Part shown: piece by piece, positions 1-64,000 of the stretch
How the letters are laid out: each line of letters opens with the position of its first letter
How positions within the stretch are numbered: the first letter of the stretch is position 1
Source of the DNA: an uncultured Flavobacteriaceae bacterium
GTDB lineage: Bacteria; Bacteroidota; Bacteroidia; Flavobacteriales; Flavobacteriaceae
Direction: 5' to 3'
Assembly (NCBI GenBank): GCA_905381055.1
Contig: CAJPUR010000002.1
Span: forward strand, 1-64,000
DNA: 64,000 nt
Program-made: the position numbers and the translations under genes
Notes under the pieces: model-generated
Databases searched by the model: none
Told to the model about the DNA's origin: nothing
The model's input: only the letters and a program-made list of their open reading frames with translations

Positions 1-92
1 TCCTTTTGTATAATCATTCTGTTTTTAAATAAACTTAAATCTATTCAATTAATAATAGAAACTCAAACTAATTATATTTTTTATTTTTTTTA

Positions 93-318
93 ATTTTTTT
101 GATCATTTTTGATCATTTTTAATGATTTTTGATCATTTTTGATCACTTTTTGATCATTTTTGATAATTTTTTGATGATATTGATCGTTTTTGATAATTTT
201 TTGATGATTTTCGATCATTTTTGATAGTTTTTGATAGTTTTTGATCGTTTTTTAATGATTTTTGGGGGTTTTTTGTGATTTTTTGTGATTTTTGATCGCT
301 ATTTAATCATTTTTTAAT
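93..318. repeat. Phased T-tract / GAT degenerate repeat array
   Basis: About twenty degenerate copies of a 10-11 base unit, roughly TGATCATTTT, fill this stretch. GAT cores begin at 101, 111, 124, 131, 141, 152, 162, 173, 182, 192, 203, 213, 223, 233, 243, 257, 277, 287 and 294, so most steps are 10 or 11 bases, close to one helical turn. Nine cores are full GATC. Each is followed by a run of four to six T. A 10-base period cannot hold an open frame, and I see no gene in 1-440. Phased T-tracts normally give intrinsically curved DNA; that is inference here. The rest of 1-440 shows only AT-rich sequence and the promoter described separately. Confidence 0.8.
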
Positions 319-395
319 ATTTATATATTCTATTTGAATTAATAAGCAGCAATTTTTAAATAAGACTTAATGGAATATATATTTAATAAATTTTT

Positions 396-422
396 TACTT
401 TCGTAAATTAGAATAAATCTAA
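396..422 (+). promoter_or_regulatory. Candidate promoter and operator of the iron importer
   Basis: TACTTTCG at 396-403 differs at one position from the Bacteroidota -7 element TAnnTTTG. Just downstream, at the expected start of transcription, lies the inverted repeat TTAGA-N5-TCTAA (408-422). A dyad there, ahead of a ferric-iron importer, suggests a binding site for an iron-responsive repressor of the Fur or DtxR type. Regulator identity is inferred. Confidence 0.45.
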
Positions 423-440
423 ATAAGAAAATTTATAATC

Positions 441-1472
441 ATGAAAAATATAAGCCTAGTCATCATTCTTTTAACTTTTATTTTATCAGGATGTAATACA
501 AATATTAAAAAAACCGAAGAAATTAACCTTTACAGCCAAAGACATTACAATGTTGACAAAAAACAATATGAAAATTTTGAAAAAAAAACAGGTATTAAAA
601 TAAATGTTGTAAAAGCTGGAGCAGATGAATTAATTGAAAGATTAAAAAATGAAGGTGATAATAGCCCAGCTGATTTATTTATTACTGTTGATGCAGGGAA
701 ACTTCAAAAAGGGTCTGAACTGGGTTTGTTTCAAAAAATAAATTTAGAATCTGTTAATTCTAATATCGATCCTGAACTAAAAGATCCAAGCGGTTTTTGG
801 GTTCCCATAACATATAGATCAAGAATAATAGTTTATAGCAATGAAAGAATAAATAAAGATGAGCTTAGTACATACGAAGATTTATCCTCAGAAAAATGGA
901 AAGGCAAAATTTTAGTAAGATCTTCATCAAATGCATATAACCAGGCTTTAATGTCATCAATTATTGCAAACAAAGGATCTGAATTCGCACTAGATTGGTC
1001 AAAAAAAATAGTTAAAAATTTCGCTAGAGATCCAAAAGGAAATGATAGAGATCAAGTTAAAGCAATTGCCTCAGGCCAAGGAGACATCGCAATTGTAAAC
1101 TCATATTATATTGGCTTGCTTCTTTCCTCTGATAAAGAGGAGGAGCTAAAAGCAGGAAAAGCGGTATCTGTTTTTTTTCCAAATCAAGGAATAAATGAAA
1201 GCGGAAGTCATATAAATATATCTGGAATTGGTCTTACAAAAAATGCTCCAAATAAAGAAAATGCTCTTAAACTAATAGAATATTTAACAAGTATTGAGGC
1301 TCAAAAACTTTATGTAAATACGAGTTATGAATATCCTGCCAATCCTAATGTCATGCCAAACGAAATAGTAAAAAAATGGGGGTTATTTAAAAAAGACACT
1401 TTGGATTTAAACTCCCTTGGGGTATACAGGAATGAAGCAATTAAAACATTTGATATATCAGGTTGGAAATAA
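441..1472 (+). CDS. Ferric iron ABC transporter, substrate-binding lipoprotein
   Basis: This is a periplasmic iron-binding protein of the FbpA/FutA class, 343 residues. It has a lipoprotein signal peptide with lipobox LSGC (Cys18), so it is probably anchored in a membrane. The pattern of this family is visible: an N-terminal strand with LYSQRHYN, a DLFITVDAGKL segment near residues 79-90, and a double tyrosine NSYY near residues 219-222, the usual Fe(III)-phenolate ligands. It is followed by permease and ATPase genes in overlapping order, which supports an Fe3+ importer. A dyad overlapping its promoter suggests iron control. Substrate is inferred from the family; thiamine- or phosphonate-binding relatives are less likely given the double tyrosine. 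Confidence 0.88.
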   Translation: MKNISLVIILLTFILSGCNTNIKKTEEINLYSQRHYNVDKKQYENFEKKTGIKINVVKAGADELIERLKNEGDNSPADLFITVDAGKLQKGSELGLFQKINLESVNSNIDPELKDPSGFWVPITYRSRIIVYSNERINKDELSTYEDLSSEKWKGKILVRSSSNAYNQALMSSIIANKGSEFALDWSKKIVKNFARDPKGNDRDQVKAIASGQGDIAIVNSYYIGLLLSSDKEEELKAGKAVSVFFPNQGINESGSHINISGIGLTKNAPNKENALKLIEYLTSIEAQKLYVNTSYEYPANPNVMPNEIVKKWGLFKKDTLDLNSLGVYRNEAIKTFDISGWK

Positions 1473-3076
1473 TAAAAAATTTAAATTTTGAATATAAAAG
1501 ATGGACAGTAGGCAATGTAATTGTTGGATTGGTCCTTCTATTACCAATAGCCACACTTATATTCAATCTTTTTGAATCAGAAAACACTTCATTTAAATAC
1601 CTATGGGAGAATTTACTACTTAGCTATAGTTTAAATACAATTTATTTAGTTTTAATTTCTTCATTAAGTGCAATAATTTTTGGTGTAATACCAGCTTGGA
1701 TAATTAGTAACTATTCATTTAAATTCAGAAAAACGTATGACATCCTTCTTTTTTTACCCTTATCAATTCCTACCTATATAATGGCATTTACCTATAGCGA
1801 CCTATTAAGCTTTACTGGTCCAATTCAATCATTTTTTAGAGACTATTTGCCAGGTTTCGCAGATATTATCAATAAGGATTATTTACAAATCGAAGTTTTA
1901 GGAATCCTACTTGGCCTTGCTCTATATCCGTATATTTATACTGCTGCAAGAATTTCATTTAATTATCTTGGATCAACATATATTGATGTATCTAAAACAT
2001 TAGGATTATCAACATTAAAAACTTTTTGGAAAGTAATTTTACCTTTGTCACTTCCAGCAATAATTTCAGGTCTTTTTTTAGTAATTATGGAAGTTTTAAA
2101 TGAATATGGGGCTGTAAAATATTTTGGAGTTAATACATATACTACTGGAATATTTAGAGCTTGGTTCTCAATGGGAGAAACACAAACTGCTATCCAACTT
2201 GCATGTCTACTACTTCTTTTTGTTTTAATATTATTTCTTATCGAAAAAAAATTGACTTCAAAAAATAAATTTTTCTATCCTTTAAATTCAAGAATTCAAA
2301 AACTCACTGAAATCACTAAGAAAAATTTATTACTTTCTCATGTAATTTGCTTATTCCCTATTTTATTTGGATTTATCATACCAATAATATTTTTAATAAA
2401 TAATTCACTATCGCTTATTAAGGAAATTGACTTTAATGAACTTCTAATACTTTTAATTAATAGCTTAAGCGTTTCTGGGGTTTCATCATTTTTAATTGTA
2501 TCTATAGCACTAATTTTTGTTTTTGTTGAAAACATTTCTAAATCAAAAATCAATAAGTTAATTACTCAGTTTATATCTCTTGGTTATGCTATTCCAGGAG
2601 CGGTTATTGGACTTGGGTTAATCATTTTTTTTACAAGTCTGCAAAAATCATTTTTATCAATTTCACTAATTGGATCATTTTTTATTTTAATTTATGCATA
2701 CATAGTAAGATTTCTTGCTGTTGGAATCTCTCCGATAAGATCCAATATTGAAAAACATCCAGAGACTATTAACGAGGTAGGAATTACTTTAGGTCTAAAC
2801 CCATTAAAAATGTTACAAAAAATTCATTTACCAATTAATAAATTTGCATTAATTAGCGCATTTATTTTAACTTTTGTCGATCTCTTAAAGGAGCTACCAA
2901 TTACTTTAATATTGAGGCCATTTAACTTTGACACCCTAGCTACTCAAACCTATCAATTTTCAATTGAAGAAATGTTAAGAGAATCCTCTATTTATTCTTT
3001 ATCAATAATTTTTCTAGGTTGTATTATGTTATTAATTTTAAAAAAAATACTAAATAAACAATTAGATGTATCTTGA
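1463..3076 (+). CDS. Ferric iron ABC transporter permease (FbpB type)
   Basis: This 537-residue inner-membrane protein has two fused BinD permease halves of about six helices each, as in FbpB/SfuB. Two EAA-type loops that dock the ATPase are visible: one near residues 174-200 (DVSKTLGLSTLKTFWKVILP) and one near 432-462 (NEVGITLGLNPLKML, then IHLP). The start is TTG at 1463, inside the last codons of the binding-protein gene (10-base overlap), which implies translational coupling; no ATG lies close by. Its end overlaps the ATPase gene by 11 bases. Length and arrangement are normal for the family. Confidence 0.88.
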   Translation: MEIIKNLNFEYKRWTVGNVIVGLVLLLPIATLIFNLFESENTSFKYLWENLLLSYSLNTIYLVLISSLSAIIFGVIPAWIISNYSFKFRKTYDILLFLPLSIPTYIMAFTYSDLLSFTGPIQSFFRDYLPGFADIINKDYLQIEVLGILLGLALYPYIYTAARISFNYLGSTYIDVSKTLGLSTLKTFWKVILPLSLPAIISGLFLVIMEVLNEYGAVKYFGVNTYTTGIFRAWFSMGETQTAIQLACLLLLFVLILFLIEKKLTSKNKFFYPLNSRIQKLTEITKKNLLLSHVICLFPILFGFIIPIIFLINNSLSLIKEIDFNELLILLINSLSVSGVSSFLIVSIALIFVFVENISKSKINKLITQFISLGYAIPGAVIGLGLIIFFTSLQKSFLSISLIGSFFILIYAYIVRFLAVGISPIRSNIEKHPETINEVGITLGLNPLKMLQKIHLPINKFALISAFILTFVDLLKELPITLILRPFNFDTLATQTYQFSIEEMLRESSIYSLSIIFLGCIMLLILKKILNKQLDVS

Positions 3077-4028
3077 GGTTAAAGATCTAGTTAAGTATTA
3101 TTCTAAAAATGATCTATTAATTAAAAAATTAAATTTTTCAATTAATAAAGGAGAAATAGTTTCATTTATTGGAGAGAGTGGTTCTGGGAAAACTACATTT
3201 TTAAAATGCATTTCTGGACTTGAAAAAATTAATTCTGGATCTATTTGCCTTAATGAAAAAATATTAAATAATGAAAAAATTTTTATAAAGCCACAAGAAA
3301 GGAATATAAGTTTTGTTTTTCAAGATTATCCTCTTTTCCCTCATCTAAATTTAAAAGAAAACATCATTTTCAATTTGGAAAAAAAATATTTAAAAAAACT
3401 TGATTACATAATTTCTTTAACTGGCTTAGAAAAACTACTAAAAAGATTACCATACGAGTTATCAGGTGGAGAACAACAAAGAGGTTGTATTGCACGCGCT
3501 CTAATTAGAGAGCCCGATCTACTTTTACTTGATGAACCCTTTAGTAATTTAGATTCCAAAATTAAACACACTATAAAAGAGGAACTTCATAAAATAATTA
3601 AAAAATCTGGTGTGACAACAATTTTAGTGACACATGATATTGAAGATTCTTTAAATATTTCGGATAAAATATTAATTTTCAAAGCAGGAGTACTTCAACA
3701 ATTTGATGACCCGATTAAAATGTATTGTGAACCAGCAAATTGTTATTGCGGGAGAATACTAGGAGAACTAAATAAGATTTTAATTGACAAAAAAAACTTT
3801 TACTTAAGACCTGAAAAAATTAAAATTATTTTAAAGTCTCAATATGAAATTTTAGTTGAAACTTCTTTATTTCAGGGTAAAGAATATAAAATTCAGGGTA
3901 ATCATAAAAAAGAGAAATGGGTATTATATTCAAAAAATAATTACAATAAAGGAGATAAAATATATATTGATTTTGACCAAAATGATCTTATATTTTTTGA
4001 ACCTTATTGTGAAAATTTCTTCAAATAA
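3066..4028 (+). CDS. Ferric iron ABC transporter ATP-binding protein (FbpC type)
   Basis: This 320-residue ABC ATPase powers the importer encoded just upstream. The Walker A motif GESGSGKTT is at residues 36-44, a Q-loop lies in FVFQDYPLFPHL near 91, the signature LSGGEQQR is near 132-139, Walker B LLLLDEP near 151-157 and the switch histidine in LVTHD. The C-terminal part, after about residue 230, is a short regulatory domain starting LRPEKIKI, as in FbpC/PotA-like subunits. The ATG at 3066 overlaps the permease stop by 11 bases. The gene ends next to the stop codon of a convergent cysteine-rich mini-gene. Confidence 0.9.
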   Translation: MYLEVKDLVKYYSKNDLLIKKLNFSINKGEIVSFIGESGSGKTTFLKCISGLEKINSGSICLNEKILNNEKIFIKPQERNISFVFQDYPLFPHLNLKENIIFNLEKKYLKKLDYIISLTGLEKLLKRLPYELSGGEQQRGCIARALIREPDLLLLDEPFSNLDSKIKHTIKEELHKIIKKSGVTTILVTHDIEDSLNISDKILIFKAGVLQQFDDPIKMYCEPANCYCGRILGELNKILIDKKNFYLRPEKIKIILKSQYEILVETSLFQGKEYKIQGNHKKEKWVLYSKNNYNKGDKIYIDFDQNDLIFFEPYCENFFK

Positions 4029-4106
4029 TTAACAATTACATCTTTCACAATTACAATTATTACAACTACATTTTGTCGAACAATAATCACAAACACAATC
4101 TTTCAT
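4029..4106 (-). CDS. Cysteine-rich 25-residue peptide, metallothionein-like
   Basis: On the minus strand an ATG at 4106-4104 opens a 25-codon frame ending in TAA at 4031-4029, with no space between its stop and that of the iron ATPase gene. Nine of 25 residues are cysteine, at positions 4, 6, 9, 13, 15, 18, 20, 23 and 25, mostly in CxC pairs with Asn, Asp, Ser and Lys between them; it ends CNC. All nine are TGT codons. CxC-dense peptides of this size resemble small copper or zinc metallothioneins. A near-consensus -7 box (TATATTTA, minus, 4133-4126) lies 19 bases before the ATG. I do not know a named family. The reading is direct; metal binding is inference, and expression is unproven. Confidence 0.6.
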   Translation of the reverse strand: MKDCVCDYCSTKCSCNNCNCERCNC

Positions 4107-4162
4107 ATATATTGTACTTAACTTATAAATATAGGAAAATAATGAATATGATTTTTTATTAG

Positions 4163-4180
4163 TAGATTTGAAAAAATCTA
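4163..4180 (+). promoter_or_regulatory. Promoter -7 box inside an inverted repeat
   Basis: TAGATTTG (4163-4170) is an exact match to TAnnTTTG and lies 20 bases before the symporter ATG. The same bases form the left arm of a perfect dyad TAGATTT-GAAA-AAATCTA (4163-4180) that spans the -7 box and the expected transcription start. It could be an operator or a hairpin at the 5' end of the mRNA. Confidence 0.55.
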
Positions 4181-4190
4181 AACAATAAAA

Positions 4191-5876
4191 ATGGAAATTT
4201 CAACAATTGATATAATAGTATTTATACTCTATGCTTTAGTTATTTTAGGTATTGGGTTATATGTTTCAAGAGAAAAAAAAGGGAAAAACAAAAGTGCGGA
4301 AGATTATTTTCTTGCTGGAAAATCTTTGCCTTGGTGGGCAATAGGAGCATCTCTTATTGCAGCAAATATTTCAGCTGAACAATTTATTGGAATGTCAGGG
4401 TCTGGATTTGCCCTTGGCTTAGCAATAGCGTCATATGAGTGGATGGCAGCCATTACTCTTCTTGTTGTTGGAAAATTCTTTCTCCCAATTTTTATTGAAA
4501 AAGGATTATATACAATACCGGAATTTATTGAAAAAAGGTTTAGCACAAATCTAAAAACAATACTTGCTGTTTTTTGGATTGCATTATTTGTTTTTGTGAA
4601 TTTAACTACAGTACTATACCTAGGAGGTAAGGCCTTAGATACTGTTATCGGAAATGGAGATGGTTCAATTTTTCTAAATAGTATAATTGGTCTTGGCCTT
4701 TTTGCTGCTGCTTATTCTTTATGGGGAGGATTAGCCGCTGTAGCTTGGACAGACGTAGTTCAAGTAGTACTTCTTATTTTTGGAGGTTTGTTAATGACCT
4801 ATTTCGCTTTAACTAATGTTACTGAGTCTGGAAATTTTATAGATGGATTAAAATATGTTTATAATGCTGTACCAGAAAGATTTTCAATGATACTCTCCAA
4901 AGGGGAAATAATTACTCCCAACGGCCGTGATGCTTGGAATGACCTCCCAGGAATAGCTGTACTAATTGGAGGGATGTGGGTTGCTAATTTATATTATTGG
5001 GGATTTAATCAATACATAATTCAAAGGACCTTAGCTGCAAAAAGCCTCGAAGAGGGTCAAAAGGGTATAGCCTTTGCTGCATTTTTAAAATTGATTATAC
5101 CAGTAATAGTTGTGCTGCCAGGGATCATAGCCTATGTAATGAATTTAGATGAATCCGGCTCTTTAACTCGTGAATCTATTGACCAAGGATTTATTGGTTC
5201 AAATGGAAATATTGCAAATGATAATGCTGCCCCTTGGTTAATTAAAAACTTTATCCCTGTTGGAATTAAAGGCCTTATTTTAGCTGCTTTGTCAGCGGCT
5301 ATTGTTTCATCGCTGGCATCAATGATAAATTCTACCTCAACAATTTTCACGATGGATATATACAAATCTATTTTTAACAAAAAAGCTAATGATAAGAAAA
5401 TGGTGAAAGTTGGTCGTTTAACTGGTTTAGTATCATTAATTATTGCTATGTTGATTGCCCCTCAACTTGGAAATTTAGGTCAAGTCTTTCAATTCATTCA
5501 AGAATATACTGGAGTTGTTAGCCCCGGGATTTTAGGAGTTTTTCTGATGGGTTTATTCTACAAAAAAGCTACTAACAATGCAGCTATTTGGGGAGTCATA
5601 TCATCAATTCCAATTGCTATGTATTTTAAAGTAGCACCAAATGGATGGTCCAATTCGTCAATTTTTATTGATAATATTCCATTTATGCATCAAATGCTGA
5701 TAACTTGTCTTGGGACAATATTTATAATTATTAGTATTAGCTATTTAGAAGGGAATAAAGAGGACCCTAAAGGAATTAAACTAAGCAAAAGTATTTTTGA
5801 TACATCGCAATCATTCAATATTTCTGCCATTTCAATAATGCTGATAACTGCATTTTTATATGCAATATTTTGGTAA
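4191..5876 (+). CDS. Sodium:solute symporter, SGLT-like sugar transporter
   Basis: This 561-residue inner-membrane protein belongs to the SSS family (SLC5 type), which couples Na+ entry to uptake of sugars or other small solutes. The family pattern is clear: AEDYFLAGKSLPWWAIGASL near residues 36-55, AANISAEQFIGMSGSGFA right after, and about fourteen hydrophobic helices with the last at the C-terminus. Its N-terminal half resembles bacterial SGLT/galactose-type carriers, so a sugar is the best guess. It has its own promoter. The next two genes encode small unknown proteins that do not reveal the substrate. A second, shorter SSS protein lies at 42683-44221. Confidence 0.85.
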   Translation: MEISTIDIIVFILYALVILGIGLYVSREKKGKNKSAEDYFLAGKSLPWWAIGASLIAANISAEQFIGMSGSGFALGLAIASYEWMAAITLLVVGKFFLPIFIEKGLYTIPEFIEKRFSTNLKTILAVFWIALFVFVNLTTVLYLGGKALDTVIGNGDGSIFLNSIIGLGLFAAAYSLWGGLAAVAWTDVVQVVLLIFGGLLMTYFALTNVTESGNFIDGLKYVYNAVPERFSMILSKGEIITPNGRDAWNDLPGIAVLIGGMWVANLYYWGFNQYIIQRTLAAKSLEEGQKGIAFAAFLKLIIPVIVVLPGIIAYVMNLDESGSLTRESIDQGFIGSNGNIANDNAAPWLIKNFIPVGIKGLILAALSAAIVSSLASMINSTSTIFTMDIYKSIFNKKANDKKMVKVGRLTGLVSLIIAMLIAPQLGNLGQVFQFIQEYTGVVSPGILGVFLMGLFYKKATNNAAIWGVISSIPIAMYFKVAPNGWSNSSIFIDNIPFMHQMLITCLGTIFIIISISYLEGNKEDPKGIKLSKSIFDTSQSFNISAISIMLITAFLYAIFW

Positions 5877-5938
5877 ATAATAAAAAAGTTAATTATTTTT
5901 CAGAAAAAATATTATTAATTAATAAAAATTAAATTTCT

Positions 5939-6286
5939 ATGAAAGCCCATACAATGTCAATAATCAATTCTATTGTTTTAATTACAGTAAGTGCCTGGGG
6001 TTATTTTTCCTCTGACAGTCCATCTATAACAGCACTAATACCATTATTTTTTGGTGTCGCCTTAATTCTATGTTACCCCGGTGTCAAAAATGAGAACAAA
6101 ATTGTCTCACACATTGCAGTATTATTAACATTACTTATTTTATTTGCCCTTTTCATGCCTTTAAATGGAGCTATTGGAAGAGGTGATTCTCAAGCCAGAA
6201 ATCGAATTGTTCTAATGCTTTTATCCTCCGCAGTTTCGATGGTATATTTTATAAAAAGCTTTATTGCAGCTAGAAAAAATAAATAA
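5939..6286 (+). CDS. Small membrane protein of unknown function
   Basis: This 115-residue protein is almost wholly hydrophobic, with about four predicted membrane helices (near residues 7-22, 29-47, 56-74 and 91-108) and a basic C-terminal tail ARKNK. A short polar loop, GRGDSQARNR, separates the last two helices. I do not recognise a family with known function. Its stop overlaps the next start (TAATG), so the two are probably translated together and may act as a pair in the inner membrane. The gap to the upstream symporter is 62 bases, with only weak AT hairpins. Confidence 0.6.
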   Translation: MKAHTMSIINSIVLITVSAWGYFSSDSPSITALIPLFFGVALILCYPGVKNENKIVSHIAVLLTLLILFALFMPLNGAIGRGDSQARNRIVLMLLSSAVSMVYFIKSFIAARKNK

Positions 6287-7017
6287 TGAGAAAGTTTTTA
6301 ATTGATGGTGCAGCAATTTTTTTTAGTATACTCGCTTCATTTTCAGTTGAAAATTATAGAGAGGGTTTAGAAAAAAAATCAATTTTAAATGATTCTGTCA
6401 TAACTCTAGGTGAAGAAATTTCAAATAATGTTGAATATACAAAAGAGCATTTAAAGCAAATAAAAAATATTGAGTACATGACAAAATATATTGTTGATAA
6501 TTTTTATAACCTCAAAGTTGAAGAATTATACAATATTCATAATAATAATCCCTTCTTACATGGATTTGACATAGATGGAAAAATTAAATATATAAAACAA
6601 TATAGTGATGGCGAAATCCCATCTTTTTTTTGGGCATGGTTAGCATGGGAGCCTGAAAATATATTTTTCCTTTCAATGTTAAATTCTGGGGCATTACTTA
6701 AAATCAAGAACACAAAACTTAGAAGAGAAATAGAATCCATATATACTAGACAAGAAGAAAGAGTAAATGGGATGGCCTTAGCAACTCAATCAATTAGTCA
6801 GCCTGCTACAAACTGGTTCAGAGAAAAAGAAAATTTATATAAAACTGATATTTTAATCAAAGATATTTTCTATAAACATAGGGACCAAAAACTTAAAAAT
6901 GTTATGAAAAATAAACTTGGTTTACTAAAAAATAGAATATCAGACATTGAAAATTATCTCCAATCTTTACAAAATGTTGTTAAATTAATTAGTACTGAAT
7001 ATAAAAAACTCGATTGA
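6286..7017 (+). CDS. Membrane-anchored hypothetical protein, DUF6090-like layout
   Basis: This 243-residue protein has one N-terminal membrane helix (about residues 5-21) followed directly by ENYRE and a long, mostly helical soluble domain with coiled-coil character (about 30-75 and 200-243). The layout of a single helix, an EN-W/Y-RE motif and long helices resembles Bacteroidota DUF6090-type proteins, but I place it there only by eye. Trp residues cluster at SFFWAWLAWEPEN near residues 113-125. The ATG at 6286 shares one base with the upstream stop. It is convergent with the DUF1080 gene, with one base between the two stop codons. Function unknown. Confidence 0.55.
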   Translation: MRKFLIDGAAIFFSILASFSVENYREGLEKKSILNDSVITLGEEISNNVEYTKEHLKQIKNIEYMTKYIVDNFYNLKVEELYNIHNNNPFLHGFDIDGKIKYIKQYSDGEIPSFFWAWLAWEPENIFFLSMLNSGALLKIKNTKLRREIESIYTRQEERVNGMALATQSISQPATNWFREKENLYKTDILIKDIFYKHRDQKLKNVMKNKLGLLKNRISDIENYLQSLQNVVKLISTEYKKLD

Positions 7018-7018
7018 T

Positions 7019-7795
7019 TTAAAACACTGTTGAATAATTTTCTAAATCTAACTCCTCAATCCATATGTTCCTGTAAAGGACCTCATGGCCTTCAGATTGT
7101 AGTTTCAAACCACCAAGTCTGGGAGTAATCCCGTATCCATTTTTATTACCACCATCAAGACCAGAAAATGGACCTCCCCAAACTTTTTTGATGCTTACAT
7201 TGTCATGAATTAACTTTCCATTAAAATAAACAGTGACTTTTGGTTGGGCAATGAGTGAGTCATTTAAGAATCGAGCCGCTTTAAATTTAATATCATAAGA
7301 ATTCCACTTACCAAGACCATTATATACTGAATAGGGAGCGTCCTTTTCATTAATTACAGCTCCGAGACCATGCTTGGTTGAATCACCATCTTTAATCTGA
7401 ATTTCATATCTGTTTTGAAGATACACACCACTATTTCCTCCTTTATTTTTTATTAAAAACTCAATATGAAGTCTAAAATCTTTATACTTTTTCTTAGTTA
7501 CTATATCTGCAGTCCCGTAGGCTCCGCCAATAGCAGCAGAATCAAAAGTGTTTAATACCATTCCTTTATTAATTGGATCATTTACAAGCTCCCATTTAAT
7601 TGGTAAACTAGCTTTCAACCTTGGCCCTTCCCAATAGGTCCATTTGCTATGTAAAATTTTATTAGTACCATCAAATAAAATTTCACCATCATCTGTAACT
7701 TTTGCATTTAGACCAATATTCAGATCCTGGTTTTGAGAAAAAGCATAAAAAGAAAAAAGAAAAGCTATTAATAAATTAATTTTTGAATTATTCAT
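7019..7795 (-). CDS. Secreted DUF1080 (3-keto-disaccharide hydrolase-like) protein
   Basis: This is a 258-residue exported protein with a signal peptide (MNNSKINLLIAFLFSFYAFSQ). The rest is a LamG-like beta-sandwich of the DUF1080 family, seen in the pattern LFDGTN, DFRLHIEFLIKNKGGNSGVYLQNRYE cut by short loops, the WNSYDIKFKA segment and VTVYFNGKLIHDN. Members act on glycans or 3-keto-glycosides outside the cytoplasm; the substrate here is unknown. The open frame extends 25 codons further upstream, but the ATG at 7795 is preferred because it gives a proper signal peptide. The gene stands alone, transcribed against its neighbours. Confidence 0.82.
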   Translation of the reverse strand: MNNSKINLLIAFLFSFYAFSQNQDLNIGLNAKVTDDGEILFDGTNKILHSKWTYWEGPRLKASLPIKWELVNDPINKGMVLNTFDSAAIGGAYGTADIVTKKKYKDFRLHIEFLIKNKGGNSGVYLQNRYEIQIKDGDSTKHGLGAVINEKDAPYSVYNGLGKWNSYDIKFKAARFLNDSLIAQPKVTVYFNGKLIHDNVSIKKVWGGPFSGLDGGNKNGYGITPRLGGLKLQSEGHEVLYRNIWIEELDLENYSTVF

Positions 7796-7901
7796 GTAAA
7801 TATTTTTAAATGAATTTATAATTTTTTTAATCAATAAAAAAGAAATTTGATTAGTGCACATAAAAATCAATTTTATTCTTATTTAGATTTAATAAAAATA
7901 A

Positions 7902-7948
7902 TTTGCCGGTTATAAAATTTATTACTTTATTTGTAATCATTCTAAATA
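7902..7948 (+). promoter_or_regulatory. Candidate promoter and half-operator of the imelysin cluster
   Basis: TTTG at 7902-7905 and TTTATTTG at 7926-7933 are separated by 20 bases, the normal spacing for Bacteroidota -33 and -7 elements, although the -7 begins TT rather than TA. A TCTAAAT half-site lies just after it (7942-7948) and an ATTTAGA half-site upstream (about 7881-7887). The same half-sites form the dyad before the iron importer at 408-422. Shared iron control is inferred. Confidence 0.35.
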
Positions 7949-7962
7949 AAATTTAAAAAACG

Positions 7963-9213
7963 ATGAAAAATATATTAAAAATATCAACTTTACTTTCTTT
8001 AATTTTAATAGTTTCATGTTCAAAGGATCCTGATCCTATTTCCTATGAAACATTAATTATTCAGGAAGTGCCTACAACTGTTATCCAGGAGGTACCTGGT
8101 CCTACTGTAACTGTGAATGTCCCAACTCCTATTCCCCCACCTGATTATGATTTCAATAGACAGGGAGTTTCTACCGTTTACTATACTGGACAAACCAGTA
8201 GACTTAAAATGGCTGCAGCTTTAGGATCTGCAATGAATAGTAATACTTCAACTAAAGAACAGATTAAAAATATGTTTGACAATGGTGAAGGGTTTTCTGA
8301 TGCCACTTTAAATGGAACAGGTAAAAAAGTTGGAAATAAAACTGGAGCTTATGGTTCAGCTACTGTTAAGCCAATATTTGATACATGGATTACTGACTTT
8401 GTTGATAATGTAATTCCTGCATGGAATAATGACGCTGCAAAAGGAGTAGCCGGAAAATATACAGACCCAGGAACTGGAGGCAGAACGGTTTATATTAACA
8501 AACAAGGTAAAGAATACAACCAACTATTCATGAAAGGCTTAATTGGAGGAATGGCAAATGACCAAATCATAAACGGTTATTTGTCACAAAGTAAACTTGA
8601 TGGAGTAAAAGCAAATAATGACAGTGGAGTATTTGAATATACTTCACCAGGAGCTGCTGAAGCTAACGTTACTAAAATGGAACATTATTGGGATGAAGGA
8701 TTTGGTTATCTATATGGTCTTGACAATCAAACAAATCCTCAACTGGGTGCTTCAGGCGATGTATTACTAAATAAATACCTAAAGAAAATTGAAGCAAGTG
8801 ATGAGCCAGGAATAGCAAAAAAAATATATGATGCCTTTACATTAGGAAGGGCAGCTATTACTGCTAAAAATTACACTCTCAGAGATGAGCAGGCTAAAAT
8901 TATTAAAGTTGAATTATCTAAAGTCATAGGTTATAAAGCTGCTTACTATATGTATAGTGGGGGAAGCAATATAGATTCAGGTAAATGGGCTAACGCAATG
9001 CATGCCTTATCAGAAGGTTATGGTTTTATTTTGAGTCTTCAATATACTCAAAAAGCTGACGGGACTCCATATATGACTAATGCTGAAGTAAATGCCTTAC
9101 TTGCAGAACTGGATGCAGGAGACGGTTTTTGGGACCATACAAAAGCTACTTTAGGAGTAATAGGTAAGAAAATAACCGATGCAACTGGTTTGTTGCCTCA
9201 AAACGTTTACTAA
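7963..9213 (+). CDS. DUF4856 lipoprotein, iron-cluster associated
   Basis: This 416-residue lipoprotein has a lipobox ending in Cys19 (LIVSC) and a Thr/Val/Pro-rich spacer to about residue 65. The folded domain matches DUF4856 as I know it: YDFNRQGVSTVYYTGQTSRL at its start, MKGLIGGMANDQIINGYL in the middle, MEHYWDEGFGYLYGL, and a late SEGYGFILSLQYT. These proteins are usually encoded beside imelysin and TonB receptors in Bacteroidota and are thought to work in iron uptake at the outer membrane. No catalytic motif is apparent. It is the first gene of the cluster and ends 95 bases before imelysin; a strong stem-loop lies in that gap. Confidence 0.85.
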   Translation: MKNILKISTLLSLILIVSCSKDPDPISYETLIIQEVPTTVIQEVPGPTVTVNVPTPIPPPDYDFNRQGVSTVYYTGQTSRLKMAAALGSAMNSNTSTKEQIKNMFDNGEGFSDATLNGTGKKVGNKTGAYGSATVKPIFDTWITDFVDNVIPAWNNDAAKGVAGKYTDPGTGGRTVYINKQGKEYNQLFMKGLIGGMANDQIINGYLSQSKLDGVKANNDSGVFEYTSPGAAEANVTKMEHYWDEGFGYLYGLDNQTNPQLGASGDVLLNKYLKKIEASDEPGIAKKIYDAFTLGRAAITAKNYTLRDEQAKIIKVELSKVIGYKAAYYMYSGGSNIDSGKWANAMHALSEGYGFILSLQYTQKADGTPYMTNAEVNALLAELDAGDGFWDHTKATLGVIGKKITDATGLLPQNVY

Positions 9214-9254
9214 TTTTCCCAGATACAGAAATTAGTAGTTTAGTTTATTTTTTG

Positions 9255-9286
9255 CAAATAGCGGTTATTGATTTAACCGCTATTTG
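9255..9286 (+). terminator. Strong stem-loop between DUF4856 and imelysin genes
   Basis: CAAATAGCGGTTA (9255-9267) pairs perfectly over 13 bases with TAACCGCTATTTG (9274-9286) around the six-base loop TTGATT. It is GC-rich for this genome. The run after it (TTGTT, then A-rich) is a poor U-tract, so it may be a partial terminator, or a 3'-end stabiliser that lets the upstream lipoprotein be made in excess of imelysin. Confidence 0.7.
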
Positions 9287-9307
9287 TTGTTAAAAAAAAA
9301 TGAAAAA

Positions 9308-10513
9308 ATGAAAAAAATTTTAACACTTTTAATTTTAATTTTATTGATCACTTGCTCTAAAGAAAGTGGATCTGACACTATAGTAAGCGTTGTTGATGCA
9401 ACCCCTGTTGTTGCTAACAGCTCAGATACTTCCTCAAATAATGATGCTGATTCTACTACTGAAACTAATACTTCGGATACATCAAGTGATTCAGAAAGTG
9501 CATCATTTGATAGAAAAGCAATGCTTGAAAACTGGGTTAATAATATTATTATACCACTAAATGAAGACTTCAAAACAAAATTAAATTCCCTTAAAGAAGA
9601 AACATCAAAATTTAAAACTTCTCCAAATAGTGAGAATTTGAAATTAGTAAAAGAAAAATGGCTAATTGCATATAAGTCTTGGCAACATATTGAAATGTTT
9701 GATTATGGTAAAGCTGAAGAAATATATTACCAGTCAAAAATGAATGTTTATCCTACTGATTCAGAAAGAGTTGAAAGAAATATTTCAAGTGAGACATATA
9801 ATCTTGATAATGCAAATAATAATGATGCACAAGGTTTCCCTGCGATAGATTATATGTTATTCGGAATCGCTGATACAGAAGAAAAAATTATTGAAAAATT
9901 TTCTCAATCCGACAATAAATATATTTCATATCTCACTAATGTAATAGATAAAATGTATAGCGTTACAAGTGAGGTTTCTAGCTATTGGACTGACAACAAA
10001 GATTCATTTATTTCCTCAACAGAAAATACAGCAACATCAAGTATTAATAAAGTAACTAATGACTTTATTTTTTATTATGAGAAAGGTTTTAGAGCAAATA
10101 AAATTGGAATTCCTGCAGGAGTATTTTCTGGAACTACTTTACCTGATAGAGTTGAAGGCTATTACAGTAAAATATATTCTAAACAATTAGCATTGGAGGC
10201 TTTAGATGCTGTTGAGAATTTTTTTAGTGGTAAAAAATTTAATTCTGATATTAAAGGTGAAAGTCTTGAAACATATTTGAATTTTCTGAAATCTGATGGT
10301 ACTGATTTGAGTAAATCAATATCTGACCAATTTACAATTGCTAAAGAAAAAATTAACAGTCTTAATGAAGATTTCACTTCCCAAATAAGCTCTGATAATA
10401 ATAAAATGTTAATTACTTATGATGAAATACAAAAAGGTGTTGTTTTTCTAAAAACTGACATGTTACAAACATTAAGTATTAGTGTTGATTATATTGATGC
10501 AGACGGAGATTAA
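9308..10513 (+). CDS. Imelysin family (M75-like) lipoprotein
   Basis: This 401-residue lipoprotein (lipobox LLITC, Cys16) belongs to the imelysin/peptidase M75 family of envelope iron-uptake proteins. A Ser/Thr/Asp-rich linker (about residues 20-65) precedes the helical domain. Family marks are AYKSWQHIEMFDYGKAEE near 118-135, GFPAIDYMLFG near 175-185 and GIPAGVFSGT near 266-275. The M75 signature GxHxxE is not clearly present, so peptidase activity is doubtful; imelysins generally bind rather than cleave. I chose the ATG at 9308 because it starts the signal peptide, although the frame is open upstream. It is followed by the HTTM protein with 17 bases between. Confidence 0.87.
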   Translation: MKKILTLLILILLITCSKESGSDTIVSVVDATPVVANSSDTSSNNDADSTTETNTSDTSSDSESASFDRKAMLENWVNNIIIPLNEDFKTKLNSLKEETSKFKTSPNSENLKLVKEKWLIAYKSWQHIEMFDYGKAEEIYYQSKMNVYPTDSERVERNISSETYNLDNANNNDAQGFPAIDYMLFGIADTEEKIIEKFSQSDNKYISYLTNVIDKMYSVTSEVSSYWTDNKDSFISSTENTATSSINKVTNDFIFYYEKGFRANKIGIPAGVFSGTTLPDRVEGYYSKIYSKQLALEALDAVENFFSGKKFNSDIKGESLETYLNFLKSDGTDLSKSISDQFTIAKEKINSLNEDFTSQISSDNNKMLITYDEIQKGVVFLKTDMLQTLSISVDYIDADGD

Positions 10514-10530
10514 TTTATAATTAGCCATGA

Positions 10531-11895
10531 ATGATTACATTAAATTCATATTTATCAAAAACTTATGGATCTAGCCCACTAATCGTATTTAGGATTGGAT
10601 TTGGACTTTTAATGTTAATCAGCCTGATAAGGTTTTGGATTAATGGATGGATAGAAGAATTATATATTAACCCCCAATTCCATTTTTCATATTATGGCTT
10701 TGAGTGGGTAAAACCCCTTGGCAATTTTACTTATATCTTGTTTTTGATTTGCGGTGTATCTTCAATTTTTATCGCTTTAGGATATAAATATAGATTTTCA
10801 ATTATCTTATTTTTTTTAAGTTTTACCTATATCGAATTAATGGATAAAACAACATATCTAAATCACTATTATTTTATAAGTATTTTAAGTTTCCTAATGA
10901 TTTTTTTACCCCTTAATATAAGATTTTCAATTGATTCTTATCAAAAAAAAGTTTCTTATAATAAAGTACCTATTTGGACAATTGATAGTATTAAACTTCT
11001 AATAACTATAGTATATTTATTTGCAGGAATTGCAAAAATAAATTCTGATTGGCTTCTTAAAGCTATGCCTTTAAAGATATGGTTGACATCAAAATATGAC
11101 CTCCCATTAATAGGAGAAACTATTATGCATAAAGAATGGTTTCATTACTTAATGAGCTGGGGAGGGATGTTCTATGATTTATTAATACCATTTCTTTTAT
11201 TAATTAGTTTTACTAGGGGGTTTGCTTTCTTTTTAGTTGTGTTTTTTCATGTTTTCACTGTAATCTTATTTCCTATTGGAATGTTTCCATACATAATGAT
11301 TTTTAGTGCTTTAATTTTTTTCAGTTCTAAATTTCATGAAAAAATAATTTATAATATTTCTAATTTTTTAGATAAATTGATTAAGAGTAAAAAGATTTTT
11401 AAGTTTTATAATACATATAATATAAAAAATACAAAAATCATATACCCAGTTATAGTTCTATTCTTTATTTTTCAAATTACTTTCCCATTAAGAAATCTTT
11501 TATATGAAGGCGAGCTTTTCTGGAATGAAAAAGGGTATAGATATTCATGGAGAGTGATGCTCATGGAAAAAATGGGCTATACAACCTTTAAAGTAAATGA
11601 TCTAGATTCAGGAAAATCGTTTTATATAAACAACCGTGATTTTTTAACCCCTTTTCAAGAAAAGCAAATGAGCTTTCAACCAGATTTCATAATTGAATTT
11701 GCTCATTTCATTGGTGATTATTATAAAAAAAATGGAATTAAAAATTTAACAGTTAATGCTGACAGCTTTGTAGCATTAAATGGAAGAAGAAGTCAAAGAT
11801 TTATTGATCCTGAGATTAATCTCTATTTAGAAAAAAGATCATTTAAAAATTATAACTGGGTTTTACCTTTCAATGATGAGATCAAAGGTTTTTAA
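10531..11895 (+). CDS. HTTM domain protein (gamma-carboxylase-like membrane protein)
   Basis: This 454-residue membrane protein carries the HTTM domain found in vitamin K-dependent gamma-carboxylases. Several membrane helices fill residues 15-310, and the family motif AGIAKINSDWL lies near 166-176, with the conserved Lys and Trp. The C-terminal part (about 330-454) is a soluble domain outside the last helix. Bacterial HTTM proteins have no proven reaction; in flavobacteria they often sit between imelysin and a FecA-like receptor, as here. The gene overlaps the receptor gene by 23 bases, so translation is likely coupled. An iron-related role is inferred from position. Confidence 0.82.
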   Translation: MITLNSYLSKTYGSSPLIVFRIGFGLLMLISLIRFWINGWIEELYINPQFHFSYYGFEWVKPLGNFTYILFLICGVSSIFIALGYKYRFSIILFFLSFTYIELMDKTTYLNHYYFISILSFLMIFLPLNIRFSIDSYQKKVSYNKVPIWTIDSIKLLITIVYLFAGIAKINSDWLLKAMPLKIWLTSKYDLPLIGETIMHKEWFHYLMSWGGMFYDLLIPFLLLISFTRGFAFFLVVFFHVFTVILFPIGMFPYIMIFSALIFFSSKFHEKIIYNISNFLDKLIKSKKIFKFYNTYNIKNTKIIYPVIVLFFIFQITFPLRNLLYEGELFWNEKGYRYSWRVMLMEKMGYTTFKVNDLDSGKSFYINNRDFLTPFQEKQMSFQPDFIIEFAHFIGDYYKKNGIKNLTVNADSFVALNGRRSQRFIDPEINLYLEKRSFKNYNWVLPFNDEIKGF

Positions 11896-14284
11896 AATTA
11901 TTTTTTTATTTAGCTTAATTGGGTTTTCACAAAAAAAAGTTGAGGGAACAATTTTTTTTAGTACAGGTGAGACAATACCTTTTGTTGAAATTTATGACGA
12001 AAACAAGTATTTAACTATTTCAGATCCAGAAGGCAAATTTACTTTTTCAACCTTTTTAGATGAAATAAAGTTATTTTTTCTTATTGATGATTACACTCAT
12101 GAAAAAATAATTAACATTGAAAAAAAAATAACTCATGAGATAATAATTGATATTAATTCAGTTAATCTTGATGAAGTCACTTTAATTGCAAATAAAAAAA
12201 AATCATTTCAACTAAGAAAATTAAAGGATGTTGAGGGTACAACAATTAATGCAGGGAAAAAAAATGAAGTTATATTGATTACCCAAGCTATTGGTAATAT
12301 TGCATCTAATAATTCTAGACAAATTTATAGTCAAATACCGGGCTTAAATATTTTTGAAAGTGACGATGCAGGAATACAACTAAATATAGGAGGAAGAGGT
12401 TTAAATCCAAACAGATCCTCCAACTTCAATACACGACAAAATGGGTATGACATCAGTGCAGATGTATTAGGATATCCTGAAAGTTATTACACTCCTCCCG
12501 CAGAAAGCCTTAAAGAAATTCAAATAATAAGAGGAGCGGCCTCTTTACAATACGGGACTCAGTTTGGAGGTTTGGTTAATTTTATTTTTAAAGAACCTCA
12601 AATCGATAAAAAAATTGAATTATTGTCAAGAAATACTATTGGTAGTAATAATTTATATACAAATTTTACAAGCGTTAGTGGTAAAAAAAATAAAATTAGT
12701 TATTATACTTTTTTCAACTTTAAAGAAGGACAGGGGTTTAGAGCGAACTCAAATTTTAATTCAAAAAATGCATTTTTAAATCTTAACTATAACCCGAGCG
12801 ATAAAATATTATTTAAATTAGATTTTACTTATTTAAAATATTTGGCAAAGCAAGGAGGTGGATTATCCGATAAGATGTTTAAAGATGATCCCTACCAGAG
12901 CAATAGAAGTAGAAACTGGTTTGGAATAGATTGGTTTGTTTATAATTTTAAATATCAGCAAAAATTAAGTTTAGATTCAACTTTAAGTTTAAGCCTTTTT
13001 GGATTAAACGCTACAAGAAACTCTATTGGATTTAGAACTAATCGCGTTGATCAAATAGATCCTCTTCTAGAAAGAGACCTTATAAATGGAGACTTTAATA
13101 ATTTTGGCGCAGAAATTAAATATTTAACAAAATATAAAATATTTAGTACCCCTTCTACATTGCTGTTTGGATCAAAATTATATAATTCTAAAAACTTTAG
13201 TGAACAAGGCCCAGGATCGGATTCTTTTGATGCTGATTTTGAAATAAAAACTAATGAATTCCCTAATTATACCAATCAATCTAATTATAAATATCCTAAT
13301 TATAACTATGCTTTTTTTGCTGAAAATATTTTTTATATTAATGATAAGATATCAATTACCCCAGGATTTAGATATGAATATATTCAAACTGAAAGCGATG
13401 GTTATTACAAAAAAATAAATTTGGATGGTGCTGGAAATGTAATATTGAATAGCACCATAGATAATTCTGAAAAAAGAAAAAGGAATTTTATTCTTTTAGG
13501 AATTGGTTTTAGCATAAAGCCAAGCAATTCAATTGAAATTTATTCTAATTTTTCTGAAAATTACAGATCAGTAACATTCGCAGATATTAGCATCTTAAAT
13601 CCTGCATTTTCAATTAATCCAAATATAATCGATGAAAATGGCAACACTTTCGACACAGGAATTAGAGGGAATTTTAAAAATCTAATTTCTTACGATATCA
13701 ACTTTTTTAACCTAAACTATAAAAATAGAATTGGATTTGTTCAAAAAGTTACTGCCATGGGTAATGTAAAAAGTGAAAAAGGAAACGTAGGGGACGCAAG
13801 AATTAGTGGGATTGAATCTTTATTAGATTTTAATTTGTCAAGAATATTTAATTTAGGAGACATTTACATCTTTAATTATTATATAAATTATTCATTCATA
13901 AATTCAAAATATACAAATTCTGATATTCCTGGTGTTATTAATAAAAGAGTTGAATTTGTCCCTAAAAACAACTTAAAAACTGGCCTAAGATTTGGATTTA
14001 AAGATTTTATTTTTAGTTATCAATATTCTTATATTTCAAACCAATTTACTGATTCCTCCAATGCAATAGATGGTAGTCTTAGTGGAGTAATTGGTGAAAT
14101 TCCTTCATATAAAATTTCCGATTTATCGGCGAGTTACTCTATTAACAAACTTAAGTTTGAATTAGGGATAAATAATCTCTTAAAAGAGAAATATTTCACA
14201 AGAAGAGCAACTGGGTATCCAGGTCCAGGTATAATTCCATCTTCCCCTCTTTCATATTACCTAACATTACAAATAAAAATTTAA
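11873..14284 (+). CDS. TonB-dependent receptor, FecA-like iron complex transporter
   Basis: This is an 803-residue outer-membrane receptor. After a signal peptide (to about residue 20, ending GFSQ) comes a short carboxypeptidase-regulatory-like domain (about 22-90), then a plug domain (about 115-240) with SQIPGLNIFE, GGRGLNPNRSSNFNTRQNGY and IIRGAASLQYGTQFGG, then a barrel to the end. The NPNRS-NTRQNGYDI pattern resembles FecA and related ferric-citrate receptors. It ends the DUF4856-imelysin-HTTM unit and would bring an iron complex into the periplasm using TonB energy. Substrate is inferred. Two ATG codons (11873 and 11876) are possible starts. Confidence 0.87.
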   Translation: MMRSKVFKIIFLFSLIGFSQKKVEGTIFFSTGETIPFVEIYDENKYLTISDPEGKFTFSTFLDEIKLFFLIDDYTHEKIINIEKKITHEIIIDINSVNLDEVTLIANKKKSFQLRKLKDVEGTTINAGKKNEVILITQAIGNIASNNSRQIYSQIPGLNIFESDDAGIQLNIGGRGLNPNRSSNFNTRQNGYDISADVLGYPESYYTPPAESLKEIQIIRGAASLQYGTQFGGLVNFIFKEPQIDKKIELLSRNTIGSNNLYTNFTSVSGKKNKISYYTFFNFKEGQGFRANSNFNSKNAFLNLNYNPSDKILFKLDFTYLKYLAKQGGGLSDKMFKDDPYQSNRSRNWFGIDWFVYNFKYQQKLSLDSTLSLSLFGLNATRNSIGFRTNRVDQIDPLLERDLINGDFNNFGAEIKYLTKYKIFSTPSTLLFGSKLYNSKNFSEQGPGSDSFDADFEIKTNEFPNYTNQSNYKYPNYNYAFFAENIFYINDKISITPGFRYEYIQTESDGYYKKINLDGAGNVILNSTIDNSEKRKRNFILLGIGFSIKPSNSIEIYSNFSENYRSVTFADISILNPAFSINPNIIDENGNTFDTGIRGNFKNLISYDINFFNLNYKNRIGFVQKVTAMGNVKSEKGNVGDARISGIESLLDFNLSRIFNLGDIYIFNYYINYSFINSKYTNSDIPGVINKRVEFVPKNNLKTGLRFGFKDFIFSYQYSYISNQFTDSSNAIDGSLSGVIGEIPSYKISDLSASYSINKLKFELGINNLLKEKYFTRRATGYPGPGIIPSSPLSYYLTLQIKI

Positions 14285-14294
14285 TCTAATTAAT

Positions 14295-14651
14295 ATGTGT
14301 CACAAGAATATAAAAATAATTTCCAGTACTAAAGAAGGCTCTCTAATCAAGTGTGAATGTGGGTCTTATACTTTTAAATTTAATAATATCATTTTTGAGT
14401 TTACTGAGCATGAATTGAGATCTTTTAAAAAATACCTTATGAAAATCAATGTTGATTATTGGGAAAATCAATGCATATGTAATATTACGACTTGTAGGAA
14501 AATTCCTATTATAACAAGTCAAGGTAATTTACTTTTAATATTTAATAGATTGGAATTTGAAAAAATTAAAAAAATAATTTTTCCAAATAAAAAAAGTAAT
14601 TTTGATTTATTAAAGTATAAAGATTTGCAGCTTCCTATATGTAAAAACTAA
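14295..14651 (+). CDS. Small cysteine-rich protein, DUF6686-like
   Basis: This 118-residue cytoplasmic protein starts MCHKN and has seven cysteines, including KCECG near residues 19-23 and QCICN near 59-63. FNNIIFEFTEHEL near 29-41 and INVDYWE near 51-57 match what I remember of the Bacteroidota DUF6686 family, which often lies near iron receptors; that assignment is from memory. Paired cysteines suggest a metal site, perhaps zinc or an iron-sulfur cluster. It begins 11 bases after the receptor gene and ends just before the DCC1-like gene, so it probably belongs to the same transcript. Function unknown. Confidence 0.65.
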   Translation: MCHKNIKIISSTKEGSLIKCECGSYTFKFNNIIFEFTEHELRSFKKYLMKINVDYWENQCICNITTCRKIPIITSQGNLLLIFNRLEFEKIKKIIFPNKKSNFDLLKYKDLQLPICKN

Positions 14652-14658
14652 ATTGGAA

Positions 14659-15051
14659 ATGATTAAAAATAAGGTGATTGTCTTTTATGATGCTTATTGT
14701 GTGCTTTGTGATTCGTCAATAATTTGGTTAATTGAAAATGATAAAAAAAACATTTTACACTTTTCTCACTTTAAAAGTGATTTTGCATTGAGTAAAATAA
14801 AAAATACTGAAAGCTCAGATACTGTTTCAATTTTAACTTCTAATGGGGAAATTCTTCAAAAAAGCGATGCGGTTATATTTTTATTGAAACTTTTAAAAAA
14901 ATATCTAATTCTTAAATATATAATTCAACTAACACCTAAATTTATAAGAGACTTTTTTTATGATGTTATTGCTAAAAATAGATATAAATGGTTTGGTAAA
15001 TATGACTCATGTAAAATTCCAAAAAGTGAATGGAAGAGTAGATTCTTATAG
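14659..15051 (+). CDS. DCC1-like thiol-disulfide oxidoreductase family protein
   Basis: This 130-residue protein belongs to the DCC1/DUF393 family, small thioredoxin-like proteins. The defining motif FYDAYCVLCDSS gives Cys14 and Cys17 of the CxxC site, and the C-terminal RYKWFGKYDSC segment is typical. The reaction is presumed thiol-disulfide exchange on an unknown partner. DCC1 proteins are often encoded with or fused to HTTM proteins, and an HTTM gene lies three genes upstream, so the two may cooperate. I prefer the ATG at 14659; a TTG two codons earlier is an alternative. It ends the island's main run before a new promoter. Confidence 0.78.
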   Translation: MIKNKVIVFYDAYCVLCDSSIIWLIENDKKNILHFSHFKSDFALSKIKNTESSDTVSILTSNGEILQKSDAVIFLLKLLKKYLILKYIIQLTPKFIRDFFYDVIAKNRYKWFGKYDSCKIPKSEWKSRFL

Positions 15052-15091
15052 CTATTAAAATCAAAAAAATTTTAAAAAAACTTTGTATCTT

Positions 15092-15099
15092 TACTTTTG
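15092..15099 (+). promoter_or_regulatory. Putative -7 promoter element before the SET gene
   Basis: TACTTTTG matches TAnnTTTG exactly and lies in the 116-base gap before the SET-domain gene. It would give a leader of about 60 bases ending at the TTG start. No clear -33 element is seen. Confidence 0.45.
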
Positions 15100-15167
15100 T
15101 ATTAAAAAGAATATGTTTAAAGTTGTTTTTTAAATAATCGTAAATCATTTTAATTTAAAACCGTATT

Positions 15168-15518
15168 TTGCTTACAAACGAATATAAGCCTTTACCTGAT
15201 TTTTTGACAATTAAAAAAAGTGATATTCATGGATTGGGTTTGTTCTCTAAAAAATTCATCCCAGAAGGAACTGAATTAGGAATTTCTCATTTACATAATG
15301 AAAATTTCCCTGATAACTATTTAAGACTTCCTCTTGGTGGTTTTATAAATCATCATGACATGCCTAATTGTATTGCAAGATCCTTTGAAGAGCCAGAAAA
15401 ACATATAAAAATTTACTCTATTAAAGATATCCCCTCTGGAAAAGAGCTTACTGTAAAATATATAATTAATAAACTAAAAAATCCAAGTTGGGAATTTAAC
15501 TGGGAAGTTTCCCAGTAA
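15168..15518 (+). CDS. SET domain protein (putative lysine methyltransferase)
   Basis: This 116-residue protein is essentially a lone SET domain, the S-adenosylmethionine-dependent lysine methyltransferase fold. It has the N-terminal motif GLGLFSKKFIPEGTELG near residues 23-40, the central cofactor/catalytic motif GFINHHDMPNC near 59-69, and the closing Tyr in GKELTVKY near 91-98. No pre- or post-SET cysteine region is present. Small stand-alone SET proteins occur in bacteria; the target is unknown. The start is a TTG at 15168 with no ATG nearby that keeps the domain whole. It is 10 bases upstream of the DUF3347 lipoprotein gene. Confidence 0.75.
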   Translation: MLTNEYKPLPDFLTIKKSDIHGLGLFSKKFIPEGTELGISHLHNENFPDNYLRLPLGGFINHHDMPNCIARSFEEPEKHIKIYSIKDIPSGKELTVKYIINKLKNPSWEFNWEVSQ

Positions 15519-15528
15519 AAATTAAAAA

Positions 15529-16107
15529 ATGAAAACAAAAGTATTATCCTTAACCCTAATTTCAATTTTTTTCTACTTTTCAATTTCTTGTGGCAATATG
15601 TCAGGAAAAAAACATGAAATTAAAAATATTCCTGAGGCAAATACTAAAAATTCAAAAGTAATTCTATCTAATCTGGAAAATCCTGATATTGAAGGTTATC
15701 TGAGCACTTATTTGAATCTAAAAAATCATCTAGTAAATGACGACATTTTAAACTCATCTAAAAGTTGGATTGAATTTAATTCAAATCTTGATAAGATAAC
15801 TCCATCTAGTTTTTCCAATAAAAATCAAGATGAAATAAATAAAATTATTATTGATATTAAAAAAATTATTAATCAAACTGATTTAAATTTAATTTCTTCT
15901 CAAAGAAGTTCTTTTGAACTGATCAGTAATAAAATTTTAATTTTAGTAAAATTAGTGGGTTCAAAAATTAAACTTTATCAACATTATTGCCCTATGTATA
16001 ATAAAAACAAAGGAGGAATGTGGATAAGTTCAAGTGAAGAAATTTTTAATCCCCTTTTTGGAAGTTCTATGCTAAAATGTGGGTATGTTAAAAGTGAAAT
16101 CAATTAA
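15529..16107 (+). CDS. DUF3347 lipoprotein (metal-efflux associated domain)
   Basis: This 192-residue lipoprotein (lipobox SISC, Cys21) consists mostly of a DUF3347 domain: GYLSTYLNLKNHLVNDD near 62-78, SSQRSSFELIS near 124-134, and the conserved end LYQHYCPMYNKNKGGMW with EIFNP and SSMLKCGY. This domain is found free or at the end of CusB-type heavy-metal efflux adaptors, where the CPM and MLxCG motifs suggest copper binding. No efflux pump is encoded nearby, so it may act as a free periplasmic metal-binding protein. It lies in a run with the SET gene upstream and another lipoprotein 7 bases downstream. Confidence 0.8.
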   Translation: MKTKVLSLTLISIFFYFSISCGNMSGKKHEIKNIPEANTKNSKVILSNLENPDIEGYLSTYLNLKNHLVNDDILNSSKSWIEFNSNLDKITPSSFSNKNQDEINKIIIDIKKIINQTDLNLISSQRSSFELISNKILILVKLVGSKIKLYQHYCPMYNKNKGGMWISSSEEIFNPLFGSSMLKCGYVKSEIN

Positions 16108-16114
16108 TCTGTTA

Positions 16115-16543
16115 ATGCCTAAAAACTTAATCTTCTCTTTTTTAATCTTATTTTATTCTTGTAATCAGATCCAAACTGAAAAAAAATGTAATACTTTTTT
16201 AGAGTGTTTAGATAGTACAGTTTGGAAAATTACTACTGGTACTTTTGAACAGTATAATGTTTTTCATAATAACTCAACTGGTGAATTTATGACTCAGTAT
16301 GAAATGTTCAACAGAAGTCCAGTATGTAAAGAATTTAGTTTTACCATTGAAAATGTTGAACAAACCCTAAAAGAAATCAATGGAGATCTTTTATCTGGTA
16401 AATTAAGATTCATATGGAACGATAATGAACTTTATTGTACTTATGTTAACAACTCAAGAACTGAGAATATTACTTTTTATAAATCCTCAATTGAGGAATT
16501 AAAACAATCATTAAAATTAAGGACAGGCTGTACATTAAATTAA
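16115..16543 (+). CDS. Small lipoprotein of unknown function
   Basis: This is a 142-residue lipoprotein with signal MPKNLIFSFLILFYSC (Cys16). Five more cysteines follow (near residues 25, 31, 71, 109 and 140), enough for two disulfides. The rest predicts as mixed beta strands (WKITTGTFEQYNVFH, LRFIWNDNELYCTYV). I do not recognise the family. The frame is open 12 codons upstream into the DUF3347 gene, but the ATG at 16115 is preferred because it begins a proper lipoprotein signal 7 bases after that stop. Position suggests a shared envelope role with the DUF3347 protein. Confidence 0.6.
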   Translation: MPKNLIFSFLILFYSCNQIQTEKKCNTFLECLDSTVWKITTGTFEQYNVFHNNSTGEFMTQYEMFNRSPVCKEFSFTIENVEQTLKEINGDLLSGKLRFIWNDNELYCTYVNNSRTENITFYKSSIEELKQSLKLRTGCTLN

Positions 16544-16546
16544 AAC

Positions 16547-16645
16547 ATGGGATATTTTTTTAGAAATATAGTAGTATATGCAGTTATAGCAATTTTAATA
16601 ATAATTGTCTATTATGCAATAAGGAAAATGAATAAAAAAAAATAA
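16547..16645 (+). CDS. 32-residue single-helix membrane mini-protein
   Basis: The ATG at 16547 lies one base after the upstream lipoprotein stop and opens a 33-codon frame ending TAA at 16643-16645. The peptide begins MGYFFRN, has one strongly hydrophobic helix (about residues 8-24: IVVYAVIAILIIIVYYA) and ends with the basic tail RKMNKKK, fitting an inner-membrane protein with its C-terminus inside. Position and composition make a real gene plausible. It is convergent with the Bax-inhibitor gene, with one base between the two stop codons. Function unknown; chance hydrophobic reading is possible. Confidence 0.5.
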   Translation: MGYFFRNIVVYAVIAILIIIVYYAIRKMNKKK

Positions 16646-16646
16646 T

Positions 16647-17390
16647 TTATTTTCTAGAATTTAATTTTGCTAACAACCTTAATATTTCAAGGTAAAGCCA
16701 AACCAAAGTAATCATTAATCCGAAAGCACCATACCATTCCATATATTTAGGAGCACCATTTTCAACACCTTCTTCAATGAAATCAAAATCAAGAACTAAA
16801 TTTAATGATGCAATTACAACTACTACAAGACTAAATCCTATACTAAACATTGAAGCATTATTAATGTCCATTATCGGCATGCTAGCTCCAAAAAAACTCA
16901 TTATAAAATTTACTAAATAAATTATTCCAATCCCTCCCGTGGCAGCAAAAACTCCTAATTTAAAATTTTCAGTCGCCTTAATAATCCCGTATTTATATGC
17001 CATTAACAGTGATAATAAAATTCCAATTGTAAGTTGAATTGCCTGAGATACAATACCTTCATATGCAGAATTATACAAAAAAGAGATTCCCCCAAGGGCT
17101 GCCCCTTCAAGAATTGCATATAAAGGAACAGTTACTGGAGCCCAAGTTTTTTTGAATACAGTAACTATAGCAACAATAAATGCTGCAATACCACAAAAAG
17201 CCAAAATACCCATGCTTGGTTGGTTAAACATATAATATCCAGACCCAACCAACAAAAACAAAGAAATTAGCGTTTTATTTACCGTTCCGTTCATAGTCAT
17301 TTTTTCTTCAATATCTGTGTGCGATAATGAAGAAAATGTTTTTTGAGATAATACTGGATTTCCTGATCTTAATGAAAGGTGTCTACTCAT
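16647..17390 (-). CDS. Bax inhibitor-1 / YccA family membrane protein
   Basis: This 247-residue inner-membrane protein belongs to the BI-1/YccA family. The N-terminus RSGNPVLSQKTF is typical of the Bacteroidota form. About seven helices follow, with family segments WAPVTVPLYAILEGAALGGIS (split over two helices) and, near the C-terminus, LNLVLDFDFIEEGVENGAPKYMEWYGAFG, where conserved acidic residues could form the calcium- or proton-sensing pair known from BsYetJ. In bacteria these proteins act as pH-sensitive calcium leaks or modulate membrane proteases. It is a single gene with its own promoter at 17407-17414. Confidence 0.86.
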   Translation of the reverse strand: MSRHLSLRSGNPVLSQKTFSSLSHTDIEEKMTMNGTVNKTLISLFLLVGSGYYMFNQPSMGILAFCGIAAFIVAIVTVFKKTWAPVTVPLYAILEGAALGGISFLYNSAYEGIVSQAIQLTIGILLSLLMAYKYGIIKATENFKLGVFAATGGIGIIYLVNFIMSFFGASMPIMDINNASMFSIGFSLVVVVIASLNLVLDFDFIEEGVENGAPKYMEWYGAFGLMITLVWLYLEILRLLAKLNSRK

Positions 17391-17406
17391 TATTATTATT
17401 TTTTTA

Positions 17407-17414
17407 CAAAAATA
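17407..17414 (-). promoter_or_regulatory. -7 promoter element of the Bax-inhibitor gene
   Basis: Read on minus this is TATTTTTG, an exact TAnnTTTG match 16 bases before the ATG at 17390. The gap 17391-17470 is divergent; no equally good element is visible for the mutarotase on plus. Confidence 0.5.
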
Positions 17415-17470
17415 AAAAATATTAGATTAAATTAGAACTTTTAGTTTTTCAAAATAAAATGAATATTTAA

Positions 17471-18574
17471 ATGACTTTTAAAAAAATATTTTTACTATTA
17501 TTGTTTATGACTTTATCATTTAAAGGCGTATCATCTGAAAATAAATTTGAAAATTCCAAAAATAAAATCAAATTTATTTCCCTTACAAATTCCAAAGGTA
17601 TAAAAGTTAAAATAACTAATTACGGAGGAAGAGTTGTCTCATTATGGGTACCTGATAAAAATAACAATTTTGATGATATTGTTTTGGGGTTTGATTCAAT
17701 TGATGAATATTTAAATACATCTGAAAAATATTTTGGCTGCATTGTAGGACGTTACGCAAACAGAATAAATAATGGTTTATTTAAATTGAATAACATTGAA
17801 TATAAATTAAAAAAAAACAATGCCCCTAACCACTTACACGGAGGTGAAGTTGGATTTGATTCTGTAATATGGAAAATTGAAAATCTAACCAATAATTCAA
17901 TTACTTTATCATACAAATCATTCCATTTAGAGGAAGGATACCCAGGGAATTTAGATGTGAAAGTTAGATATGAGTTAACCGAAAAAAATGAGCTAAAAAT
18001 TCAATATTGGGCATATACTGATCAAAAAACAATAGTTAATCTAACACATCACTCTTTTTTTAATTTAAAAGGGGCTGGAAATGGATCAATCAATGACCAT
18101 TTACTTGAAATAAATGCTTCTAATTATACTCCTATTAATAAAAATTTAATACCAACTGGCAAGATCAAACCTGTTAAAAACACTCCATTTGATTTTTCCA
18201 AACTTAAATCTATTGGGAATGATATCAAAGTTAAAAACGAACAATTAAGTTTTGGAAAAGGATATGATCATAATTATGTATTAAATAAAAAAAATGATGA
18301 TATAAGTTTTGCTGCTAAAGTTATTGAACCTGAATCTAAAAGAGTTATGGAAGTATATACAAATGAGCCTGGGTTACAATTTTATGGAGGTAATTTTTTA
18401 GATGGAAGTGTTAAAGGTAAAAACAATAAAACTTATAATTATCGATCTGCTTTTTGTCTTGAAACTCAGCATTTCCCGGATAGCCCTAATAATGAAAATT
18501 TCCCTTCAACTGAATTGAATCCTGGCGAAGAATATTATTCAATTTGTATATATAAGTTTTCCGTAATTGAATAA
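17471..18574 (+). CDS. Aldose 1-epimerase (galactose mutarotase), exported
   Basis: This 367-residue enzyme interconverts alpha and beta anomers of aldoses. It has a signal peptide (to about residue 22, SFKGVSS), so it acts in the periplasm. Family motifs are GRYANRI near residues 95-101, NHLHGG near 118-123, THHSFFNLKG near 192-201 with the catalytic His, YDHNYVL near 262-268 and FCLETQHFPDSPN near 328-340 with the catalytic Glu. It is the first gene of the fucose/ribose cluster, 8 bases ahead of the first dehydrogenase, so it probably supplies the right anomer of an incoming sugar. Confidence 0.88.
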   Translation: MTFKKIFLLLLFMTLSFKGVSSENKFENSKNKIKFISLTNSKGIKVKITNYGGRVVSLWVPDKNNNFDDIVLGFDSIDEYLNTSEKYFGCIVGRYANRINNGLFKLNNIEYKLKKNNAPNHLHGGEVGFDSVIWKIENLTNNSITLSYKSFHLEEGYPGNLDVKVRYELTEKNELKIQYWAYTDQKTIVNLTHHSFFNLKGAGNGSINDHLLEINASNYTPINKNLIPTGKIKPVKNTPFDFSKLKSIGNDIKVKNEQLSFGKGYDHNYVLNKKNDDISFAAKVIEPESKRVMEVYTNEPGLQFYGGNFLDGSVKGKNNKTYNYRSAFCLETQHFPDSPNNENFPSTELNPGEEYYSICIYKFSVIE

Positions 18575-18582
18575 AACTTTCC

Positions 18583-19365
18583 ATGAAAAAAAAATTTAAT
18601 CTTGAAAATAAAACGATAATTATAACTGGAGGGGCAAGTGGAATTGGGAAAGCAATTGGAATAGCCACTGCTAGGCAGGGAGCAAATATTATCATTCTTG
18701 ATATAAATAAAAAAGAAATTCATAAGACTGTTGATGAACTGAAAAAAAATACATCAATATCTGAAGGATATTTATGTGATGTTGCTAATCAGTCTAAAGT
18801 TTTCTCAACTATCAAGAAAATTTCTAAATCCCATTCAATAGATGTTTTAATAAATTGTGCAGGAATTTCTCATATAGGACCTATAGAAACTGTTAATGAA
18901 GATTCATTAGACAAGTTATATTCTATAAATATTAAAGGAATATATAACAGTATAAAAGCTTGTATTCCAAAAATGAAAAAAAATAAATCTGGTATCATTA
19001 TAAATCTTGCATCAATAGCTGGATCGGTCGGTATTTCAGATCGTTTTGCTTACTCAATGACTAAAGGAGCAGTTTTGTCTATGACTTTATCTGTTGCAAA
19101 GGATTATATTGATCATGGTATTAGATGTAATTCTATTTCACCAGCAAGAGTACATACTCCTTTTGTTGATAAATTTTTAAAGCAACATTTCCCTGGAAAA
19201 GAAGCTGAAGTTTTTAAAAAACTATCTAATTCTCAGCCTATTGGAAGAATGGGTTCTCCAAAAGAAATTGCTGATTTAGCATTATATTTATGTTCTGATG
19301 AGTCTTCATTTATTACTGGTACTGATTTTCCAATAGATGGAGGTTTTATTAAATTAAATAATTGA
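18583..19365 (+). CDS. SDR oxidoreductase, likely 2-keto-3-deoxy-L-fuconate dehydrogenase
   Basis: This 260-residue short-chain dehydrogenase has the NAD-binding GGASGIGKA near residues 19-27, NCAG in the core, the catalytic Ser in INLASIAGS and the YSMTK Tyr/Lys pair. The segment ISPARVHTPFVDKFL resembles 2-keto-3-deoxy-L-fuconate 4-dehydrogenases, which oxidise the sugar acid to the 2,4-diketo form. Just downstream lies the hydrolase that would use that product, which supports the assignment. A different sugar dehydrogenase role cannot be excluded. Adjacent genes are separated by 8 and 4 bases, consistent with one operon. Confidence 0.72.
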   Translation: MKKKFNLENKTIIITGGASGIGKAIGIATARQGANIIILDINKKEIHKTVDELKKNTSISEGYLCDVANQSKVFSTIKKISKSHSIDVLINCAGISHIGPIETVNEDSLDKLYSINIKGIYNSIKACIPKMKKNKSGIIINLASIAGSVGISDRFAYSMTKGAVLSMTLSVAKDYIDHGIRCNSISPARVHTPFVDKFLKQHFPGKEAEVFKKLSNSQPIGRMGSPKEIADLALYLCSDESSFITGTDFPIDGGFIKLNN

Positions 19366-19369
19366 ATAA

Positions 19370-20233
19370 ATGAAATTAATTAGATTCGGTCCAAAGGGCA
19401 AAGAACTTCCTGGAATTAAAATTGATGATTCCACTTTTATTGATGTATCTGCTTTTATTAATGACTATAATGAATCATTTTTTGAAAACAATGATCTAGA
19501 AAAATTAAAAAAATGGTTGTCAACTAACATAGATTCTTGTCCAATAGTAAGTGGTGAATTTAGATTTGGGCCACCGTTAGCAAGACCATCAAAAATTATT
19601 TGTGTTGGCCTAAATTATTCAAAACATGCTAGTGAAAGTGGTATGAATGTTCCCAAAGAACCTGTATTATTTTTTAAATCTACTACTTCCATTATTGGTC
19701 CTTATGATGATGTTATAATTCCTGAAAATAGTTATAAAACAGATTGGGAAGTTGAATTGGCTTTAGTAATTGGGAAAAAAGCCTCCTACGTTAATCCTAG
19801 ACAAGCTAAAGATCATATTTTTGGGTATCTCCTTCACAATGATATAAGTGAACGCTCCTTTCAATTAGAACGAGAGGGTCAATGGGTAAAGGGCAAAAGT
19901 TGTGATACTTTTGCTCCTTTAGGACCATACTTAGTGACAAAAGATGAAATCAAAAATCCTAATAATCTTAATCTTTGGTTAAAATTAAATGGTAAAATAA
20001 TGCAAAAAAGTAATACTTCAGATTTTATATTTAAAATAAATGATGTAGTAAGTTATATAAGTCAATTTATGACATTACTCCCTGGAGACATTATTTCTAC
20101 TGGTACTCCATCTGGTGTTGGGCTCGGTTTTGATCCACCAAAATTTTTAAAAAATAATGATATTATGCAGCTTTGTGTTGAAGGTCTTGGTGTTTCGGAA
20201 CAAAAAGTTAAATCTTATAAACATGATAATTGA
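19370..20233 (+). CDS. FAH family hydrolase, likely 2,4-diketo-3-deoxy-L-fuconate hydrolase
   Basis: This 287-residue protein belongs to the fumarylacetoacetate hydrolase fold. The family core is clear: ICVGLNYSKHASESG near 77-91, EPVLFFKS, then DWEVELALVIGKKA near 125-138 supplying metal-binding Glu residues, GYLLHNDISER with the Asp, and STGTPSGVGLGF near 243-254. In the L-fucose route, members split the 2,4-diketo sugar acid into pyruvate and L-lactate. Its place between the keto-acid dehydrogenase and fuconolactonase supports this. Its end overlaps the next gene by 11 bases. Confidence 0.75.
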   Translation: MKLIRFGPKGKELPGIKIDDSTFIDVSAFINDYNESFFENNDLEKLKKWLSTNIDSCPIVSGEFRFGPPLARPSKIICVGLNYSKHASESGMNVPKEPVLFFKSTTSIIGPYDDVIIPENSYKTDWEVELALVIGKKASYVNPRQAKDHIFGYLLHNDISERSFQLEREGQWVKGKSCDTFAPLGPYLVTKDEIKNPNNLNLWLKLNGKIMQKSNTSDFIFKINDVVSYISQFMTLLPGDIISTGTPSGVGLGFDPPKFLKNNDIMQLCVEGLGVSEQKVKSYKHDN

Positions 20234-21044
20234 TAGTCATCAACATTTTTGGAATTTCAATCCGAAAAAAAATACTTGGATTACAGATGAAATGAATGTG
20301 CTTAAAAAAAATTTTTACCCAAATAATTTGATTATCGAATTAAAAAAAAATAATGTATATGGATGTATTTCAGTTCAAGTTGAACAAACAGAGGATGAAA
20401 CTGAATCATTAATTGAACTATCAGAAAAAAATAATTTTATTAAAGGAGTTGTCGGATGGGTAGATTTAAAATCTCCTGAAATTGAATCTGTATTAAATAA
20501 GTTTTCCAAAAAAAAAGCGCTTAAAGGAGTTAGGCATATTGTTCAATCTGAAAAGCCTGGTTTTTTATTAAATCATGATTTTTTAAATGGAGTTTCAAAA
20601 TTAAATTCTTACAATTTTACCTATGACATTTTAGTTTATCCAAACCAATTAGATGAGGTCATTAGATTTGTTGAAAAATTTCCAAATCAAAGCTTTATAT
20701 TGGATCATCTTGCAAAACCTTTAATTAAAGAAAAAAAAATAACTATTTGGAAAGAAAAAATAAGTGAACTCTCGAAATTTGAAAATGTTTCATGTAAAAT
20801 TTCTGGAATGATTACTGAAGCTAATTGGGTAAAATGGAAAATTAACGACTTCAAGCCATATATTGAAACTGTTCAAAAAGTTTTTGGTGAAGATAGATTA
20901 CTTTATGGTTCTGATTGGCCAGTCTGTCTTTTGGCCGGTAATTATTCAAAAGTAAAAAATCTTGCAGAATACTATTTCCCAATAAAATCTAATAAGAAAT
21001 TCTGGTCAGAAAATGCAATTAAAATTTACAACTTAAACATATAA
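20223..21044 (+). CDS. Amidohydrolase, likely L-fuconolactonase
   Basis: This is a 273-residue TIM-barrel amidohydrolase-related lactonase. It starts MIIDSHQHFWNF, giving the HxH-type metal motif at residues 5-7, and carries FILDHLAKP, CKISGMITEA near 198-207 and LLYGSDWPVC near 229-238, as in L-fuconolactonases and L-rhamnonolactonases. It would open the lactone made by the sugar dehydrogenase encoded next. I chose ATG 20223, which begins the conserved domain exactly and overlaps the hydrolase gene by 11 bases; the frame is open upstream only inside that gene. L-rhamnono- or other lactones remain possible. Confidence 0.78.
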   Translation: MIIDSHQHFWNFNPKKNTWITDEMNVLKKNFYPNNLIIELKKNNVYGCISVQVEQTEDETESLIELSEKNNFIKGVVGWVDLKSPEIESVLNKFSKKKALKGVRHIVQSEKPGFLLNHDFLNGVSKLNSYNFTYDILVYPNQLDEVIRFVEKFPNQSFILDHLAKPLIKEKKITIWKEKISELSKFENVSCKISGMITEANWVKWKINDFKPYIETVQKVFGEDRLLYGSDWPVCLLAGNYSKVKNLAEYYFPIKSNKKFWSENAIKIYNLNI

Positions 21045-21046
21045 AA

Positions 21047-21832
21047 ATGGATCTAAATTTAAAAGATAAAGTCATTATTGTTACAGGAGGATCTAAAGGT
21101 ATTGGGGGAGGAATAACACTAGCTTTATCCAAAGAAAAAGCAATTCCTATAATCATCGGAAGAAATAAAAAATCTATTAATTCTATAATGAAAGTCATCA
21201 AAGATCTAAAATTAAAAGCTGATTATGCATTAGCAGAGTTAACAGATTCTAAAGAGTGTCAAAAAGCTATTGAGTTTATTTATAAAAAATACGGACAAAT
21301 TGATGGATTGGTTAATAACGCGGGTATTAACGATGGAATAGGACTAAAAAATGGGACTTCTAAGCAATTTATAGATTCCATTAATAAAAATGTTACCCAT
21401 TACTTCCTAATGGCTAAACTTGCTTTACCAGGTTTGAAAAAAAATAAAGGGAGTATTGTAAATATTGGATCAAAAGTCTCATATACTGGCCAAGGAGGGA
21501 CCTCTGGCTATGCCGCAGCTTGTGGTGCAAGAAATGCTCTTACAAGAGAATGGGCAGTTGAATTAATTAATGACGAAATTAGAGTTAATGAAGTTATAGT
21601 TGCTGAATGTTATACACCCCTTTACGAAAAATGGATTAAAACATTCAAAAATCCTAAAAAAAAGATAAATGAAATTTCTCAAAAAATTCCATTAGGAAAA
21701 AGAATGACAACTGTTGAAGAAATTTCAAATATGGTTATTTTCCTGCTATCAAATAAATCTAGCCACACCACTGGTCAAATAATTTTTGTTGATGGGGGTT
21801 ACTCTCATTTAGACAGAACAATTAATTCCTAA
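21047..21832 (+). CDS. SDR oxidoreductase, likely L-fucose dehydrogenase
   Basis: This 261-residue short-chain dehydrogenase has the cofactor motif GGSKGIGGG near residues 15-23, NNAG, and the stretch VIVAECYTPLYEKWI near 183-197 typical of L-fucose dehydrogenases that make the lactone. Ser is kept in NIGSKVS, but the catalytic motif reads YAAAC where YxxxK is expected: the lysine codon is replaced by TGT. Neighbours (lactonase two bases upstream, FucP downstream) fit L-fucose oxidation. The Lys change may be a subfamily trait or may lower activity. Confidence 0.7.
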   Translation: MDLNLKDKVIIVTGGSKGIGGGITLALSKEKAIPIIIGRNKKSINSIMKVIKDLKLKADYALAELTDSKECQKAIEFIYKKYGQIDGLVNNAGINDGIGLKNGTSKQFIDSINKNVTHYFLMAKLALPGLKKNKGSIVNIGSKVSYTGQGGTSGYAAACGARNALTREWAVELINDEIRVNEVIVAECYTPLYEKWIKTFKNPKKKINEISQKIPLGKRMTTVEEISNMVIFLLSNKSSHTTGQIIFVDGGYSHLDRTINS

Positions 21833-21836
21833 AAAA

Positions 21837-23123
21837 ATGGCTAACAAAATTGTTCCAAATAAATTAGTTATTCCTTTTATTTTAATTACCTCAATGTTTG
21901 CTTTATGGGGTTTTGCAAATTCTGTTACTGACCCAATGGTTCAAGCATTTAAAAAGGTTTTGGAATTATCTAATTCTCAAGCAGCATGGGTTCAAATGGC
22001 TTTTTATGGAGGATATTTTTGTATGGCCTTGCCAGCAGCTTTTTTTGTAAGGAAATTTTCATACAAAACAGGAATACTTATTGGCCTTTCTCTTTATGCC
22101 TTGGGGGCAATTCTTTTCTATCCGGCAGCCATAACTGAACAATTTTGGTTTTTCTGTTTAGGTTTATACATTTTGACTTTTGGACTTGCATTTCTTGAAA
22201 CTACTGCAAATCCATATATATTGTCTATGGGGGGAAAAGAAACTGCTACTCAAAGACTAAATCTTGCCCAAACTTTTAATCCAGTTGGAAGTATAGCAGG
22301 TCTCTTTGTTGCTCAGCAATTCATATTAAAAAAACTACAATCTGATAATATTGATAATTATCAGCTTTTAGATGAAGCAGAAAAAATTATCATAAAAACC
22401 TCTGACCTGATGGTAATTAGAGATCCTTACGTAATTCTTGGTATGGTTATAATTTTATTTTTTATCATAATTGCCTTATATAAAATGCCTCAAGGAAAAG
22501 ATAGAACTGAAATTGAATCTATTCAAAAAACATTCAAAATTTTATTAAAAAATAAAAATTATATTTTTGGTATAATTAGTCAACTTTTCTATGTAGGTGC
22601 TCAAATCATGTGTTGGACATATATCTATCAATATGCCGAAGCCCAAGAAATTTCAAGCCAAAAAGCATCAAATTATCAATTTGTAGCATTTATATTATTC
22701 TTTTTTGGTAGAATTTTAGGGACGTATTTACTTAAAACTATAAATGCAGGATCATTGTTAATGATTTTTGCTTCTTTTTCATCATTAACAATTCTAATAA
22801 CAATTTTAGCTCAAAATATCATAGGACTTTATTCACTTGTATTAACTTCCTTTTTTATGTCTCTAATGTTTCCTACAATTTATGGTATTGCTTTACAAGA
22901 CCTTAATGAAAATGTTTCTAAAATTGGAGCTGCAGGGCTTGTAATGGCAATTGTTGGCGGAGCTTTAATGCCAAAACTTCAAGGAAATATAATTGATATA
23001 GGAGGCTATGCGGTAAATGATATTAAAATTCTTGGTGTCTCAGAAATTAATTTTTCTTTTATTCTTCCCTTAATTTGTTTTATCATTGTTATCTTATTTG
23101 GAAAATATACTTCAAAGAAATAA
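21837..23123 (+). CDS. fucP: L-fucose:H+ symporter, FucP type (MFS)
   Basis: This is a 428-residue major-facilitator permease of the FHS family, with about twelve helices. It shows the FucP pattern: SMFALWGFANSVTDPMVQAFKKVLELS near the first helix (broken by a few polar residues), QMAFYGGYFCMALPAAF, and FLETTANPYILSMG near 117-130 with Asn and Glu that bind sugar and proton in E. coli FucP. It probably imports L-fucose for the neighbouring oxidative enzymes. Four bases separate it from both the dehydrogenase and the mutarotase. Some FHS members carry glucose or galactose, so substrate rests on context. Confidence 0.83.
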   Translation: MANKIVPNKLVIPFILITSMFALWGFANSVTDPMVQAFKKVLELSNSQAAWVQMAFYGGYFCMALPAAFFVRKFSYKTGILIGLSLYALGAILFYPAAITEQFWFFCLGLYILTFGLAFLETTANPYILSMGGKETATQRLNLAQTFNPVGSIAGLFVAQQFILKKLQSDNIDNYQLLDEAEKIIIKTSDLMVIRDPYVILGMVIILFFIIIALYKMPQGKDRTEIESIQKTFKILLKNKNYIFGIISQLFYVGAQIMCWTYIYQYAEAQEISSQKASNYQFVAFILFFFGRILGTYLLKTINAGSLLMIFASFSSLTILITILAQNIIGLYSLVLTSFFMSLMFPTIYGIALQDLNENVSKIGAAGLVMAIVGGALMPKLQGNIIDIGGYAVNDIKILGVSEINFSFILPLICFIIVILFGKYTSKK

Positions 23124-23127
23124 ATTA

Positions 23128-23463
23128 ATGAAAAATAAAAGATATTGTTTGGCTTTAGATTTAATAAATAATAAAGATTTAATATCTGAATATATAAATT
23201 ATCATAAAAAAGTTTGGCCCGAAATCATTCAAAGTATAAAAAATTCAGGAATAAATTCAATGGAAATTTACAATATTTCTGATCGCCTTTTCATGATAGC
23301 TGAAGTTTCAGACGATTTCTCTTTTGAAGCAAAAGACAAATCTGATAAAAATAATCCGAAAGTCCAAGAATGGGAAAATCTTATGTGGAAATATCAAAAA
23401 GCACTTCCTATTGCTAAAAAAGGAGAAAAATGGGTTTTAATGAATTCAATTTTTAAAATATGA
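23128..23463 (+). CDS. L-rhamnose/L-fucose mutarotase (RhaM family)
   Basis: This 111-residue protein has the dimeric alpha-beta barrel of the L-rhamnose mutarotase family. Conserved pieces are CLALDLINNKDLISEYINYHKKVWPEI (interrupted only by family-variable residues) near 6-33, SMEIYNI, RLFMIAEV, and the closing VQEWENLMWKYQKALP. The His in YHKKVWPE is the presumed catalytic residue. It would convert L-fucose anomers for the dehydrogenase; in flavobacterial fucose clusters this gene commonly follows fucP. The ATG at 23128 is chosen over an open frame reaching back into fucP because the domain begins there. Confidence 0.8.
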   Translation: MKNKRYCLALDLINNKDLISEYINYHKKVWPEIIQSIKNSGINSMEIYNISDRLFMIAEVSDDFSFEAKDKSDKNNPKVQEWENLMWKYQKALPIAKKGEKWVLMNSIFKI

Positions 23464-23547
23464 TTTTTCAAAAAAAAAATATCTTTAAAAAATTTTATAT
23501 ATTAATGTGTTTTTTAATTCAAATTAAATTAACCAAACAATAAAAAA

Positions 23548-24552
23548 ATGTTTATTATAGAAAGCTACACTATTGCAGTTTTATTTTGCTTTATTACAAT
23601 GATATGCTGGGGATCATGGGCAAACACTCAAAAATTATCAAGTAAAAAATGGCCTTTTCAACTTTTCTATTGGGATTATGTTATTGGAATAGTTTTAATA
23701 ACAATCTTTTTAGCTTTTTCATTAGGCTCTTTTGGAGAAAATGGAAGATCATTTATTGATGATATTCAACAAGCAAATTCAGGGTCAATTATTTCTGCTC
23801 TTATTGGTGGTGTTATATTTAATTTTGCTAATTTACTTTTAGTTATTGCAATTGAAATTGCAGGAATGGCAATTGCTTTTCCAATTGGGATTGGGATAGC
23901 TTTAGTTCTAGGTGTTTTTACTAACTACATTAATCAACCAGAAGGGGATCCACTTATATTATTTATTGGTGTTTTACTAGTTACTATTGCTATAATTATT
24001 GATGGAATTGCATATAAGAAAATTCTTCAGAACTCTAATCAAAATCCTTTAAAAGGTATTTTAATTTCTGTTACTGCTGGAATCGCCATGGGATTTTTTT
24101 ACAAGTATGTTGCCGAATCAATGGTAACAGATTTCATTAATCCTGAACCTAAAAAAATTACTCCATATACTGCCCTAGTGATATTTTCTTTTGGAATTTT
24201 AATTTCTAGTTTTTTATTTAATACATATAATATGTATAAACCCTTGTCAGGAAACAAAACCAACTATAAAGAATATCTTACTCTTGGAACTACAAAGCTA
24301 CATTTAATCGGTATTTTCGGTGGTGTAATTTGGGGTATTGGAATGTCATTTAATATAATTGCCTCAGAACAAGCTGGCCCGGCAATTGCATACGGACTTG
24401 GGCAAGGCGCAACTATGGTTGCTGCTATATGGGGGGTTTTTATTTGGAGGGAATTTAAAGATTTACCCAAACAAAATTTTTGGTTAATTCCCCTTATGTT
24501 TTTACTTTTTTTATCTGGTTTAGGGACTATAATTATCGCTAGACTTGTTTAA
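23548..24552 (+). CDS. GRP family sugar transporter (ribose/glucose porter type)
   Basis: This 334-residue membrane protein of the drug/metabolite superfamily has about ten helices. The pattern MICWGSWANTQKL near 19-31, QLFYWDYVIGI and the paired AFPIGIGIALVLG near 108-120 mark the GRP (glucose/ribose porter) family. The gene is followed 11 bases later by ribokinase, which makes ribose or a nucleoside-derived pentose the likely cargo. It is separated from the fucose genes by an 84-base AT-rich gap with no clear promoter, so it may be read through from them. Proton coupling is assumed from the family. Confidence 0.75.
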   Translation: MFIIESYTIAVLFCFITMICWGSWANTQKLSSKKWPFQLFYWDYVIGIVLITIFLAFSLGSFGENGRSFIDDIQQANSGSIISALIGGVIFNFANLLLVIAIEIAGMAIAFPIGIGIALVLGVFTNYINQPEGDPLILFIGVLLVTIAIIIDGIAYKKILQNSNQNPLKGILISVTAGIAMGFFYKYVAESMVTDFINPEPKKITPYTALVIFSFGILISSFLFNTYNMYKPLSGNKTNYKEYLTLGTTKLHLIGIFGGVIWGIGMSFNIIASEQAGPAIAYGLGQGATMVAAIWGVFIWREFKDLPKQNFWLIPLMFLLFLSGLGTIIIARLV

Positions 24553-24563
24553 TTTTATCTATT

Positions 24564-25505
24564 ATGAGCCTATTTGTTATTGGTAGTTCTAACACAGACT
24601 TAGTATTATATATGAAACACATACCAAAAATTGGTGAAACGGTTGTTGGTGCTGAATCATCTGTAATTTTTGGTGGTAAAGGCGCTAATCAAGCTGTTTC
24701 CTCCAGAAGAGCTGGAGCTGATACAAAATTTATTACTCAGCTCGGGAATGATAGTTTTGGGGATGAATTGAAAAAACATTTTAAAAAAGAAAATCTTCCA
24801 GAAAAATATATTTTAACTGATAGCTCAAAGCCCTCTGGCGTAGCTCACATTTTTGTATCAGAAAAAGGTGAAAATTCAATTGCAGTAGCTTCCGGTTCTA
24901 ATGGATCTCTAACTTTTAAAAAACTCGAACCTTTCCTTTCTGAAATTGAAAAAGCAAAATTAGTTTTAATACAATTTGAAATACCATTTGATACAATTAA
25001 AAAAATAATTAACTTTTGTAATCATAAAAAAATTAAGTTAATAGTAAACCCTGCCCCTGCTTTAGAATTGAGTGAAAATATTTTAAAAAATATTTGGATG
25101 ATAACCCCTAATGAAAATGAGTCTGAGATGTTAACTAATATTAAGGTGACTGACCATAAATCCGCAATCTTAGCAGGTGAAAAAATAGTATCAAAAGGAG
25201 TTCAAAATTGCATAATTACTTTAGGTGAAAATGGTAGTGTTTGGTGTACAAAAAATTCTAATTACATTTTCAAAGTCCCAAAAATTAATGCAATTGATAC
25301 AACTGCTGCTGGAGATGTATTTAACGGATATTTAGCACAAGGTATTATTGATGATTTAAGTCTAACTCAAGCTATTCCTTTTTCGCATGCAGCTGCATCC
25401 TTGTCTGTAACAGTTAAAGGGGCTCAAACCTCAATTCCGTCTAAAGAAGAAACAATTGCTTTTTTTAAAAAAAACAAAGGCTTTACATTTAAAAAAATCA
25501 AATAA
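24564..25505 (+). CDS. rbsK: Ribokinase (PfkB family)
   Basis: This 313-residue kinase phosphorylates D-ribose to ribose 5-phosphate using ATP. It has the first PfkB signature with GGKGANQAV near residues 38-46, substrate-loop features, the NPAPA segment, ITLGENGSVW, and the second signature DTTAAGDVFNGYLAQGI near 246-262, which holds the catalytic Asp in the anion hole motif TAAGD. Length is normal. It is the last gene of the carbohydrate cluster and pairs with the GRP transporter. Confidence 0.87.
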   Translation: MSLFVIGSSNTDLVLYMKHIPKIGETVVGAESSVIFGGKGANQAVSSRRAGADTKFITQLGNDSFGDELKKHFKKENLPEKYILTDSSKPSGVAHIFVSEKGENSIAVASGSNGSLTFKKLEPFLSEIEKAKLVLIQFEIPFDTIKKIINFCNHKKIKLIVNPAPALELSENILKNIWMITPNENESEMLTNIKVTDHKSAILAGEKIVSKGVQNCIITLGENGSVWCTKNSNYIFKVPKINAIDTTAAGDVFNGYLAQGIIDDLSLTQAIPFSHAAASLSVTVKGAQTSIPSKEETIAFFKKNKGFTFKKIK

Positions 25506-25512
25506 TTTTTAA

Positions 25513-25902
25513 TTAAATAGATCTTAGAATCCATTGGTAAGTATTGTTCATAAAGTCATAATATTTTTCATTAAAACCTTTTTCAGTTTTAAAAGCCAAA
25601 ACAAATTTTTCCTCAACTTTAATTGGTATTTTAATTATTCTATTTCTTTCCTCGTTATATATTTTGAAATTAACAGTAAATGAGTCTTCATTGACAGGAT
25701 TTTCTTTAATTTCTTTAAGTACCAATTTTAAAATTTCAACGGACCATTGTTGAACTTCAAAACTTACTTTAAATCTAGTCAAATCATCTTTTGCATAGGA
25801 ATACGGTATATTTGAGACAACAACCAAATCTAATTTTTCATCTTTTAAGTCTTGAGAAAAACTTAAGCTAATTGATAAAAAAAGCAAATAAAAATATTTC
25901 AT
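25513..25902 (-). CDS. Small secreted protein of unknown function
   Basis: This 129-residue protein has a signal peptide (MKYFYLLFLSISLSFSQ) and a mature part rich in charged residues, with alternating strands (LDLVVVSNIPYSYA, FTVNFKIYNEERNRIIKIPIKV, KFVLAFKT) and a C-terminal YQWILRSI. It has no cysteine in the mature part. I do not recognise a family. It is a single gene, convergent with ribokinase and divergent from the formylglycine enzyme gene. The divergent gap 25903-26019 is very AT-rich without a convincing promoter motif. Confidence 0.6.
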   Translation of the reverse strand: MKYFYLLFLSISLSFSQDLKDEKLDLVVVSNIPYSYAKDDLTRFKVSFEVQQWSVEILKLVLKEIKENPVNEDSFTVNFKIYNEERNRIIKIPIKVEEKFVLAFKTEKGFNEKYYDFMNNTYQWILRSI

Positions 25903-26019
25903 TTTAAAATTCTATATCATCTAAATTACAAAAGACTTTAATATTTAATTTAAAATATAATATAAAAATTTAATTAATTTTTTATATTCAAAAAATTAAT
26001 CAGGGGTTATATCCAAAAT

Positions 26020-27090
26020 ATGAAAATTAAAAATATTACTTTATTAAAATTATTGTTAGTTATTATTATTTCTTGTGAAACAAGGGTTAATAATAAAATA
26101 AATAAATCAGAAGAAATAAAAAATAAAGTAATATCAAAAGAAGATTCCCTTTTATTAAAAGGTATGGTTTTTATTCCAGGCGGAACATTTAAAATGGGAA
26201 GTAGCAATAAAGATGGATTCATTGATGAGTTTCCGCAGCATGAAGTAATAGTAAACTCCTTTTGGATGGACGAAACTGAAGTTACTAACTCGCAATTTGA
26301 AAAATTTGTAAATGAAACTGGTTATATAACTACTGCAGAAAGAAAAATTGATTGGGAAGAGATTAAAAAAACTTTACCCCCTGAAACACCTAAACCTAAT
26401 GACAGCTTACTTCTCCCATCTTCCCTTTTATTTAATTATACAGATGGCCCTGTAAATTTAAATGATTATTCTCAATGGTGGAGATGGACTAAAAATGTAA
26501 ATTGGAAACAACCTTGGGGTGAAGGAAGTAATATTGAAGGAAAAGGAAACTTCCCTGTTGTTCATGTTAGTTGGGATGACGCTGTTGCCTATTGTGAATG
26601 GGCAGGAAAAAGGCTACCATCAGAAGCTGAATGGGAATATGCATCACGTGGGGGAATGGAGCATTCAATTTATTCATGGGGGAATCAAAAAATTAATTCC
26701 ACCCTTATAAATGCAAATACTTGGGATGGAAATTTTCCTTATGAAAATACAAATAAAGATAATTTTGAATTTTTAGCTCCAGTTAAAAATTATAATCCCA
26801 ATGGATACGGATTATATGATATAGCTGGAAATGTATGGGAGTGGTGCTCAGACTGGTATAAGCATGATTATTACAAATTATTTGAGAATCAAATTGCAGA
26901 TAATCCTAAAGGCCCTGAAAAAAGTTTTGATCCTAATGAGCCCTATATCCCAAAAAAAGTTATGAGAGGCGGCAGTTTTCTTTGCAATGACAGCTATTGT
27001 AGTGGTTACAGGAATGCCATGAGAATGAAAACTAGTCCAGATACAAGCTCAATTCATGCTGGATTCAGAACTGTTGTTGATGGGATTTAA
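26020..27090 (+). CDS. Formylglycine-generating enzyme family lipoprotein
   Basis: This 356-residue protein has a lipoprotein signal (IIISC) and an FGE-sulfatase domain: GMVFIPGGTFKMGS near residues 48-61, FWMDETEVTNSQFEKFV near 83-99, PVVHVSWDDAVAYCEWAGKRLPSEAEWEYA (read in pieces), GNVWEWCSDWY and MRGGSFLC. Cys322 and Cys327 in CNDSYC match the two active-site cysteines of true FGE, followed by SGYRNAMRM and the closing HAGFR. It would convert a Cys in type I sulfatases to formylglycine. No sulfatase gene lies in this window, and the envelope location fits exported sulfatases. Confidence 0.83.
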   Translation: MKIKNITLLKLLLVIIISCETRVNNKINKSEEIKNKVISKEDSLLLKGMVFIPGGTFKMGSSNKDGFIDEFPQHEVIVNSFWMDETEVTNSQFEKFVNETGYITTAERKIDWEEIKKTLPPETPKPNDSLLLPSSLLFNYTDGPVNLNDYSQWWRWTKNVNWKQPWGEGSNIEGKGNFPVVHVSWDDAVAYCEWAGKRLPSEAEWEYASRGGMEHSIYSWGNQKINSTLINANTWDGNFPYENTNKDNFEFLAPVKNYNPNGYGLYDIAGNVWEWCSDWYKHDYYKLFENQIADNPKGPEKSFDPNEPYIPKKVMRGGSFLCNDSYCSGYRNAMRMKTSPDTSSIHAGFRTVVDGI

Positions 27091-27091
27091 A

Positions 27092-27964
27092 TTATGGTAT
27101 AATCAATTCCCTAATCAATCCCTCCTGAGCTACTGAGGCTACCAGAATGCCCTGCCTATTGAATATACTCCCTCGTGAAAACCCTCTTGAATTTGATGCG
27201 CTTGGACTATCCATTGAATAAAGTAGCCATTCATCTATTTTGAAAGATCTATGAAACCAAAGTGAGTGATCTAAGCTTGCAGATAAAATATTATTTTTAT
27301 TAAATCTTTCTCTGTGAGGTAAAGTAGATGTTAACAATAAACCATAGTCCGATGCATAAGCTAATAATTGATGTTGAGTTTGTATGTCTAGTTCAACTTT
27401 TTCCTTTGTTTTAAACCAAATATTGCTGTAGGGTGATGAGTCTTTGATTATTCTTGACGCAATATTCTCAACTGGTTTCATTTCAAAAACTACTGGATGT
27501 GTCGCCTTAATCATTTGATAAATTTTGGGTGCTACATCTTTATAATTTTCAATTTGCTGAAGATCAGTTAGCAAAATTTCAGGAGTTAATACACTAGGGA
27601 TACTAATTTGATGATCTACACCTTTTTGATTTAACTGGAAAGAAGCCGCCATGTTAAAAATAGCCTTATCCTTCTGATATGCTACTACTCTTCTGGTGGT
27701 GAAACTCCCCCCATCTCTTAATACATCTACCTCATACCTAACAGGTACATTTACATCACCAGCTAAAATAAAATATCCGTGCATAGAATGAGCAAATCTG
27801 TCAATTGGAACTGTTTGATAAGCAGCATATAATGATTGAGCTAGAACTTGTCCTCCAAAGACTCTTCCCCATGGAGTTAAATAATTCTCACCTTTAAAAA
27901 TATTTTTAGAAATTTTTTTCAAGGTGATTAAATCAATTAGATCTTTGATTATGTTAATTTTCAT
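27092..27964 (-). CDS. tesB: Acyl-CoA thioesterase II
   Basis: This 290-residue double-hotdog enzyme hydrolyses acyl-CoA to free acid and CoA. Family marks are GRVFGGQVLAQSLYAA near residues 32-47, HSMHGYFILAGD near 58-69, the repeat-domain segment LLAYASDYGLLLTS near 198-211, and SLDHSLWFHRSF near 230-241 with the catalytic Asp region. Length and motifs are normal. It follows gldD on the minus strand after 35 bases and may be read through from the gld operon. Its stop is one base from that of the FGE gene, convergent. Confidence 0.87.
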   Translation of the reverse strand: MKINIIKDLIDLITLKKISKNIFKGENYLTPWGRVFGGQVLAQSLYAAYQTVPIDRFAHSMHGYFILAGDVNVPVRYEVDVLRDGGSFTTRRVVAYQKDKAIFNMAASFQLNQKGVDHQISIPSVLTPEILLTDLQQIENYKDVAPKIYQMIKATHPVVFEMKPVENIASRIIKDSSPYSNIWFKTKEKVELDIQTQHQLLAYASDYGLLLTSTLPHRERFNKNNILSASLDHSLWFHRSFKIDEWLLYSMDSPSASNSRGFSRGSIFNRQGILVASVAQEGLIRELIIP

Positions 27965-27999
27965 TTTTTTGATTTTTTTATCATTAGAGGATTAATTTA

Positions 28000-28551
28000 C
28001 TATTCCCATTTTAAAGTCTCCATAAGATGAAGCATATCATCTTCAATATATCGTGCAGCTGGCATTAATGAATCATAATTTGGCTTAGAATAAAAATATA
28101 AAGATCCTACTAAAAAATTTCTTATGCTATCAGTCAAAAAGAATTGAAGTTGAGAAGCAGTATTCCCCTCCACTCTGAATAATGATCCAAAAATTTTATT
28201 TTTTTGATCAAAATAAATTTTTTCAGGAATTTCTATTGCCCTGTTAACATGCTTCATTGGCATTTGATATGCATCGTCAATTAAGGAGTTAATATTGTTA
28301 TCTACTTTAAAGTAAGATAAGTAAATAGTAGCTTTCATTTTAGGATATTTAATATTATCCCAACATTCCTCTTCATGATTTTCTAATATTGCCTCTTTAT
28401 TAATTTGATATTTAAAGCCACAAGAATTTAATACTTCATGATATTGAGGGGAAGAGTATTCCAAATTAAGATAAGCCTTAGGTTTTGGCAAGTTATTTTC
28501 AAAACACGAAATTAATGTTATGAAAAGAATTAAAGTACACCTATGTAACAT
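28000..28551 (-). CDS. gldD: Gliding motility lipoprotein GldD
   Basis: This 183-residue lipoprotein (signal ending LISC, Cys16) matches GldD: it begins after the lipid anchor with PKPKAYLNLEY, has CGFKYQINKEA and ends with the MPAARYIEDDMLHLMETLKW region. GldD is needed in Flavobacterium for gliding and, through the same machinery, type IX secretion. It lies 5 bases downstream of gldE, the usual pairing, in an operon with ssb and mutY. The presence of gldD/gldE supports the Flavobacteriia assignment. Confidence 0.87.
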   Translation of the reverse strand: MLHRCTLILFITLISCFENNLPKPKAYLNLEYSSPQYHEVLNSCGFKYQINKEAILENHEEECWDNIKYPKMKATIYLSYFKVDNNINSLIDDAYQMPMKHVNRAIEIPEKIYFDQKNKIFGSLFRVEGNTASQLQFFLTDSIRNFLVGSLYFYSKPNYDSLMPAARYIEDDMLHLMETLKWE

Positions 28552-28556
28552 ATAAA

Positions 28557-29870
28557 TTATGGAATAGTTACTTTAATTTTTTTTATTCTTCTTTGTTCAA
28601 TATATTCAATTTTGAAAATATACTTTTCAAAGTAAATCTTTTGTCCTACTTTAGGAAATGATTGAACTATCTCAAGTAAAAACCCAGCTAATGTCTCAGA
28701 TTCACCTTTATATTTTTCAAATATTTCAATGGAGTCAAGTTTTAGTAATCTGTAAAAGTCTTTAAGATTCATTTTAGCATCAACTAACAAATTTTTTTCA
28801 TCAATCCTAGTATATTCAAATTCTTGATCATCATATTCATCACTTATATCCCCTACTATCTCCTCAATTATGTCCTCCAAAGTAACGATTCCAGATGTTC
28901 CTCCATACTCATCAACAACAATTGCCAGATGATTTTTTTTAATTTGAAATTCTTTAAAAAGGTCATCTAACTTTTTGTTTTCAGGTACATAATAAGGCTC
29001 TCTAATTAATTTCTGCCACGAAAATGATGAACTATTTATTTTTGGCATTAAATCTTTAACATATAAAATACCTGAGATAGCATCAATTTTTTCTTTATAA
29101 ACAGGGATTCTAGAAAAACCAGCCTTTATTATTTTTGGTAAAATCTCTTTAAGAGTTAATTTTTCTGACAGTGCAAAAACATCGATTCTAGGACACATAA
29201 CTTGTTTAGTATCAGTATTTCCAAATGAAACTATACCTTTTAATATTTTGTCTTCCTGTTTAGTCATATCCTTTTGTTCAGTATATTCGAGAGCTTTTGA
29301 AAGTTCTCCAACAGTAAAGGAATTTGATTTATTACCAAATCTATTTTCAATAAATAAAGTTATTTTACTCATTGGTTTGGTTAAAAACCACAACAGATAT
29401 TTATCTAAATAAAAAAGTGGATATGCTACTATTTTAGAAAATATTAAACTATTTCTGTTAGCATAAATTTTAGGTAAAATTTCACCAAAAAAAAGGATAA
29501 TGATTGTTATAAATCCTATTTCAAGAACTAACTTAAATATATAACTGCTTATACCGCTAAGAAATACATCAGTTAAAGATGCAAATAATAAAACGATACC
29601 AATATTAATAAAGTTAATTGTTACCAATATTGTTGCCAAAAGTCTTTTGGGGGATTTTAATAATCTTTTAATTAACTTTTTTGTTTTATCAAATTCTCCC
29701 TTATCAGAATCTAATGTTGAGGGTTTTAATGAAAATAATGCAACCTCAGCTCCAGAGAGCATTGCTGAAAAAAAAAGCAAAACAATAGTTAAAATTATTT
29801 TTACAAAAACAATAGGCGATTGTTCAATTAATAAAAAAGAAACTAAAAAATTATAAAATTCGAATCCCAA
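28557..29870 (-). CDS. gldE: Gliding motility-associated GldE (CNNM/CorC-type CBS protein)
   Basis: This 437-residue membrane protein has an N-terminal CNNM/DUF21 membrane domain with AMLSGAEVALFSL near residues 36-48, then a pair of CBS domains (about 215-340; MCPRIDVFAL and DEYGGTSGIVTLEDIIEEIVGDI) and a C-terminal CorC/HlyC domain (about 350-437). It is the flavobacterial GldE, which can replace weak GldD function and resembles magnesium or cobalt efflux CorC proteins. The gene sits between ssb (14 bases) and gldD (5 bases). Confidence 0.87.
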   Translation of the reverse strand: MGFEFYNFLVSFLLIEQSPIVFVKIILTIVLLFFSAMLSGAEVALFSLKPSTLDSDKGEFDKTKKLIKRLLKSPKRLLATILVTINFINIGIVLLFASLTDVFLSGISSYIFKLVLEIGFITIIILFFGEILPKIYANRNSLIFSKIVAYPLFYLDKYLLWFLTKPMSKITLFIENRFGNKSNSFTVGELSKALEYTEQKDMTKQEDKILKGIVSFGNTDTKQVMCPRIDVFALSEKLTLKEILPKIIKAGFSRIPVYKEKIDAISGILYVKDLMPKINSSSFSWQKLIREPYYVPENKKLDDLFKEFQIKKNHLAIVVDEYGGTSGIVTLEDIIEEIVGDISDEYDDQEFEYTRIDEKNLLVDAKMNLKDFYRLLKLDSIEIFEKYKGESETLAGFLLEIVQSFPKVGQKIYFEKYIFKIEYIEQRRIKKIKVTIP

Positions 29871-29884
29871 TCTGATAATTTAAG

Positions 29885-30304
29885 TTAAAAAGGTAAATCA
29901 TTAATATCTTCAGACGATTTTTCAATTTGAGAATTAGTCTCTTCTGGAGGCAATTGAGGATCACCTTTCTTATTAGATAAAAAAGTAAACTCATTAACAA
30001 TTACCTCAGTTGTATATCTATCTTCTCCCTTTTCATTTTGCCATTTCCTAGATTTAATTCTTCCCTCAACATATATCTTATCACCTTTAGATAAATATTT
30101 TTCAAATATTTCAGCTACTTTATTTCTAGCAACTAAATTATGCCACTCAGTATTGTTTATTTTTTCGCCCGAATTTTTGTTTATATAACTCTCATTTGTG
30201 GCAAGAGAAATTCTTGCAATGCAACCGCCCCCATCAAAATGATGCATCTTAACATCATCCCCGAGGTGACCAATTAACATAACTTTATTTAATGTACCAG
30301 CCAT
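29885..30304 (-). CDS. ssb: Single-stranded DNA-binding protein
   Basis: This 139-residue protein has an N-terminal OB fold (about residues 1-105; LNKVMLIGHLGDDVKMH, WHNLVARNKVAEIFEKYLSKG, EGRIKSRKW) and a flexible acidic tail ending DINDLPF, the tip that recruits repair and replication partners. It coats single-stranded DNA. A -7 element in the gap behind mutY (30327-30334) suggests that ssb and the gld genes can be transcribed independently of mutY. Confidence 0.92.
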   Translation of the reverse strand: MAGTLNKVMLIGHLGDDVKMHHFDGGGCIARISLATNESYINKNSGEKINNTEWHNLVARNKVAEIFEKYLSKGDKIYVEGRIKSRKWQNEKGEDRYTTEVIVNEFTFLSNKKGDPQLPPEETNSQIEKSSEDINDLPF

Positions 30305-30326
30305 TTGCTTAAATTTTATAATTAAT

Positions 30327-30334
30327 CAAATATA
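30327..30334 (-). promoter_or_regulatory. -7 promoter element of ssb
   Basis: Read on minus this is TATATTTG, an exact TAnnTTTG match, 22 bases before the ssb ATG and inside the 35-base gap after mutY. It suggests an internal promoter for ssb-gldE-gldD. Confidence 0.55.
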
Positions 30335-30339
30335 AAAAT

Positions 30340-31386
30340 TCAACCTTCAAAATTAGCTTTATGATTAAAAAATTTTTCTAAAACAATAGGTACAGGAAAA
30401 TTTTTTAGATTTTTAACCTTTATGCCATATTTGGGTAATTTAAAAACATTTAATTTCCAAAAAGTAATATTAATCTTCTGATGAGAAAGTTTTTGAATGA
30501 TAGGTTTTGAATTAATTTTCATTAAACTGTTGTAATCACCACTTGATAATTTAAAAAGTAGTTTATTTGCCTTTAATTTCTCTATTTTAATATTATTATT
30601 ACTTTCAACAAGTGGTAATTCGTATAATTTATTCCAAATATCTTTTTTTGTCCTTTGATTAATTATAAAATTTCCTTTTGGATCTAAAGCAAATATATAA
30701 TTAAAATATCTCGATTTTAGCTTATTTAATTTATTCTTAACTGGTAAATTACCAACACAATCATTTTTAAAAGCATAACAATCCTTATTAAAAATACACT
30801 TTACACAATTTGGATTTTTGGATTTGCATTGAATTGCACCAAATTCCATCATAGCTTGATTAAAATCTGATGGATTATAATCCAACATCAATTCGTCAGC
30901 TCTTTTTTTAAATTCATTGTATGCATTTAATGTGTTAATTGAAATAAATACGCCAAAAAATCTTGAAATTAATCTATATACATTACCATCCACAACTGAT
31001 GATGGAACACCGTAAGAAATTGATGCAATCGCACTAGCAGTATAATCTCCAATCCCCCTAAGTTCTTTTAAGTCTTTAATTTTATTTGGAAAAATCCCAT
31101 TATAATTTTTAGAAATATATTTAGCTGTTAAAAGTAAATTTGTGGCTCTGGAATAATATCCTAAACCTTGCCAAAGCTTAAGTACTTGATTTTCTTTAGC
31201 TTTTGAAAGATCAAATATTGTTGGATACTTTTTAATAAATCTCAAATAATATGGGGTACCTTGAGATACAGTGGTTTGTTGTAAAATAATTTCTGATAAC
31301 CATATGTTATAAGGTTCAGGATTTTTTCTCCAAGGTAAGTCCCTTTTATTTTCATGATACCATTTTATTAATTTTTCCGTCCACAT
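30340..31386 (-). CDS. mutY: A/G-specific adenine glycosylase MutY
   Basis: This 348-residue base-excision enzyme removes adenine mispaired with 8-oxoguanine. The N-terminal part has WYHENKRDLPWRK, the catalytic Glu in SEIILQQTTV, the helix-hairpin-helix LRGIGDYTASAIAS and the Asp in VVDGNVYRL. A C-x6-C-x2-C-x5-C iron-sulfur loop lies near 186-202. The C-terminal NUDIX-like lesion-recognition domain starts near 220. I chose ATG 31386 over the start eight codons earlier, because a -7 box at 31395-31402 would leave that earlier ATG outside the transcript. Confidence 0.9.
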   Translation of the reverse strand: MWTEKLIKWYHENKRDLPWRKNPEPYNIWLSEIILQQTTVSQGTPYYLRFIKKYPTIFDLSKAKENQVLKLWQGLGYYSRATNLLLTAKYISKNYNGIFPNKIKDLKELRGIGDYTASAIASISYGVPSSVVDGNVYRLISRFFGVFISINTLNAYNEFKKRADELMLDYNPSDFNQAMMEFGAIQCKSKNPNCVKCIFNKDCYAFKNDCVGNLPVKNKLNKLKSRYFNYIFALDPKGNFIINQRTKKDIWNKLYELPLVESNNNIKIEKLKANKLLFKLSSGDYNSLMKINSKPIIQKLSHQKINITFWKLNVFKLPKYGIKVKNLKNFPVPIVLEKFFNHKANFEG

Positions 31387-31394
31387 TCTTATAA

Positions 31395-31402
31395 CAAATA
31401 TA
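31395..31402 (-). promoter_or_regulatory. -7 promoter element of mutY
   Basis: Read on minus this is TATATTTG, an exact match, ending 8 bases before the chosen mutY ATG. The leader would be at most a few bases long, so the mRNA may be nearly leaderless. This element decides the start chosen for mutY. Confidence 0.6.
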
Positions 31403-31464
31403 ATTATCATTTCTTCTTAATATTTAAAATATTAAAGTATTAGGATAATAATAATATAAATTTA

Positions 31465-31472
31465 TATATTTG
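31465..31472 (+). promoter_or_regulatory. -7 promoter element of the HU gene
   Basis: TATATTTG is an exact match to TAnnTTTG, 42 bases before the HU ATG. With the mutY element it makes the 31387-31514 gap a divergent promoter region. A -33 element is not obvious. Confidence 0.55.
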
Positions 31473-31514
31473 TTTGCCTTCTAAATTATTAACGTTTGAA
31501 TTAAATTTATATAA

Positions 31515-31802
31515 ATGACAAAAGCTGAAATTGTATCAAATATTTGTGATGAAATTGGGATGGATAAGTTAGATGTCCAAACTACTGTTGAGAAATTTAT
31601 GTTAGAAATCAAGTCATCTCTTGAAAAAGGTAATAATGTATATCTTAGGGGCTTTGGTAGTTTCATTATAAAAAAACGCGCAGAAAAAATAGGAAGAAAT
31701 ATTTCAAAAAATACTGCTATTAAAATTCCACCCCACAATGTTCCAGCATTTAAGCCCTCTAAAACTTTTGTTAAAAGTGTAAAATCTAAAGTACCAATTT
31801 AA
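31515..31802 (+). CDS. DNA-binding protein HU / IHF family
   Basis: This 95-residue nucleoid protein has the HU fold: TKAEIVSNICDEIG at the N-terminus, VYLRGFGSFIIKKRAEKIGRN (family strand-turn, broken after VYLRGFGSF) near 44-64, and the DNA-wrapping arm tip IKIPPHNVPAFKPSK near 71-85 with its conserved Pro. It bends and compacts DNA as a dimer. It is followed after 29 bases by a tiny basic protein and then RNase G, an arrangement common in flavobacteria. Confidence 0.9.
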   Translation: MTKAEIVSNICDEIGMDKLDVQTTVEKFMLEIKSSLEKGNNVYLRGFGSFIIKKRAEKIGRNISKNTAIKIPPHNVPAFKPSKTFVKSVKSKVPI

Positions 31803-31831
31803 TAATTTTATAATTATCTAGATGTTTTAAT

Positions 31832-31921
31832 ATGCCAAGCGGTAAAAAAAGAAAAAGACATAAGGTTGCTACCCACAAACGTAAAAAAAGAAGAAGAGCA
31901 AACCGACATAAGAAAAAATAA
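31832..31921 (+). CDS. Tiny highly basic protein, ribosomal-protein-like
   Basis: A 29-residue frame starts at ATG 31832 (MPSGKKRKRHKVATHKRKKR...) and ends TAA at 31921. About two thirds of residues are Lys, Arg or His and none is acidic, as in RNA-binding ribosomal tails such as Thx-type proteins. From memory, near-identical peptides occur at this place, before RNase G, in many Bacteroidota, so I take it as a real gene; I cannot name its function with certainty. It lies between HU and the structured RNase G leader. Confidence 0.75.
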   Translation: MPSGKKRKRHKVATHKRKKRRRANRHKKK

Positions 31922-32046
31922 GTGTTTGGAATCACTATAAAAAATCCTATGTTCATTGACATGAAACTTTTAAAAGTTTCTCAGGAATATCCTGAAAAAA
32001 TTATTGTTTAATCAGTTGTATTATTTACAACATAAAATTTATCAGA
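31922..32046 (+). promoter_or_regulatory. Structured leader of the RNase G gene, two stem-loops
   Basis: The 125-base gap before the GTG start holds a perfect 18-base palindrome GAAACTTTTAAAAGTTTC (31963-31980) immediately followed by TCAGGA-ATA-TCCTGA (31981-31995). A weaker AGTG/CACT pairing sits at 31921-31936. There is no strong U-tract, so these look like leader hairpins rather than a terminator; RNase E genes elsewhere are self-regulated through such leaders. Confidence 0.55.
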
Positions 32047-33600
32047 GTGAATAAAGAACTAATAGTTAGATCAAATTCCTCTGCTGTTGATTTTGCTTTA
32101 CTTAAAGATGGTAAGTTAATTGAGTTAAATAAAGAAATACAGAATAATAAATTTTCTGTAGGGGACATTTTATTTGCGAAAGTAAGAAAAACTATCCCTG
32201 GCTTAAATGCGGCTTTCATAAATGTAGGTCATGAAAAAGATGGTTTTTTACATTATCATGATTTGGGACCTAAATTTCTATCATTAATTAAGTATATTAA
32301 ACTTGTAAATTCAGGTAAATCAAATAATTATTTATTAAAAAACTTTCGTTTTGAGAAAACAATTGAAAAAACTGGAATTATTGCTGATGTTTTAAATCCA
32401 AATCAACATATTTTAGTTCAAGTTGTTAAGGAACCTATTTCTACTAAAGGACCTAGGCTAAGTGCTGAATTATCATTAGCCGGAAGATTTATGGTTCTTC
32501 TCCCTTTTTCAGACAGAATTTCTATTTCACAAAAAATTGAAGATTCTGATGAAAAAAATAGATTAAAAAGATTAGTCCAAAGTATAACTCCCAAAGGTTT
32601 TGGTGTTATTATTAGAACTGTAGCATCAAATAAAAAAGTTGCAGAGCTTGATAGTGATCTTCAACAATTACTTTCAAGATGGAGAAATCTTTTTAATCGA
32701 ATTCGTAAGATAAATAAATTCCCATCTAAAGTTTTGAGTGAAATTAATAGATCCTCCTCAATTCTAAGAGATGTTTTTGATGATTCCTTTACTGGTATTC
32801 ACGTTAACGAATTTGAACTTTTTGAAGAAATTAAAGAATACATAAGTTTAATTGCTCCAAAAAAAGCCAGTATAGTAAAATTTTACGAAAACATCGTCCC
32901 AATCTATGAAAACTTTGGTATTGAACGTCAAATAAAATCCTCTTTTGGAAAAACTGTTTCAATGCAAAAAGGTGCATATTTAGTAATTGAGCACACAGAG
33001 GCTTTACATGTTATAGATGTTAATAGTGGTAATCGATCGAGTAAACAAAAAACTCAAGAAGATACTGCATTAGAAGTCAATCTTATCGCTGCCACTGAAA
33101 TTGCAAGGCAATTAAGATTAAGAGATATGGGAGGAATTATTGTCGTAGATTTTATAGATTTATTATCTAACGAAAATAGAAGGAATCTTTTTGATCATTT
33201 AAAAAATGAAATGAGTAATGACAAAACCAAACATAAAATTTTGCCTCCAAGCAAATTTGGTTTAATTCAAATTACTCGTCAGAGAGTTAGATCAGAAATA
33301 AATATCAAGACTAAAGAACCTAATCCTAATATAAATAATGAAGTTGAAGCACCTATTGTTTTAATTGACAAAATCAACGCAGATATTAGCAAAATTGTTA
33401 ATAATAACAAGCACAATAAAAAAAAAATATGTTTACATATTCATCCTTTTATTGCTGCCTATTTAATCCAAGGGTTCCCATCAATAAGAGCTCAATGGTT
33501 TATTAAATATAAAAAACGGGTTAGAATTATTCCCAGAGATTCATACAATTATTTAAATTATAAATTTTATGATACCGAAAAAAAAATAATTAATTTTTAA
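32047..33600 (+). CDS. rng: Ribonuclease G / E family endoribonuclease
   Basis: This 517-residue endonuclease processes rRNA and mRNA. It has an N-terminal S1-type RNA-binding part (FSVGDILFAKVRKTIPGLNA near residues 38-57, split by an insertion at LHYHDLGP), the 5'-sensor and DNase-I-like region, and the catalytic metal site Asp in VIDVNSGN near 322-329 and in IVVDFIDL near 361-368. The GLIQITRQRVR segment follows. The CPxC zinc-link of E. coli RNase E is not visible, as is usual in Bacteroidota. Start is GTG at 32047. The gene ends at a strong terminator. Confidence 0.9.
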   Translation: MNKELIVRSNSSAVDFALLKDGKLIELNKEIQNNKFSVGDILFAKVRKTIPGLNAAFINVGHEKDGFLHYHDLGPKFLSLIKYIKLVNSGKSNNYLLKNFRFEKTIEKTGIIADVLNPNQHILVQVVKEPISTKGPRLSAELSLAGRFMVLLPFSDRISISQKIEDSDEKNRLKRLVQSITPKGFGVIIRTVASNKKVAELDSDLQQLLSRWRNLFNRIRKINKFPSKVLSEINRSSSILRDVFDDSFTGIHVNEFELFEEIKEYISLIAPKKASIVKFYENIVPIYENFGIERQIKSSFGKTVSMQKGAYLVIEHTEALHVIDVNSGNRSSKQKTQEDTALEVNLIAATEIARQLRLRDMGGIIVVDFIDLLSNENRRNLFDHLKNEMSNDKTKHKILPPSKFGLIQITRQRVRSEINIKTKEPNPNINNEVEAPIVLIDKINADISKIVNNNKHNKKKICLHIHPFIAAYLIQGFPSIRAQWFIKYKKRVRIIPRDSYNYLNYKFYDTEKKIINF

Positions 33601-33603
33601 ATT

Positions 33604-33635
33604 AAAAGCGGATGCTTAATTCATCCGCTTTTTTT
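33604..33635 (+). terminator. Intrinsic terminator after RNase G
   Basis: AAAAGCGGATG (33604-33614) pairs perfectly with CATCCGCTTTT (33622-33632) around CTTAATT and runs into a T-tract to 33635. This is the clearest intrinsic terminator in the window. It separates the RNase G unit from recX, and a TACTTTTA box at 33642-33649 may start recX. Confidence 0.9.
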
Positions 33636-33662
33636 ATTTAATACTTTTATTTTATTTAAAAA

Positions 33663-34133
33663 ATGAAAAAATCAATTGAAAACATTTACAAAAAAATTTC
33701 ATTGTATTGTTCTTATCAAGAAAGATCTCACAAAGAAGTAATCCTAAAACTTTCTAAAAATAATCTAACTAAAAATGAGACTGATAAAATCATTACGAAA
33801 TTAATTACTGAAAATTTTTTAAATGAAACGCGATATGCTATTGGATATGCAAGGGGTAAATTTAGAATAAAAAAATGGGGTAGAATAAAGATAATAAATA
33901 AACTAAAACAACAAAATATTAGCCCTTGGAATATAAATAAAGCAATTAGTGAGATAGATAGTGACGAATATTCAGAGGCATTTGATTTATTATTCGAAAA
34001 GCTTAATTTAAGATATAAGCATCTAAAAAATAGTTATCGCAAAAAAAAAATATTTTCAGTTTTATATTCAAAAGGATGGGAATATGAATTAATTATAAAC
34101 TCAATAAATAATAAATTTAAAAAGTATAATTAA
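33663..34133 (+). CDS. recX: Regulatory protein RecX
   Basis: This 156-residue helical protein belongs to the RecX family, which binds RecA filaments and limits recombination. Three-helix repeats are visible: YCSYQERSHKEVILKL near residues 15-30, IITKLITENFLNETRYAIGYARGKFRIKKWGRIKI (in pieces) near 41-75, and LKQQNISPWNINKAISEI near 79-96. A C-terminal third repeat ends KYN. The gene is alone on its strand and its last 17 bases overlap the end of the convergent TonB receptor. Confidence 0.83.
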   Translation: MKKSIENIYKKISLYCSYQERSHKEVILKLSKNNLTKNETDKIITKLITENFLNETRYAIGYARGKFRIKKWGRIKIINKLKQQNISPWNINKAISEIDSDEYSEAFDLLFEKLNLRYKHLKNSYRKKKIFSVLYSKGWEYELIINSINNKFKKYN

Positions 34134-35922
34134 CCACTAGATTAAAATTTGATTTAGGCATTGGGACCAAATTAGTTTCATAATATTTTTCATTCAAAAT
34201 ATTATTGGCCAAAATTGAAAATTTCCATTTTGAATTTTCCCATTTAAATCCCAGATCCAAAACACTATAATTTTTATAATTTAGCCTTTCTGATTTTTTA
34301 AAATTTATAGAAGAACTAATTCTTTTACTTAATTTACTTGTAATTAAAAAAACAAAGTTGTTCTTATAAGAATTAATAGAATATTTAGAAAAATTAGAAA
34401 TTGATTTTAAATCACTATCGTCGATAAAAGTATATCCTATATTAAGTTCATGAAATGTTTTAAAAAATTCAAAATTTATTCCAAAATCAAATTCAAATCC
34501 TGTAGTTTCAAGAGCTAAAATATTTCTAGCTTGCCATAAATCTTCCTCGAACTCCTTTACATAGTCTATCAGATTTTTTGAATTTCTTCCAAAAATTGAT
34601 CCATTAAAAGTTAATGAATTTTTGGAATATTTTATACCAAATTCGAAATTAGATGCTGACTCAGCATTTAAATTTTCATTTCCTATAGTCGTAATGTCGG
34701 TATAATATAAATCAGTATATGTTGGAATTCTGTATGTATTAGCAAGATTTAAATAAAATTTAAATGAATTATTCATTTTATAACCGATTTCAATACCAGG
34801 GAAAAATCTATTACCAAAATCTGAATAAAGATTAAAAGAAGATCCTAAAATAATATCCATTCTTGAATCGAATAATAAAAATAAATGCTCAAAAAATAAA
34901 TTACTTACTAACCTCTTGTGATTACCTAAATTATTGCTTACAATATTTGTATTAGTTACGTCAATCCCAAATCCAGTTGTTCCAACCCTTGAAAAATAGC
35001 TGAAATCCATACTTGCTCCAACTTTATTACTAATATGAAGATTTCTATAAACAGAAGGGTTATTTCTAATAAATATATATTCGTCTTGATGTCTTCTCCA
35101 AAATATTTTGGGTTTAAAAACAAAATTATTCTTTACTATTTTTGTTGTAAATGAAACTAGACTTCCTTGAGTCTCTTCATATTGATCTTTTGCTGATGGA
35201 GTTGCATAAAACCCATTTGCCCCAAAATTTCTTTCAGAAAAAAAACCCAAAAATTTTACACTTTTACCTAATATTTTTATGTCTGATTTTAATAAATAAT
35301 TCTTATTTATAAAATCAGTATTATATCTATATCCTTCAGAATCAGCATATGAATAATTGGCTAAAAAATTTTTTGTTACTAATACAGATTTTATCATCCG
35401 TTGACTATATGATCCAGAATTTATCTCTAAAAAAGTTTTTGAATTTGAAATTTCTTTTGTTACTAAATTAATTGCTCCTGTGAATGCATTTTGACCATAT
35501 ATTCTTGATGCAGGACCTTTTATTATTTCAACTCGTTCAATCATTTCAATTGGAAGTAATAAGTTAAGACTATGATGACCGGTTTGGGGGTCATCCAATT
35601 TGATTCCATCAATTAAAATCAAAGTCTGATCAAAAGTTCCTCCTCTTATATAAAGGTCAGCCTGCTGACCATTTATACCCCTTTGACGTATATCAATACC
35701 AGAGATTTGCTTAAGTAATTCAATTATATTTTTAGGATTTCTTTTCTTAATTTCTGATGAAGAAATTATTTGAATACTTCTGGAATTTTCAGAAAAAGGG
35801 ATGTCTATTCTGCCAGTATTTAAAATAATTTCATCTAAATTTTTAACAGCTATTGAATCAATTTGAGATTGAATATTAAAAGAAAAAAATAATATAAATA
35901 TAAATAAACAATTGCTCCTCAT
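34117..35922 (-). CDS. TonB-dependent receptor, BtuB-like
   Basis: This 601-residue outer-membrane receptor has a signal peptide (to SFNIQSQ), then a plug with NIIELLKQISGIDIRQRG near residues 61-78, QADLYIRGGTFDQTLILIDG and IEIIKGPASRIYGQNAFTGAINLVTK-like sequence near 130-155 (read in parts), then a barrel ending in Phe (NLVVNYTF). The compact size resembles vitamin B12 receptors. No cobalamin riboswitch is possible in the 13-base gap to atpC, so expression seems tied to the ATP synthase genes. Substrate is inferred. Confidence 0.78.
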   Translation of the reverse strand: MRSNCLFIFILFFSFNIQSQIDSIAVKNLDEIILNTGRIDIPFSENSRSIQIISSSEIKKRNPKNIIELLKQISGIDIRQRGINGQQADLYIRGGTFDQTLILIDGIKLDDPQTGHHSLNLLLPIEMIERVEIIKGPASRIYGQNAFTGAINLVTKEISNSKTFLEINSGSYSQRMIKSVLVTKNFLANYSYADSEGYRYNTDFINKNYLLKSDIKILGKSVKFLGFFSERNFGANGFYATPSAKDQYEETQGSLVSFTTKIVKNNFVFKPKIFWRRHQDEYIFIRNNPSVYRNLHISNKVGASMDFSYFSRVGTTGFGIDVTNTNIVSNNLGNHKRLVSNLFFEHLFLLFDSRMDIILGSSFNLYSDFGNRFFPGIEIGYKMNNSFKFYLNLANTYRIPTYTDLYYTDITTIGNENLNAESASNFEFGIKYSKNSLTFNGSIFGRNSKNLIDYVKEFEEDLWQARNILALETTGFEFDFGINFEFFKTFHELNIGYTFIDDSDLKSISNFSKYSINSYKNNFVFLITSKLSKRISSSINFKKSERLNYKNYSVLDLGFKWENSKWKFSILANNILNEKYYETNLVPMPKSNFNLVVNYTF

Positions 35923-35935
35923 AAAGAATTCTTAA

Positions 35936-36214
35936 CTAATCTGAGAGAATAATGACTTTATTTTTCTTCATCTCAATTGTACCTGATTTGATATTTAATT
36001 CAATGATATTACTTTCGATCTTTTTAAAGTTATTTCCTAAATCTTTAGATTTATCAAAATTACCCTTTATTGTAACTTTTCCGAATTTTAAAGAAGAAAT
36101 TATAGGAGCATGGTTTTCTAGTATTTGAAAATAACCATTTACTCCAGGCACAGAAATCATTTGAATTTCACCAGAAAAAATGATTTTATCAGGGGATATA
36201 ATTTCTAAAAACAT
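35936..36214 (-). CDS. atpC: ATP synthase F1 epsilon subunit
   Basis: This 92-residue subunit couples the rotating stalk to the catalytic ring. It starts MFLEIISPDKIIFSGEIQMI, with the typical VPGVNGYFQILENHAPI near residues 24-40, and consists only of the N-terminal beta-sandwich; the C-terminal helical hairpin that inhibits hydrolysis in E. coli is absent, as in most Bacteroidota. It follows atpD by 3 bases. The rest of the ATP synthase genes are not in this window. Confidence 0.92.
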   Translation of the reverse strand: MFLEIISPDKIIFSGEIQMISVPGVNGYFQILENHAPIISSLKFGKVTIKGNFDKSKDLGNNFKKIESNIIELNIKSGTIEMKKNKVIILSD

Positions 36215-36217
36215 AAC

Positions 36218-37726
<1,509 letters not shown>

Positions 37727-37756
37727 TTAAAAATGTTAAAAAAAATTTTAATAATT

Positions 37757-37782
37757 CAAATATACTATATCTATCAAAGATA
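37757..37782 (-). promoter_or_regulatory. Tandem -7 elements upstream of atpD
   Basis: On minus, TATATTTG (37764-37757) and TATCTTTG (37782-37775) both match TAnnTTTG exactly, 34 and 52 bases before the atpD ATG. They could be two alternative promoters. No clear -33 element accompanies either. Confidence 0.5.
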
Positions 37783-37849
37783 CTTAGAGTATTTTTAATT
37801 TTTTTTCAAGTTTTTTAAATGGAATAAAGATTAGATTATTTTATATAGT

Positions 37850-38000
37850 AATAGTTATTTATTATAGATAACATAATTATCATAATAATTTATTATATAT
37901 TAACTTTTTATACTTATTAAAGGTTTCTTTATTAATTTATATTTAATATATAATAGTTTTAAATTATTATAAATTTAATTCAATAGTTTTAATCTATTAT
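37850..38000. repeat. Direct repeats in the atpD-ypdA divergent gap
   Basis: Two 19-base copies agree at 17 positions: AATAGTTTTAAATTATTAT (37952-37970) and AATAGTTTTAATCTATTAT (37982-38000). They start exactly 30 bases apart, about three helical turns, and the second abuts the -33 element of the ypdA-like gene. A shorter related copy lies at 37850-37865. The rest of the 37724-38036 gap is AT-rich with no gene. Repeats spaced on one face of the helix suggest activator sites. Confidence 0.5.
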
Positions 38001-38031
38001 TTGATTTAATTAAAAAGAGTTTGTAAATTTG
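38000..38031 (+). promoter_or_regulatory. Promoter of the YpdA-type reductase gene
   Basis: TTTG (38000-38003) and TAAATTTG (38024-38031) match both Bacteroidota elements with a 20-base spacer. The -7 box ends 5 bases before the ATG at 38037, so transcription would begin at or within a base or two of the start codon, giving a leaderless message. Confidence 0.7.
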
Positions 38032-38036
38032 TTTAA

Positions 38037-39014
38037 ATGTATGATCTAATTATTATTGGTGGTGGTCCAATTGGGCTTAACTGTGGAATTGAGGCTGAAA
38101 AAAATAATCTAAAATATTTAATTTTAGAAAAAGGCATGTTAGTTAATTCATTGTTTAATTACCCGCAAAACATGACTTTTTTTTCAACTTCAGATAAACT
38201 AGAAATAGGTAATATTCCATTTATTTCTCAAAATAATAAACCAACTAGGGCTGAAGCTTTAGAATATTATCGAAGAGCAGCAGCATCATGGAATCTAAAT
38301 ATTAACCTATACGAAGAAGTAAAATCAGTAGAAAAAAATGATTCAATATTTGAAATAAATTCAAACAAAAGAAAATATTTAACTAAAAATATAATTTTAG
38401 CAACTGGATTTTACGATTTTCCATATTTATTAAATATTCCTGGGGAAAGATTAAGTAAAGTTACTCATTATTACAAAGAGCCTCACCCATACTACAACAT
38501 GGATATTGCAATAATAGGCTCTGCTAATTCTGCGGTTGATGTTGCACTGGAAACATATAGAAAAGGGGCTAAGAGTGTCAGTCTAATAATAAGAGAAAAT
38601 AAAATTGGCTCCAATGTGAAATATTGGGTCAAACCTGATATCGAAAACAGAATTAAAGATGGCTCCATAATAGCCTATTATAAATCAAATGTTATAGAAA
38701 TTTTTGAGGAATCAATAATAATTAAAACCGGAAATAAAACTTTTTCAATTCCTAATGATTTTGTAATTGCAATGACAGGGTATAAACCAAATTATTCACT
38801 AATAAAAATGCTAGGAATTAAATTAAAAAATGATAAATATAATACTCCTGTTTACGATGAATCAACTATGGAAACAAACAAAAAAAATATTTATATTGCT
38901 GGAGTTGTATGTGGGGGACTAAAAACAAATAAATGGTTTATTGAAAATTCAAGAGTGCATGCAGAAATAATTATCAAAAACTTAAATAAAAAAGTTAAAT
39001 TAGAATCAATTTGA
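38037..39014 (+). CDS. ypdA: YpdA-family flavoprotein (putative bacillithiol disulfide reductase)
   Basis: This 325-residue FAD/NAD(P)H oxidoreductase of the thioredoxin-reductase fold begins right at the FAD site, YDLIIIGGGPIGLNCGIEA. The YpdA pattern NYPQNMTFFSTSDKLEIG near residues 41-58 and the NAD(P) site AIIGSANSAVDVALE near 157-171 are clear, and the active CxxC pair of thioredoxin reductases is missing. YpdA enzymes reduce bacillithiol disulfide; whether this organism makes bacillithiol is unknown. The ATG is fixed by the fold and by the promoter 5 bases upstream. Confidence 0.83.
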   Translation: MYDLIIIGGGPIGLNCGIEAEKNNLKYLILEKGMLVNSLFNYPQNMTFFSTSDKLEIGNIPFISQNNKPTRAEALEYYRRAAASWNLNINLYEEVKSVEKNDSIFEINSNKRKYLTKNIILATGFYDFPYLLNIPGERLSKVTHYYKEPHPYYNMDIAIIGSANSAVDVALETYRKGAKSVSLIIRENKIGSNVKYWVKPDIENRIKDGSIIAYYKSNVIEIFEESIIIKTGNKTFSIPNDFVIAMTGYKPNYSLIKMLGIKLKNDKYNTPVYDESTMETNKKNIYIAGVVCGGLKTNKWFIENSRVHAEIIIKNLNKKVKLESI

Positions 39015-39060
39015 TAAATATCTAATCAAATAATATTTATTAATTTTTAAAATCTAAAAA

Positions 39061-40197
39061 ATGCATGTTTTAATTTCTCCTGACTCATACAAAGAAAACA
39101 TTGATGCAAACGCAGTAGCTTTAGCTATAAATTCTGGAATTAAAACTAGAGCCCCAAAAATAAGCACTAAATTATTACCAATGTCAGACGGCGGAGAAGG
39201 AGCAATAGAATTATTACAATCCCTAGAGCTCGGGACAAAAATTTCTTGCCCTACTTTTGATCCATTAATGAGACCTATACAATCTGAATATTTTTTATTT
39301 AAAGATAAAAAAAAGGCTTGGATTGAATTATCTAAAAGTGCAGGTATAGATTTATTAAAAGAAAAAGATAAAGACCCTAAGAAAACTACTACTTATGGAG
39401 TCGGAGTTATAATTAATCATGCAATTAAAAAAGGGTGCAAAGATATAATACTTGGAGTTGGAGGAAGTGCAACAAATGATGGTGGAACAGGCCTATTATC
39501 TGCTCTTGGATTTAATTTCCTGGATAATAAAAACAACTCTATTCCTTATGGTGGAATGGGATTAAATTCATTATCTAAAATAGATCCAATAAAAAATAAA
39601 AAATTAAAGAATATTTCAATTACTATTGCATGTGATGTTGATAATCCACTTTTAGGGAGCAATGGTTCAGTTGAGGTGTTTTCAGAACAAAAAGGAGCAA
39701 CTAAAAAAGATAAAATTATTTTAGAAAGAGCCTTGAAAAAGTTTTCACTAACTGTAAAAAAATATTTTTATAAAGATATAAGTTCATTAAAAGGAGGTGG
39801 CGCTGCAGGGGGAATTGCTGCAGGAATGTTTGGAATTCTTAATTCTAAAATTGAAAATGGTTTTTCAATTTTATCTAAATTATCAAATCTTGAAAATGAA
39901 ATAAAAAAGGCTGATTTAATAATTACAGGGGAAGGTAAAATTGATGGTCAAACTATTAATGGTAAAGTCCCTTTAGGTATTGCGAAAATTGCAAAAAAAT
40001 ATGACAAGCCTGTCATATGTATCGCTGGAATAATTGAACCACCAATTGAAAATCTTTATAAAAATGGGATATCAGGAATTTTTTCTATTCAACAAGGGCC
40101 AATCTCAAAAAAAAAATCATTTGAATCTTCAGAGCTTTTAATTAAAAACTGTACTGAGAGAATAATTGATTTTTATAAGAATTTATTACAATTATGA
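39061..40197 (+). CDS. Glycerate kinase (type I, GlxK/GarK)
   Basis: This 378-residue kinase phosphorylates D-glycerate, normally to 2-phosphoglycerate, feeding glycolysis. Family marks are ISPDSYKENIDANAVALAI near residues 5-23, KLLPMSDGGEGAIELL near 38-53, GVGGSATNDGGTGLLSALG near 135-153, GGGAAGGIAAGMFG near 247-260 and LIITGEGKIDGQT near 284-296. It begins a compact operon: the next gene overlaps by ATGA, and GntP, a flavin monooxygenase and a Na+ symporter follow. This suggests that the pathway ends in glycerate. Confidence 0.87.
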   Translation: MHVLISPDSYKENIDANAVALAINSGIKTRAPKISTKLLPMSDGGEGAIELLQSLELGTKISCPTFDPLMRPIQSEYFLFKDKKKAWIELSKSAGIDLLKEKDKDPKKTTTYGVGVIINHAIKKGCKDIILGVGGSATNDGGTGLLSALGFNFLDNKNNSIPYGGMGLNSLSKIDPIKNKKLKNISITIACDVDNPLLGSNGSVEVFSEQKGATKKDKIILERALKKFSLTVKKYFYKDISSLKGGGAAGGIAAGMFGILNSKIENGFSILSKLSNLENEIKKADLIITGEGKIDGQTINGKVPLGIAKIAKKYDKPVICIAGIIEPPIENLYKNGISGIFSIQQGPISKKKSFESSELLIKNCTERIIDFYKNLLQL

Positions 40198-41519
40198 TTT
40201 TATCTCTATTTATATTAGTGATATGTATAATTTGGATAATTGTTGGATCTACTTATTTAAAAATTCATCCCTTTTTAGTTTTACTTTCAGCAAGTATTTT
40301 CCTTGCATTTGGTATTGGAATACCAAGTGAAGAAATTGGAAAACTAATTGGAAGAGGATTTGGAAGAACATTTGAAAGCATTGGTTTATTGATAATTTAT
40401 GGGACTATTATAGGTGTTATTCTTGAAAAATCAAATGCCACAAAATCAATTGCAAATAAAATCATTAAATCTGTTTCCAATTTACCTATCCCCTTTGTAG
40501 TAAGTTTTATTGGTTATATTGTATCAATTCCTGTTTTTTGTGATTCTGCATTTGTTATTTTAAACTCATTGAATAAGTCTCTATCTGAAAAAACTAAAAC
40601 TCCTTTGGTTTCACTAACAGTGGCTCTTTCTACTGGATTATATGCTCCACATGTACTTATACCCCCAACACCTGGGCCCCTAGCTGCAGCTGCTAATCTT
40701 GAATTAAAAAATATTTTTCTACTAATTTTAATTGGTGGAATTGTATCTTTTTTATTGATTATTATTGGTGCAATTTATGCTAATTTTTTATCTAAAAGTA
40801 AAAATACAAATAACTTAAATCATCAAGAATTCAAAAATGAACTTGACATTGATATCGATTTACCCAGTTTTAAATTATCAATTGCCCCTATTGTTATACC
40901 TATAGTCTTAATGGGTATTGGAACCATTTTTAGTTCTTATATTGAATATGCTTTAATTGACTTCATAACTCAACCTTCAATTGCACTAATGATTGGTATG
41001 ATATTTTCTTTTTTTTTATTAAAAAATAAAAACTTTAAAAAACTAGATGAATTTATAAAACAGGGTATTGTTAATGCTGCTCCAATCTTAATATTAACTG
41101 GAATGGGTGGAACACTTGGAATTATAATCCAACAGCTTCCGATTGATTCTTATTTAGAAAAAATATCAATTAATCCACAATTTGGCATAATACTTCCATT
41201 TTTAATTGCTGCTGCACTTAAAACTACTCAAGGGTCATCAACAGTTGCAATAATTACCACATCTTCTATTTTTTTTCCTTTATTACCAATAATTGGTATG
41301 GATAATGAACTGGGTAAGGTCTGGGTTATAGTTTCTTTAGGTGTTGGTTCAATGACTGTATCACATGCAAATGACTCTTATTTTTGGATTGTTTCTCAAA
41401 TGGGAGGATTAGATATTAAAACTGCATACAAGACACACACTTTTGCTACATTTATTCAAGGAATATCTGGATTAATAATTATACTTTTAATGTATAATTT
41501 TTGGAAAATTATATTTTAG
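40194..41519 (+). CDS. GntP family permease (gluconate/organic acid:H+ symporter)
   Basis: This 441-residue inner-membrane transporter of the GntP family has about twelve helices. Conserved features are IGRGFGRTFESIGLLIIYGT near residues 52-71, SIPVFCDSAFVILNSL near 111-126, the loop APHVLIPPTPGPLAAA near 148-163 and KTTQGSSTVAIITT near 342-355. Family substrates are gluconate and related hydroxy acids, and some members carry D-glycerate or 2-keto-3-deoxygluconate. Overlap with the glycerate kinase start-stop (ATGA) makes glycerate a good candidate. Confidence 0.87.
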   Translation: MILSLFILVICIIWIIVGSTYLKIHPFLVLLSASIFLAFGIGIPSEEIGKLIGRGFGRTFESIGLLIIYGTIIGVILEKSNATKSIANKIIKSVSNLPIPFVVSFIGYIVSIPVFCDSAFVILNSLNKSLSEKTKTPLVSLTVALSTGLYAPHVLIPPTPGPLAAAANLELKNIFLLILIGGIVSFLLIIIGAIYANFLSKSKNTNNLNHQEFKNELDIDIDLPSFKLSIAPIVIPIVLMGIGTIFSSYIEYALIDFITQPSIALMIGMIFSFFLLKNKNFKKLDEFIKQGIVNAAPILILTGMGGTLGIIIQQLPIDSYLEKISINPQFGIILPFLIAAALKTTQGSSTVAIITTSSIFFPLLPIIGMDNELGKVWVIVSLGVGSMTVSHANDSYFWIVSQMGGLDIKTAYKTHTFATFIQGISGLIIILLMYNFWKIIF

Positions 41520-41534
41520 TAACCATTAAAAAAC

Positions 41535-42671
41535 ATGAATATGTTAAAGAATGAAGGAGTTGAAGTTTCATGGTTTGCGCCTTTATGTAACGGTGATGAT
41601 GAATTCTTAGGTGAACATAACCCAAAATATAAAAGTAATTGGGTTAATACCATGAAAATTGTTAAGACTGCAGATAAATTAGGATATAAGAACATCCTAC
41701 TCCCATCTTCATATCAAGTTGGACAAGATACTCTTACATTTGCATCAGCGATAGCACCAATGGTTAAAAATATAAATTTACTGATAGCTATTCGTTGTGG
41801 AGAAATTCATCCTCCAATGCTTGCAAAAGCAATTGCAACTTTAGATCATATATTAGAAGGAAAACTTACTATAAATATTATTTCATCAGACCTTCCAGGC
41901 ACTAAATTAAGTTCAAAAGAAAGATATTTAAAATCTAAGGAAGTTATTGAAATTTTAAATCAAAGCTGGACAAAAAATAAAATTGATTTTAAAGGGGATT
42001 TTTATAATCTTCAAATCCCCTCTGATCCTGTAAAACCTTATCAAAAAGGTGGTCCCTTACTTTATTTTGGAGGCTATTCACCAAAAGGAATTGACTTATG
42101 TGCAAGATATTGTAATGTATATTTAATGTGGCCTGAAACAGAAACTAGGCTAAAAAAAATGATTTATAAAATGAAAAAAAAAGCTGCTGGTTATAATCGT
42201 CAAATAGCTTTTGGTTTAAGAATACACGTAATAGTTCGAAAAACTGAGCTGGAAGCAAAAAAATATGCTAAAAAATTAATTTCCAAGCTTGATATTGCTA
42301 AAGGAGAAGAAATAAGAAACCGCTCACAGGATTCAAAATCTATTGGTGTCTCAAGGCAAAAAGAAATGAGACTACTCTCGGATGAAAACTATTATTTGGA
42401 AGATAATATATGGACTGGAATCGGTCTAGCTAGATCTGGATGTGGAGCAGCAATTGTTGGTAATCCTGAACAAGTTTTAAATAAAATTAATCGATACATT
42501 GATATGGGAATTAAATCATTCATTTTATCTGGTTATCCTCATAAAAAGGAAGCCGAATTATTTGCTAAATTTGTTCTCCCTAAAATAAAAAATATATCTC
42601 TCCCTGTGGTTTTTAATCGAATCCCTAAAAAAACTCCAAATACTCCCTTAGCTAATGGTAAAAGAAACTAA
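41535..42671 (+). CDS. LLM class FMNH2-dependent monooxygenase, SsuD-like
   Basis: This 378-residue protein has the bacterial luciferase/SsuD TIM-barrel fold. SsuD-type features are VSWFAPLCNGD at the start, ILLPSSYQVGQDTLTFASAIAP (read in parts) near residues 55-75, LEGKLTINIISSD near 107-119, the YFGGYSPKGIDLCARYCNVYLMW region near 176-198 and CGAAIVGNPEQVL near 307-319. SsuD relatives cleave the C-S bond of alkanesulfonates, giving an aldehyde and sulfite. No flavin reductase is encoded in the window. It lies between GntP and an SSS symporter. Substrate unknown. Confidence 0.78.
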   Translation: MNMLKNEGVEVSWFAPLCNGDDEFLGEHNPKYKSNWVNTMKIVKTADKLGYKNILLPSSYQVGQDTLTFASAIAPMVKNINLLIAIRCGEIHPPMLAKAIATLDHILEGKLTINIISSDLPGTKLSSKERYLKSKEVIEILNQSWTKNKIDFKGDFYNLQIPSDPVKPYQKGGPLLYFGGYSPKGIDLCARYCNVYLMWPETETRLKKMIYKMKKKAAGYNRQIAFGLRIHVIVRKTELEAKKYAKKLISKLDIAKGEEIRNRSQDSKSIGVSRQKEMRLLSDENYYLEDNIWTGIGLARSGCGAAIVGNPEQVLNKINRYIDMGIKSFILSGYPHKKEAELFAKFVLPKIKNISLPVVFNRIPKKTPNTPLANGKRN

Positions 42672-42682
42672 TTCTCAATGAG

Positions 42683-44221
42683 ATGATAGACATATTTATT
42701 GTATTAATATATTTCCTAGTTGTTTTTCTTTCAGCTTTTTCATTCAAATCTAAAAATATGACTAGTGAAGAATATTTCCTTAGTTCTAGAAATTTAAAAT
42801 GGCCCTCCATTGCTATTTCAACTATAGCAACAAATATTCAAGGATATCAATTCCTTGGAATGATGGGATCAGCATATTTATTTGGAATAGCTCAGGCAAG
42901 TCTTGAAATTAATGCAATCCAAGGATTATTTATTGCTGCTTTTATTTTTGTGCCATTTTTTTTGAAAGAAAAAATTTTTACTATATCCCAATTTATTAAA
43001 ATTAAACTTGGAAAAAGTCTATCATACACCTACTCATTAACTTACTTATTATTTTATTCTACAATTACAATAGGTGCAGCTCTATTTTGGGGAGCTTATG
43101 CTGCTGATGCAGTTTTTAATGAGGAATTAAGTTTTATTAGCGAAAGTAGAATTATAAGGATAGGCATATTAATAATCTTTCTTGGATTTTTTTCTGCTAT
43201 ATACACATATTTTGGGGGCCTTTCGGCAGTTGTAAAAACTGATATAATTCAATTTACAATTTTAACACTAGGAGGATTACTCATTTTAGGGGTAACTTTG
43301 TATCATCTTGGAGGATGGAATAAGTTATATGAATTATCTCCTGAGAAAATGCATTTATTTCTTCCCTCTGATCATGAATTCTTACCATGGACTCACATTC
43401 TTGGATTATTTTTTTTAAATATAAATTACTGGTGTGGTAATCAAATTGTAATGCAAAGATCTATTGCTGCAAAAACTTTAGGTCACGCACAAACAGGCCT
43501 TATGGTCGGGGGACTTCTTAAATACTTAATGGCACTTATAATAATAATACCTGGAGTTGCTCTTTACAATCTTAATCCTGAATTATTTTCTGAACCAGAT
43601 ATTGCTTATCCATATATAATTAAAAATTATATCCCAGTAGGACTAAAAGGAATTATTTTATGTGGATTGTTCGCTTCGCTTATGAGTACAGTTGATTCTA
43701 CATTTAATTCAATTGCTACGCTTTGGTCAATTGATATATATAGCCAGTTTATTAATAAAAGAGCTACTTCTTTAGAACAGATTAATGCAGGGAAAAAATC
43801 TATAATAGTTAGTCTTTTCTCCGGTTTAACTATGAGTTTTATTTTTTTAAATATAAAATTCAATAGTCCTGAAATTGCATTTACCCATACTCTTAATGAG
43901 TTAAGGTATGTAATTTTTAGTGGACTAATATTATTAATTTGTTTGACAATTCTTTTAATTAAACCAAAAAGTAAAACAATTTTAATTTGTTTTGTATCAA
44001 CCATGCTTACATATATTTTTATAAAAGTATTATTCCCGGAAATTAATTATTTTTTAAGAACTTTTATATCGGTTTCAGTTTGGCTATTGATTTCAATTTT
44101 AATTAATATAAATAGCCTAAATTCATTTAAAAATATTTTTGTTTATCATTCAATAAAGCATAGGAATTTTGGTTTAGCGGTTGTAATTAGTTTAATTATA
44201 GTTAATATAATTTTTAGATGA
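42683..44221 (+). CDS. Sodium:solute symporter (SSS family)
   Basis: This 512-residue inner-membrane carrier has about thirteen helices and the SSS pattern: MTSEEYFLSSRNLKWPSIAIS near residues 26-46 (one residue short of two motifs), TNIQGYQFLGMMGSAY, TYFGGLSAVVKTDIIQF near 172-188 and GLFASLMSTVDSTFNSIATLW (in pieces) near 326-345. Lying 11 bases after the monooxygenase gene and overlapping the next glycosyltransferase gene, it probably imports the monooxygenase substrate or an allied sugar. It is more divergent from SGLT than the carrier at 4191-5876. Confidence 0.82.
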   Translation: MIDIFIVLIYFLVVFLSAFSFKSKNMTSEEYFLSSRNLKWPSIAISTIATNIQGYQFLGMMGSAYLFGIAQASLEINAIQGLFIAAFIFVPFFLKEKIFTISQFIKIKLGKSLSYTYSLTYLLFYSTITIGAALFWGAYAADAVFNEELSFISESRIIRIGILIIFLGFFSAIYTYFGGLSAVVKTDIIQFTILTLGGLLILGVTLYHLGGWNKLYELSPEKMHLFLPSDHEFLPWTHILGLFFLNINYWCGNQIVMQRSIAAKTLGHAQTGLMVGGLLKYLMALIIIIPGVALYNLNPELFSEPDIAYPYIIKNYIPVGLKGIILCGLFASLMSTVDSTFNSIATLWSIDIYSQFINKRATSLEQINAGKKSIIVSLFSGLTMSFIFLNIKFNSPEIAFTHTLNELRYVIFSGLILLICLTILLIKPKSKTILICFVSTMLTYIFIKVLFPEINYFLRTFISVSVWLLISILININSLNSFKNIFVYHSIKHRNFGLAVVISLIIVNIIFR

Positions 44222-44955
44222 TGGATTTGATAATTGTTATTCCATTTTATAACGAATTTAATAGAATTGATTTAGAAAAATACTCCTATTTTTTAAAAAA
44301 AAATCCTAAAGTATATTTAATATTAGTTAATGATGGTTCTAAAGATAAAACTTTTGAAAAGCTCAATATTTTAAAAAAGCAGTATTGCAAACAAATAGAA
44401 ATTATTTCTATAATTAAAAATCAAGGGAAAGCGTCATCTGTTAGGAAAGGAATGCTATATGCCTATGATAATTTAAAGGCGAAAAAAATAGGGTTTTTAG
44501 ATGCTGACTTAGCCACATCTTTCAATGAAATATTGAGATTATCAAGTTATGTTGATGAAAAAACTTTACTTGTATTTGGCTCCAGAATTTTAAAATTAAA
44601 TAACCAAATATCCAGAAAGAGATATCGTTTTATCATTGGAAGAATTGTTGCAACAATAATATCTAAAATTATAAAAGAACCTATATATGATACTCAGTGC
44701 GGATGTAAAGTAATGAATTTTTATATAATACCATTTTTGTTTAAAGAAAAATTTATATCTAGTTGGTTATTTGACATTGAAATTTTTCTTAGATTAAAAG
44801 TTAAATTTAATAAAACATCGCTTAAAAATATTTGCTTGGAAATTCCTTTAAAAAAGTGGACAGACACAAAAGACTCAAGGGTTAGTTTTTTATATTTTTT
44901 TAAACTATGGAGTGATCTTTTAAAAATACATTTATTCTATAAACATAAAATATGA
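44218..44955 (+). CDS. Glycosyltransferase family 2 (polyprenyl-phosphate sugar synthase type)
   Basis: This 245-residue GT-A fold enzyme starts LIIVIPFYNEFNRIDL and has VNDGSKDKTFEKL near residues 39-51, the DxD-containing FLDADLATS near 92-100 and the DTQCGCKVMN segment near 158-167. The pattern resembles dolichyl- and undecaprenyl-phosphate glucosyl/mannosyl transferases that load a sugar onto a lipid carrier. The next gene is an ArnT/PMT-like enzyme that would use such a donor. Start ATG overlaps the symporter stop (ATGA). Acceptor and sugar unknown. Confidence 0.82.
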   Translation: MMDLIIVIPFYNEFNRIDLEKYSYFLKKNPKVYLILVNDGSKDKTFEKLNILKKQYCKQIEIISIIKNQGKASSVRKGMLYAYDNLKAKKIGFLDADLATSFNEILRLSSYVDEKTLLVFGSRILKLNNQISRKRYRFIIGRIVATIISKIIKEPIYDTQCGCKVMNFYIIPFLFKEKFISSWLFDIEIFLRLKVKFNKTSLKNICLEIPLKKWTDTKDSRVSFLYFFKLWSDLLKIHLFYKHKI

Positions 44956-46352
44956 ATTTGATACTTTCTAAAAATAAATCATCAAATAAATATTTAATTG
45001 CAATATTTTTCCTTATAATTTTGAGAGCTTATCTAAATTCTGTTATCCCCCTAATGGATAAAACTGAAGCGAGATATGCTGAGATTTCAAGGATAATGGC
45101 TGAAACAAATAATTGGATTGTTTTACAAATTGACTATGGAATACCTTTTTGGGCTAAACCCCCTTTATCAACTTGGCTTTCTGCTTCATCTATTTCTTTG
45201 TTTGGATTAAATGAATTTTTTCTAAGACTCCCTTACTTAATTTTATCAATATTTATGATATTTTTGATAACAAACTTTAATAAGTATTCAGATAAAACCT
45301 CAAAGTTTGTTCCTGGCCTTATTTTATTTTCCTTACCTGAATTTTTTCTTCATGCCGGAGTTGTTTCAACTGATACGTGTTTGAGCTTTGGTATTTTTAT
45401 TATCTTTTTTGCATTCTGGAAATGGGTAAATGAAGGATTTAAGAAAAAATGGATATATATATTTTTTATTGGATTAAGTATTGGTATTTTATCTAAAGGT
45501 CCAATCACTTTAATATTGTCCATTCCCCCATTACTTGCTTGGATAATAAGATTTAAAATTAACCCTAAATTGATTTTAAAAACAGATTTAATTTTTGGGT
45601 TTTTACTTTTATTATTATTATCCTCACCATGGTATTATTTAAATGAAAAATCCTCCCCTGGTTTTATTAACTATTTTATAATTGGAGAACATTTTCAAAG
45701 ATTTTTTGATTCAAATTGGTTAGGTGATAAATATGGATTCCCTAAATCTCAACCAATAGGCATTATTTGGGGGTTCCTTTTTCTTTCTTCAATCCCCTGG
45801 ATTTTTTTAATAATTAAAAAAACCTTTTCACAAATTAAATTTATTTGGAATGATAAGTGGAAACTTTTTTTATTTTTTTGGCTTTTATGGACTCCTATTT
45901 TTTTTACAATTTCAAAAAGTCTAATTCATCCCTATATTCTTCCTGTTATGACCCCCATAGCACTTTTAGTCTTCAGTTGGTGGCCTGAACTTAAAAATAA
46001 AAAACTTTACCTCTCAATCGCATTAATTTTTCCATTATTAAGTTTCTTTTTTTATTTTACAGCTTTTGGTAAAACAATTATAAAAAATAATACTGATAAG
46101 TTTATTATTGAAAAAAGTAGCCCAAATGAAATAATTTATTCTTTAAAAGAAAAAAGTTACTCCAGTCAATTTTATACTAAAGGTAAAATCAAAACAATAG
46201 ATGAAAAGTATTTAGATTCAATTGGATTACTTAAAGAGTCTTTTTCTATTTTAATAAATCATAATGATATTGAAAAGCTTGAGGCTTTAAAATCAAAAAA
46301 AATAGTTTTATTATCAGAAAATAAAAAAAAAGGGTTGTACAAAATTAACTAA
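44952..46352 (+). CDS. Glycosyltransferase family 39/83 membrane protein (ArnT-like)
   Basis: This 466-residue membrane protein has about eleven helices and the PMT/ArnT N-terminal motif MDKTEARYAEISRIM near residues 35-49 followed by WAKPPLSTWLSA near 67-78. These GT-C enzymes move a sugar from a polyprenyl-phosphate donor to lipid A, another lipid or a protein on the outer face of the inner membrane. It overlaps by 4 bases the GT2 gene that would make the donor, so they form a two-step surface glycosylation pair. The soluble C-terminal domain is short (about 375-466). Confidence 0.82.
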   Translation: MNLILSKNKSSNKYLIAIFFLIILRAYLNSVIPLMDKTEARYAEISRIMAETNNWIVLQIDYGIPFWAKPPLSTWLSASSISLFGLNEFFLRLPYLILSIFMIFLITNFNKYSDKTSKFVPGLILFSLPEFFLHAGVVSTDTCLSFGIFIIFFAFWKWVNEGFKKKWIYIFFIGLSIGILSKGPITLILSIPPLLAWIIRFKINPKLILKTDLIFGFLLLLLLSSPWYYLNEKSSPGFINYFIIGEHFQRFFDSNWLGDKYGFPKSQPIGIIWGFLFLSSIPWIFLIIKKTFSQIKFIWNDKWKLFLFFWLLWTPIFFTISKSLIHPYILPVMTPIALLVFSWWPELKNKKLYLSIALIFPLLSFFFYFTAFGKTIIKNNTDKFIIEKSSPNEIIYSLKEKSYSSQFYTKGKIKTIDEKYLDSIGLLKESFSILINHNDIEKLEALKSKKIVLLSENKKKGLYKIN

Positions 46353-46353
46353 A

Positions 46354-48186
46354 TCACTTAATAGTGAAATCAGTATAAAAAATTTCTAATTCAAGTTTTT
46401 TATCTGACGATTCTTTACTTGGGTTTGGCCCAATTAAAATAGTCCCAAAAGGATTCAAAATAGAAGAAGTAGGATAATATTGCTCTTCAGTAAATCCTGA
46501 TATTATTGCTTTTTTAAAAGAAAAATCTTGAACATTTGAGGTAATAGAAACACCCAAATCAACATTTTTAACATCATTACTAATCAAAAGTTCCTTTATA
46601 TGATCTGTTAAAGATATTTTATACCTAAATGGATTATTATTTTCGTCATACTCTAATATCCCCCCATAAACGCTTTTATTTCTATTTACTGAATTCGAAT
46701 TCAAAGATATATCTGAAAAATAATCAGTAATAGGCAGACTACCTTCTAAGTTATACAGAAAAATTCTGTCAGCTATCTCGTTATTATCCCAATTTTCAAT
46801 AGCTTTTTGATCAACATAAAAAACTAAATTAGCTTCATTTATGAGCCATTGCTTAGCTCTCAATGAATCAATCATCGAACTAGAGTTTTCTTTATCAAAT
46901 AACTTAAGACGTAATCTAGATCCTAATCCTCCTTTAAGAATAATTTTAGATTCAGAGTCATTCTCCGAAATAGTATTATTCTTAAAGCTATTATTTATAT
47001 TGTTTATTTTTACACCATTTGTATTTAAAATAAAACTTGAATAATCTTTAAAAATAAAATCATCTGAAATATCATCCTCTGTGGCATTTGTGTTATACCT
47101 ATCAAATGAATAGTTGATTCTTATTAAAGCATTGTTAAAATCTAGCATCAAGTATAAATAATCAGAAGAGTTTTCCATTTTTACAATTATCCCTCTTAAA
47201 AATTCTGAAAAATTTATTTGATTGGCCAATTCATTTGTCCCCTCATTATCCAGGATTTTTTTTTGGAAAAAAGATGTGTCAAGAGGAATTCTTAATCTAG
47301 GGCTAAATCTATTTTGAATTATTTCTGATTCGTCCACATCAGTAGTTAAAGTATCATCTTGACGATAATTTAATCTCACTTCATCTAGATTTAAATTTAT
47401 TCTTGCATCATGAAGACTTTCACCAACAAATCCATTTTGATAAAAATCTTGGCTTGAAAAATAACTTATTTTAGATTCAAAGTTATTATTTGGATCTAAA
47501 GAATTTAAAAAATATTTTAATTCAAAAACTTTAATATCAAAAGAAGCTGATCTATTACCAAATATAGAATCAACTCTATATACACTATTTTCAGAAGGAT
47601 ACAATACAGAATTATCACTGTCTTCCAAATCATCTATACCATCACCATCAGTATCAGGATTTAAAGGATTAGTTAAGTTTTGAGTTTCTATATAATCAGC
47701 TATGCCGTCACTATCAGAGTCACTTTCAATGTTTTGAGGATCAGTGTCAAAAAAATCTTCAACTCCGTCATTATCAGAATCATTATTATTTGAAAAAAAA
47801 GGAATTTCTAAAAAAACACTTTCAATTTTTTCATTTTCTTGTATTAATCTAATTTCATTGGAAGATTCTAAATCCTCCCTTAATTGACTATTCAAACCAA
47901 AAATTGGGTTTGAAGAAATAGAGACTTGGGATACAATTTGTGCGGTTGTTTCTCCAAAAAACGTGTGATTTAATTTACCCAATTGTTGAATTGGAAGATC
48001 ATTACTTTGAAAATCAATGATTTTTTCTTCACTAACATAAACTGGAGCTAAAAACTTTTTTGAATCCAATTCATTATTTGATAAAAGTTCATACCCTATA
48101 CTATTGTATTGGGGATCACAGGACAAGAAAATAAATATTAACATTGAAAAGCAAATACTTTTAAGAAAATATCTTGATAAAGTCAT
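46354..48186 (-). CDS. DUF4270 lipoprotein with calcium-type repeats
   Basis: This 610-residue lipoprotein (lipobox LSC, Cys23) has the Bacteroidota DUF4270 layout: CDPQYNSIGYELL after the anchor, FLAPVYVSEEKI, and FFGETTAQIVSQV near 76-88. An insertion at about residues 138-192 carries aspartate-rich repeats (DNDGVEDFFDTDP, SDSDGIADYIE, DTDGDGIDDLEDSD) of the thrombospondin type 3 kind, which bind calcium. Function of DUF4270 is unknown; it is a surface or outer-membrane protein. It is encoded 4 bases after the glycogen-synthase-like gene, the usual flavobacterial order. Confidence 0.82.
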   Translation of the reverse strand: MTLSRYFLKSICFSMLIFIFLSCDPQYNSIGYELLSNNELDSKKFLAPVYVSEEKIIDFQSNDLPIQQLGKLNHTFFGETTAQIVSQVSISSNPIFGLNSQLREDLESSNEIRLIQENEKIESVFLEIPFFSNNNDSDNDGVEDFFDTDPQNIESDSDSDGIADYIETQNLTNPLNPDTDGDGIDDLEDSDNSVLYPSENSVYRVDSIFGNRSASFDIKVFELKYFLNSLDPNNNFESKISYFSSQDFYQNGFVGESLHDARINLNLDEVRLNYRQDDTLTTDVDESEIIQNRFSPRLRIPLDTSFFQKKILDNEGTNELANQINFSEFLRGIIVKMENSSDYLYLMLDFNNALIRINYSFDRYNTNATEDDISDDFIFKDYSSFILNTNGVKINNINNSFKNNTISENDSESKIILKGGLGSRLRLKLFDKENSSSMIDSLRAKQWLINEANLVFYVDQKAIENWDNNEIADRIFLYNLEGSLPITDYFSDISLNSNSVNRNKSVYGGILEYDENNNPFRYKISLTDHIKELLISNDVKNVDLGVSITSNVQDFSFKKAIISGFTEEQYYPTSSILNPFGTILIGPNPSKESSDKKLELEIFYTDFTIK

Positions 48187-48190
48187 TTAT

Positions 48191-48994
48191 TTATATAATC
48201 TGAGAATTATAAAAATCAACATAAGAATCTTCTCCAGAAATCTCCTCGAATTTTAAGATTGGTTTTTCACTTTTATTTGCAATTTCTTTTACAGATTTAC
48301 ATAGGTCTCCTCCTGAAAAAATTATACCATCAGAACTTTGTATTGCCAAATCCATTAAATTTTCATAAGAAGGATTTGTAAGAGGTTTTACTTCACCTTG
48401 AGGAATATTATCAAATAAAACCTTTTTTATCAAATTGACAGATAGTTTCTTTTCAAAATCCTTTGGATAAATAGAAGTAACAATTTTTGTAGAACTAAAC
48501 ATCGCCTCATCTGCGAAATAAGTTTTCAAATAAATAGGAAATAATGATGTAAACCATCCATGTAAATGAATTATATCAGGAGACCAATTTAATTTTTTTA
48601 CAGTTTCAATAACCCCTTTAGTAAAAAAAATCATTCTTTCATCGTTGTCTTTGAACAAATTGCCTTTAGAATCCTTTAAAATGCCTTTTCTTTTGAAATA
48701 CTCATCATTATCTATGAAATAAACTTGCATTCTTTCTTTTGGAATTGAAGCCACTTTGATTATTAACGGCATATCTAAATCATTAATTACTACATTCATA
48801 CCTGATAATCGGATTACTTCATGCAACTGATGCCTTCTTTCATTAATCATTCCATACAAAGGCATAAAAATTCTTGTATGCCCTCCAACTTCATTAATCC
48901 TTTTGGGAATCATAAACGAATTAATCGATTTCTGAGTTTGAGGTAAATATGGAGTTACCTCTGATGAAATAATTAAAACTTTTTTATTTTTCAT
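48191..48994 (-). CDS. Glycogen/starch synthase N-terminal domain protein
   Basis: This 267-residue protein matches only the N-terminal catalytic half of GT5 glycogen synthases: KKVLIISSEVTPYLPQT at the start, GHTRIFMPLYGMINERRHQ near 38-56, and WSPDIIHLHGWFTSLFPIYL near 136-155. The C-terminal GT-B domain that holds the nucleotide-sugar site is missing and the next gene follows 4 bases later, so there is no room for it. Flavobacteria often have this short form beside panC; glucosyl transfer is therefore uncertain. A likely -7 box lies at 49034-49041. Confidence 0.75.
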   Translation of the reverse strand: MKNKKVLIISSEVTPYLPQTQKSINSFMIPKRINEVGGHTRIFMPLYGMINERRHQLHEVIRLSGMNVVINDLDMPLIIKVASIPKERMQVYFIDNDEYFKRKGILKDSKGNLFKDNDERMIFFTKGVIETVKKLNWSPDIIHLHGWFTSLFPIYLKTYFADEAMFSSTKIVTSIYPKDFEKKLSVNLIKKVLFDNIPQGEVKPLTNPSYENLMDLAIQSSDGIIFSGGDLCKSVKEIANKSEKPILKFEEISGEDSYVDFYNSQII

Positions 48995-49033
48995 AAAAAG
49001 ATGAAAATATTATTGATTAAAATAAAAGTTCTG

Positions 49034-49041
49034 CAAAAATA
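49034..49041 (-). promoter_or_regulatory. -7 promoter element of the glycogen-synthase-like gene
   Basis: Read on minus this is TATTTTTG, an exact TAnnTTTG match 39 bases before the ATG at 48994. On plus, TACATTTA (49073-49080) could serve panC with one mismatch, making 48995-49099 a divergent promoter. Confidence 0.45.
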
Positions 49042-49099
49042 CAAAAATTCTTCTGTTCATATGAAAAATCTGTACATTTAGATTTATAATATTTTTAAA

Positions 49100-49939
49100 A
49101 TGAAGTATTTTTCAAGTAATAAAGAACTGTTAAGCCATATTAAAAACAAGTCAATAAAAAAAATTGGTTTAGTCCCTACCATGGGTTCTCTTCACCTAGG
49201 TCATATTTCACTTATAGAAAAGGCAATTATAGAAAATGAATTAGTTATTATATCAATTTTTATAAATCCCACTCAATTTGAAAATAACCTTGATTTGAAA
49301 AAATACCCTAAGAATTTAGAAAAAGATCTTAAAATGCTTAACAAATTTTCAAAATCAATAATAATTTATGTGCCAGAAGTAAGTGATATTTATTCAGAGG
49401 GGGTTGTAGCTAATAAATATTTTTTTGGATCGATTGAGGATATAATGGAGGGAAAGCAAAGGAAAGGTCATTTTCAAGGTGTAGCTACAATAGTTGAAAA
49501 ATTATTAATGCTTTTCAAGCCCAATAATGCGTATTTTGGAGAAAAAGATTTTCAACAACTACAAATAATAAGAAATCTAGTTGTTCAAAAAAAAATTAAA
49601 ACTAAAATTATTGGATGCAAAATAATTAGAGAAGAAAATGGATTAGCGCTAAGCTCAAGGAATAAACTACTTGATGAACATCATATTAAACTTGCTCCAA
49701 TTTTATATCAAACTTTAAAAGAAACCCAAAAACTAAAAAATAAATTGTCCCCCAATGAAATAATTAAATATGTTGAAAAAAAAATAAGCTTTTTCCCTTC
49801 ACTAACTTTAGAATATTTTATAATAGCTGATGAAAAATCTTTATCTCCAATTAATAATTTTAATATTAATAAAAAAATTAGAACCTTTATAGCTGTAAAA
49901 TTTGGAAAAATTAGATTAATAGATAATCTCCGATTTTAA
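49100..49939 (+). CDS. panC: Pantothenate synthetase
   Basis: This 279-residue enzyme joins pantoate and beta-alanine with ATP to make pantothenate, the precursor of coenzyme A. It has the nucleotidyl-transferase HIGH region [14 protein letters not shown] near residues 25-38, [11 protein letters not shown] near 52-62, the [19 protein letters not shown] stretch near 125-145 and the KMSKS-like ALSSRN near 183-188. panD follows after 20 bases and supplies beta-alanine, so both steps are made together. Confidence 0.93.
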
Positions 49940-49959
49940 AAATTAAATATATTTGCCAA

Positions 49960-50316
49960 ATGTTAATAGAAGTTTTAAAATCTAAAATTCACAGAGTCAC
50001 AGTTACTGGGGCAGATATCAATTATATTGGTAGTATTTCAATTGATAAATCTTTAATTGATGCAGCAAATATTATTGTAGGTGAAAAAGTTCAAATTGTA
50101 AATCTTAATAATGGGGAAAGGCTTAATACCTATGTTATTCAGGGAACAAAAGATTCTGGAGAAATTACAATAAATGGACCAGCGGCAAGAAAAGTACAAA
50201 AAGGTGACAAAATTTTAATTATAAGCTATTGCTCCATGGAATTTGATCTTGCTAAAAATTTTAAACCTACTATTATTTTCCCTAACGAATCAACTAACTT
50301 ACTCAAATCAGGTTGA
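49960..50316 (+). CDS. panD: Aspartate 1-decarboxylase proenzyme
   Basis: This 118-residue proenzyme makes beta-alanine from aspartate. It cleaves itself between Gly24 and Ser25 (NYIGSISID), leaving a pyruvoyl group on Ser25 as the active centre; both residues are in the standard positions. The [24 protein letters not shown] and IISYCSM segments are typical. It lies between panC and a flippase-like membrane protein whose TTG start overlaps its stop. Confidence 0.93.
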
Positions 50317-51284
50317 AAAACCAATTTATCAAAATCTTGAAAATTTTTTTCCCAATTTTAGTTGGGATTCTATTTATATGCTTGTCAATAAAAGAAACAA
50401 CTTTTGAGGAAAGAAAAGTAATAATCTCAAATATTATAAATTCAAATTATAAATTTATTTTACTTTCAATTTTTTTAGGGATTTTAAGTCACTTATCAAG
50501 AGCTTACAGATGGCTTTTTCTTTTAAGATCAATGGGCTACAGCCCTTCTATATACAATTCAATCCTTTCGGTTTTTATAGCCTATTTATCTAATCTTGCT
50601 ATACCTAGATCTGGAGAAATTGCTAGAGCTTCAGTAATGCATCAATATGACGATATCCCTTTTGAGAAAGGCTTTGGTACAATTGTAGCGGAAAGAGCTA
50701 TTGATCTTATTATACTTTGTATAATTCTAATTTTTGCCCTTTTTTTAAATTATGAATTATTAGCTTCAAAATTCAACATTAAAAACATCAATTTTGATAA
50801 TTTAATTATAATATTCTTTCTGTTTTTAACTTTAGTTTTTTCAATTTACTTAATTCTCCCTCGATTAAATAAAAATTTAAGAGTTAAAATAAGTAATTTT
50901 TTTCTAGGTATAAAGGAAGGCTTATTGGCAGTCTTTAAAATGAAAAAAAAAGTTGCGTATGTTTTTCATACAATTTTTATTTGGGTTATGTACTTTGGAA
51001 TGTTTTACGTAATCAAATGGACTTTAATGGAAACGCTTTCTCTTTCACCTGAAGCTATTTTACTTGGTTTTGTTTTTGGTGCAATAACTATTTCGGCAAG
51101 TAATGGAGGTATAGGAATATATCCATATTCTGTCTCTTTAGTTTTAATTAGTTATGGAATTAGTAAAGAGCCAAGTATTGCTTTTGGATGGATAATATGG
51201 TCATCTCAAACTTTAATGATACTGGTTTTAGGGAGCCTATCCTTTTTTGTACTACCTTTGATTAACAAAAAAAACTTCCTTTAA
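50313..51284 (+). CDS. Flippase-like / lysylphosphatidylglycerol synthase TM-region protein
   Basis: This 323-residue membrane protein of the UPF0104/AglD-like family has about eight helices and the pattern [19 protein letters not shown] near residues 53-71, [14 protein letters not shown] near 94-107, and [14 protein letters not shown] near 122-135. Such domains occur in lipid-modifying enzymes (MprF-like) and putative flippases; the activity here is unknown. The start is a TTG at 50313 that overlaps the panD stop by 4 bases (TTGA), implying coupled translation. Confidence 0.75.
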
Positions 51285-51308
51285 AGTTTATTTTTTTTAT
51301 AATATTAA

Positions 51309-52442
51309 TTGAAAAAAATTTTAAAATATATAGTCTTCTCATTTACATTATATTTAAATGGCCAAATCACATCAGAAAAAATCAATTCATCTTATCTAAA
51401 TGAACTACGTTATGTAGACATCTATTTACCAGATAATTTTTCTGAAAATATTATAAAAACTCCTTTAATTGTTCTCCTCGAGGGTAATGAACTTTTTGAT
51501 ATAGTTGTATCTAATGTAAAATATCTTTCAAAAATAGGCTATATGCCACCTGCAGTAGTTTTAGGTATTCGTCAAGATAAATTAAATCAGGTTTACAAAG
51601 ATTGTGAGGTTAATAAAAATCAAGGTTTCCTAACTGATTTCAGTCAAAATTTTATGAACTTTATTGTTTCTGAAGTTATTGCTCTAATTTCAAAAAAATA
51701 TGGAGATCCATTTCTTAAAATTATTATAGGTAAAAATTATTCTGCTAATTTCATTAACCATTTTATATTTTCTCCTAATCCAATTTTTTCAACCTATATT
51801 TCAATAACCCCCGAATTTAACACTTCCTTAATTGAGCCTCTTAAAAATAGTTTTGAAAATAATAATTCATCAATGAATTATTATGTTTCTAATTCTACAA
51901 ATTTGAAATCATCTCAAAAAAAATCAATTTCATTATTAATAGATCTTTTGAAAGAAATGAAAAATGAAAAAATAAATATTATCATAGATCAATTTTCCAA
52001 CCCAGACGAATTTTCTTCACCTGCTTATTCAATTCCTATGGCACTAGAAAAGATTTTTAAAATATATCAGCCAATAAGCCCCTCTGAATACAGAACAAAA
52101 CTACTTTCAAATGAAAACCCTACTCATGTATATTTAACTGAAAAATATCTTGAGATTTTCCAAAAATTGAAAATCAGAAAAAAAGTAATTTTGAATGATA
52201 TTGCTGCAATATTTGAGGCTGCAAAAAGAAAAAATGATATTGAATCAATTTTTGTTTTAGCTGATATTTGTATAAATCAATACCCTGAAAAAATGATTGG
52301 TCATTATTTTAACGGAATTGGTCATGAATTAATTAATGAAAATAAAAAAGCTTTAAAACATTACGAGAAAGCTTATACTTATGAGCCTATTGATTTTATC
52401 ACTAAAGAATTAATACTTTCTAAAATTGAATCTTTAAAATAA
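51309..52442 (+). CDS. Secreted alpha/beta-hydrolase-fold protein (esterase-like)
   Basis: This 377-residue exported protein (signal ending YLNGQ) has the enterochelin-esterase-like fold: YVDIYLPDNFSEN near residues 31-43, TPLIVLLEGNELFD, AVVLGIRQD and FLKIIIGKNYSANFINHF. Where an active hydrolase has GHSxGG it reads GKNYSA, and the usual late His is not evident in NPDEFSSPAYSIPMAL. A TPR-like tail (about 290-377) follows with YPEKMIGHYFNGIGHELI. It starts at TTG 51309. In flavobacteria this gene usually precedes radA; enzyme activity is doubtful. Confidence 0.68.
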   Translation: MKKILKYIVFSFTLYLNGQITSEKINSSYLNELRYVDIYLPDNFSENIIKTPLIVLLEGNELFDIVVSNVKYLSKIGYMPPAVVLGIRQDKLNQVYKDCEVNKNQGFLTDFSQNFMNFIVSEVIALISKKYGDPFLKIIIGKNYSANFINHFIFSPNPIFSTYISITPEFNTSLIEPLKNSFENNNSSMNYYVSNSTNLKSSQKKSISLLIDLLKEMKNEKINIIIDQFSNPDEFSSPAYSIPMALEKIFKIYQPISPSEYRTKLLSNENPTHVYLTEKYLEIFQKLKIRKKVILNDIAAIFEAAKRKNDIESIFVLADICINQYPEKMIGHYFNGIGHELINENKKALKHYEKAYTYEPIDFITKELILSKIESLK

Positions 52443-52448
52443 ATTAGC

Positions 52449-53810
52449 ATGGCTAAATCAAATAAGTCTTTTATTTGTCAAAATTGTGGGAGTCAACATT
52501 CAAAATGGCAAGGGCAATGTCATATCTGCAAAGAATGGAACACAATTCACGAAGAAATTATCGAGATTAAAAGTAGCACTAATTGGAAAACATCCACTGA
52601 GAATTTTATCTCAACTCCAAAAAATCCGATAGCAATAAATAAAATTTCTTTATCAAAAGAATTTAGACTTCCATCAAATAATTTGGAATTAGATAGAGTA
52701 TTAGGTGGAGGATTAATTCCAGGCTCGGTAACACTACTTGGGGGTGAGCCTGGAATTGGTAAATCAACTCTTCTTCTTCAAATTTCCCTTTGCATTAGTA
52801 CTTCTGTTTTATATGTCTCTGGGGAGGAAAGTGAAAATCAAATTAAATTAAGAGGGAATCGCCTTGATGGTTCAAATGATAAATGCTTTATTTTAAATGA
52901 AACTCAAACTCAAAAAATATTTTCACATATTTTAAAAATCAACCCTTCACTTGTTGTAATTGACTCTATACAAACATTATTTTCTGAAAAAATCCCAAAT
53001 ACGCCTGGAAGTGTATCTCAAATCAAAGGGTGTTCAGCAGAATTAATTTCTTTTGCTAAAGAATCTTCTATTCCGATAATCCTGGTTGGTCATATAACAA
53101 AAGATGGTTCAATTGCTGGTCCAAAAGTTCTCGAGCATATGGTAGACACCGTATTACAATTTGAAGGAGATACTAATTATGCTTATCGAATAATACGCTC
53201 AAAAAAAAATAGGTTTGGATCAACAAATGAAATTGGTATTTTTGAAATGTTTAATAATGGTTTAAAAATAGTAAAAAATCCAAGTAAATTACTCCTCTCA
53301 AATTCAAATATAAATCTTAGTGGAAACTCAATAGCTGCATCAATTGAGGGCATGCGCCCTTTAATGATTGAAGTTCAGGCCCTAGTTAGTTCAGCAGTTT
53401 ATGGGACTCCTCAACGGAGCTCAACTGGCTTTAATTCCAAAAGACTTAACATGATACTCGCGATACTTGAAAAAAGAGCTGGATTTAAATTGGCTTCAAA
53501 AGATGTATTTTTAAATATAACTGGAGGGCTTAATATTGAAGATACCTCAATTGATTTAGCAGTTGTCTCTTCAATTTTATCTAGTTATCATGATATTCCT
53601 TTACCAAAGAAGATCTGCTTTGCCGCTGAGATTGGTTTGTCGGGTGAATTTAGGCCAATCCCTCAAATAGAACGCAGAATTGGTGAAGCTGAAAAATTGG
53701 GATTTAAATCACTTATTACAACAAGCCAAGACAGTATCAATAATTTTAACCACATTAAAATAATTCAATTAAATAAACTCGAGGATTTAATAAGTTATTT
53801 ATTTGGTTAA
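52449..53810 (+). CDS. radA: DNA repair protein RadA
   Basis: This 453-residue ATPase helps branch migration in recombination. It has an N-terminal zinc finger with Cys10, 13, 24 and 27 (CQNCG, then CHIC), Walker A GGEPGIGKST near residues 97-106, the RadA-specific KKNRFG near 252-257 and a C-terminal Lon-protease-like domain (about 290-453; GLNIEDTSIDLAVV) without protease activity. Length is normal. It follows the esterase-like gene by 6 bases; its last bases carry the -33 element of gdhA. Confidence 0.92.
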   Translation: MAKSNKSFICQNCGSQHSKWQGQCHICKEWNTIHEEIIEIKSSTNWKTSTENFISTPKNPIAINKISLSKEFRLPSNNLELDRVLGGGLIPGSVTLLGGEPGIGKSTLLLQISLCISTSVLYVSGEESENQIKLRGNRLDGSNDKCFILNETQTQKIFSHILKINPSLVVIDSIQTLFSEKIPNTPGSVSQIKGCSAELISFAKESSIPIILVGHITKDGSIAGPKVLEHMVDTVLQFEGDTNYAYRIIRSKKNRFGSTNEIGIFEMFNNGLKIVKNPSKLLLSNSNINLSGNSIAASIEGMRPLMIEVQALVSSAVYGTPQRSSTGFNSKRLNMILAILEKRAGFKLASKDVFLNITGGLNIEDTSIDLAVVSSILSSYHDIPLPKKICFAAEIGLSGEFRPIPQIERRIGEAEKLGFKSLITTSQDSINNFNHIKIIQLNKLEDLISYLFG

Positions 53811-53834
53811 CTTTAATATCAATTCTTACTTTTA
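53802..53834 (+). promoter_or_regulatory. Candidate promoter of gdhA, inside the radA end
   Basis: TTTG (53802-53805, in the last radA codons) and TACTTTTA (53827-53834, one mismatch) are 21 bases apart. The -7 box ends 5 bases before the gdhA ATG, which would make its message leaderless. Confidence 0.4.
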
Positions 53835-53839
53835 TTAGA

Positions 53840-55180
53840 ATGAAAAAAATTATAGAAAAATTTATTAACCAAGTTGAATCGAGAAATAAAAACGAACCAG
53901 AATTTTTGCAAGCAGTAACTGAAGTAGCTGAAACTGTAATCCCATACATTGTTAAAAACGACATATATTATGGCCAAAATATTTTACTAAGAATGGTAGA
54001 GCCTGAAAGAGTAATTTCATTTAGAGTTGCATGGATTGATGATTATGAACAAATTCAAGTAAATAGAGGGTATAGAGTTGAAATGAATTCTGCTATTGGT
54101 CCATACAAAGGGGGCTTAAGATTTCATCCAAGTGTAAATTTAAGTATCTTAAAATTTTTAGCTTTTGAACAAATTTTCAAAAATAGTCTTACAACTCTTC
54201 CAATGGGAGGAGGTAAAGGAGGTTCTGATTTTAACCCAAGAGGAAGAACTGATACTGAAGTTATGAGATTTTGTCAAAGCTTCATGACAGAATTATTTAG
54301 GCACATAGGCCCAAATAGAGATATCCCTGCTGGAGATATTGGTGTTGGTAGCAGAGAGATAGGTTTTTTATTTGGACAATATAAAAGATTAAAAAATGAA
54401 TTTACTGGAGTTCTTACTGGTAAAGGCGTGACTTGGGGGGGGTCATTAATTAGACCTGAAGCTACTGGGTATGGAGTGGTATATTTTGCTGAAAAAATGC
54501 TTGAATTCCAAAATAAAAGTATAAGAGGTAAAAAAGTTGTTATTTCAGGTTCTGGTAACGTGGCTCAATATGCTGCAGAAAAAGTCATTAAACTTGGAGG
54601 CATTGTAATTTCAATGTCTGACTCGACAGGCTTTATATTAGACAAAGAAGGTATTAATATTGAAAAATTAAATTATATAATGGATATCAAAAATGTAAAA
54701 AGAAAAAGGATAAATGAATATATTTCAAAATTCCCTAAAGCTGAATTCCATGAAAATAGAAGTCCCTGGGGTATAAAATGTGACATAGCCCTCCCTTGTG
54801 CAACTCAAAATGAACTGACACATTTAGATGCAAAAAAACTAATAGATAACAAATGCATTTGTGTTTGCGAAGGAGCAAATATGCCCTCAACGCCTGAGGC
54901 AATTAATTTGTTTCACAAAAATAAAATTTTATTTGCTCCTGGTAAAGCCTCAAATGCTGGCGGAGTAGCAGTCTCAGGACTTGAGATGGCCCAAAATTCT
55001 TTAAGATATAATTGGTCAAGAAAAGAGGTAGATGAAAAGTTAAGGACTATTATGAATGATATCCATGAATCTTGCTTAATCTACGGTAAATCTGAAAATT
55101 ATGTTAATTATGTCAAAGGTGCTAATATAGCTGGATTTGTAAAAGTTGCAGATGCTATGCTAGCACAAGGTGTTGTTTAA
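53840..55180 (+). CDS. gdhA: NADP-specific glutamate dehydrogenase
   Basis: This 446-residue enzyme fixes ammonia onto 2-oxoglutarate to give glutamate. It has GPYKGGLRFHPSVNLSILK (in pieces) near residues 90-108, the catalytic-site Lys in PMGGGKGGSDF near 120-130, the GVGSREIGFLFGQYKR segment, the cofactor site SGSGNVAQYAAEK near 236-248 and SNAGGVAVSGLEM near 371-383. Length matches hexameric bacterial NADP enzymes. recO follows after 4 bases. Confidence 0.93.
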   Translation: MKKIIEKFINQVESRNKNEPEFLQAVTEVAETVIPYIVKNDIYYGQNILLRMVEPERVISFRVAWIDDYEQIQVNRGYRVEMNSAIGPYKGGLRFHPSVNLSILKFLAFEQIFKNSLTTLPMGGGKGGSDFNPRGRTDTEVMRFCQSFMTELFRHIGPNRDIPAGDIGVGSREIGFLFGQYKRLKNEFTGVLTGKGVTWGGSLIRPEATGYGVVYFAEKMLEFQNKSIRGKKVVISGSGNVAQYAAEKVIKLGGIVISMSDSTGFILDKEGINIEKLNYIMDIKNVKRKRINEYISKFPKAEFHENRSPWGIKCDIALPCATQNELTHLDAKKLIDNKCICVCEGANMPSTPEAINLFHKNKILFAPGKASNAGGVAVSGLEMAQNSLRYNWSRKEVDEKLRTIMNDIHESCLIYGKSENYVNYVKGANIAGFVKVADAMLAQGVV

Positions 55181-55184
55181 TCAA

Positions 55185-55907
55185 ATGATTATTGAATCAA
55201 AAGCAATTGTAATTAATTCCTTTAAATATGGAGAATTTGGTTTAATTACTAGGTGCTTCACATTAAAAAATGGGCTTCAGTCTTTTTTATTAAAAGGTAT
55301 TCTTAAATCAAAGCAAGGAGGAGTAAGAAAATCACAATTTGAACCCTTAACGCAATTAAAATTAATATATAATTTTAAAAATAATGGGAATCTGCAATTT
55401 ATAAAAGAGGCTAAAGCCTATAATATTTATAAAAGTATACCGAACAAAATATCTAAAAAAACGTTAGTTATTTTTATTTCTGATATTCTTAAAAATATTC
55501 TAAAAGACAACGGTCCTAATGAGTCTTTATATGTATTTATTGAAATCTCTTTAAATATTCTTGATAATAGTGAAAAAATAAAATATTATCACATAATTTT
55601 CATGATTAAACTATCTAAATTTTTAGGGTTTTTCCCAAATATTATGTCAAAAGGAGAGTTTTTTAATATTGAAAAAGGTCACTTTACAAACAATCATGAT
55701 TTAGCATCAGGGGAAAATAATTTTGATGTTAAACTATTCAAAAATTTATTAGGCATGAATTTTGGTGAGGTAGAAGGAATAAATATTACAAAAACATCTA
55801 GAAATCAATTAATTGAATTTCTTATTGAATATTATAAATTTCATATAAATGGATTTAAAAGACCCAAATCACTAGATATCTTAAATGAGTTATTTAAAAA
55901 CCCTTAG
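55185..55907 (+). CDS. recO: DNA repair protein RecO
   Basis: This 240-residue protein loads RecA onto SSB-coated gaps with RecF/RecR. The N-terminal OB-fold part has SKAIVINSFKYGEFGLITRCFT (in pieces) near residues 4-25, followed by LLKGILKSKQG and FEPLTQLKLIY near 50-60. Helical central segments contain YHIIFMIKLSKFLGFFPN. The zinc-binding cysteines of some RecO proteins are absent. I chose ATG 55185, four bases after gdhA, as it begins the conserved fold. It overlaps the next receptor gene by 23 bases. Confidence 0.85.
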   Translation: MIIESKAIVINSFKYGEFGLITRCFTLKNGLQSFLLKGILKSKQGGVRKSQFEPLTQLKLIYNFKNNGNLQFIKEAKAYNIYKSIPNKISKKTLVIFISDILKNILKDNGPNESLYVFIEISLNILDNSEKIKYYHIIFMIKLSKFLGFFPNIMSKGEFFNIEKGHFTNNHDLASGENNFDVKLFKNLLGMNFGEVEGINITKTSRNQLIEFLIEYYKFHINGFKRPKSLDILNELFKNP

Positions 55908-58365
55908 GCTATTTATTTATTTAACCATTTTTTTTGGAATCCATCAAATAAATGGGCAAGAAATTCAGGTAATTGATAGTTTATCAAAACAAGGAATTTC
56001 AAATGTTTTTATTTACAATAAAAATCAAAATTCTTATACTACTACTGATAAAAAAGGAAAAACTAACATATCAATCTTTCTAGATAATGAAAAAGTTTTT
56101 TTCCATTTACTTGGATATAAAAAAAGAGAAATAATTAAAAAAGATATTGAAAAAAATAATTTTATTATTAAACTTGAACCAGAAGAAAAGTACTTAGATG
56201 AAGTAATTCTTTCTGTTGCAAGATCTAGTTCATTAAAAGTGAAAATTGCTGAAAAAGTCAGTGTTTTGACAACTAAAGAAATTCAATTAAACTCTCCAAA
56301 AAATGGAGCTGACCTTTTAAAATTAGGTTCAGGAGTTAGGGTTCAAAAATCCCAAGGAGGTGGAGGTAGCCCAGTAATTAGAGGGTTTGAAGCTAATAGA
56401 GTATTACTTGTTGTAGACGGAATAAGACTAAACAATGCTATTTACAGATCTGGCCACCTGCAAAATGCTATTACAATTGATCCAAATTATATTGAAAGAG
56501 TAGAAGTTATTCATGGGAGTTCTTCTGTTGGATATGGATCTGATGCTTTAGGTGGAGTTGTACATTATTACACAAAAAATCCTGAAATAAACAGTAATAA
56601 AAAAATTAAAAATAGTTTTTCTAATTACTTTTCACTTGCCAATTTTTCAAATTTAAATAATTTTTCAAATCAATATAGTTCAAAAAAATGGGGATTACTT
56701 ACTAGTGTTACCTTTTCAAATTTTAATGACATAATAATTGGAAAAAAAAGATTCCATGGATTCGAAAATTGGGGTCTAACTCAATTATTTTATCCAAATA
56801 ACAATTCTCTTTACCAAGAAAATCCATCTAAAAACTCAAATCCAAGGATACAGAAAAATACTGGTTATAATCAATTTGATTTTTTTCAAAAATTAATAGT
56901 TTTATTATCACATAATATAAAATTGAATTTGAACTTTCAATTATCTAATTCGTCAAATATTCCAAGATATGATAAATTAAATGAATTCTCTGGAAATTCT
57001 CTTCGTTATTCAGAATGGTATTATGGCCCACAAAAAAGAATTTTATTTTCTCCCCAAATCAATTTTTATTTTGACAAGAAATTTTTAAAGAAAGGCACAA
57101 TCACCTCATCTTTTCAATCTTTAAACGAATCAAGGATAAATAGACAAGCATATAGTTTAACAAAATCATTTCAAAAAGAAAATGTAAAAGTTATAGGTCT
57201 AAATGGTGATTTTGAGGGTTCTCTGAATTCTAATAATTCATTTTCATACGGATTCGAAATTTTTTATAATAAAGTTCAATCTGTCGCTTTTTCTAATGAT
57301 TTAATAATTAATGGAAATAAAATTATTGGGTATGAAAATAAAAAAGAAATTCCAACTAGATATCCAAGTAATGGGAGTTCATACAATAGCTATGCTGGAT
57401 ATTTAAATTGGGTTTGGGATATTAATGATCTCATGACCATTAACTATGGGGTTAGATTTACCTCAACTAAACTTAAAGCGAGCTGGAAAGAAACTGCTTT
57501 AATTAACTCTTTATTATCAAATTATAATATTAATTCAAAAGCTTTGACTTCCTCTTTAGGCTTTACTTTCAGACCAACAAAAAAATTAAAATTAAATACG
57601 ATTATTTCAAGTGGATTTAGAAATCCAAATATTGATGACATTGGTAAAATAAGGGAAAATAATAATGCCCTTACTGTTCCAAATACTTCTCTTAAACCCG
57701 AGTATGCATATAATTTAGATTTTGGAATTAATAATTATTTCAAAAATTCTAATTTAAAGTTTAGAACGTTTTGTTCTCTAATTACCAGATATATAGTTAG
57801 ATCAACTTACAATATTTTTTCTGACACTACTACCCCTGATATTAATACAATCCTTTATGATGGTAATGAATTAAAAACAATTGCTAACACAAATCTTGGA
57901 AATAGATTTATTTATGGCGGATCTTTTGATGGTAATTTTAAAATTTCAAATTCTCTAGATTTAAATACTAATATAACTGTTACTAAGGCAATACTTAATA
58001 AAAAATATGGGCCAATGCCTTCCATCTCCCCAATTTTTGGATCTACATTTATTACATACCAAAAAAATAAAATATTGTTAAATGTTATTTTTAAATTCAG
58101 TGGTTCAAAAAAACCAAATAGTTATAGCTTTGGAGGCGAAGATGGATTAGAAGAGACTCCAATTATAAACTCCGGCGGATTAATAACTTATAATGGTTCT
58201 CCAAATTGGAAAATTTTTTCATTAAATGCAAACTACAAAATTACTCAAAAAGTATTATTGAAATTGGGTGCAGAAAATATATTTGACATTCATTATAAAG
58301 AATTTGCCTCAGGAATCTCATCTTCAGGAAGAAATATTTCTTTAGGGTTAAATGTAGATTTTTAA
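55885..58365 (+). CDS. TonB-dependent receptor with carboxypeptidase-like N-domain
   Basis: This 826-residue outer-membrane receptor has a signal peptide (to about residue 24, QINGQ), a carboxypeptidase-regulatory-like domain (about 25-95), a plug (about 115-235) with GADLLKLGSGVRVQKSQGG, SPVIRGFEANRVLLVVDGIRLNN (two pieces) and VEVIHGSSSVGYGSDALGG, then a barrel ending in Phe. The NRVLLVVDGIRLNNAIYRSG pattern recalls heme/hemoglobin-type receptors, a weak hint to substrate. The ATG at 55885 lies within recO. Confidence 0.8.
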   Translation: MSYLKTLRLFIYLTIFFGIHQINGQEIQVIDSLSKQGISNVFIYNKNQNSYTTTDKKGKTNISIFLDNEKVFFHLLGYKKREIIKKDIEKNNFIIKLEPEEKYLDEVILSVARSSSLKVKIAEKVSVLTTKEIQLNSPKNGADLLKLGSGVRVQKSQGGGGSPVIRGFEANRVLLVVDGIRLNNAIYRSGHLQNAITIDPNYIERVEVIHGSSSVGYGSDALGGVVHYYTKNPEINSNKKIKNSFSNYFSLANFSNLNNFSNQYSSKKWGLLTSVTFSNFNDIIIGKKRFHGFENWGLTQLFYPNNNSLYQENPSKNSNPRIQKNTGYNQFDFFQKLIVLLSHNIKLNLNFQLSNSSNIPRYDKLNEFSGNSLRYSEWYYGPQKRILFSPQINFYFDKKFLKKGTITSSFQSLNESRINRQAYSLTKSFQKENVKVIGLNGDFEGSLNSNNSFSYGFEIFYNKVQSVAFSNDLIINGNKIIGYENKKEIPTRYPSNGSSYNSYAGYLNWVWDINDLMTINYGVRFTSTKLKASWKETALINSLLSNYNINSKALTSSLGFTFRPTKKLKLNTIISSGFRNPNIDDIGKIRENNNALTVPNTSLKPEYAYNLDFGINNYFKNSNLKFRTFCSLITRYIVRSTYNIFSDTTTPDINTILYDGNELKTIANTNLGNRFIYGGSFDGNFKISNSLDLNTNITVTKAILNKKYGPMPSISPIFGSTFITYQKNKILLNVIFKFSGSKKPNSYSFGGEDGLEETPIINSGGLITYNGSPNWKIFSLNANYKITQKVLLKLGAENIFDIHYKEFASGISSSGRNISLGLNVDF

Positions 58366-58428
58366 TTATTTGTATTCATCAATTTGGACACATTTAAAAC
58401 ATCTATAGTTAATGTCTTTTAAATTACT

Positions 58429-58436
58429 TAATTTCG
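58429..58436 (+). promoter_or_regulatory. Possible -7 element of ileS
   Basis: TAATTTCG matches TAnnTTTG with one change, the same C as in the iron-importer promoter, and lies 22 bases before the ileS ATG. The 93-base gap shows no T-box or other riboswitch. Confidence 0.35.
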
Positions 58437-58458
58437 CTAATCTGGCAATTAAATTTTA

Positions 58459-61400
58459 ATGATTTTTAAAGAATATAAAGGACTTGATTTAATCAAAATT
58501 TCAAATGAAATTTTAGATTTTTGGGAGGATAAATCAATATTTAAAAAAAGTATTGAAAGTAAAGAAAAAAATAAAAATTTCATTTTCTATGAGGGCCCTC
58601 CATCTGCTAATGGGACTCCCGGAATTCATCATATGATGGGCAGGACAATTAAAGATATTTTTTGTAGATATAAGACTCTTAAAGGATATATAGTAAGAAG
58701 GAAGGGAGGTTGGGATACCCATGGGCTCCCTGTTGAATTGAGTGTTGAAAAAGAATTAGGCATAAATAAAGAGGATATAGGTGCTAAAATTAGTATAGAA
58801 GATTACAATAAAGCATGTAAAAAAGCAGTAATGAAATATACTAATGAATGGGAAGATTTAACTAATAAAATGGGGTATTGGATTGACATGGATAACCCAT
58901 ATGTTACTTACAGCTCTAAATATATTGAAAGCGTATGGTGGTTAATTAGTCAACTTTACAAAAAAAAATTAATTTACAAAGGTTATACCATACAGCCCTA
59001 TTCACCCAAAGCAGGAACAGGTATTAGCTCGCATGAGCTCAATCAGCCAGGCACATATAAAATGGTTACTGACACAACAGTAACTGCACAGTTTAAAACT
59101 ATTCATTCAAGTTTACCCAAAATTCTTAGAGTATATGATAATTTATATTTTTTAGCTTGGACAACCACTCCCTGGACTTTACCTTCAAATACAGCCCTTT
59201 CTATTAATAAAAAAATTACTTATGTTGTTATCAAAACATTCAATCAATATACTCATAAAAGTATTCAAATAATTTTTGCAAAAAAGCTTATTGACAAAAT
59301 ACTTGACGGGAAATATTACAGAGTCTCAAATGAAAATTCCCTTAAAGACTATTCGCAAAAGGCAGCAAAAATTCCATACTTCGAATGTGAAAATATTTTA
59401 GGACAAAATTTGATTGGAATTAAATATGAACAATTATGGAAGGACTCCCCCAAGCCATTAAAAAATAGTAAAAATGCTTTTAGAGTAATTTCAGCAGATT
59501 TTGTGACTTTTGATGAAGGTACTGGAATTGTTCATACTGCTCCTTCCTTTGGTGCTGATGATGCTATTGCAGCAAAAAAAGCAATACCTGAAATTCCTCC
59601 TTTAATGGTTGAAGATAAAAATAGAAATGAAGTTCCTCTTGTTAATTTACAAGGTAGATTTATTGATGGCCTTGGTATTTTAAGTGGTAAGTATGTTAAA
59701 AACGAATATTATGATAAAAAAGATATTCCTTCAAAATCTGTGGATGTTGAGATTGCTATTAGATTAAAAGAAGAAAACCTTGCTTTCAAAGTAGAAAAAT
59801 ATTCTCACTCTTATCCAAATTGTTGGAGAACTGATAAACCAATTCTATATTATCCTCTTGACTCTTGGTTTGTTAAAATATCTTCTAAAAGAGATTTATT
59901 GACTGAAAAAAATAATTCAATTAATTGGAAACCAAAAGCAACTGGAGAAGGCCGCTTTGGAAATTGGCTAACAAATGCTAATGATTGGAATTTATCTAGA
60001 TCAAGATTTTGGGGTATACCTCTTCCAATATGGAGAACTAAAAATAAAAAAGAAACTCTTTTAATCGACTCAATTGAAAAATTAATTATGGAAATTAAAA
60101 AATCAATTGATAAAGGATTGATGGACAAAAATCCATTAGAAAATTTTCGTGTAGGCGATATGTCAGAAATAAATTATGATAGAATTGATTTACATAAAGA
60201 TAAAGTTGACAAAATTATTCTAGTTTCAAAAAATGGAGAACCTATGTTTAGAGAACCTGATTTAATTGATGTTTGGTTTGATTCTGGATCAATGCCATTT
60301 GCTCAATTACACTACCCTTTTGAAAATAAAGAAAAAATTGATGCTAATTTAAATTTTCCTGCAGACTTTATATGCGAAGGGGTTGACCAAACAAGAGGAT
60401 GGTTTTATACTCTTCATGTAATTTCTTCATTAATATTTAATTCTATTTCATATAAAAATGTAATTTCTAATGGCCTTGTTTTGGACAAAAAAGGACAAAA
60501 AATGTCAAAACGAATTGGAAATACAATAAACCCTTTTAAAACTATAAAAGAATTTGGTCCAGACTCAACCAGATGGTATATGATATATAATTCTAATCCA
60601 TGGGATAATTTAAAATTTGATATTGAAGGGATTAATGAGGTTAAGCGTAAATTTTTTGGAACATTATATAACACTTATGCATTTTTTAGTCTTTACGCTA
60701 ATATTGATAAATTTTCATTTAAAGAAAAACCTATCCCGCATAATGAAAAAACTGAAATAGATCAATGGATTCTTTCCGAGTTAAATCTTTTAATTGAAAA
60801 TGTGGATAATGCATTTAATGATTATGACCCAACAAAGGCATGCAGAGCAATTTCAGAATTTGTTCAAGAACTTCTATCGAATTGGTATGTGAGACTATCC
60901 AGAAGAAGGTTTTGGAAAGGTGATTACGAAAAAGATAAAATTTCGGGTTACCAAACCCTTTTTGAATGCCTTTTAACAATCAGTAAACTTTGTTCACCAA
61001 TTGCCCCATTTTACTCTGATAGTCTTTATAAAGATTTGTGCTCAAATACTGGTTTTGAAAAATTTGAATCTGTTCATTTGAGTGATTTTCCTAAACCAAA
61101 AACAAAATTGAGAAATTTAAATTTAGAAAAAAGTATGAAAAATGCAAGAATTATTTCTTCCCTTGCTTTATCCTTAAGAAAAAAAGAAAGAATCAAGGTA
61201 AGGCAGCCGTTAAATAAAATTCTTGTTACAATTTTATCTGAATCAGAAAAAAAATCAATTCTAAAAGTTAAAAAATTAATTTTATCTGAAATCAATGTTA
61301 AAGAAATTGAATTTATTGACAACACGAATAACTTATTGCAAAAAGAAATTAAACCAAATTACAAATTACTAGGCCCTAAGTTTGGGAAAAAACTTCAAAA

Positions 61401-61860
61401 GGTTAGTTCAATCATAGAAAATTTTACACCTGAAAAAATTCATGAACTAGAGAAAAATGAAATTTTAAAAATTAAAATTGATAATGAATATATCCCTATT
61501 AAACTATCTGATGTAAATATTATTTCAAAAGATATTGATGGGTGGACAGTTGCAAAAAACTCAGGATTCACTGTGGCTCTTGATATAAAAATCAATCAAA
61601 GCTTAATTAATGAAGGTGTTTCCAGAGAATTAATTAATCGAATTCAAAATTTTAGAAAAGATGCTAAACTTGAGGTTACAGATAAAATTATTATATATTT
61701 GAAAAATAATAAAAAATTAAAGCCTGTTTTAGATGAACATCTTGACTATATTAAATCTGAAACATTAGCTGTTGATGTTAATTTTAAAGAAGATTTATCT
61801 GAGGGAATAGATGTTGAGTTTGATGATATAAATACTAGAATTTCTATTAAAAAAATTTGA
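58459..61860 (+). CDS. ileS: Isoleucyl-tRNA synthetase
   Basis: This 1133-residue class I enzyme charges tRNA-Ile. The HIGH-type motif is GIHHMMGR near residues 54-61, followed by GWDTHGLPVELSVEKELG. The CP1 editing domain (about 200-420) includes TTTPWTLPSNTAL, and the KMSKR loop is near 680-684 in KGQKMSKRIGNTINP. The anticodon-binding domain and a long C-terminal part follow. The length fits the larger bacterial/eukaryote-like type common in Bacteroidota. The dksA-like gene starts one base after its stop. Confidence 0.94.
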   Translation: MIFKEYKGLDLIKISNEILDFWEDKSIFKKSIESKEKNKNFIFYEGPPSANGTPGIHHMMGRTIKDIFCRYKTLKGYIVRRKGGWDTHGLPVELSVEKELGINKEDIGAKISIEDYNKACKKAVMKYTNEWEDLTNKMGYWIDMDNPYVTYSSKYIESVWWLISQLYKKKLIYKGYTIQPYSPKAGTGISSHELNQPGTYKMVTDTTVTAQFKTIHSSLPKILRVYDNLYFLAWTTTPWTLPSNTALSINKKITYVVIKTFNQYTHKSIQIIFAKKLIDKILDGKYYRVSNENSLKDYSQKAAKIPYFECENILGQNLIGIKYEQLWKDSPKPLKNSKNAFRVISADFVTFDEGTGIVHTAPSFGADDAIAAKKAIPEIPPLMVEDKNRNEVPLVNLQGRFIDGLGILSGKYVKNEYYDKKDIPSKSVDVEIAIRLKEENLAFKVEKYSHSYPNCWRTDKPILYYPLDSWFVKISSKRDLLTEKNNSINWKPKATGEGRFGNWLTNANDWNLSRSRFWGIPLPIWRTKNKKETLLIDSIEKLIMEIKKSIDKGLMDKNPLENFRVGDMSEINYDRIDLHKDKVDKIILVSKNGEPMFREPDLIDVWFDSGSMPFAQLHYPFENKEKIDANLNFPADFICEGVDQTRGWFYTLHVISSLIFNSISYKNVISNGLVLDKKGQKMSKRIGNTINPFKTIKEFGPDSTRWYMIYNSNPWDNLKFDIEGINEVKRKFFGTLYNTYAFFSLYANIDKFSFKEKPIPHNEKTEIDQWILSELNLLIENVDNAFNDYDPTKACRAISEFVQELLSNWYVRLSRRRFWKGDYEKDKISGYQTLFECLLTISKLCSPIAPFYSDSLYKDLCSNTGFEKFESVHLSDFPKPKTKLRNLNLEKSMKNARIISSLALSLRKKERIKVRQPLNKILVTILSESEKKSILKVKKLILSEINVKEIEFIDNTNNLLQKEIKPNYKLLGPKFGKKLQKVSSIIENFTPEKIHELEKNEILKIKIDNEYIPIKLSDVNIISKDIDGWTVAKNSGFTVALDIKINQSLINEGVSRELINRIQNFRKDAKLEVTDKIIIYLKNNKKLKPVLDEHLDYIKSETLAVDVNFKEDLSEGIDVEFDDINTRISIKKI

Positions 61861-61861
61861 T

Positions 61862-62242
61862 ATGACAAAAATTAAAACCAATTACAATTCGAAGGAACTT
61901 TCTGAGTTCAAAAAATTAATAGAAGACAAAATTTATACTGCCCAAAAAGATCTCACCCTTTTAAAAAGCTCATATAAAAATGATGGAAACAATGGCACTG
62001 ATGATACATCTCCTACGTTTAAAGCTTTTGAAGAAGGTTCTGAGACTATGTCAAAAGAAGCTAATACTCAATTAGCAATTCGTCAAGAAAAATTTATTCG
62101 TGATTTAAAAAGTGCCCTAGTTAGAATTGAAAATAAGACTTATGGAATATGTCGAGTAACTGGAAAACTAATTCAAAAAGAACGCTTGATGTTAGTCCCG
62201 CACGCAACATTAAGTATAGAGGCAAAAAAAATTCAAAAATAA
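61862..62242 (+). CDS. DksA/TraR-like protein with degenerate zinc finger
   Basis: This 126-residue protein has the DksA/TraR layout: an N-terminal coiled coil (about residues 9-90) with KAFEEGSETMSKEANTQLAIRQ (in parts) and a C-terminal finger region. Canonical members have CxxC and CxxC; here YGICRVTGKLIQKERL keeps one Cys, and the second pair is absent (HATLSIEAKK). This form is the common flavobacterial one near lspA. It may still enter the RNA polymerase secondary channel, but without zinc; role inferred. Confidence 0.8.
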   Translation: MTKIKTNYNSKELSEFKKLIEDKIYTAQKDLTLLKSSYKNDGNNGTDDTSPTFKAFEEGSETMSKEANTQLAIRQEKFIRDLKSALVRIENKTYGICRVTGKLIQKERLMLVPHATLSIEAKKIQK

Positions 62243-62799
62243 TTGCTTTTTTCTTTATTTCAATAATCTTTTTTAATTTTTCATTAAGCCAAGACTTTAT
62301 TAATAAAAAATGGGAGAGCAAACTAGTCAACAAACTAATTTTAAATATTCCTTTTTCAAGTAAAATAAGCTTAATTAACGGTGAAAATAATTCAATTGAA
62401 ATTTTCATGAATCTTTCTGGCGAGTATTCATCTCATATTATATTAAGCTCAAAAATTGAAAAGAAAACACTATATATTAAAGAAATATTAAATCCTGCTA
62501 TTTTAAAACCAAAAGATAAGCTTAGTGTTCATAAAGTTCATTCATCATCTATTTTTGTTAAAATACCTAAAAACATTGAAGTGTTCTTTGAGGTTGAAGA
62601 TGCTGAATTTGATTTAGATGGAAAACATAAATTTATTTCAATTATGCAAAAAAAAGGGAAAATTTTTTTAAGGCATATATCAAGCACTACTAAAATAAAT
62701 ACCAATAAAGCAAATTTATATTTGACGAATAAAAAATCTAAAGATTTATCTAATCTTAATTTTAAAACTAAAACTGGTAAGATATTTTATGGTTATTAA
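62149..62799 (+). CDS. Exported protein of unknown function, start uncertain
   Basis: The frame from ATG 62149 gives 216 residues, with a long basic N-terminal stretch (30 residues) before a hydrophobic signal-like segment KIIAFFFISIIFFNFSLSQ. The mature part predicts as beta strands (LILNIPFSSKISLINGENNSIEIFM in pieces) with paired lysines and no cysteine. It overlaps the dksA-like gene by 94 bases, more than elsewhere here. A start nearer the signal would need a rare codon (ATA 62239 or ATT 62242). I do not recognise the family; position before lspA is typical. Confidence 0.55.
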   Translation: MSSNWKTNSKRTLDVSPARNIKYRGKKNSKIIAFFFISIIFFNFSLSQDFINKKWESKLVNKLILNIPFSSKISLINGENNSIEIFMNLSGEYSSHIILSSKIEKKTLYIKEILNPAILKPKDKLSVHKVHSSSIFVKIPKNIEVFFEVEDAEFDLDGKHKFISIMQKKGKIFLRHISSTTKINTNKANLYLTNKKSKDLSNLNFKTKTGKIFYGY

Positions 62800-62807
62800 T
62801 AAAAATT

Positions 62808-62815
62808 TAAATTTG
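62808..62815 (+). promoter_or_regulatory. -7 promoter element of lspA
   Basis: TAAATTTG is an exact TAnnTTTG match in the 38-base gap, 22 bases before the lspA ATG, with no clear -33 partner. Confidence 0.5.
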
Positions 62816-62837
62816 TAAAATTGATCTATTTATTAAA

Positions 62838-63482
62838 ATGAACTTAAGCTTTCGTAAATTATCAGGTTGGACAGTTTTTATAATTATCATTTTAATCTTA
62901 TTTTTTGATCAATGGTCTAAAATATATATAAAAATGAACTTCCCTTTATCAATGTATGGTTCAGATGCTATTGTTGATTGGGGATTTTTTAAACTTTTAT
63001 TTATAGAAAATAAAGGAATGGCATGGGGTACTAAAATTAATGATTTCATTCCATTTCTTTCTGAAGAAAATGGCAAATTATTTTTAACTCTCCTTAGGGT
63101 CATTGCAATTATTTTTATTGGAAATTGGTTGGTTAAAACCATTAAATCAAATTCTTCTAATCTTAAAGTTTTAGCTTTATCCTTAATCCTTGCTGGAGCT
63201 ATTGGAAATATCATAGATTCTATATTTTATGGAGTAATTTTTACTCATAGCTATGGTCAAATTGCAGAAATTTTTCCTGAAAATGGATATGCCCCGTTTC
63301 TTTTTGGCCATGTTGTTGATATGCTTCAATTTCCACTTTTTAGCTGGGAATGGCCGAATTGGATTCCATATATAGGTGGAAATAATTTCACTTTTTTTAA
63401 ATACGTATTTAATATTGCTGATACTTCCATAAGTATCGGAGTTGGAATCCTTATTTTTTTCAATAAAAAACTTTTTAATTAA
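62838..63482 (+). CDS. lspA: Lipoprotein signal peptidase (signal peptidase II)
   Basis: This 214-residue inner-membrane aspartyl protease removes signal peptides from prolipoproteins. It has four helices, the DQWSKIYIK motif near residues 25-33, the NKGMAWG segment, and the two catalytic Asp in GNIIDS near 122-127 and FNIADTSIS near 190-198. It is longer than the E. coli enzyme because of a loop at about 130-175 (EIFPENGYAPF to WPNWIPYIGG), typical of Bacteroidota. Many lipoproteins in this window depend on it. Its stop overlaps the convergent gene by 4 bases. Confidence 0.93.
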   Translation: MNLSFRKLSGWTVFIIIILILFFDQWSKIYIKMNFPLSMYGSDAIVDWGFFKLLFIENKGMAWGTKINDFIPFLSEENGKLFLTLLRVIAIIFIGNWLVKTIKSNSSNLKVLALSLILAGAIGNIIDSIFYGVIFTHSYGQIAEIFPENGYAPFLFGHVVDMLQFPLFSWEWPNWIPYIGGNNFTFFKYVFNIADTSISIGVGILIFFNKKLFN

Positions 63483-64000
63483 AGGAAAGAATAAATTTTA
63501 TCTGGAGTGATGCAATAATTTAAATTTACATCTAATTTACTAACACTAATTTTTTTTTCTGCATTAAAAAATGAAACTCCTATTTTAAGACATTTAGAAT
63601 TACAGTTTTTTAGAAATCTATCATAATAACCTTTCCCATAACCAACTCTATTTCCTTCAAAATCATAAGCTAACAAAGGGATAAAAACCACATCAATCTT
63701 TTTTGGATCTACAAAAATCCCTTCAATTGGTTCTGGAATACCAAGACTACTGATTTTTAATTTTGTTTCGTCAGTTAAAAGAAAACTCTCTAAAATATCT
63801 GCACCCTTTTTGACTTTTGGAATGACAATTAGCTTGTCTTTCCCGTAAAGAATTGATAATAAATATTTAGTTTCAACTTCATTTAATTTTTTTGATGACA
63901 AAAAAAGATGGAAATATTTCTTTTCCCAAATTGGTAATTCTAGACACTTGTTTGCAATCGAGATACTTTTTTCCATAACTGAATTTTCAGAAATCCTCCC
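63479..64000 (-). CDS. 5-formyltetrahydrofolate cyclo-ligase, 5' end beyond window
   Basis: This enzyme converts 5-formyl-THF to 5,10-methenyl-THF with ATP. Visible parts include IANKCLELPIWEKKYFHLFLS, the domain FIPLLAYDFEGNRVGYGKGYYDRFL (in pieces) and CITPDKIYSFL at the end. An ATG at 63976 would give 165 residues, but the frame stays open through 64000 and the residues before it (RISENSV) fit the family's N-terminal helix, so the true start is probably outside the window and the entry is partial. Confidence 0.85.
   Translation of the reverse strand, partial: GRISENSVMEKSISIANKCLELPIWEKKYFHLFLSSKKLNEVETKYLLSILYGKDKLIVIPKVKKGADILESFLLTDETKLKISSLGIPEPIEGIFVDPKKIDVVFIPLLAYDFEGNRVGYGKGYYDRFLKNCNSKCLKIGVSFFNAEKKISVSKLDVNLNYCITPDKIYSFL

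Follow-up and report, generated by a model that had tools for sequence, protein, structure and literature searches.

The locus and its neighbors

We analyzed a window of 64,000 nucleotides (the whole stretch of DNA introduced above) from an uncultured Flavobacteriaceae bacterium, in which a short minus-strand frame, hereafter the mini-gene (Table 1), is translated as MKDCVCDYCSTKCSCNNCNCERCNC followed by a stop codon. Translation agrees with the initial annotation, made from the letters alone, that nine of the 25 residues are cysteine, at positions 4, 6, 9, 13, 15, 18, 20, 23, and 25; with 9/25 cysteines the product displays the trait of the metallothionein class, namely a very short, cysteine-rich chain with CxC and CxxC spacings. 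The stop of the mini-gene was also correctly described as touching that of the iron ATPase gene, as the ATPase frame ends at 4028 and the mini-gene stop occupies 4029-4031. The near-consensus -7 box reported ahead of the frame is present as well: it is one base away from TAnnTTTG, the flavobacterial -7 consensus given in PMC9723704. The mini-gene probably runs from a housekeeping promoter behind this TATATTTA box. A search of the window against Rfam gave no match.

Table 1. Coordinates of the mini-gene and of surrounding features in the window
Feature	Coordinates	Strand	Remarks
Mini-gene, putatively metallothionein-like, 25 residues, 9 Cys	4029..4106	-	Translation, conservation, shuffles, profile test
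TATATTTA, putative near-consensus sigma-A -7 box	4126..4133	-	Box end 20 bases upstream of ATG
Importer lipoprotein, iron-binding-protein-like	441..1472	+	Context only
Importer permease	1463..3076	+	Context only
ATPase of ferric-iron-type ABC importer	3066..4028	+	Convergent neighbor, judged outside the system; also neighbor in G001 and G003
TAGATTTG, fits -7 box of symporter gene	4163-4170		
Sodium:solute symporter	4191..5876	+	Divergent neighbor; context only

The adjoining importer had been assigned to the ferric-iron type, and its binding protein bears this out by matching iron-binding proteins (e.g., PDB 2pt1, 6e-95). It looks like a chance neighbor of the mini-gene. A plasmid blastn search with the ATPase region as query was set aside, its matches being unrelated ABC genes. 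Elsewhere in the window, a DUF4856 lipoprotein-like gene lies at 7963-9213 (+).

According to the initial annotation, a chance AT-rich frame would not give such a cysteine density, and both shuffles and Markov simulations agree. The cysteine skeleton occurs once in the window and in 0/100 dinucleotide-preserving shuffles, and in 200 simulated first-order Markov windows, ATG frames of 18-50 codons never reached so much as six cysteines at 20%. By computation, the window frame is a real gene and not a chance frame.

Conservation within the genus

The genus is represented by four genomes: the window's own (G000), G001 (Flavobacteriaceae bacterium TMED220), G002, and G003. The G001 product, MKXCSCNYCLTKCSCXDCSCERCDC, is unchanged relative to the window in frame length, place, neighbors, and all nine cysteines (9/9). 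Among the fully read codons, six differences between G000 and G001 change the residue and two are synonymous (codon 13, which encodes cysteine, and codon 22); two further codons contain an unread base, and the change in codon 16 is necessarily residue-changing. In the comparison of synonymous and non-synonymous change that had been proposed as a check, the cysteines are fixed and the non-synonymous share is not low overall.

At the corresponding place, G003 carries a gene of 31 residues and 12 cysteines, with an acetyltransferase gene inserted beside it. In G002, the importer ATPase and the symporter are present with a short gap between them and no such frame. Absence of the frame in relatives, which the initial annotation had named as evidence against its proposal, is therefore true for one of the three congeners (G002) and not for G001 or G003; we read the absence in G002 as a loss. 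The importer and symporter neighbors are common to three of the four congeners. Separately, the importer ATPase gene of G001 has a further, interrupted copy on contig 26 (L270, L273), and a 40-codon cysteine-containing frame lies downstream of that copy.

A family of mini-proteins in Flavobacteriaceae

A tblastn search of 397 genomes with the 25-residue window query returned 23 places besides its own (E 0.012 to 0.98). Six matched loci that were examined (L003-L006, L008, and L010) were rejected, as each overlaps a longer frame read in a different phase or from the opposite strand, and the remaining places were treated as chance. True relatives other than the one in G001 escaped this query and were recovered with the 31-residue G003 query and with a profile. 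With the G003 query, 37 of the 397 genomes matched at E ≤ 0.1, and 36 of these matches cover residues 1-3 to 31; the 20 loci fetched hold short frames with 11 cysteines (12 in G003 itself) arranged as C.C.C..C....C..C.C..C.C..C.C.

A family profile of 22 sequences, including three from the window's genus, matched 72/397 Flavobacteriaceae genomes in 50/237 genera, once per genome, and 68 of these 72 genomes did so at E < 0.001. The window protein, itself part of that profile, scores E = 0.066, and the match in G329 holds an in-frame stop. Family members span 25-39 residues overall and mostly 30-39, with histidine mostly absent; the relatives have 28-36 residues and mostly 11 cysteines, and divergent ones have 37-39 residues. 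In 19 gap-free genes of 33 codons, the first two bases of the 11 cysteine codons are constant and the third base varies. Selection on the cysteines, like the family itself, is thus a computed result.

An independent profile was built from 33 sequences with the window's genus excluded. Against it, the window protein scores 9.7 bits and outranks 2995 of 3000 shuffled versions of itself, the other five reaching this score, so its cysteine spacing fits the family beyond composition; the G001 score was reached by 1/3000 shuffles and that of G003 by 0/3000. Nine of the 11 family cysteines align with the window protein. Because the window protein outscores nearly all of its residue shuffles against the genus-free profile, we read the window gene as a family member, and best as a shortened one without two of the 11 family cysteines.

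The family appears to be confined to Flavobacteriaceae in the samples searched. In the order sample, 5/296 genomes match, all of them Flavobacteriaceae; in the phylum sample, 8/345 match, of which five are Flavobacteriaceae and three lie outside at E 0.048-0.094 and were treated as chance. Both samples include members of Flavobacteriaceae, and neither yielded a convincing match elsewhere. A Pfam scan of 22 members gave no match at E 1, and NCBIfam gave a single match for one of the 22, at 0.044, to an unrelated beta-helix model. A profile search of PDB with the mini-family matched no chain. Scans of public collections for the cysteine skeleton yielded at least 1052 places in at least 238 loci, mostly long cysteine runs; a filter on cysteine number left 16, and among the matches listed only TMED220 resembles the mini-gene. 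One side observation is a 142-codon frame with the same nine-cysteine skeleton (CQCPNCTGVCTCETCLCGSCGC) on the minus strand of L053, from a Schlesneria MAG, possibly an unrelated planctomycete metallothionein. A search of open-licence literature found no description of the mini-protein family or of a SigZ-metallothionein unit, and the family is apparently undescribed.

Pairing with a SigZ-type sigma factor

Forty regions around family members were fetched, L331-L353 being mostly high-scoring matches and L354-L370 small or weak cases; L362, L364, and L369 have no intact mini-gene and were omitted from neighborhood counts, leaving 37 loci. In all 23 loci of the first set (23/23, L331-L353), the nearest downstream neighbor of the mini-gene on its own strand, 41-244 bases away, encodes an ECF sigma factor. 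In the second set, 14 loci keep an intact mini-gene, and a SigZ-type gene adjoins it in none of them. Across the 37 loci, SigZ is the only neighbor cluster keeping to the gene, and no anti-sigma gene is apparent.

In NCBIfam, all five partner sigma factors scanned match SigZ models best, with the curated cut-off of TIGR02959 passed by 1/5 and that of NF007215 by 0/5. The partners carry a C-terminal tail with CC and CxxC, in which Cys 154, 155, 175, and 178 are invariant in 23/23; between sigma2 and sigma4 they have a single invariant Cys96 and no CxC motif. In PDB, a profile search with SigZ matched ECF sigma factors alone, all of them lacking the tail. Tail-bearing SigZ is paired with the mini-gene in 26/26 such loci examined, a computed result.

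G190 (L364/L449) has the motif described below, together with a frameshifted mini-gene copy and a truncated sigma frame. Nine plasmid records carry SigZ, and the two examined have no mini-gene. In an unannotated record of Vibrio sp. THAF191d (L483 4691-5543), a cysteine-tailed SigZ-like factor directly follows a 97-residue frame resembling an ArsR-type regulator; the cysteine tail of SigZ may therefore predate Flavobacteriaceae.

A promoter-like motif upstream of the unit

The motif TGCATCTTTTT-N12-GTCTWWT lies upstream of the mini-gene in 23/23 loci L331-L353 with 0-2 mismatches, and its end is 24-35 positions from the ATG in 22 loci and 64 in one. Allowing up to three mismatches, it is absent at the gene in 14 orphan loci, in the window, and in G001.

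We searched for the motif across 49 positive genomes picked from 74 (mainly good matches) and across 52 control genomes (35 negative and 17 of the window's genus or orphans). With at most one mismatch, it was found in 47 of the 49 positive genomes at 53 places, and the reversed pattern at 4; in the controls, it was found at 9 places in 8 genomes, and the reversed pattern again at 4. Coordinates compared by hand place 47 of the motif occurrences, one per genome, just upstream of the mini-gene. The two positive genomes without the motif at this threshold are G124 and G384, the latter having it at two mismatches. Four of the six additional occurrences in positive genomes fall inside genes, and the other two are in G086 and G312; the exact copy in control G002 also sits inside a gene. 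The motif was found in 27 viral contigs, in none of them before a cysteine-rich frame. By these computed counts, it is nearly unique to the mini-gene unit in the genomes searched.

Two of the extra places are observations in their own right. In G312 (L448 2972-3353), an exact second copy shares bases with the earliest candidate start codon of a DUF3703 frame that adjoins the unit on its upstream side, and the next methionine of that frame lies 16 bases past this codon. In G086 (L451 1519-2487), a copy with one mismatch lies 21 bases before a gene resembling a CDF cation exporter.

Genomes without SigZ and divergent units

A SigZ profile run on the 52 genomes separates its matches by a clean gap, with matches at 8.6e-34 or better and then none until 1.5e-22. 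Matches at SigZ level occur in 7 of the 35 profile-negative genomes and in the weakly positive G220. Among the negatives, three (G034, G222, and G163) have a SigZ with the CC...CxxC tail, and each carries a divergent cysteine-rich gene of 37-39 residues with a similar motif upstream. In the other four negatives and G220, the tail of the examined SigZ-like copies departs from CC...CxxC (that of G010 has the terminal CxxC without CC), and no divergent cysteine-rich gene is nearby.

Fifteen genomes of at most 2.1 Mb have a mini-gene match, and 14 of them were tested for SigZ (G000, G001, G003, G055, G274, G084, G292, G139, G326, G334, G335, G142, G068, and G327; G329 was left out). None of the 14 has a SigZ-level match (1e-30 or better); completeness is below 90% in 11 of these assemblies, which makes single absences weak and leaves the overall pattern stronger. 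In the window's genome, which is 91% complete, the best SigZ-profile match is 4.7e-17, below SigZ level, and the motif is absent at the gene.

Metal(loid) genes near SigZ-type loci

Most units examined have no recognized metal gene alongside. Three SigZ-type loci adjoin arsenic genes: G128 and G022 (arsM) and G163 (arsR to acr3). In G163, an arsR-family gene, a DUF6428 gene, a third gene, and an ACR3 gene are followed directly by the unit on the same strand; the third gene has no model match and reads like an arsenate reductase. In G128 (L440 2225-4013), an arsenite methyltransferase gene comes after a SigZ-like gene. This locus has two sequences resembling the motif, one with two mismatches and one with three, the latter lying 25 positions before the methyltransferase gene; SigZ may have an arsenic regulon here that lacks a mini-gene. 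In G022, the arsenite methyltransferase gene is about 1 kb downstream of the SigZ-like gene, and the motif, with three mismatches, coincides in part with a run of T resembling a terminator. Both SigZ-like genes beside arsM lack a mini-gene and the full CC...CxxC tail. Both methyltransferases are above the NF008823 cut-off, and ACR3 is above that of TIGR00832. At L357 and L360, from two genomes of one small-genome genus, a single gene separates the mini-gene from a CDF exporter gene upstream. Arsenite and zinc/cadmium-like ions are leads as candidate ligands of the mini-protein.

Comparison with known systems

Metallothioneins are a functional class comprising many unrelated families. The copper metallothionein of Neurospora is a single-domain fungal metallothionein, SmtA, BmtA, and PmtA belong to Pfam PF02069, and SmtA is controlled by SmtB. 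Fungal and mammalian metallothioneins differ from the mini-proteins in cysteine spacing. Like the fungal single-domain proteins and the domains of the mammalian ones, the mini-proteins are short with cysteines mainly in CxC; unlike them, they are bacterial, and we claim no sequence relationship. They share small size and cysteine richness with SmtA/BmtA/PmtA and MymT and differ from these in having 25-39 residues, mostly no histidine, and no Pfam match (22 scanned). The partner of the mini-protein is a sigma factor and not a repressor; MymT is controlled by its own copper regulator RicR (PMC10141476). The mammalian beta and alpha domains are described in PMC10243857 as forming Zn3Cys9 and Zn4Cys11 clusters, whose cysteine numbers (9 and 11) equal those of the window member and of the common family form.

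For the sigma factor, the closest parallel is with CorE/CorE2 of Myxococcus xanthus, formerly ECF44 and now ECF238, which have a metal-sensing, short C-terminal cysteine-rich extension and no linked anti-sigma factor (PMC3107203 and PMC8999054). Like CorE, the SigZ partners carry a C-terminal cysteine-rich extension, with four invariant cysteines in 23/23. The CorE tail has six cysteines in 38 residues, whereas the SigZ partners have four, as CC-x19-C-x2-C, and lack the CorE-like linker CxC. The CorE targets named in PMC10141476 are oxidase and ATPase genes and do not include a mini-protein, whereas the SigZ partners adjoin a mini-protein gene. Like SigZ of Bacillus subtilis, the partner sigma factors are recognized best by SigZ models; the B. 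subtilis protein is listed just as "ECF", with no function given, in a 2023 table (PMC10141391). One SigZ from Priestia shares the CC of the tail and no more, whereas the flavobacterial partners have CC and CxxC.

Interpretation

The initial annotation had proposed a very small metallothionein or metal chaperone. The conservation of cysteines and spacing across many genera supports the former, and metallothionein-like is the best reading of the mini-protein on sequence grounds; a chaperone for the importer is unsupported, because the mini-gene lies elsewhere in the examined relatives outside the genus and the genes converge here. We consider it rather likely that the window frame is real and encodes a minimal metallothionein-like protein, being a shortened family member, and that in many relatives its counterpart belongs to a SigZ-linked, self-regulated metal(loid)-stress unit.

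From the cysteine pattern, the tail, and the motif, we infer metal binding, the kind of ion, the action of SigZ on the motif, and the feedback, as follows. As a flexible polypeptide, the mini-protein would fold its CxC and CxxC thiols around ions of soft metals or metalloids. In many relatives, the mini-gene stands first in a two-gene unit with the SigZ-type ECF sigma factor; metal(loid) stress would act on the four-cysteine tail, SigZ would drive the promoter of its own unit, and the mini-protein, once made, would bind the ion and end the signal. The window's lineage would retain the binding protein only. Direct sensing by the SigZ tail is suggested by analogy with CorE (PMC3107203 and PMC8999054). 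A more specific scenario, which we offer tentatively and regard as somewhat doubtful, is that of a one-target sigma factor of ECF type: with its cysteine tail it would sense metal(loid)s, and in most genomes it would drive a single promoter, that of its own operon. The minimal metallothionein of this operon would both neutralize the ion, which might be arsenite bound by three thiols each, and strip it from the sigma tail, switching itself off; streamlined ocean lineages would have kept the metallothionein alone, always on.

Other readings of the same evidence have to be weighed. The mini-protein might be chiefly a regulator that gives metal to the SigZ tail or removes it from there, acting as a soluble anti-sigma factor or a metal donor, with detoxification secondary. 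Its pairing with tail-bearing SigZ in every one of the 26 loci speaks for this, as do the near-uniqueness of the motif, by which the unit may mainly control itself, and the lack of a consistent neighbor cluster besides SigZ, which leaves no anti-sigma gene apparent. However, the 14 small-genome members without SigZ or motif argue for a use of their own there, even with incomplete assemblies allowed for, and we judge the regulatory reading unlikely. That the protein is a thiol/redox buffer or oxidative-stress protein and not a metal binder seems to us quite improbable: the very high thiol content fits, and pairing with an ECF sigma factor is compatible with oxidative signals, but the regular CxC/CxxC spacing is under selection and the informative neighbors of SigZ-type genes, though few, are metal(loid) genes.

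We give a low probability to a chaperone or sensor peptide for the adjacent ferric-iron importer or symporter. These neighbors are shared in three of four congeners, but the mini-gene is on the strand opposite both, it is placed elsewhere in other lineages, often with SigZ, and G002 retains the ATPase and symporter without it. A short cysteine-rich gene could also encode the precursor of a ribosomally made modified peptide (a copper-binding RiPP or similar), an idea we hold to be very improbable, as the alignment shows no leader-core division and SigZ is the sole neighbor cluster keeping to the gene in 37 loci, where the scan for modifying enzymes covered part of the neighbors. The frame is short, under the usual length thresholds, as a chance open frame might be, and this last reading is scarcely credible, being refuted by conservation, shuffles, simulations, and the family profile.

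The metallothionein-like reading would add to a large bacterial family an apparently undescribed group, among the smallest metallothionein-like proteins known to us. A dedicated sigma factor would be a mode of control that we have not found described for metallothioneins, and the SigZ group would gain a testable signal and target. More broadly, genes of only 25-35 codons, under selection and without a Pfam or NCBIfam model, are present in about a fifth of the sampled genera (50/237).
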